A stretch of DNA of 22,616 bases from positions 1-22,616 of IMG/VR virus record IMGVR_UViG_3300048690_000040. The stretch is one strand, 5' to 3'. Origin of the DNA: a virus. A program made the translations under genes and the position numbers. Shown here one piece after another: positions 1 to 22,616 of the stretch (positions are counted from its first letter, which is position 1; each line of letters begins with the position of its first letter). Under the pieces are notes generated by a model. That model saw only the letters and a program-made list of their open reading frames with translations. It ran no database searches and had not been told where the DNA came from.

Positions 1-49
1 TAGGAAAATACATAGTTAATTGTGTTTATGGGTTATAGATAAATAAAAA

Positions 50-460
50 CTATTTTAAGAACAGTAACTTATACTTAGCACTATTAAGGCTAGACTTAAT
101 CATATCTAAGTCGTTTACTATTTCACTGTAAGGCATCATACCTTGTAAAGATGTAACCATCTGGTATACATCTCTAATATAAGATAACGCTTCTTGTACA
201 CTATTCAAAGGACGCGGTGCATTATCTTCATATGTTAACAACTTCTCAGCAGCTCCTTGGAATCCTTCAGCTAGTGCATCAGCATGTCCAGGTAAAGCAT
301 CATATAACTCATTAAGAGCTTTGTGTGCTGAGAATGAACCTAAGTCTTTTACTTTTAGGTGTAGTTTATGGAAACTAGTTGCAGCATTCATTAACTCGCT
401 AACGCAAGCAGCTGTCTTTGATTCTAAAGACCCATTTGGTCTTTGTAGTTTTTGTACCAT
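50..460 (-). CDS. Putative ferritin-like/DUF5856-type helical protein
   Basis: This 136-residue protein is predicted to be almost entirely helical. Its core reads as a sequence of helices with a His in FHKLHLK (about residues 30-36), AHKALNELYDAL (about 45-56), then HADALAEGFQGA, and a C-terminal helix ending YKLLFL. From memory, the pattern 'xxLHxK...aHkAlxxfYdxlxxxxDxlaExxqG' is that of Dps/ferritin-like small phage proteins such as DUF5856, so a four-helix bundle is likely. The function is unknown, and metal binding is only a possibility. It is the last complete gene of the minus-strand late block, 6 nt after the adaptor-like gene. The ATG is preceded by an A-rich leader without a Shine-Dalgarno sequence. 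Another minus-strand gene may start at position 13 but is cut off by the window edge. Confidence 0.6.
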   Translation of the reverse strand: MVQKLQRPNGSLESKTAACVSELMNAATSFHKLHLKVKDLGSFSAHKALNELYDALPGHADALAEGFQGAAEKLLTYEDNAPRPLNSVQEALSYIRDVYQMVTSLQGMMPYSEIVNDLDMIKSSLNSAKYKLLFLK

Positions 461-466
461 GTTTTA

Positions 467-1168
467 TTAACTGTTTCTACCTGCGTTTTGAACCTCTCTT
501 TGGTATTGATTCATTGACTCTATATCACCAGCCAAGATTGCAGCTGTCTCATCACATAAGATCTCAGCAACATCATCTTTAAACTCACATGTCACATCAT
601 ACTGAATAACAGTATTAGTTTCAATATCTATAGATCCTTTGAACTTAATAGCTCTTGGTTTTCTATAGTAGGTAAGCTTTGGAGCTTCAATACTAAACTC
701 ACCGTTCGTATAGATCTTGATCTTGTTACTCATGATTGTGCAGAAAGTCTCTCCCCATTGAAAAGAAGGAGACTTAAAGTTATCTGATAGTAATTCATCA
801 GCATTAGCTTCTTCAGCTAAATACACTGACATGATTCTACTTGGGCAACATGACGTAATAGCTCTTGTGCTAACACGAGTAAAGTGCATGTAATCAACTG
901 GGATATCAGATGTTTCAAAGTATAGATCTCTCTCAATACCGCTAAGATTAACTTCTTCTAATAATATCTGTAAGTCATCAACAATGTTAGATGACTGTTC
1001 AGGCATTAATGCTCTTGGTGTTAAACCATGAATAACCCGTCTTGTCCACTCAAGCTGCGCCTTATTAAAAGCTTCTTGAATCTGCCAACTTTCAATGTTG
1101 TCATAATCAAAACTTGCTAACTTGTTCAGACGTTGCTTAATCTTAAGCTGTATAAGTTTGTTATCCAT
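467..1168 (-). CDS. Putative head-neck adaptor / virion structural protein
   Basis: This 233-residue protein has an N-terminal helical segment (about residues 5-50, KQRLNKLASFDYDNIESWQIQEAFNKAQ). A middle region follows that is rich in beta strands. From memory, this N-terminal pattern recurs in proteins that follow the major capsid gene in Bacteroidota phages, where head-completion or neck adaptors usually sit. The assignment rests on position (three genes after the capsid gene) and size, not on a diagnostic motif. The start at ATG 1168 lies only 13 nt downstream of a strong hairpin with a T-run, so its expression may be controlled by that structure. It could instead be a minor capsid or tail-connector protein. 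Confidence 0.5.
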   Translation of the reverse strand: MDNKLIQLKIKQRLNKLASFDYDNIESWQIQEAFNKAQLEWTRRVIHGLTPRALMPEQSSNIVDDLQILLEEVNLSGIERDLYFETSDIPVDYMHFTRVSTRAITSCCPSRIMSVYLAEEANADELLSDNFKSPSFQWGETFCTIMSNKIKIYTNGEFSIEAPKLTYYRKPRAIKFKGSIDIETNTVIQYDVTCEFKDDVAEILCDETAAILAGDIESMNQYQREVQNAGRNS

Positions 1169-1215
1169 AGTCTTTAAAAAGACCTAGGTGCAGATCTTAC
1201 GGTATGCAACCTAGG
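1169..1215 (-). terminator. Hairpin plus T-run directly before the adaptor-like gene
   Basis: The arms ACCTAGGTTGCA and TGCACCTAGGT (minus-strand reading) pair over about ten positions with one bulged base, closing a loop of about 12 nt. They are followed by CTTTTT, giving an intrinsic-terminator shape. The T-run lies 7-11 nt before the ATG at 1168. The flanking AGTCTTT/AAAGACT is itself a short inverted repeat. It could end the preceding transcript, attenuate readthrough, or occlude translation initiation. Confidence 0.5.
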
Positions 1216-1230
1216 TACATCTTGTTTTAA

Positions 1231-1287
1231 AGTGCTGCACTATAGCATAGTATAGAGGGGCACTACTTGAAACATCTTTTCAGATGT
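1231..1287. other. Pair of intergenic hairpins
   Basis: Two further inverted repeats sit in the 154-nt gap between the adaptor-like gene and the 338-residue gene. AGTGC (1231-1235) pairs with GCACT (1260-1264) around an inner CTATA/TATAG pair. ACATCT (1272-1277) pairs perfectly with AGATGT (1282-1287) around a TTTC tetraloop. With the hairpin at 1182-1215 they make this spacer almost wholly structured. Confidence 0.45.
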
Positions 1288-1322
1288 CGGTCCAAGGATA
1301 CTATCCAAGGAGGAGAATATTA

Positions 1323-2339
1323 TTACTGTTGCCAGTATTTCTCAACACGTTCTGTCACGTCTCTTAAGATCTCTTCGTTTAAAGGATTCTTCAAGAACTC
1401 AACACAGTCTGACGGTGTACGTCCTAACATTGTTGATGTTGACATGTGATAGATAAATCCATCAGCTTTTGTTGCAATCATCTTGTAATATGTAGAATCT
1501 TTAACAATAGCACGAAGCTTCAAAGTTTCCATATCAAGAGCAGCTACCTCAATAAAGCGTTCTGCTGTTTTACGCTTGTTCTTATCAACATACTCTCCGT
1601 TAATGTATTTATCCATATTGTCATAGATAATGTCTGTAGGAGTAGATTTGCGATACTGAGCAGAGTTTACGTCGATCACTTTTGCAACGTAGAACAACTT
1701 ATTTGTATTCTTATTAAATAACTTCTCAAGTTCAGATAATGCTTTGTTACGAAGTTTCTTAACCTCTGTATTTGTCGAAGCAGTTTCTTCTAACTTATCT
1801 AAGTAGAACTTTGGTGGGACTGGAGTTGTCTTTGCATCATCAAGCGACTTTGCAACAATACTAAATCCACCTGCTTCAATAGCATACATACGAATCAAAT
1901 CATAAGGATCTTTATCAGGCTCTAAGAAGAGTGGCTCGTTTCCACATCTAATCTTTATCTTATCCCAGAAATCATCGTTGTTTGGTTTTAGCAAAACGAC
2001 TTTATTCCAGAAGTCAGGATCAGTAGGATCAATGATATTCGCAGCTAACTCTTTTTCTAACTGACAAACAACAGCACGAATCTGTTTAATCTTTGCTTCT
2101 GCTTCTTCAGGATTTAAGTCCTTTATCTCTGGAGCATATTCATTCAAACCAGTCTTATACCGTTTGATTCCATTAATCTCAAGGCATGCAATCGACTCTT
2201 CGTGGAAAGCTCCTTCAAACAAAGTTAAACCGTATTTTTGAAGACCCATGTTATCAACACTAGGATCAAAGTATGGTCTAATAGCAATCGTTGATCGCTT
2301 ATTTTGTGGATAACGTTCCACAATAGTTACTGAACTCAT
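1323..2339 (-). CDS. Unknown capsid-module protein
   Basis: This 338-residue soluble protein has no signal peptide or membrane segment. An N-terminal mixed region with EGAFHEESIACLEINGIKRY is followed by a helical, charged segment (about residues 82-105). A repeated sequence flavour follows around DPTDPDFWNKV and NNDDFWDKI (about residues 112-137). The C-terminal half carries Lys-rich helices. I do not recognise a family. Its place between the small post-capsid gene and the adaptor-like gene suggests a virion or head-assembly role by context only. The ATG at 2339 follows a leader with three tandem TTTGG units on the plus strand (ACCAAACCAAACCAAAC in sense), the most extended copy of the leader motif that recurs in this window. 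Confidence 0.55.
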   Translation of the reverse strand: MSSVTIVERYPQNKRSTIAIRPYFDPSVDNMGLQKYGLTLFEGAFHEESIACLEINGIKRYKTGLNEYAPEIKDLNPEEAEAKIKQIRAVVCQLEKELAANIIDPTDPDFWNKVVLLKPNNDDFWDKIKIRCGNEPLFLEPDKDPYDLIRMYAIEAGGFSIVAKSLDDAKTTPVPPKFYLDKLEETASTNTEVKKLRNKALSELEKLFNKNTNKLFYVAKVIDVNSAQYRKSTPTDIIYDNMDKYINGEYVDKNKRKTAERFIEVAALDMETLKLRAIVKDSTYYKMIATKADGFIYHMSTSTMLGRTPSDCVEFLKNPLNEEILRDVTERVEKYWQQ

Positions 2340-2362
2340 GTTTGGTTTGGTTTGGTTTATAA
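2340..2362 (-). promoter_or_regulatory. Extended AAACC-repeat leader before the start codon
   Basis: In sense orientation the leader reads ATTATAAACCAAACC and continues with two more AAACC units, ending at the ATG. This is the longest copy of the ATAAACCAA motif seen before several starts in this phage, where no Shine-Dalgarno sequence is present. An inverted repeat TTACTAGA (2369-2376) / TCTAGTAA (2379-2386) lies just upstream. Confidence 0.45.
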
Positions 2363-2398
2363 TAAGACTTACTAGACTTCTAGTAAATATCGTATTTC

Positions 2399-2623
2399 TT
2401 AATCTAATATCAAAGAGTTTAAGCTTCGTTCTGTAAGATCCTCTGGGTTCTTACTAGCTCTCAACTCTGCTTTTGCTAAATCTGTTTCAGTAAAGAGCAA
2501 ACACTTATGACCGTGGCCATCTTCGTCTTTTACCCATACAGCAAAATAAGCATCATTAACGTTAGGGAAGTTTTGCTTCTTGCTATTCTTCACCTTTACT
2601 AACTGTCCTAGTCTAGCTTTCAT
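2399..2623 (-). CDS. Small post-capsid hypothetical protein
   Basis: This is a 74-residue basic protein beginning MKARLGQLVKVKNSKKQNF. A middle part contains AVWVKDEDGHGHKCLLFTETDL and the tail is helical and charged. The reading frame stays open upstream to a GTG at 2713, but I choose ATG 2623. A copy of the recurrent leader, ATAAACCAAACCAACACA, lies immediately before that ATG and would otherwise be translated as an unlikely Asn/Thr-rich stretch. It follows the major capsid gene after a hairpin terminator. I recognise no family. By position it could be a capsid decoration or assembly accessory protein, but nothing in the sequence proves this. Confidence 0.55.
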   Translation of the reverse strand: MKARLGQLVKVKNSKKQNFPNVNDAYFAVWVKDEDGHGHKCLLFTETDLAKAELRASKNPEDLTERSLNSLILD

Positions 2624-2732
2624 TGTGTTGGTTTGGTTTATAGAACCTGTTGAGAGTTGCAAGCTCTCCGCATGATCAGTACGGTTTGCGTACAACAGGT
2701 TGAGGGTTGACACTTTTGATGTCTATAGTAAA

Positions 2733-2758
2733 ACCTGGAGAGTATTTCATCTCCAGGT
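2733..2758 (-). terminator. Hairpin terminator after the major capsid gene
   Basis: ACCTGGAGA (2733-2741) and TCTCCAGGT (2750-2758) form a perfect 9-bp stem with an 8-nt loop, followed in minus orientation by a short TTTTAC run. It starts 12 nt after the capsid stop codon. This is the usual place for a partial terminator that stabilises abundant capsid mRNA and lowers downstream expression. Confidence 0.65.
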
Positions 2759-2770
2759 CTACTAGTACTA

Positions 2771-4390
2771 TTAGAATGATCCGCCAGTAACAGGGTTACG
2801 CATCACAATCTTCAATACCTTAGTTGGGTCTTTAACCCAGATTGCTGGCATTGTTTGTGACATGAACACACGGTATCCGTTGAACTGTCCAGATGACTGG
2901 AAGCCTTGAGAACGACCCATGTAATCCATTGTACCGTTTTGGTAGAACCACTTCAATTGATTATCCCAAGATAACTTCAATAAGTAGATGTTATCGTTAG
3001 TGTTATCAGTGATATCAAAGATAACGAAGTTGTAAGAAGATAATGGGAAACCATCGATGATAGGGTTCTCAATATCGTTTGTGTGTACGTTATCAAACGC
3101 AGGGTTTAATACAAACTTAACGTTAGCTAAGAATGGAATAACGTATTGAGTATACGCAAAACCGAAATTTAAGTCCATTCCTTTACCAGTGATAGCACCA
3201 ACCTCAGAAGCATTGATTACTAAGCCAGAGTTGATCGCCTCTTTCTTAATAGCTTCGTTGATTAACTTCATACCACCCATACCTGTTTGAACAACTAATT
3301 CACGACGAGGATCTGGTCCCTGGAACTCAACCTTACCATTGAAGAAGTTGAAGATCTCAGATTTGAACAAGTCTAAGTTGAATGAACCTTTGTTGTAGAT
3401 ACGCTTGTAAGAGTTATCTAACTGCTTCCAAAGACCAACTGATAAACGAATATCATCTGGACCATCTTGCTTAACGCGACCACCTTGTCCCCACATTAAG
3501 TAAGACTCAATGTCAGTAGAGATTTTAGATAAGTGAGCAGCTTCTAAAGTTGTTAAGAATGTACGAGTCAATTGACCTGATTCGTATGCTTTCTTAACAT
3601 AGTCCTTACCCATTTTGTTAGCTAAACCTTGTAAGTCTGTAACCGCAGGATCGATAGACTTATCAAATGAACGCCATAACTCAACAACTGGTACAGTACC
3701 ATCTGCTTTCATTCCACCTTTCATCATCAAATCAGCACGAGATGATACAGAATAGTGAACGTGTGCTTCAGCACCACCAACGTAGTTATAGAACTCACGG
3801 TGTCCAGCATTAACTTGACCTAAGTCAGAGAAACGCTCACCATACTCTCCACGTGCAGAACCTTTACGGAAGATCTTTGTTCCTTGCTTTACATACTTGT
3901 TGTCTAAGAACTTCAAGTTGTCGTTGTTTACTAACTGAACTGTGTAGATGAAACCGTCACCTGCAGGGATAATATCATCTGCTGTTACGTACATCTCAGC
4001 TCCGTTGTACTTGTCATAAGTGATGATATCACCATGACCGAACTGACGCTTGTTCAATTTGATCTTGAACGACTGTCCGTCAATACCTTTTGTAGCATTT
4101 GCAGATTCAATATCTTCTAAGATATAAGGAAGATCTTGAGCTACAGGGATTTGCCACTTGTACTCACCACGAGAGTTATCAACGTTGATAACGTTTTTAC
4201 CTCCGAAAGAAGACATCTGGTACAAAGGCATTTCTACCTTTTGTGCCATTGCCCACAAATCCACTGGACCTAAGTCCATTGGCTCTGAGCTCTTAAGAAG
4301 GTTTGATAAGTGGTATGAATCAACGTGAGATGAAGCTGCATAGCTCGTATCACGCAAAAATATACCATTATTCAAAACTGGAGTTGCCAT
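2771..4390 (-). CDS. Major capsid protein (HK97-fold, probable)
   Basis: This 539-residue protein sits directly after the portal and scaffold-like genes and is followed by a strong hairpin, the standard place for the major capsid protein. The sequence is of mixed alpha/beta type. It has a Gly-rich, Asn-rich N-terminal arm, a central region with KISTDIESYLMWGQGG, and a C-terminal half (LVVQTGMGGMKLINEAI, PFLANVKFVLNPAFDNV) resembling the A-domain strands of Bacteroidota and crAss-like phage capsid proteins. Codons are visibly biased toward AAC, TTC, GGT and CGT compared with neighbouring genes, in line with high expression. The ATG is preceded by an A/T-rich leader (AACAAAAATAAAACATT). No protease gene is apparent nearby, so any maturation cleavage cannot be judged. 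Confidence 0.75.
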   Translation of the reverse strand: MATPVLNNGIFLRDTSYAASSHVDSYHLSNLLKSSEPMDLGPVDLWAMAQKVEMPLYQMSSFGGKNVINVDNSRGEYKWQIPVAQDLPYILEDIESANATKGIDGQSFKIKLNKRQFGHGDIITYDKYNGAEMYVTADDIIPAGDGFIYTVQLVNNDNLKFLDNKYVKQGTKIFRKGSARGEYGERFSDLGQVNAGHREFYNYVGGAEAHVHYSVSSRADLMMKGGMKADGTVPVVELWRSFDKSIDPAVTDLQGLANKMGKDYVKKAYESGQLTRTFLTTLEAAHLSKISTDIESYLMWGQGGRVKQDGPDDIRLSVGLWKQLDNSYKRIYNKGSFNLDLFKSEIFNFFNGKVEFQGPDPRRELVVQTGMGGMKLINEAIKKEAINSGLVINASEVGAITGKGMDLNFGFAYTQYVIPFLANVKFVLNPAFDNVHTNDIENPIIDGFPLSSYNFVIFDITDNTNDNIYLLKLSWDNQLKWFYQNGTMDYMGRSQGFQSSGQFNGYRVFMSQTMPAIWVKDPTKVLKIVMRNPVTGGSF

Positions 4391-4433
4391 AATGTTTTAT
4401 TTTTGTTAAAGGGTTATAATATAATCGTTTTGT

Positions 4434-5687
4434 TTAACGCTGGAATATGTTTGTTGGACGAGGGGCTTTTCTTACAGAAGGACGTTTGTCTTCTTCTTCA
4501 GCATAGCTTGATCCAACTTTTCTTGACTGTTCAGTTTTTAACTGACGCACAGTCTGTTCAACGGCTTGGTTCTTTGCATTCTTTGCAATGTTTTGACGAT
4601 ACGCTTCAGGATCTGAAAGTAACCACAATGCTTCTGCAACTAACGGGTAGTTTGGCTCAACAAACTGAAACTTCTCTAAAAGGTGTCCTAACTGATTTGT
4701 TGGACGTCCTGATATTGACGGATAGTTTGGTTGTACTAAACCTGCATACAAAGATGCTTGTGTTTTCTTGTCTAACTTAAGACCATTGATCTCAGCTGGA
4801 CGTAAAGCTTCAAACACATTCTCCATGTAAGCTTCTGCCGCTTGTTTTTGTTGACGATTGCGAGATTCTTGTTCAGCTAATTGAGACTGAACGATCTCTG
4901 CTTGCATGCTATCTAACTTAGGTTTAAACTGCTTTGCTTTCTTTTCAAGCACACCTAAGTCTTTCCATGTCGTCAACTCTTCTTCTATTTCTTCTGTATC
5001 ACCAAAGTTTGTTGCTTGTAAGTATGAACGAACGATAGACTCTTGATCATTCTCATCTGTAGGATTAAGTTCACGAACTTGTTCTACTTGAGCTAAGGCT
5101 TGAAATAAACCTTTAAGATCTTGTCCTCCATCAGCAACATACTTTGCTGCAACTTGTAACTCTTCTGGTAAAGACTCAAAAAACTCTTGAGGAGTATTTG
5201 AAGCAACTTCGTTCTTTAAGTTATCGATGTTTGCTTGCCATAACTCTTCGTAGTCTTTTTCGGCTAACGTACCTAAGTAATCATCAAGAGTTTGTTTTGA
5301 CTCATCAAAGTCATCAAATGCAAACATCTCTTTTGACTCGATACGTTTCTTGAAGAAATCAACTAAGCCAGACTTTTCTGTCTTAGGTCGACCACCTTTG
5401 TTTGGTTTTTGATCTTCATCATCTGCTGGCTCATCACCAAGCTGATTAAATAGTTCATCAACCTTTATAGGTTCGTCTTTTTTGTCATCACCGTTATCCG
5501 GATCATCTGACGTGTCATCATCTTTCTTATCAATAAAAGAAAGATCTGTTTTGTCTTGACTAAACATTGATGGCTTTGCAGACTCAGCAGAAGCAGGTGT
5601 AATAATACTATCTGCTCCTGGGGCTGATAACCAGCTATCAATATCCAAGTCTACTGTACCAGTAGTTGGTTCGTTATTTGTTGACAT
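4434..5687 (-). CDS. Scaffold-like capsid assembly protein
   Basis: This 417-residue protein lies between the portal and the major capsid protein. It is strongly acidic at the N terminus: about residues 50-110 are mostly Asp, Glu and Lys (KKDDDTSDDPDNGDDKKDE). A long helical and coiled-coil middle is rich in Gln and Glu (QSQLAEQESRNRQQKQAAEAYMENVFEAL, about residues 265-293). A basic C-terminal tail (KRPSVRKAPRPTNIFQR) could contact the capsid shell. Acidic disorder, coiled coil and a basic C terminus in this gene position are typical of phage scaffold proteins. There is no catalytic motif that would suggest a protease. The start at ATG 5687 follows a copy of the leader motif (ATAAACCAACCAACAT). 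Confidence 0.6.
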   Translation of the reverse strand: MSTNNEPTTGTVDLDIDSWLSAPGADSIITPASAESAKPSMFSQDKTDLSFIDKKDDDTSDDPDNGDDKKDEPIKVDELFNQLGDEPADDEDQKPNKGGRPKTEKSGLVDFFKKRIESKEMFAFDDFDESKQTLDDYLGTLAEKDYEELWQANIDNLKNEVASNTPQEFFESLPEELQVAAKYVADGGQDLKGLFQALAQVEQVRELNPTDENDQESIVRSYLQATNFGDTEEIEEELTTWKDLGVLEKKAKQFKPKLDSMQAEIVQSQLAEQESRNRQQKQAAEAYMENVFEALRPAEINGLKLDKKTQASLYAGLVQPNYPSISGRPTNQLGHLLEKFQFVEPNYPLVAEALWLLSDPEAYRQNIAKNAKNQAVEQTVRQLKTEQSRKVGSSYAEEEDKRPSVRKAPRPTNIFQR

Positions 5688-5800
5688 ATGTTGGTTGGTT
5701 TATTTTCTGTATCTCTACAATTATAATATACATAATATTATCAGATAAACTTCTGATGTGTACTATGTATTTATCTTACCCTAGGATTATATCGCTATGG
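5688..5800 (-). other. Intergenic spacer with hairpin and AT-rich promoter-like block
   Basis: The spacer between portal and scaffold genes holds an inverted repeat ATCAGA/TCTGAT around a 6-nt loop and the AT-rich block TATATTATAAT near the scaffold start. It ends in the leader motif ATAAACCAACCAAC. A weak terminator and a promoter for the scaffold-capsid unit are possible, but no clear Bacteroidota -7 box was found. Confidence 0.3.
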
Positions 5801-8539
5801 TTAATCTTTCTTTTTCGGCTCATCATACTTATTTTTGTTTTCACGTGCAATCTGAAGGGCTGTATCTATTTTTTCACGCTCTACACCTATTTTTTCACGC
5901 TCTAGAGATAACTGATCTTGATTCTTACGAGTCTTGTTAATTTCTTGCTCGCGTTTAAAGCTCATTTGCTCGTTGTATTGATCTTGAGATCTTATATCTT
6001 TTAAAGCATCTTGATAGTCAGACTGCATATTTTGATTGATATCAAATCCAGATCCTCTACCAGCAGCATTAATCTCTGCTACTGTAATATCTTTCTGAAC
6101 CATTTTATCATCACGCTCAGATTGAGCTTGAATCTCCATCTGTTTAGCTTTTTCAGCAGCAGCTAGTTGTTCTTGTTGCATCTGTTGTTGAGCTTGTTGC
6201 TCTTGCTGCTTCATTTGAGTAACCTTGTTCTCAGCCTCTTTTAATACTCCAGTTAACTCTGCGATCGATTCAGACTTAATAATGTTTCCTAGGTCATATA
6301 TCGAAGCCCCAGTAGTATTATTATTTAAAGCTAACTGCTTTAACTGATCCATTATTTGACGTTGATTAGTCTTTGTTGTACAAAAGATATTCAACTCACG
6401 TAATAATAAATCTGTACCGTTCATCTGGAAGTTAACGCGCTCATCTGTTGATGTAATATATTGTAATCTAACAGATGGTTTCTTTGAGTGATAGTACTGA
6501 GCTAAGTCAGTTCTCATCTCATGAACACGTGGCATTAAGTAATCACTATGTTGAGTAAAGTAAACTTCAGTCTGTGCATAAGATGCATTAACAGCTTGCT
6601 CAATACCTGTCGCAGTTTGTTGTGAAATCTGCTGACCCATACGTTGAGGATTAATACCAATCGTTTCAAACGCTTGATTCTTAAAGTGATTAGCTAACTG
6701 AATACGTGACATTAAACGATTTGTCTGCTCAAGATTAAGAACCTGATAATGCTGGAAAGATAAAGGATTCTCAGTATTTGTAATCGTTGTATCCAACGGT
6801 AACATCTGGAAGTTCTTCATTGCAACGTATGCTTTCTCAAGGTTATTCTTACCCCAATCTTCACCCATCGAGTGACGCGGTAAAGCATTTTGATCAAACA
6901 TAATCACTGTTCCTAGTTCATCAACTAAGATATCTGCTATCTGATTGTTAACAATATTGTATCCAATCTGATAAGGTTTCATCATATCAACAAGAGATGT
7001 TGATCGTGTGTTTCTATCACCAAATACAGACCCTTCAACAGGTAACTTGCATCCATAAAGAGTAGAGTCACCTTTGAACTGGAATGGAAGACGTGATGGT
7101 TTACCACCATTCAATCCCATGTAAATAGGATTAAGACCTCCTGGATTATTCATGCCCCAGAATGCAGGACGATTAGGTCCAATTTTAATACCACCCCATG
7201 TTTCGTTAATCCAGATCCAATCAAGATGCTCACCAAAGATCAAGTTTTCTTTTGTCTTGTTCTTTACAGTTGATGTATTATATAGAGGCTTTTCTGTAAT
7301 CTTATAAGATTCATCAACAATATCTTGAATCATCTCACCTTCTTCAGTAATCTTTACTAAGTGACCAAGTTTACGTTGTGACTTCCAATAGATAGTTGAT
7401 ACACGTAATAAGTGTGTCTTACCAAAATCAACAGTATCTTCTGAATCTGCTAAGATCCACTCAACTATATCTCCTGTACCAAACTGTGAATCATATTGAG
7501 ATGTAAACTGGCGATAAGCTAAAGATGGCATCTGTGTATTCCACTCATGTGAGCGAGTACCATCATAGTATGATCCATCATTTTGTTGACCACCAATAGC
7601 ATAACCAGCAGCACGAACAGGATATAAAGTCTCAAGAGACTCCATCTGATCTGCTGTCATCATCCAACCAAACTTATCAATAACATCTGATACAGACATT
7701 AAATCAATCTTACCTACCCAGTTACCTTGTGATACGTAACGAACATCTGGAGATTTATGATAGAAAGTAAGCAATGGGTTCCATAACTCCACTTCATAAT
7801 CATCTTCTCTCATCTGGAAGTGCCAGAACTCACGGTCAGTAATTAAACTATCTCTAAAAGCACGCTCTTCAAGCTCTTGCATTTTAAAGCGTTCAACATC
7901 AACCATCATTTGATGGGATGCCCACTGTTCAATCATTGAACGATAATCTTTTCTAAAGAAGTCTTCAATACCAGGAAGAGTCATTAAGTTTTCTCTACTT
8001 AGTTGTTGCTGACTTTCTTCTGACTCCATATCAACTCCCATGTTAACCATCTCCATGCGAATCTTTTGCTCAGCTTGCTGTAGTAATACTTTTTCTACCA
8101 TTGCACGCTTTTCTTCTAACATCTCATTATGAGAGATGTCATCAACAGCACGGAAAGTTATTTTGTTAACACGCTTTGCAAACTCTGAACAGAGTACGTT
8201 TATAACATTTGGGATGATAGGATAAAACTTTAACTCTAAAGCTGTTTGATCCTCTTGAGTTAACATATCAACAATGTCAGACATGTCATTACCATCTTCA
8301 ACGATGTAATCTGTCTTGTCAATGATACCTTTTGCAAGCTTATAGTTTTTCATCAATCTACGCGAGTTTCTGCGTAGTTGTTTCATTCCCTGGAACTCGA
8401 GCCAGTCTAAGTTATGAGCTTTCCACTCATCGTCTTTATCTTTTGCGGGTATAAACTGAATAGGCTGGGTTAACGTACCCATCTTGTTATTTTCAGTCTT
8501 CTTACCTGCCTTGGCGTCAAGGGCATTTATAATCTGCAT
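5801..8539 (-). CDS. Portal protein
   Basis: This 912-residue protein lies between the terminase/PhoH genes and the scaffold-like and capsid genes, matching the usual packaging-module order and the large size of portals in Bacteroidota phages. The portal forms the dodecameric ring at one capsid vertex through which DNA is packed. The N-terminal third has long helices and Trp/Tyr-rich segments (VELWNPLLTFYHKSPDVRYV). A middle region with NNQIADILVDELGTVIMFDQNALP leads into helices resembling a portal stem and crown (MGQQISQQTATGIEQAVNASYAQTEVYF). The last 160 residues are a Gln/Glu/Lys-rich coiled coil, including a duplicated EREKI unit (LEREKIGVEREKI). The start at ATG 8539 is preceded by AATAAACAGTTCAAAG, a variant of the shared leader. 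Confidence 0.8.
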   Translation of the reverse strand: MQIINALDAKAGKKTENNKMGTLTQPIQFIPAKDKDDEWKAHNLDWLEFQGMKQLRRNSRRLMKNYKLAKGIIDKTDYIVEDGNDMSDIVDMLTQEDQTALELKFYPIIPNVINVLCSEFAKRVNKITFRAVDDISHNEMLEEKRAMVEKVLLQQAEQKIRMEMVNMGVDMESEESQQQLSRENLMTLPGIEDFFRKDYRSMIEQWASHQMMVDVERFKMQELEERAFRDSLITDREFWHFQMREDDYEVELWNPLLTFYHKSPDVRYVSQGNWVGKIDLMSVSDVIDKFGWMMTADQMESLETLYPVRAAGYAIGGQQNDGSYYDGTRSHEWNTQMPSLAYRQFTSQYDSQFGTGDIVEWILADSEDTVDFGKTHLLRVSTIYWKSQRKLGHLVKITEEGEMIQDIVDESYKITEKPLYNTSTVKNKTKENLIFGEHLDWIWINETWGGIKIGPNRPAFWGMNNPGGLNPIYMGLNGGKPSRLPFQFKGDSTLYGCKLPVEGSVFGDRNTRSTSLVDMMKPYQIGYNIVNNQIADILVDELGTVIMFDQNALPRHSMGEDWGKNNLEKAYVAMKNFQMLPLDTTITNTENPLSFQHYQVLNLEQTNRLMSRIQLANHFKNQAFETIGINPQRMGQQISQQTATGIEQAVNASYAQTEVYFTQHSDYLMPRVHEMRTDLAQYYHSKKPSVRLQYITSTDERVNFQMNGTDLLLRELNIFCTTKTNQRQIMDQLKQLALNNNTTGASIYDLGNIIKSESIAELTGVLKEAENKVTQMKQQEQQAQQQMQQEQLAAAEKAKQMEIQAQSERDDKMVQKDITVAEINAAGRGSGFDINQNMQSDYQDALKDIRSQDQYNEQMSFKREQEINKTRKNQDQLSLEREKIGVEREKIDTALQIARENKNKYDEPKKKD

Positions 8540-8550
8540 CTTTGAACTGT

Positions 8551-8946
8551 TTATTCTTGTGAATCTACTTTCTGTAGATAATCTTGTAATATCTCGTCTG
8601 TTGTCATTTTACCACTTAGATCTCCTCCGTTAATACGTTGAGATAAAGTAGAAACTACTCCTGTAGTATCAGTATATGTTGCTGATCCAAAACCATTACC
8701 AGAAACATATGGACTAGTATGTGGTGCAGTTGTATAAAAATAAGGACTTGTACTTGGTAGTAGTGGAATAGGACTTCTAACACCTGGTGGGTATTGTATA
8801 GAAGGATTATTTTGTACCACTGGTTCCTCAGTATTTGATAATAAAAGTAATGCCTCTGTTAGATTTATTACTTTTTCGTCAATAAGCCTTGATAACAACT
8901 CAATCTTATCTTTATGCTTTTGTTGCTGACTTGTTAGTTTTTCCAT
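8551..8946 (-). CDS. Pro/Tyr-rich small protein between PhoH and portal
   Basis: This 131-residue protein has an amphipathic helical N terminus (about residues 1-40) and a low-complexity Pro/Ser/Tyr/Thr linker with TSPYFYTTAPHTSPYVSG (about 45-95). A short helical C terminus (MTTDEILQDYLQKV) ends it. Its start overlaps the end of phoH by 35 nt. A copy of the leader ATAAACC sits directly before the ATG inside the phoH end, which supports this start. I recognise no family. By position it could be a packaging or portal-associated factor. Confidence 0.5.
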   Translation of the reverse strand: MEKLTSQQQKHKDKIELLSRLIDEKVINLTEALLLLSNTEEPVVQNNPSIQYPPGVRSPIPLLPSTSPYFYTTAPHTSPYVSGNGFGSATYTDTTGVVSTLSQRINGGDLSGKMTTDEILQDYLQKVDSQE

Positions 8947-9655
8947 GGTTTATAGTTTCTTCTAGTTCCTCGTATTTTAATAACATAGACTCAACAACTG
9001 GATGTCTGTGATTTGTCTTTAAAGTAAATGAATCAGCATCCTTTACTTTATTTGCAACAGATAGTAAAAACTTAAACCCGCTTTCGTTTCTATATTTTAA
9101 GTCAACCTGTGCTGTATCTCCACATATAACCATCTTTGATCTAAGACCAAGTCTGGATATGATCATAATCATGTTTTCGTTTGTACAGTTTTGAGCTTCG
9201 TCAACAATAACAAACGTATCCAAGAATGTACGACCTCTCATAAAAGCAAGCGGTACAATCTCTAACTGATCTTTAAGAACAGAATCTATCTTGTCTTTAT
9301 TGTACAACTGGTACAAGTTAGCATAGATAGGTTGCATCCATGGTTCCATCTTTTCCTTTAAGTCGCCTGGTAAAAAGCCTATCTCTTCTTTTGAGACAGT
9401 TGGTCGTGTAATCACGATCTTCTTTACCTGTTTCTTAAATAACATATCAAGAGCTACCTGACAAGCTAATAAAGTTTTACCACTTCCTGCTGCTCCTGAT
9501 AATACAGTAACCGCATTCTGTAGTATTATTTCTTTTGCTTGCTTCTGCTCCTCATTCAACTGTAGCTGAAAGTTAACTGGACGTTTCTTTTCAGCCTTTT
9601 GCTCTTGGATTGTCTTCGTTATTTCAGCATGACGCTCCGATCGGTTTTGAGCCAT
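8912..9655 (-). CDS. phoH: PhoH-like ATPase
   Basis: This 247-residue P-loop NTPase of the PhoH family is common in phages and is distantly related to superfamily I helicase cores. Walker A GAAGSGKT lies at about residues 54-61, and Walker B VIVDEAQN at about 149-156. A sensor-like GDTAQVD follows at about 180, and TNHRHPVVESML near the C terminus is characteristic of the family. The preceding LNEEQKQAKEIIL resembles a Q-motif region. The cellular role of phage PhoH is not settled; RNA metabolism and phosphate-stress roles have been proposed. It lies 5 nt after terL and overlaps the next gene, so the three are probably cotranscribed and translationally coupled. Confidence 0.92.
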   Translation of the reverse strand: MAQNRSERHAEITKTIQEQKAEKKRPVNFQLQLNEEQKQAKEIILQNAVTVLSGAAGSGKTLLACQVALDMLFKKQVKKIVITRPTVSKEEIGFLPGDLKEKMEPWMQPIYANLYQLYNKDKIDSVLKDQLEIVPLAFMRGRTFLDTFVIVDEAQNCTNENMIMIISRLGLRSKMVICGDTAQVDLKYRNESGFKFLLSVANKVKDADSFTLKTNHRHPVVESMLLKYEELEETINHGKTNKSATKA

Positions 9656-9660
9656 AAAAC

Positions 9661-11871
9661 TTATTTTATGTTTCTGAATGGGTTTCTTGGCTTACGCATA
9701 GTTGTTGAACTACCGTTGCCACCTCCAATATGTCTAAAAGGAGATCTCATAGTTAATTTACTCATTTTTTGCGAGTTCTGCAACTTATCGTCCTCGACTT
9801 CAACACGTTTTGACATACCTCTGTTTGACTCTTGCACCTTAACAAAAGATACTAAAGCACAGAAAGTTACTAGTCTATCGACGTTAAGCCCTGGTTGGTA
9901 AGCTAACATCTCTTTTAGAATCATTGGATCTGGTATTCTTTCAACACCAAATGTTACGCTAGTAATATCTCCGTTATCATTTACCTCTGAATCAATCTCC
10001 TCTTTTACAAACTCAACGCCGTAAGATAACATGTGACTCTTAAAGATAGTACCAGTATTCTTCCAGCCGTACTCTTGGAATACAGATTTGTTTGCACCAA
10101 TATCTTTCAAGAATAATATCATGTCTTTTGGTACAAGATACTTCTGCTTTCTCTTACTAATCATGTGCTGAATAAAGTGTGAGATGTTATTCTCACAGAT
10201 TGTCCATGCATTATAGTACTCGATAAGCAGTTCTAATCGCTCGTGTGTTTTATTTATATCATCAAAACGTCCACACCAACTAGCAACAATAGTTCCTGGC
10301 TCTACATAGTTTGACATTGAACCAGACTGATCAATCTTTGATATCTCAACCGAGTTCTTGTAGATTATGATAGAGCACAATGAGTCAGATGTTGTTGTCT
10401 TTCCTTCACCAACGGGGTCAATAGAACCATAATATGTACCCCATGAAGCATTCTTCATTGGTCTTTCCCAGATACAAACAACGGCTTCTTTATCTTCAGT
10501 CTTCTTTGATATTGGAAACTCCATGATTGGAAGCTTTCTTGACTCTTTTGCTTCTACTTTACCTTCAGCATTCCTAAACAACTCAACATACTCAACAGGA
10601 TATTCTTTATCTGCGATACGTTGTAACTGCTTGGTAATCAAGTGTGTAGGGAACTTTGCTTCTTTTCTTGTTGCAAAAGCCTCCTCGATATTTCTTGGAG
10701 ACTGTGATACTTCAAGCTGATAAGCCTCTGGTTCTAGTTCTCTCTTTGCTTTTTCAAAACGTTTCTCAAGAGCATCAAGAGCTTCTTTAACTAATGAGTT
10801 ACCATAAGCATCAATGTACGGTGGCATTGACCACTGCTCTGGAATAAACAAACCTGTTTTACCAATAGTCCCATCTTTATCTATAAGATTAGATGATACT
10901 GCATAGAACTCATTTGCTTCTGGATTTAGTACGTAGTTCTTTAGAGGTTCACACTGATCCAAGTCACCGACTGATCCTGCTGCAATAAACTGACCTGTTG
11001 TAATATCACCAGATCGTAAGGCAGGACGCATGAAACCATATGTATCGTCCATCTTTGGGGCAATACCAGCCTCTTCATGAAAGAAGTAAACAACTGGACC
11101 ACCGACACCATTTGTTGGGTCTTTCTCAAAAGAGTATGACGTGATTGTTGATTTCAAACCTTTATAAGTATCACGACCATTTTGACGTACTTTAATACGC
11201 TGTTGCCATGCTCCTACCTTATCTGGTTCGTTTGGTCTATACCAAGCTGTATGCTCATTAAGAAAGTTTTTGTATTCGTCCAAGAACTTCCAAGAGCCTT
11301 TCTCGTTTATATAATCTTTTAAAGATGCACCAAGTTTTAATACAGCCCCTGATTCAAACCAGTATGTATTTATAAACTTACCCATGTGGTAATACGACGA
11401 TGCTATCTGACGTTTCTTTAAGATTATTGCATGTCTATAATGCAACTCTGCAAGATGTTCATACAAAGCCATGTGATACTGGGCATCTCTAACCTTTGCA
11501 AAACCAAACTTTTTTTCTTCTTTATCGTAGATAGGTAAGAAGTTCAGCCACATGTAGTATTCTCTACATAGATACCAAACAAGATCTCCTGATCTGTAGA
11601 TTACGCCATTTCTGCACTTATCTTTTTCAGTATCCCAATAGTAAACGAAGTCTGCTGACTTAAATGGAGCATCACAGTAGTATCCATTCTTGTTAAAGTT
11701 TGTTGCTTCTTGATTAAAGATATCACTAGTTTCATTGAACTGATACTCACCAGGCTCTTTAAAGACAGAAAGGACAAACTCTACATACTCTTCTTTCGTT
11801 GAGAATATAGTGGTTGTCCAGCTTCCATCTACCCAAGTTGGTACTTCTTTATATAATGCTTGATTACTCAT
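9661..11871 (-). CDS. terL: Terminase large subunit (TerL)
   Basis: This 736-residue DNA-packaging motor has an ATPase and a nuclease domain. The ATPase has a Walker A-like LKKRQIASS (about residues 151-159), in which the classic Gly-Lys is replaced, as in other divergent TerL proteins. Walker B with the catalytic Glu is VVYFFHEEAG (about 260-269). The RNase H-like nuclease shows SIDPVGEGKTTTSDS with D485, ICENN with E560, and NVDRLV with D665, the expected D/E/D spacing. TerL docks on the portal, hydrolyses ATP to translocate DNA, and cuts concatemers. It precedes phoH and portal in the same strand order. No small terminase is obvious nearby; the unknown proteins upstream or the HU-like protein are possible candidates. 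Confidence 0.9.
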   Translation of the reverse strand: MSNQALYKEVPTWVDGSWTTTIFSTKEEYVEFVLSVFKEPGEYQFNETSDIFNQEATNFNKNGYYCDAPFKSADFVYYWDTEKDKCRNGVIYRSGDLVWYLCREYYMWLNFLPIYDKEEKKFGFAKVRDAQYHMALYEHLAELHYRHAIILKKRQIASSYYHMGKFINTYWFESGAVLKLGASLKDYINEKGSWKFLDEYKNFLNEHTAWYRPNEPDKVGAWQQRIKVRQNGRDTYKGLKSTITSYSFEKDPTNGVGGPVVYFFHEEAGIAPKMDDTYGFMRPALRSGDITTGQFIAAGSVGDLDQCEPLKNYVLNPEANEFYAVSSNLIDKDGTIGKTGLFIPEQWSMPPYIDAYGNSLVKEALDALEKRFEKAKRELEPEAYQLEVSQSPRNIEEAFATRKEAKFPTHLITKQLQRIADKEYPVEYVELFRNAEGKVEAKESRKLPIMEFPISKKTEDKEAVVCIWERPMKNASWGTYYGSIDPVGEGKTTTSDSLCSIIIYKNSVEISKIDQSGSMSNYVEPGTIVASWCGRFDDINKTHERLELLIEYYNAWTICENNISHFIQHMISKRKQKYLVPKDMILFLKDIGANKSVFQEYGWKNTGTIFKSHMLSYGVEFVKEEIDSEVNDNGDITSVTFGVERIPDPMILKEMLAYQPGLNVDRLVTFCALVSFVKVQESNRGMSKRVEVEDDKLQNSQKMSKLTMRSPFRHIGGGNGSSTTMRKPRNPFRNIK

Positions 11872-11876
11872 AGTTA

Positions 11877-12059
11877 TTATTCATCAATACCTAAAGCATC
11901 AAGAAGATCACAAAGCTTACCCATCGTAATAATACGATCATCTTCTTTTGGATCATTGTTCCAATATTCTTGATACACTTCTCTTGGTATTGCATGCCAG
12001 AGTTTTGTATATTGATTATAATGTATCACATAGTTGTGACTATTAATCTTCTTTAGCAT
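11877..12059 (-). CDS. Small hypothetical protein between thyX and terL
   Basis: This is a 60-residue protein starting MLKKINSHNYVIHYNQYTK, with aromatic-rich TKLWHAIPREVYQEYW and an acidic C terminus ending LCDLLDALGIDE. I use ATG 12059 rather than the in-frame TTG two codons upstream. The start overlaps the last 17 nt of thyX, and the stop lies 5 nt before terL, so it looks translationally coupled on both sides. No family is recognised. Confidence 0.55.
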   Translation of the reverse strand: MLKKINSHNYVIHYNQYTKLWHAIPREVYQEYWNNDPKEDDRIITMGKLCDLLDALGIDE

Positions 12060-12759
12060 ATCCAAATGCAGTTAGTGAGTGTTTGAATGGTTCCCAAGGC
12101 AACTCCTGCACAATGGTTAACATTTGATTAGCTATATCTCTTATCTCAACTTGTGCATGCTCGTCGTTTCTAAGCTTCTGAAATAACATAAAGCTTCTAA
12201 AGTTAAACATAACGTCAGCAGTAATCTGAGAGTTATATCCTTTGAAAAATCTTGCAGATTCTTTTGCCCGTTTTCTTCCAAGTATAGGTGTTAAATCTTC
12301 TAAACAGTTGTGATACAAATAGTTACCTATCTCTGAGTAGTCTTGTAATACACTAGCCCAAGTAGTTCCTTGTTTCCAAGATAACTCTCCGCCTTCATCA
12401 TTGCCATTTGAATCTTCATCATGGATAAACAAAGGCTTTGAAAGTTTGATATCAGCCCAGTCTTCTGGTACAAATATCTTATCTTCTTTTAGTTCTTTGT
12501 ATCGAGCAGATTCCCCATTAACAGCAACACCAATACGGTGTTTAAGAATGTGTATATGTGAGGCAATATCTGATGTAACCAGAAAGTGAAGGGATGATTT
12601 TTCAAACGGTGTGTGATGCCCTTCTTTTGCCAGCATATTAAGTAATGCAGGCATTCGATCTTTCTTTTCTTCAAAGTCTCTTGAAGTTGAGGTCCAAGCT
12701 GATAACGCATGCGTTTGATCGCCTCCATAAAATCCTATAAGTTCTACTGTATTATCCAT
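12043..12759 (-). CDS. thyX: Flavin-dependent thymidylate synthase ThyX
   Basis: This 238-residue FAD-dependent enzyme makes dTMP from dUMP with methylenetetrahydrofolate and NADPH, supporting phage DNA synthesis. The substrate-binding signature region is GHHTPFEKSSLHFLV (about residues 47-61), then LKHRIGVAVNGESARYKEL (about 72-90). This corresponds to the family RHRxxSxNExSxRY signature, but with Lys for the first Arg, one extra residue and NGESARY in place of NExSxRY, as I recall for several phage ThyX proteins. Length matches the family. Its start overlaps the end of the Tad2-like gene by 8 nt (ATGGATAA), so the two are coupled. It precedes a small gene and terL. Confidence 0.9.
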   Translation of the reverse strand: MDNTVELIGFYGGDQTHALSAWTSTSRDFEEKKDRMPALLNMLAKEGHHTPFEKSSLHFLVTSDIASHIHILKHRIGVAVNGESARYKELKEDKIFVPEDWADIKLSKPLFIHDEDSNGNDEGGELSWKQGTTWASVLQDYSEIGNYLYHNCLEDLTPILGRKRAKESARFFKGYNSQITADVMFNFRSFMLFQKLRNDEHAQVEIRDIANQMLTIVQELPWEPFKHSLTAFGYAKED

Positions 12760-13003
12760 TTGTTACTGGGGTCCAATCGTCTGCTAACATATCCGTTTGT
12801 GATGCCAACCAAGGTACTCTTGATTTTGGTGCGTCTGGATTTGTTGTATCCAAACCTGTTGTATCAATGTAGATATACGGGGATGTCATCTTCGACTCCG
12901 CAGTTGGTAGTTGTAACTTAATAAAGATACCCTTACCATTCCATCCAGCTCTGGCCATCTTGTGACCATACTTTAGTTGCTCTAACGCTTCTCCAAATGT
13001 CAT
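12752..13003 (-). CDS. tad2: Tad2-like anti-Thoeris protein (DUF2829 family)
   Basis: This 83-residue protein has the DUF2829 signature: an N-terminal MTFGEALEQLKYGHKMARAGW followed by NGKGIFIKLQ, then a loop and PYIYIDT, and a C-terminal LASQTDMLADDWTPV. DUF2829 proteins have been described as Tad2, which sequesters the cyclic ADP-ribose-type signal made by Thoeris ThsB and so blocks activation of the ThsA effector. The fold is a small oligomeric cup. Length and the GW(N)GK and DWxxV motifs fit the family, so family assignment is firm and the anti-Thoeris role is inferred from it. It follows the Acb2-like gene by 17 nt and overlaps thyX by 8 nt. The leader ATATAAACCAACAAG precedes the ATG. 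Confidence 0.85.
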   Translation of the reverse strand: MTFGEALEQLKYGHKMARAGWNGKGIFIKLQLPTAESKMTSPYIYIDTTGLDTTNPDAPKSRVPWLASQTDMLADDWTPVTNG

Positions 13004-13020
13004 TATCTTGTTGGTTTATA

Positions 13021-13305
13021 TTAGTACTGTAAAGTTAAAGTTTTAACTACCATCATCTGTGCAGCAAGGATATCCATTAATGCACGTTTGGTCAAATCTT
13101 CTTTTAGAGAAGTTAATGTACCGTGTCGGTAGCTATCTAACTGCGAGTTATAAATTAAGTCTGCTAACTCAGCGCAAAGAGCTTTTGCTTTTGCAACCTT
13201 GTCATCACCTGATGGATTAAATGTTTTACCAACTAGTTTTTCTCCATGAGTTAATTCTGTTGGATGGGGAGTTGCTTCAAGATCAGTGTAGGTTTCTTGT
13301 GTCAT
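13021..13305 (-). CDS. Acb2/Tad1-hairpin-like cyclic nucleotide sponge (putative)
   Basis: This 94-residue protein has a short N-terminal tail, then GKTFNPSGDDKVAKAKALCAELADLI (about residues 26-51) and a second helix ending ALMDILAAQMMVVKTLT (about 75-91). As I recall, a two-helix hairpin with 'tFNPSGxxxVxxiKxxxAxlIdxi' and a C-terminal 'AxxxxexAqMxxVKxxT' is typical of small phage proteins annotated as Acb2/Tad1-hairpin domain. Acb2 assembles as a hexamer that binds CBASS and Thoeris nucleotide signals. The direct neighbourhood of a Tad2-like gene supports the call. I am confident of the helical hairpin and less sure of the family. The start follows the leader ATAAACCAAACCAAA exactly. It is 17 nt from the Tad2-like gene and probably in the same operon. 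Confidence 0.6.
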   Translation of the reverse strand: MTQETYTDLEATPHPTELTHGEKLVGKTFNPSGDDKVAKAKALCAELADLIYNSQLDSYRHGTLTSLKEDLTKRALMDILAAQMMVVKTLTLQY

Positions 13306-13321
13306 TTTGGTTTGGTTTATA
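13306..13321 (-). promoter_or_regulatory. ATAAACCAAACCAAA leader of the anti-defence pair
   Basis: In sense orientation TATAAACCAAACCAAA abuts the ATG at 13305. A second copy, ATATAAACCAAC, precedes the Tad2-like start within the 17-nt gap (13004-13020). No Shine-Dalgarno sequence is seen, as expected in Bacteroidota, where A-rich leaders drive initiation. Confidence 0.45.
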
Positions 13322-13328
13322 CTATTAT

Positions 13329-13355
13329 CAAAACTTGCAGTTTTTACAAGTTTTG
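13329..13355 (-). terminator. Perfect hairpin between tRNA-like gene and Acb2-like gene
   Basis: CAAAACTTG (13329-13337) and CAAGTTTTG (13347-13355) form a perfect 9-bp stem with a 9-nt loop. It begins 3 nt after the tRNA-like 3' end in minus orientation. It may serve as a terminator or as a processing signal that frees the tRNA 3' end. A long T-run is absent, so termination would be partial. Confidence 0.45.
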
Positions 13356-13358
13356 CTG

Positions 13359-13500
13359 CTGTAGTGGAAGGATTCGAACCTCCAAGTGGACTTTAGCTAT
13401 AGGACATTGCGCGCTTGTGGTCAACCCATTACCCTACGTTTATCAGTAGCTCCACACCCCCGAGACAGGAGGGCACGTCTGCCAATTTCATCACACTACA
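13359..13500 (-). tRNA. Oversized class II (Leu-like) tRNA, 142 nt, anticodon unclear
   Basis: In minus orientation the locus starts with acceptor strand TGTAGTG and ends with CACTACA plus G, a perfect 7-bp acceptor stem. A Leu-type D arm (ATGAAATTGGCAGACGT), with the conserved G pair in the loop, follows U8. A T arm GGAGG-TTCGAAT-CCTTC (one G-U pair) lies next to the 3' acceptor strand. An anticodon-arm candidate CCCTC-CTGTCTC-GGGGG has U33 and would read GTC, but position 37 is a pyrimidine, so the anticodon is uncertain. Between this arm and the T arm lie about 73 nt instead of the usual 15-20. That stretch can fold as one long arm: GTGGA/TCCAC, GCTA/TAGC and TAGGG/TCCTA. CCA is not encoded. 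It could be a real tRNA with an enlarged variable arm, an intron-bearing or composite gene, or a decaying tRNA. Confidence 0.6.
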
Positions 13501-13523
13501 GTATGTTATGCAAGATAAAACAA

Positions 13524-14036
13524 TTATCCGTCATACGCAAGATTCTGGCCCCCGCGTACAGAACTCTGCTGTTCTTCTTGTAAATCTCTATAAGTTGACT
13601 TAAAGCTTTGTCTGATTTGGTCAAACTTTGCAGCAGCATTTATCACAGCAGTAATGTTACCATCTCTACCATGCTCAATATCTGTCACCTCCATGTATTT
13701 TGCCAATCGATCAAGCATTGACTTCATACCCATATAGGCTCTAAAAGTTGGCGTCTGATACATTTGCTCACATCTTTTCTTTGCGTGCAGTATCATGTCA
13801 TCATCAAGAGAAAAATCAGCTCCAACCTCTTTTAAGATCATTGCTTCTTTGTCCTTTTCTGGAACATCAAAGAACGGATTAAGATCTGGATTAGGACAAG
13901 TTGAGTAAAACAAATATGTATAGATCTTTATTGCTTCATCCCCATACTCATCCATGATGTTCTTCAAGAACTCAAGTGTGTAACAATGCTCGGAAGGGAT
14001 TACCTTACCGTTCTGTACATCAAATAATCTGACCAT
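13524..14036 (-). CDS. Conserved-looking phage protein of unknown function
   Basis: This is a 170-residue mostly helical protein. Notable segments are EFLKNIMDEYGDEAIKIYTYLFYSTCPNPDLNPFFDVPE (about residues 23-61), an acidic helix, and CEQMYQTPTFRAYMGMKSMLDRLAKYM (about 89-115). RDGNITAV, FDQIRQSFKSTYRDLQEEQ and a C-terminal SVRGGQNLAYD follow. From memory this layout recurs in phages of this type near packaging genes, but I know no assigned role; a small-terminase or virion-related function is only a possibility. Its ATG overlaps the stop of the preceding gene by one base (TAATG). The tRNA-like gene begins 23 nt after its stop. Confidence 0.6.
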   Translation of the reverse strand: MVRLFDVQNGKVIPSEHCYTLEFLKNIMDEYGDEAIKIYTYLFYSTCPNPDLNPFFDVPEKDKEAMILKEVGADFSLDDDMILHAKKRCEQMYQTPTFRAYMGMKSMLDRLAKYMEVTDIEHGRDGNITAVINAAAKFDQIRQSFKSTYRDLQEEQQSSVRGGQNLAYDG

Positions 14037-14545
14037 TAATCCCAGTGTTTATTGTATTCTTCGTAGTAGAAAGTAAGGTCTTGCGTTTTATCATCGTAAT
14101 ACTCACCAACTACATCACTCTTAAACTTACTATGCACGTTTTCAAACAAGGCAGTAGTAATAATTCTACTATCAGATGGAATGTAATCCTTCATTAGATC
14201 ACAAATCCAAGTGTAGTTACCTCCTCTAATAATACCAGCTTCTGCAAGTACGTAATTATCGTAGGTTTTTGCAGAGATTGTTAATGTCCTTTTTAACTGA
14301 GACATGAACCAATCAGCTTGTTGATCAGGAAACGGAACATCAACCATCATTAGATCACACATCTCACCATCTTTACTTAGCTTATGAGCCATATGCATGG
14401 CCACTGTGGCACTATAATCAGGTGAGACCATAAGAACTACCGTGTTGCTTGGATTAAGCTCAGGAAAGCGAACTTTGAGCATGGTTAACATTTCTTCTAA
14501 AACGTCTCCTTCTCTTTGTCTAGTAACTAATAATGGTTCTCTCAC
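14036..14545 (-). CDS. Unknown alpha/beta protein
   Basis: This 169-residue protein has an alternating alpha/beta pattern. A hydrophobic strand VVLMVSPDYSATVAMHMAHKL (about residues 37-57) is followed by strand CDLMMVDVPFPDQQADWFM and a second strand-helix unit (DNYVLAEAGIIRGGNYTWICDLMKDYI, about 96-122). ITTALFENVHSKFKSDVVGEYYDD comes last. The order of strands and the ENVHSKFKSDVVGEYY end superficially recall phosphoribosyltransferase-like folds, but no PRPP-binding motif is clear, so I leave the function open. The start is GTG, overlapping the nuclease stop as GTGA, a classic translational coupling. Confidence 0.55.
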   Translation of the reverse strand: MREPLLVTRQREGDVLEEMLTMLKVRFPELNPSNTVVLMVSPDYSATVAMHMAHKLSKDGEMCDLMMVDVPFPDQQADWFMSQLKRTLTISAKTYDNYVLAEAGIIRGGNYTWICDLMKDYIPSDSRIITTALFENVHSKFKSDVVGEYYDDKTQDLTFYYEEYNKHWD

Positions 14546-15381
14546 TTCTTTTTCTTTTTAAACTTGGGTCTGAACTCTTGTAAGTAATCTAACAAAGCAA
14601 CAACCTCATCTTTTAAATACGGCACTTCATACGCCGTAATCTCCTCAACGATTGGATTACCTTCGTTGTCAAGTGCTGCAATTGGATATCCAAATCTGTC
14701 CTCTCCCGCTTTTTCAAACTTGATATGTCTTAGAGTTAACTTGCCAGGATCAAGTTTTGGATTATGTCTTAGTATAATATAAAGATACAAAGATAATTGC
14801 AAAGCATAGTGATTAAAGTTACAATCATCAAGATGTGCCACTGGATATTTCATCTTTTGAGATATCCCCTCCCAGTTTTTATAGGAGGCCATGTTTATTT
14901 CTTTGTTTGTCTTGTAGTCATCAATGTTTACTTTATTCATGATCACCTCTGTAAAGTCAGACTGTCCACAAATACCAAAAGATTTCAAGTAAACAAAGTG
15001 CTCTGGATAAACACCTTCTCCAAGTTTCTGAGATGGTGCATATTTCAATCCATCAACAACAACTGGTGGATATACAGGAACTTCAACACCTTCTCTAACA
15101 ATTGTATTCAACGAGCATAGATCTTCCTCACGTTGATTGTGATACCATGTTCCTAAATCAGTTGCTCTCTTTGCTTCAGAAGACCATGCATTCAAGATCT
15201 CCTCTTCGCTCATCCCGTACCACTTTGATTTCTTGTTCTTTGCAGATTTTTGAGCTTGCTTTGGAGCATCAAAATCCTGTTTAAAGAATCCAATAAAACT
15301 AGTTGCACTGATCCAATCAATTTGTTCTTCTTCGCCAACAGACGAATACTCGTGATTGTCTGCTTTAAATATTAACGCCAT
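14542..15381 (-). CDS. PD-(D/E)XK nuclease (RecB/Cas4-like)
   Basis: This 279-residue nuclease has the motif order of RecB-family exonucleases. GTWYH lies at about residues 77-81, and an acidic residue in VYPEHFVY at about 124-131. GICGQSDFTEV, with D142, is followed 12 residues later by NIDDYKTNK (D155, K157), the DxK core. QLSLY (about 195-199) gives the family's QxxxY motif. Such enzymes degrade or process DNA ends in recombination, replication or host-DNA breakdown. No Cys cluster of an iron-sulfur Cas4 is seen. The C terminus is a Lys-rich tail (FKKKKK). It sits between the Cys-rich protein and a coupled unknown gene. A leader TAGACCAACAAAATA precedes the ATG. Confidence 0.82.
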   Translation of the reverse strand: MALIFKADNHEYSSVGEEEQIDWISATSFIGFFKQDFDAPKQAQKSAKNKKSKWYGMSEEEILNAWSSEAKRATDLGTWYHNQREEDLCSLNTIVREGVEVPVYPPVVVDGLKYAPSQKLGEGVYPEHFVYLKSFGICGQSDFTEVIMNKVNIDDYKTNKEINMASYKNWEGISQKMKYPVAHLDDCNFNHYALQLSLYLYIILRHNPKLDPGKLTLRHIKFEKAGEDRFGYPIAALDNEGNPIVEEITAYEVPYLKDEVVALLDYLQEFRPKFKKKKK

Positions 15382-15733
15382 TATTTTGTTGGTCTAAACG
15401 TTCTCTTAATACTTGCTCTTCAGCGGGTGATAATACTGCTACCCATAGTGGATGTTCACCAATGTCTTTTAGGTAACAATCACATGCCATACAGCGTGTC
15501 TTTAGTTGTATATTACAGCCACATCCTCCACACGCTGGAGATCCTTTAACAAAAGCCTTCTCTGAAGACCCATCTTTGTCATACAAACCACAGGTATTTG
15601 ATTCACAAATACTTGCTCTCTCAATCGCTACTGCTTCAATATCATCCTGTTTGAATATATTGTTTACAATACCTTCCAAGATTTGACCCTTACTCTTCCA
15701 TATCTTGAGTAGGTTCTCCCTGTTTATTCGCAT
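15365..15733 (-). CDS. Cys-rich putative metal-binding protein
   Basis: This 122-residue protein has eight closely placed cysteines in its middle: CESNTCG, then CGGCGCN, then CMACDC. This suggests a zinc-ribbon-like or iron-sulfur cluster fold. The N terminus is helical and basic (RENLLKIWKSKGQILEG), and the C terminus is helical (SPAEEQVLRERLDQQ). The frame is open upstream to a TTG at 15757, but I choose ATG 15733, which still overlaps the HU-like gene by 44 nt. It overlaps the nuclease start by 17 nt. It might be a late transcription or replication factor, but no family is recognised. Confidence 0.55.
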   Translation of the reverse strand: MRINRENLLKIWKSKGQILEGIVNNIFKQDDIEAVAIERASICESNTCGLYDKDGSSEKAFVKGSPACGGCGCNIQLKTRCMACDCYLKDIGEHPLWVAVLSPAEEQVLRERLDQQNNGVNI

Positions 15734-16100
15734 ATGCTGTTTTCTTATGGTTTTCAATAAACTCTTTTCTTGCCATCTCCTCCTCGTATTGTTTCTTTAA
15801 CTGTAAAAGATCATAATACTTCTCTGCTGTCCTGTAAATATTCTGAGCTTTCTGGTCACCCTTCTGCTCATTCATTTCCTGAGCAGCCTGTTTCTTTGCA
15901 AGCTCCTTATCAATCAACCAGTGCTTTATGGTAAAGTCACCAAAGTTTTCAATATGAATCCTAACGTGCTTTAACCTTGATAAAGACTCTCTGGTAACAG
16001 ACCAAAAATGATTACCAATATCAGCAATCATATCCTGGTTCAACTTCAAGTCATCTGCAACTTGATCGTATACGGTCTTAGGCTTCTTGGGACGGAGCAA
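15690..16100 (-). CDS. HU/IHF-like DNA-binding protein (putative)
   Basis: This 136-residue protein has an N-terminal half (residues 9-70) that follows the HU/IHF plan. A helix-turn-helix dimerisation part reads VYDQVADDLKLNQDMIADIGNHFWSVTRESLSRLKHV. Strands with RIHIENFGDFTIKHW follow, matching the 'i.i.gfGtF.v' strand motif. The long DNA-clasping arm is not evident, and the C-terminal half is a charged coiled coil (KYYDLLQLKKQYEEEMARKEF). It may compact or bend phage DNA. The start is TTG at 16100. It is preferred over ATG 16031 because the first HU-like helix lies upstream of that Met. It overlaps the previous gene by 23 nt. Confidence 0.5.
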   Translation of the reverse strand: MLRPKKPKTVYDQVADDLKLNQDMIADIGNHFWSVTRESLSRLKHVRIHIENFGDFTIKHWLIDKELAKKQAAQEMNEQKGDQKAQNIYRTAEKYYDLLQLKKQYEEEMARKEFIENHKKTAYANKQGEPTQDMEE

Positions 16101-16452
16101 CGGCTGCGAATTTATAGTCTAATAACACATTACCAGAAGAGAACACTTTCAAAGCTGGATTCAGAGCAATCTTTTTCTTTGCCTTTCCATCTTTTACAAT
16201 CAAGTTCTTCTTCTCAGCCTTTGTCAACGCATTCCTTACCGTCTGTGCAGAAGAGAATATTCCACGTTCCGCACATCTTGTACAGAATACAGTCAACTCC
16301 TGTTCACCAGATAAAGCCAAAAACGTTAAGCAGTCCAAGTCTGACTCAGACACTGCCACCTTCTCAAGATAGCAGTAAGTTAGAATCTGAAACTTTATAG
16401 CGTCCCAGTATTCTAACTTTGCTTTTCTTTCAACAAGATTAAACTGAGCCAT
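16078..16452 (-). CDS. Putative winged-helix protein
   Basis: This 124-residue protein is helical in its first half (KLEYWDAIKFQILTYCYLEKVAVSESDLDCLTFLAL). A probable winged helix follows, with SSAQTVRNALTKAEKKNLIVKDGKAKKKIALNPAL (about residues 67-101). The pattern of a recognition helix followed by a basic beta-hairpin suggests DNA or RNA binding. It overlaps its neighbours by 14 and 23 nt. I do not recognise a named family; a replication or transcription role would be a guess. Confidence 0.55.
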   Translation of the reverse strand: MAQFNLVERKAKLEYWDAIKFQILTYCYLEKVAVSESDLDCLTFLALSGEQELTVFCTRCAERGIFSSAQTVRNALTKAEKKNLIVKDGKAKKKIALNPALKVFSSGNVLLDYKFAAVAPSQEA

Positions 16453-16717
16453 CAGTTCTCTTTAACTTCTTTTCAAAGTTCTGTTGAATCGGAGCATTAT
16501 CTTCCTCTTCAGATTCTTCATCCTCTTGAGGTGACATCATTTGTCCAATAAAAGCAGTTGCTTGAATCTCTTCAGCCTTTGCCTTTATAAACAGTGTGTT
16601 TAACTCTTGCAACTTAACCTGCAATTCTTTTAACTCGATCTGATCATTATAAAACTTGATCATCTCTTCTCTTGATGGAGCCTTTGACTCATCTTGTACT
16701 TCTTGTTCTACTGACAT
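16439..16717 (-). CDS. Acidic coiled-coil small protein
   Basis: This 92-residue protein has a predicted coiled coil in EEMIKFYNDQIELKELQVKLQELNTLFIKAKAEE (about residues 17-50). A strongly acidic stretch follows (PQEDEESEEEDN, about 67-78), then a basic C terminus. The leader TTTAAAACCAACAATAGT, a variant of the shared motif, precedes the ATG. The end overlaps the winged-helix gene by 14 nt. Function unknown. Confidence 0.5.
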   Translation of the reverse strand: MSVEQEVQDESKAPSREEMIKFYNDQIELKELQVKLQELNTLFIKAKAEEIQATAFIGQMMSPQEDEESEEEDNAPIQQNFEKKLKRTDGSV

Positions 16718-16730
16718 ACTATTGTTGGTT

Positions 16731-17012
16731 TTAAAGTTTTGCTTTTGTTTCCTTTTTTACTCGGGCTTTCCCCCTCCATACAGAGAGCATAATGTGAAAC
16801 GGTGTGTCAATAACAAACACATCCGTATTATCCATATACACAGTCGTTGCATAATACTCATCATTCGTCTTTTCAGGAGACTTACGCTTTATTGCAATGA
16901 TTCCATCCGTCTCAATCGCAGCATCAACCCACACCCCTGGATCAGAAATCCCCAAGTCCTCAAGCTGCTCTTCTTGCATTGTATTGCACAGTACTTTACA
17001 CTCGTGTATCAT
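16731..17012 (-). CDS. Hypothetical protein, first gene of the minus-strand operon
   Basis: This 93-residue protein has a short helical N terminus with two Cys (MIHECKVLCNTMQEEQLEDLG). A probable beta-rich domain follows (GIIAIKRK, EYYATTVYMDNTDVFVIDTPFHIMLSVW), then a Lys-rich tail. It is the first gene of the minus block, 41 nt downstream of a well-formed Bacteroidota-type promoter. No family is recognised. Confidence 0.55.
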   Translation of the reverse strand: MIHECKVLCNTMQEEQLEDLGISDPGVWVDAAIETDGIIAIKRKSPEKTNDEYYATTVYMDNTDVFVIDTPFHIMLSVWRGKARVKKETKAKL

Positions 17013-17052
17013 ATCGCCCTAATAATAAGATAGTTAATCGGTTTAAACTTAC

Positions 17053-17084
17053 CAAATTTAACTAGACCGCCACTAATATGCAAG
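17053..17084 (-). promoter_or_regulatory. Bacteroidota-type promoter for the minus-strand block
   Basis: In minus orientation CTTG (17084-17081) is followed after 20 nt by TAAATTTG (17060-17053), a full match to the TAnnTTTG -7 box of Bacteroidota housekeeping promoters. Transcription would start near 17046, about 34 nt before the first ATG. Confidence 0.55.
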
Positions 17085-17137
17085 TATTTCAGCAAGTTTT
17101 TTAATAACGCTGTTTAGAGCAAACTGAGGGGGTACAG

Positions 17138-17207
17138 TCATAGCTGTGAGACCCTATTATAATAAGTACTATATATACTATTATATTAACCTCTCATAGC
17201 TGTGAGA
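17138..17207. repeat. Pair of operator-like palindromes
   Basis: TCATAGCTGTGAGA occurs identically at 17138-17151 and 17194-17207. The core CTCATAGCTGTGAG (second copy, from 17193) is a 14-bp inverted repeat with one mismatched pair. The copies flank an AT-rich block and are 56 nt apart, about five helical turns, as for cooperatively bound operators. Confidence 0.55.
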
Positions 17208-17300
17208 TAACCCCCCCCATTTATCTTATACTAAACTACCCCCGGCTATTGGCACCAAGTATGTTACGCTTCATGTGGGGGACATGATATGTTGATCCCC

Positions 17301-17373
17301 TACTCTGTTTTGAGCAGGTGTATCCCCCTATTCAATGTTTGGGTTTTATTTCCCTTACTTTGTTTAGAGCAGG
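17301..17373 (+). repeat. Imperfect 18-nt direct repeat before the first plus-strand gene
   Basis: TACTCTGTTTTGAGCAGG (17301-17318) and TACTTTGTTTAGAGCAGG (17356-17373) differ at two positions and are offset by 55 nt. A partial third copy, CTGTTTAGAGCA, lies at 17110-17121. The first copy overlaps the putative -33 box. Confidence 0.5.
17309..17341 (+). promoter_or_regulatory. Putative promoter for the plus-strand block
   Basis: TTTG (17309-17312) is followed after 21 nt by AATGTTTG (17334-17341), seven of eight positions of the Bacteroidota TAnnTTTG box. Transcription from near 17348 would give a leader of about 70 nt to the ATG at 17420. Confidence 0.4.
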
Positions 17374-17419
17374 ATAATCTTGACTCGTTAATCATTTATT
17401 CATCTAACCGTTTACTAAC

Positions 17420-17722
17420 ATGAACAAGATTAAATTCACCGTAGCAAAAGTATCAGCTATCACAGAAAAAGGCAACTACATCCATACTATCAAGACTGAA
17501 GGCAAGTCCGTTAAGTTTGCGGGTATGGATATGAAAGGTGCAGGTCAGACTTATTTCGTCGCTTTACAACAACCAATCGCGGTTGACGGTAAAGGTCACG
17601 AGACTGATTTGGACTTGTTCGATATCGTTGAACGTAAAGCTATGTTGGAGTATACCGACGAAGCAACGGGCGACGTACTCGAGCGTGAGTATGCTTTCAA
17701 ATGGTTATTCCCGAAACGTTAA
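17420..17722 (+). CDS. Codon-optimised small protein, first plus-strand gene
   Basis: This 100-residue protein is predicted to be mostly beta (KIKFTVAKVSAITEKGNYIHTIKTEGKSVKFAGMDMKGAGQTYFVAL) with a C-terminal TDEATGDVLEREYAFKWLFPKR. The gene uses almost only AAC, ATC, TTC and GAC, and all its Arg codons are CGT, unlike the AT-rich codons of later plus-strand genes. This suggests very high expression. The layout resembles a small OB-like or single-domain beta protein, for example a nucleic-acid binder, but no motif proves this. It stands alone behind a strong-looking control region and is followed by a stable hairpin. Function unknown. Confidence 0.6.
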   Translation: MNKIKFTVAKVSAITEKGNYIHTIKTEGKSVKFAGMDMKGAGQTYFVALQQPIAVDGKGHETDLDLFDIVERKAMLEYTDEATGDVLEREYAFKWLFPKR

Positions 17723-17745
17723 TCGGGGGTAACCATCAAGTAGGA

Positions 17746-17786
17746 ACACCTACGGGAGAGGCTTCGCGCCTTTCCCAAAAAGGTGT
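17746..17786 (+). terminator. Stable two-level hairpin after the first plus-strand gene
   Basis: GGGAGAGGC (17754-17762) pairs with GCCTTTCCC (17768-17776), 9 bp with one G-U, around a TTCGC loop. The outer arms ACACCT (17746-17751) and AGGTGT (17781-17786) extend it. No U-run follows, so it may protect the mRNA 3' end or belong to a small RNA rather than terminate alone. Confidence 0.5.
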
Positions 17787-17836
17787 CTCATCTACTCAGC
17801 GCTCTCACTTCAAATAGGTGTCTTATCAGCTCAGCG
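17781..17836 (+). repeat. Imperfect 21-nt direct repeat
   Basis: AGGTGTCTCATCTACTCAGCG-type units occur at 17781-17801 and 17816-17836 with three differences, offset by 35 nt. The first copy forms the outer arm of the hairpin upstream, so the second copy could compete for the same pairing. Confidence 0.45.
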
Positions 17837-17874
17837 TCTACTCAGTCTCTCGTGTCTCTATCTTGTTATGTACT

Positions 17875-17948
17875 CATTCTTAGAATAGTACAACAGTTTT
17901 GAGTATAATCCCTGGAGATTCTCTGACACATTCTTAGAATAGTACAAC
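17875..17948 (+). repeat. Exact 20-nt direct repeat with inner palindrome
   Basis: CATTCTTAGAATAGTACAAC occurs identically at 17875-17894 and 17929-17948, offset by 54 nt. Each copy contains the inverted repeat TTCT-T-AGAA. Protein-binding sites or tandem promoter elements are the likely explanation. Confidence 0.55.
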
Positions 17949-18179
17949 GATGTGTGTGTTAGTTTGAGTGTGGGTGACAGTATATACGGTAAATGATTAA
18001 CTTGTCTTATGTGCTTTAAACACACATATGAGGTGGATCAAATGGCTATACGTCATTAGGCTTGTTCTTTCTCAGTCTTGTACACTTGACCTAGTATCTT
18101 ATTACTATCTCTTATAGTGTATTACTTATTAGTTGCTTCTTCTTCTTTTAGATAACCCGAATCTTATGTTGTTCGCAAT

Positions 18180-18294
18180 CCAGGATCAAGACCTGGCATC
18201 ACAGGCAGGTGTGGTGTTAAATATTCTAAGAGATCCTGCTAGTCTCTTTGTTTCACCTGGCAGAGTGACGGTAGCCCAATATGTGTGGCTACCA
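18180..18294 (+). ncRNA. Cluster of hairpins, candidate structured RNA or leader
   Basis: Three consecutive stems can form: CCAGG/CCTGG (around 18180-18196), AAGAGA/TCTCTT (around 18228-18248, 9-nt loop) and GGTAGCC/GGCTACC (around 18270-18294, 7 bp, 10-nt loop). CCTGGCA is repeated at both ends. The cluster ends about 24 nt before the ATG at 18318. No known RNA family was recognised. Confidence 0.35.
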
Positions 18295-18317
18295 AATCTG
18301 CTTTAATCTTTTATCAA

Positions 18318-18542
18318 ATGATTGTATTTAATACGCTTAAGAAAGCTCAGCACTATGTGAAGCACAAGACAGCTCAGTACAGGTCGTATCTTAACAAGTC
18401 ACGTTACTACAACGACGAAGAGTTTATGTCTTACCAAATCAGTGAGAACATGGTTCTTTGTGTGTCTGGTTGGCAATGTGGCTGCGGTTGTGACCGTGGA
18501 AGTACAAGTGCTACTGTTATTGGTAGAATCAAATCAGTTTAA
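18318..18542 (+). CDS. Small Cys-rich protein
   Basis: This 74-residue protein is basic and Tyr-rich in its first half (TLKKAQHYVKHKTAQYRSYLNKSRYY). A C-terminal VSGWQCGCGCDRGST has three Cys, suggesting metal or disulfide binding. The frame opens upstream at a GTG (18285) that lies inside a hairpin stem, so ATG 18318 is preferred. It follows the structured region. Function unknown. Confidence 0.5.
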   Translation: MIVFNTLKKAQHYVKHKTAQYRSYLNKSRYYNDEEFMSYQISENMVLCVSGWQCGCGCDRGSTSATVIGRIKSV

Positions 18543-18561
18543 TAACCAATCCAACATACAC

Positions 18562-18882
18562 ATGAAAACAAACCAATCAACCAACATTAAAGACTGTATA
18601 TTAAAAGGTCTTAGTCATTCGTTAGTTAAAGATAAAACCATTTTATGTATGACAACCTCAATAGGTTCAAACTCAAAAAGAGAATATGATCTAAAAAGAG
18701 GATATATTACTGAAGAGTTTGATAAATATCTTCAAGATGTAAACTTTACTATATATCCTAGCTCTTTAACTGGTATCATTATTTGGTACCAAGATGGTTC
18801 TTATTCTTGGGCTGGTGATGAAGAAGACCATATTACATGGGAACATCATCGTAGACCTAATCCAGATTCATTTAATCTTTAA
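18562..18882 (+). CDS. Hypothetical small protein
   Basis: This 106-residue protein starts MKTNQSTNIKDC. It contains strand-like TILCMTTSIGSNSKREYDLKRGYITEEF and an aromatic C-terminal part (TGIIIWYQDGSYSWAGDEEDHITWEHH). The frame is open upstream, but I choose ATG 18562 because an AATAACCAATCCAACATACAC leader, close to the motif used on the other strand, lies directly before it. No family is recognised. Confidence 0.5.
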   Translation: MKTNQSTNIKDCILKGLSHSLVKDKTILCMTTSIGSNSKREYDLKRGYITEEFDKYLQDVNFTIYPSSLTGIIIWYQDGSYSWAGDEEDHITWEHHRRPNPDSFNL

Positions 18883-18918
18883 TCTTTTACACACAGAAAC
18901 TCTATTGTATTACTAAAG

Positions 18919-19002
18919 ATGACAAAAGAAAAACAGCTAAGTAAAATAAACAACAAAGACCAAGCTTACAAGCAGTGGTTGCTAAAAGAATATAATCAAT
19001 AA
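18919..19002 (+). CDS. Possible 27-residue microprotein
   Basis: A complete ATG-to-TAA frame encodes MTKEKQLSKINNKDQAYKQW followed by LLKEYNQ. It is helical, Lys/Gln-rich and lies neatly in the gap between two genes. The gap's size, position and A-rich upstream sequence favour coding, but chance cannot be excluded. Confidence 0.35.
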   Translation: MTKEKQLSKINNKDQAYKQWLLKEYNQ

Positions 19003-19020
19003 TCCATAACTCTTATTATC

Positions 19021-19236
19021 ATGATTACTCCAGAATTAATTAAGAAAGCTCAAGAAGAGCGTAAGCAAGCACTAAAAAGAGGTGCTATCATTATCATGGC
19101 TTTAGGTACAGCTGTGTCATTGTTTGGATTCGTTAGAATCTTTACTGTTGGTAATCTTGCCGACCATGTAGTGTTCCTGTTTGGTGGTGTTGTTACCTGT
19201 ATTGGTATATACTTTGAAACTCTAAACAATCGTTAA
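19021..19236 (+). CDS. Small two-helix membrane protein
   Basis: This 71-residue protein has a basic amphipathic N terminus (ELIKKAQEERKQALKRG). Two predicted membrane helices follow (about residues 22-42 and 47-66) with a short loop FTVGNLADH. The next gene begins one base after its stop, so the two are probably coupled. Function unknown. Confidence 0.55.
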   Translation: MITPELIKKAQEERKQALKRGAIIIMALGTAVSLFGFVRIFTVGNLADHVVFLFGGVVTCIGIYFETLNNR

Positions 19237-19237
19237 C

Positions 19238-19516
19238 ATGTTGACATTCAAAGACTTAGAGTTTAGCGATGCCTTTGGTGGTGAAGCTTTTGGACTACGT
19301 GCTTATGTTGCTTTTCCAAACGGTTATGGTATATCTGTTGTCATTGGTCCATATACATATGGTGGTCCAGAAGGATTATATGAAGCAGCTGTCTTAGACA
19401 GAAATGGTTCTTTAACCTATGATACACCAGTAACTGATGATGTTATCGGTCATTTAACTGAAGAAGGAGTAACTGATGTTATGCGTCAGATCCAAGAGTT
19501 AAGTCCAGCCGAGTAA
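19238..19516 (+). CDS. Hypothetical phage protein, conserved-looking
   Basis: This is a 92-residue soluble protein. LRAYVAFPNGYGISVVIGPYTYGGPEGLYEAAVLDRNGSLTYDTPVTDDVIGHLTEEGV shows a beta-rich domain followed by a helix (DVMRQIQEL). From memory, short phage proteins with 'FPNGYGxSVVxGxxTYGxxxGxYEvAVL...PvTdDVigxLt' are widespread, but no function is assigned. It starts one base after the preceding membrane-protein gene. Confidence 0.6.
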   Translation: MLTFKDLEFSDAFGGEAFGLRAYVAFPNGYGISVVIGPYTYGGPEGLYEAAVLDRNGSLTYDTPVTDDVIGHLTEEGVTDVMRQIQELSPAE

Positions 19517-19579
19517 GAACCTATCCTAAGCATGATATAAAAAGGCTTTTTAGAATGTTTAATCCCTTAATCTACAACA

Positions 19580-19795
19580 ATGTCAAGACGTAAAAAAATC
19601 TTATTGATGCTAACGGTATTGTTTGCATCATACTCTGTTATCGCAATGGTATACGTAAACGTATGCTACAACTCAACACCTGGTATCCAAGAAGGTGAGC
19701 CTAGTCAGAATCTGTTTCAGATTATATTAGGTTCTGCTATAGTCTCAGCTTTGATTGGCAAAGTTACGTTCTGTAAATACGATGATGCTTACTAG
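19580..19795 (+). CDS. Small membrane protein
   Basis: This 71-residue protein has a basic start (MSRRKK) and a hydrophobic helix LLMLTVLFASYSVIAMVYVNV (about residues 8-28). A second hydrophobic segment lies near residues 47-60. The gap before it carries a weak AAAAAGGCTTTTT inverted repeat. The next gene begins one base after its stop. Function unknown. Confidence 0.5.
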   Translation: MSRRKKILLMLTVLFASYSVIAMVYVNVCYNSTPGIQEGEPSQNLFQIILGSAIVSALIGKVTFCKYDDAY

Positions 19796-19796
19796 T

Positions 19797-19979
19797 ATGA
19801 AGGTATTAACAGGTGCTCCGAAACGAGGTGCTTTTTATCATGTTGTATGGACAGCAAATAAAAAGACAATAGCTCGTGTGACAAACGTCTATCCTGATGG
19901 GTTAGTCGCTGTTGCAAATCCAAAGACGGGTGTCTTATGGAATACATTAGTTAAATGGTCAGACTTAAGATTAGTGTAA
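19797..19979 (+). CDS. Hypothetical small beta-rich protein
   Basis: This 60-residue protein is predicted to form a small beta barrel: KRGAFYHVVWTANKKTIARVTNVYPDGLVAVANPKTGVLWNTLVKWSDLRLV alternates strands in an SH3- or KOW-like way. An upstream in-frame start exists inside the previous gene. ATG 19797, one base after that gene's TAG, is preferred. Its TAA overlaps the next ATG (TAATG). Confidence 0.5.
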   Translation: MKVLTGAPKRGAFYHVVWTANKKTIARVTNVYPDGLVAVANPKTGVLWNTLVKWSDLRLV

Positions 19980-21415
19980 TGGAAAATCAAGTAATAGTAA
20001 TAGATTCGATACCAGATTGGGCAATAGAGTTTACTCAAAAGCCCAACGGTATCAAGAAAGCTTTAGAGTACAATCGTACTGATAGGCTAAAGAGTCAATT
20101 CGTACATAACACGAACATCAAGATTGAAGATGGTGTTATATACTTCTCTCAACTTCCTTATAGAATAGCAAAGCGTCCTAATAACGTATATCATCTAGCT
20201 AAATCTAAGAAAGGTATGCGTGGTTTTACTGTTAACAAACGCGGTACTCTTCAAGTATGGTGGAATCAAGACTTTAACACAGCATTTGGTACTAAACTGT
20301 TAGTTACTATAGCTGGTGTACTTAACATCACTTGGTTTACTCAAGCTACGTATTTGCATGCATTCATGTCAAAAGGTAACTATGGTAAGATACTACAGGG
20401 TAAGATAAAGAATCCAAGCGAACTTGCTGAACAGATTGTTAAGTCTCATAAACTTGATGTTAACACAACTTTGTTCTTGAAGTTAGTAAAGATTATGAAG
20501 TGTGCTAGTTCAAACCTATACGATAGTCCTGATAAACACAAGATTATCAGACTGTTACGTCATAGTATAAACGCTGATGCATTTATTGAAAAGCTTGTTG
20601 ACTATCATGCAAAAGAAAAAGCACGTTATGAAGCTGCAATGCTTGCTAAGTTTGAGAAAAAAGATACTGAAGATGGGATTAGATATAGCTTTAGTAATAC
20701 TATATTTAATCCAGAGTACGAAGAGTCTAATGCATATGTACACTTTGGTAACTTCTTTTCAAGAAGCTTTAGATATGATAAACCAGAAACAGACTGGAGA
20801 CTTATCGGTGACGTGTTAGATCAGCTTGAATTACTTGGTCATAAGATGAACTTACTTTGGTCTTACAAGAGACTAAACGAAGAGCATAACAAGTGGTCAG
20901 CTGAACTACTATCTTATGAGATAGATGATATGGAAGATGAGAATGCATATCCTTTTCGTTTCTGTGAGTTCTTTGATGATTTCGAAGATGAGTTTACTTC
21001 TATTGTTGATACAAAGAAGAAAGCTTTCACTGAAGGTAAAGTAATGAAGCACTGTTTCTATACTAGCTATTGGCCTAAAGTAATGAAAGGCAGGTATTTA
21101 ACCTATCATACTACGTATGGTGGTATTGATGGCACTCTTAGTATCATTGAAACGTTTGGTTTAACAAATACTAGTAAGTTTACTGCTCAAGAATTAGATC
21201 TTAGAGGTACTAGTCAACCTTTTAAAGCGTTTAAGATCGATCAGTTCTACGGTAAATCAAATAAGAATATGCCTGAAGAAATAATAGCTTATTACAAACA
21301 AAAAGTAGATAAGGCAAATGATGCTTTTATCACTAAGCTAAGAAAAGAAGGCGAAGTTAATGTAATGTCTAATCCACTAGAAGTTGATGGTAATATACAG
21401 TTTAACTTCTGGTAA
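19979..21415 (+). CDS. PcfJ-like protein (putative)
   Basis: This is a 478-residue protein. The N-terminal region (DWAIEFTQKPNGIKKALEYNRTD and beta segments to about residue 100) is followed by a helical middle. A C-terminal domain carries EEHNKWSAEL, AFTEGKVMKHCFYTSYWPKVMKGRYLTYHTT (about residues 350-380), and TLSIIETFG and ELDLRGTSQP. As I recall, the H-C-x-x-x-Y pattern followed by strand 'TLxI' matches the PcfJ-like domain of proteins found on conjugative plasmids and phages, whose role is unknown. The start at ATG 19979 overlaps the previous stop; an ATG 24 nt upstream is less likely. Confidence 0.55.
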   Translation: MENQVIVIDSIPDWAIEFTQKPNGIKKALEYNRTDRLKSQFVHNTNIKIEDGVIYFSQLPYRIAKRPNNVYHLAKSKKGMRGFTVNKRGTLQVWWNQDFNTAFGTKLLVTIAGVLNITWFTQATYLHAFMSKGNYGKILQGKIKNPSELAEQIVKSHKLDVNTTLFLKLVKIMKCASSNLYDSPDKHKIIRLLRHSINADAFIEKLVDYHAKEKARYEAAMLAKFEKKDTEDGIRYSFSNTIFNPEYEESNAYVHFGNFFSRSFRYDKPETDWRLIGDVLDQLELLGHKMNLLWSYKRLNEEHNKWSAELLSYEIDDMEDENAYPFRFCEFFDDFEDEFTSIVDTKKKAFTEGKVMKHCFYTSYWPKVMKGRYLTYHTTYGGIDGTLSIIETFGLTNTSKFTAQELDLRGTSQPFKAFKIDQFYGKSNKNMPEEIIAYYKQKVDKANDAFITKLRKEGEVNVMSNPLEVDGNIQFNFW

Positions 21416-21427
21416 AATAAATCTCAC

Positions 21428-21607
21428 ATGAAAGAATCAAAACAAGAGGTCGTTGTCGACTTCATCTTTAATCTATTAGCACTAATCTTATTAGTTGCTG
21501 CAATGGTTCAGTATTTCTATACTGACCACATGTATATGTCAATGGCAGCAGCTGTTGCTACGTTAGTATGGACGATTGTTGTCATCATCAAATATTCAAG
21601 ATCATGA
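21428..21607 (+). CDS. Small two-helix membrane protein
   Basis: This 59-residue protein has a polar start (MKESKQEV) and a membrane helix from about residues 11 to 31 (IFNLLALILLVAAMVQYF). A second helix runs from about residues 38 to 56 (MAAAVATLVWTIVVIIK). Its stop overlaps the next start as ATGA, which strongly supports a real coupled pair. Function unknown. Confidence 0.5.
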   Translation: MKESKQEVVVDFIFNLLALILLVAAMVQYFYTDHMYMSMAAAVATLVWTIVVIIKYSRS

Positions 21608-21828
21608 AATCAATAATCCTGATTAGCATATACATCGCATCGTTCATGCTGTTCTACTTGATGTTAAGTCTCCTTGCTGTGGTATTTATACCATACCAGG
21701 AAGTCATATCTGATAGAGGATGGTTTGTTATCTATACTTTATTCATTGGTTGGTGGCTTGCGCTATTTCCAGCATTAGAATACTGTCAACGTAACAAAGA
21801 GTACTTTGATAAGTACACAGGTTTTTAA
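21604..21828 (+). CDS. Small membrane protein
   Basis: This 74-residue protein has two hydrophobic helices (about residues 2-28 and 42-60) and a short charged C-terminal tail (EYCQRNKEYFDKYTGF). The frame opens 12 codons upstream, but ATG 21604 overlaps the preceding stop as ATGA and is preferred. A terminator-like hairpin follows 30 nt later, making it the last gene of this small operon. Confidence 0.5.
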   Translation: MKSIILISIYIASFMLFYLMLSLLAVVFIPYQEVISDRGWFVIYTLFIGWWLALFPALEYCQRNKEYFDKYTGF

Positions 21829-21858
21829 AGTTAACATAGTTGATAAGTAGAGGGTTAA

Positions 21859-21906
21859 TGTAGTAAAGGGGCTAGTTATGCTGGTCCCTTTCTTTTACCT
21901 ACTACA
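21859..21906 (+). terminator. Long interrupted hairpin, probable terminator
   Basis: TGTAGTA (21859-21865) pairs with TACTACA (21900-21906). The inner AAGGG (21866-21870) pairs with CCCTT (21886-21890), with a T-rich bulge TCTTTTACC on the 3' side. The inner hairpin followed by TCTTTT has the look of an intrinsic terminator. It divides the membrane-protein genes from the helix-turn-helix gene. Confidence 0.55.
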
Positions 21907-21950
21907 TCTAAAGTCGTAAAATAATTAATAAACAATAAATCTCTCACAAG

Positions 21951-22292
21951 ATGAAAGTAACAACAAAAAAAGTGAAGAAGAATCTTCCAACTGAAAGAAT
22001 CGAAAGATGGTTCAGACGCGGCATGCCAACAAGCATGATTGCAAAAAACTTAAACGTTGATTATAACGCAGTATACTACGAGATTGCTCGTATCAAAAAG
22101 CGTGACAACGAAGCGTACAAAGACGCACAAAAGATTACTGAGGAGTACATCGAACAAGTTGGTGTTGATACAACAATTGTTGATATACCTGTAAAGGTTA
22201 ACTTCTCAATGAAGATATACGGTATCTCCATCAAGGTTACTCGTGTACCATCTGAGATTATCTTTGATGAGGATTATATCGAAATCAACTAA
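21951..22292 (+). CDS. Helix-turn-helix protein
   Basis: This 113-residue protein has a resolvase/sigma-type helix-turn-helix at residues 17-50 (RIERWFRRGMPTSMIAKNLNVDYNAVYYEIARIKKRD), with a basic N terminus. The C-terminal half is beta-rich (VDIPVKVNFSMKIYGISIKVTRVPSEIIF). It probably binds DNA or acts as a small regulator. It uses more optimal codons (AAC, CGT, CGC) than the preceding membrane genes. An A-rich leader and a terminator upstream suggest its own promoter. Confidence 0.6.
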   Translation: MKVTTKKVKKNLPTERIERWFRRGMPTSMIAKNLNVDYNAVYYEIARIKKRDNEAYKDAQKITEEYIEQVGVDTTIVDIPVKVNFSMKIYGISIKVTRVPSEIIFDEDYIEIN

Positions 22293-22616
22293 ATGATGGA
22301 GATGTCAGAACACAAAGTGTTTAACTTCTTTACAGGAGAAGATGGCCCGTCACGTATTATTGTAAAGACGGGTAGTTATAGTGATGGATCAGCAAAGATT
22401 GAGATTGTCAATCTGCAGAATCAAGTGTTTATCGAAGCAACTGCATGCTGTAACAACTTTGGATTAGACTCAAATGATGCTATTATAGCGTCAGATGGGT
22501 CTGTTCCAGGGTTAATGAGTTTCTTAGAATCTCATAACATAGTAAGACAACAAGATGAGTACATAAACATCGAAGATGGAATGCATCCTGTTGTTAAACT
22601 ATTACCTGAATCAGAG
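22293..22616 (+). CDS. Hypothetical protein, cut by the window end
   Basis: The ATG directly follows the TAA of the preceding gene, and the frame stays open to the edge, giving at least 108 residues. The visible part begins MMEMSEHKVFNFF and continues with probable strands (RIIVKTGSYSDGSAKIEIVNLQ, FIEATACCNNFG). The start could be either of the first Met codons. No family is recognised. Confidence 0.5.
   Translation, partial: MMEMSEHKVFNFFTGEDGPSRIIVKTGSYSDGSAKIEIVNLQNQVFIEATACCNNFGLDSNDAIIASDGSVPGLMSFLESHNIVRQQDEYINIEDGMHPVVKLLPESE

Follow-up and report, generated by a model that had tools for sequence, protein, structure and literature searches.

A tad2 gene and a gene for a distant Acb2-like hairpin protein form a recurrent pair, a putative two-sponge module, in a probable Bacteroidota phage

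Introduction

Several small phage proteins are known to act as sponges for the nucleotide signals of bacterial defence systems, Tad2 as a tetramer that blocks Thoeris and Acb2 as a hexamer. As reviewed in PMC12043709, Tad1 and Tad2 bind gcADPR, and Acb2 binds cyclic di- and trinucleotides; the same review ties the binding of cyclic dinucleotides by Tad2 proteins to an insertion between strands 2 and 5. The ligand differs between Tad2 proteins, since the Tad2 of a Myroides prophage (MoTad2) is reported to take His-ADPR and that of phage SPO1 gcADPR (PMC13299392), and SPO1 Tad2 is reported not to interact with 3'3'-cGAMP (PMC11722364). SPO1 is also an example of one phage with sponges against both Thoeris (Tad2) and CBASS (Acb4), the latter being described as structurally unlike Acb2, Tad1 and Tad2 (PMC11722364). 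Carrying an Acb2 sponge creates a dilemma for the phage, as CBASS is evaded and Panoptes is triggered: 14 of 15 T4 escapers were mutated exclusively in acb2, and natural acb2 defects are found in T2 and PaMx41 (PMC12657218).

Here we describe a phage locus in which a tad2-like gene lies directly behind a gene for a small helical hairpin protein, an arrangement that had been singled out from the sequence as an anti-defence pair upstream of thyX (hereafter the original prediction). Both proteins belong to known kinds, and the two-sponge phage is already exemplified by SPO1; what is new here is the recurrence of the pairing. No description of an adjacent Acb2-like and Tad2 pair was found in the literature searched, a search that most subscription-journal papers fell outside.

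Results

The pair lies upstream of thyX and both genes look maintained

The window, by which we mean the whole stretch of DNA analysed, is the complete 22,616-base IMG/VR virus record IMGVR_UViG_3300048690_000040 (positions 1 to 22,616), which is probably a genome fragment. The large terminase encoded in the window is 23–26% identical to those of crAss-like and Flavobacterium psychrophilum phages (best 20 of 116 records). By this sequence comparison the phage is a distant relative of crAss-like phages, and because its terminase resembles those of both groups, the host is probably a member of the Bacteroidota. The following features are relevant to the analysis:

12043..12759, minus strand: thyX, thymidylate synthase complementing protein (PF02511, E = 2.4e-26)
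12752..13003, minus strand: tad2-like gene, encoding P0001 (83 aa), short form without the long middle insertion (PF11195, E = 5.3e-23, 81.8 bits)
13011..13026, minus strand: one copy of a 16-nt direct repeat (tad2 leader and end of the hairpin gene), 88% identical to 13312–13327
13021..13305, minus strand: Acb2/Tad1-hairpin-like gene, encoding P0002 (94 aa), FNPS clade (profile intermediates; AF2 model)
13312..13327, minus strand: the other copy of the direct repeat (hairpin gene leader), which pairs with 13011–13026

The coordinates and motifs given in the original prediction are all correct: both open reading frames are on the minus strand, the hairpin gene lies upstream of tad2 with a gap of 17 nt (13004–13020), and tad2 overlaps thyX by 8 nt (12752–12759). 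The segments FNPSGDDKV and AAQMMVVKTLT are indeed present in P0002, and they make up the conserved core of its family. Upstream of the pair are a tRNA-like element, two functionally unassigned genes and an exonuclease gene (phrog_298), and downstream are thyX and the genes for the large terminase (phrog_6681), PhoH and the portal (phrog_6547). In the lineage of the window, dN/dS values ranged from 0.03 to 0.33 for the hairpin gene (15 pairs) and from 0, with unchanged amino acids, to 0.34 for tad2 (36 pairs), the pairs not being independent in either set. Since these values are well below 1, both genes look to be under selection to preserve the protein.

The two genes had also been noted to share a leader motif, and this motif is present in front of both, as TATAAACCAAAC at 13310–13321 for the hairpin gene and TATAAACCAACA at 13009–13020 for tad2. 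The window contains 14 matches to it with at most two mismatches, versus 5.2 expected, and some of these precede other genes, hence a pair-specific leader was rejected and the motif is a general leader of this phage. Promoter-like sites of the sigma-70 type were not in excess near the pair (3 found versus a shuffle mean of 2.3), and the same regulatory-site scan found no terminator-like site there.

P0001 is a short-form member of the Tad2 family

The Pfam profile PF11195 aligned to residues 1–77 of the translated stretch at a score far above its curated cut-off of 25 bits, and solved Tad2/AcrIIA7 chains matched P0001 with E-values from 1.5e-13 to 1.6e-7, among them SPO1 Tad2 (gp34.65; E = 4.9e-10) and ModTad2 (chain 9eib; E = 1.6e-7). 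The DUF2829/Tad2 signature reported for the 83-residue protein is thereby confirmed, and by sequence homology, which is solid, P0001 is a member of the Tad2 family. It belongs to the same length class as SPO1 Tad2 and ModTad2, although its sequence similarity to them is only moderate. From the name alone we infer that ModTad2 is the MoTad2 of the Myroides prophage.

The alignments with SPO1 Tad2 (residues 6–89 of 90) and ModTad2 (6–87 of 89) form one stretch of near full length, and those with chains that carry the annotation CRISPR inhibitor, AcrIIA7 or SptTad2 are broken into two stretches at the ends. Counted on these alignments, the span from GWNG to DW is 58 residues in P0001, 62 in SPO1 Tad2 and 80 in chain 8kbi_A, which we take to be HgmTad2. 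By this count, the insertion linked to cyclic-dinucleotide-binding Tad2 proteins is absent from P0001. Because the insertion is missing, and because the likewise short SPO1 Tad2 is reported not to bind 3'3'-cGAMP, the expected ligands of P0001 would be ADPR-type signals only.

P0002 is linked to the Acb2/Tad1 hairpin superfamily through intermediates

P0002 alone did not match PF24729 in the Pfam searches (E up to 1, 5 and 0.01), P0002 queries of Pfam, PHROGs, NCBIfam and the PDB returned nothing relevant, and its close relatives L006–L008 gave no PF24729 match either. A tblastn search of named phages yielded 9 records, all below 60% identity and including Providencia PS3, Pasteurella Pmp11 and DSL-LC05. 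The PF24729 cut-off of 27 bits was passed by the relatives of P0002 in DSL-LC05 (40.4 bits) and Pmp11 (42.5 bits), and the proteins of Aaphi23, PS3, L009 and L011 stayed below it; T4 Acb2 scored 71.4 bits. Within the aligned clade, composed of the window and IMG/VR sequences, 25 of the 31 members matched PF24729 with E up to 0.01.

A profile from which the lineage was excluded was built from 66 hairpin sequences at most 45% identical to P0002, using 20,000 shuffles of P0002 as the null. With this HMM, both P0002 (E = 2.1e-13) and T4 Acb2 (E = 0.016) scored above all 20,000 shuffles. A wider HMM of 117 hairpins found P0002 with E = 2.7e-26, but its score for T4 Acb2 (E = 8.3) did not rise above those of shuffles, and neither profile recovered p26 Acb2 (E = 9.9 and 24). 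Compared profile to profile, the FNPS clade and T4-type Acb2 matched weakly, with probabilities of 16.5% and 9.1% over 19–20 C-terminal residues, and the clade profile matched designed helical proteins and a keratin chain among PDB sequences, and no Acb2 chain. Seven hairpin residues are invariant across 35 aligned sequences (F29, V37, K41, Q83, M84, V87 and K88), and the segment TxGEKxVGxTFNPS is conserved in the FNPS clade and not seen in the T4-type Acb2 alignment. A single plasmid match was recorded, in Arsenophonus. The hairpin of locus L141 has near relatives at 3 loci.

The profile evidence, taken through intermediates, supports P0002 as a distant member of the Acb2/Tad1 hairpin superfamily, within which we class it as Acb2-like and not as Acb2. 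The hairpin identity assigned to the 94-residue protein is in this way backed by homology through PF24729 and the lineage-excluded HMM, but not by a distinctive fold match. With Acb2 (T4 Vs.4; p26, PDB 8h2j) it shares a small stand-alone hairpin, a predicted helix layout, an aromatic residue near the N terminus, AxMxxx[KR] in the C-terminal helix and family matches through intermediates. It differs from Acb2 in having no direct Pfam match, no distinctive structural match and a conserved segment of its own, in having three residues fewer between the aromatic residue and the next Lys, and in having Thr in place of Phe82. Tad1 has the PF24729 hairpin in common with it, by family name, but also has an N-terminal beta-sheet domain (PMC12043709), which is not in the model of the 94-residue P0002, where neither helix nor strand precedes residue 20.

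The AF2 model of P0002 (mean pLDDT 88.4) contains helices at residues 20–25, 35–60 and 66–91 and no strand, so that the protein is predicted to have the helix layout given for Acb2 (PMC12043709; PMC10419184). A control model of T4 Acb2 showed two long helices only (13–45 and 50–81), which makes helix layout a weak discriminator. When compared with the P0002 model, chain 8h2j_A (Acb2 with cGAMP) reached Z 6.3 (rmsd 3.1, 64 aligned residues) and rank 19, below unrelated helical proteins, and 8h2x_D reached Z 5.5. For the T4 Acb2 control, 8h2j_B had Z 8.9 (rmsd 4.2, 85 aligned residues) and a rank of no better than 13 among helical proteins, so that Z fails to distinguish genuine Acb2 pairs from the helical background. 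Foldseek of the P0002 model against the PDB listed no Acb2 chain among the best 50 of 53 rows, whereas for T4 Acb2 the p26 Acb2 structures (8h2j and 8h2x) came right after its own structure (8h2j_B: E = 0.11, probability 1.00). Since Foldseek recovers p26 Acb2 from the T4 Acb2 model and, among the rows listed, not from that of P0002, P0002 lies at a greater distance from p26 Acb2 than T4 Acb2 does; the missing PDB match shows neither a different nor a new fold. The best two fold matches of P0002 in BFVD bear the name Acb2/Tad1 hairpin protein (E = 1.6e-3 and 4.1e-3; 40% and 36% identity). A structural search of both proteins had been proposed together with the original prediction: P0001 matched solved Tad2 chains by sequence, and the match of the P0002 model to solved Acb2 did not rise above the helical background.

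In a register inferred from the ends of the PF24729 stretches, Phe29, the Phe of FNPS and invariant across the 35 sequences, aligns with Tyr8 of T4 Acb2. Acb2 is reported to lose dinucleotide binding when Tyr8 is changed to Ala, and its Phe82 to stack on the ligand (PMC12657218). P0002 has Thr91 at the place of Phe82, so the stacking residue is not kept, but this is not decisive because p26 Acb2, which was solved with cGAMP, has Ala at this position and the residue is therefore not kept in all Acb2 proteins. If the Val-x-x-x-Lys register holds, the invariant Lys41 perhaps sits on Lys23 of T4 Acb2, which corresponds to Lys26 of p26 Acb2 and presumably has a role in Acb2.

The pairing recurs in other phage contigs

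In the first 11 close loci, tad2 lies right behind the hairpin gene in 8 and not in the other 3. A larger survey comprised 186 hairpin-containing loci, reduced to 139 distinct contexts and then to 106 clusters at 90% protein identity; at least 2.9 kb of downstream flank was available in 119 of the 139 contexts, and both sides were covered in 82. Tad2 was found in the available flank in 11 of the 106 clusters, always on the same strand, with 3–353 nt between the matched parts and none further out, and it lies downstream of the hairpin in 10 of them and upstream in one (L273). Four of these 11 clusters belong to the window's own lineage, and L141 entered the survey through a Tad2 query. In the remaining 95 clusters no Tad2 was detected in the available flank, using a Tad2 HMM that was built around the window type and may miss some. 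None of 35 T4-type Acb2 loci had a Tad2, and starting from Tad2, a hairpin was present in the available flank of 10 out of 80 loci.

The paired loci vary in their details. The hairpin stop codon overlaps the tad2 start codon (TAATG) in L006, L007, L008, L106, L219 and L222. The Tad2 proteins of L219 and L222 are degenerate, the record of L219 still passing the PF11195 cut-off (40.6 bits), and the cluster of L232 and L235 has Tad2 in one of its two members. That all paired Tad2 proteins share one length was not borne out, since measurement at the paired loci gave values from 49 to 64 residues (L094 was unmatched by the pattern). The scan of neighbours took no more than two ORFs per locus, each 150 aa or longer, giving 69 ORFs from 36 other hairpin loci; both ORFs of a 37th locus, L098 of the window lineage, were set aside. 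Among the first 25 of 86 families, and without a baseline set, DNA polymerases and exonucleases dominated the recognised neighbours and portals or terminases were few, and a conserved packaging neighbourhood for the hairpin is not supported. The predicted setting among nucleotide-metabolism and packaging genes therefore applies to this phage, with its thyX, terminase and portal genes, but is not general among hairpin loci.

The window lineage carries the hairpin gene as an accessory cassette

The Tad2 proteins of L102 and L142 are 100% and 99% identical to that of the window, yet both loci are without the hairpin gene, which was not found in the records of L102, L142 and L105, records that may be fragments. 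The distance between the tRNA-like element and the tad2 start is 363 nt in the window versus 62 nt in L102, and 446 nt in L005 versus 145 nt in L142, a difference of exactly 301 nt in both pairs. The 16-nt direct repeat holds both leaders and has a start-to-start spacing of 301, so that the length missing equals the repeat spacing exactly. In L105 a remnant of the hairpin gene, its start (MTQEVYTDLEMTPT), reads in frame into tad2, and this fusion speaks for loss of the hairpin gene there. L005, L142 and L105 each have a called tRNA-Cys gene, the window and L102 have none called, and because all four combinations of hairpin gene and tRNA-Cys gene occur among these closely related phages, recombination or repeated loss is favoured. 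The hairpin gene is thus an accessory cassette in this lineage, and is probably not essential because it is cleanly absent in relatives. Loss of the hairpin gene with retention of tad2 would fit the published CBASS/Panoptes dilemma.

Discussion

We consider it reasonably likely that the pair is a two-sponge counter-defence module, in which Tad2 acts against Thoeris and the hairpin against CBASS by putative signal binding, and its recurrence in other phage contigs makes such a module plausible. In this model, Tad2 would sequester an ADP-ribose-type Thoeris signal (gcADPR or His-ADPR), so that the Thoeris effector stays off, and an oligomer of the hairpin protein would sequester CBASS cyclic di- or trinucleotides, with Phe29 in the role of Acb2 Tyr8 and perhaps Lys41 in that of Lys23, so that the CBASS effector stays off. 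Together, the two sponges would cover both signal classes. The ligand scheme of the original prediction agrees with this for Tad2 and Thoeris signals, but it also had Acb2 binding Thoeris signals. The review gives cyclic di- and trinucleotides as the Acb2 ligands (PMC12043709), and an Acb2-like protein would consequently be expected to cover CBASS, not Thoeris, signals. Recombination between the two leader repeats would add or remove the hairpin gene as a cassette of 301 nt, in line with a gene that helps against CBASS and may carry a cost where the host has a sponge-sensing system, e.g., Panoptes. A more far-reaching version holds that the short-form Tad2 and the FNPS hairpin are a selected recurrent module, of which the CBASS half is an on/off cassette that is repeatedly removed through leader-repeat recombination, both states being kept by CBASS versus Panoptes-type pressure. 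We think that this version is unlikely to be correct in full.

It might also be by chance that two common accessory genes lie next to each other here, in a gene-collecting region and without functional coupling. Tad2 was detected in the available flank of only 11 of the 106 hairpin clusters, 4 of these 11 belong to the window's lineage, and the reverse count, 10 of 80 Tad2 loci, is similarly in keeping with chance. However, a mere collection of genes does not sit easily with the finding that Tad2 is in all 11 clusters on the same strand and within 353 nt, with none further out, or with the overlapping stop and start codons of the six loci listed above, and we find coincidence a somewhat doubtful explanation. 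A slightly more doubtful one is that the FNPS hairpin, as an oligomeric accessory protein of phages, combines the Acb2/Tad1 hairpin fold with a different job, e.g., in packaging, virion assembly or with another nucleotide. The hairpin gene adjoins lysis, terminase or virion genes in Aaphi23, PS3, DSL-LC05 and Pmp11 and is near a tail lysozyme gene in EcP1, and both the clade-specific TxGEKxVGxTFNPS segment and the lack of a distinctive fold match to Acb2 are compatible with such a role. Yet its neighbours vary, with RusA in FCL-2 and Erf and an exonuclease in elemoA, the 36 other hairpin loci lie mostly by DNA polymerases and exonucleases and show few portals or terminases among the families listed, Tad2 pairing is found in several contexts, and the clean absence of the gene in relatives indicates a protein that is probably not essential.

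For the other half of the pair, the best solved matches by E-value carry the names 'Inhibitor of Type II CRISPR-Cas system' and AcrIIA7, which raises the question of whether P0001 is an AcrIIA7-type anti-CRISPR rather than an anti-Thoeris protein. We judge this quite improbable, because the matches to those chains are split in two, 8kbi_A having 22 additional residues in between, whereas SPO1 Tad2 and ModTad2 align with P0001 in one near-full-length stretch.

If the two-sponge reading is true, Acb2-type sponges would reach into the large and hardly annotated FNPS clade, in phages of Bacteroidota and other bacteria, and sponges against two signalling defences would be found in a compact pairing. 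The natural variants with and without the hairpin gene would then bear on the trade-off between CBASS evasion and the triggering of sponge-sensing immunity.

A tRNA-like element upstream of the gene pair

Upstream of the hairpin and Tad2 genes lies the following element, the middle part of which is very long:

13358-13500, minus strand: tRNA-like element of 143 nt, with acceptor, D- and T-arm sequences of tRNA

Neither ARAGORN with default settings nor Rfam gave a match for this element, and with relaxed settings and introns allowed, ARAGORN called a tRNA-Val with a 47-nt intron at these positions. When seven related loci were scanned by pattern matching, the element was found in five (L102, L142, L105, L006, and L106), and L005 and L008 gave no match to the pattern. 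One inner stem showed paired changes across the window and relatives (GTAGGG/CCCTAC, ATAGGG/CCCTAT, and GTAGGA/TCCTAC), with two G-T pairs in the window copy. In L005, L142, and L105 a normal tRNA-Cys(GCA) gene is placed behind the tRNA-like element, and no such gene was called in the window or in L102. Its presence and absence occurred in all four combinations with those of the hairpin gene.

Genes close to the hairpin genes

In several phages, chaperonin genes are located close to hairpin genes. GroES is annotated approximately 0.8 kb downstream of the hairpin gene of phage DSL-LC05 (locus L014, 3526-3774), and 4 of the 69 ORFs neighbouring hairpin genes matched GroEL.

Leader motif and common N-terminal tail

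Motif matching located the leader at several positions:

2350, 2631, 5693, 13009, and 13310, minus strand: TATAAACCAAMC-type leader

With up to two mismatches, the window contains 14 matches versus 5.2 expected, a number reached in none of 100 shuffles. Genes start directly after the copies at 2350, 5693, 13009, and 13310, and the motif is probably a general leader of the phage.

An N-terminal tail of the MxxExYTDxE type is present on three different proteins, the hairpin protein, Tad2, and a small HYNxYTxLW protein resembling the product of 11877-12065:

L094:3524, L105:2956, L247:3356, L250:1160 (other loci), and window 13305: MxxExYTDxE-type tail

Possibly, this tail represents a common 5' end that has spread via recombination at the leaders.
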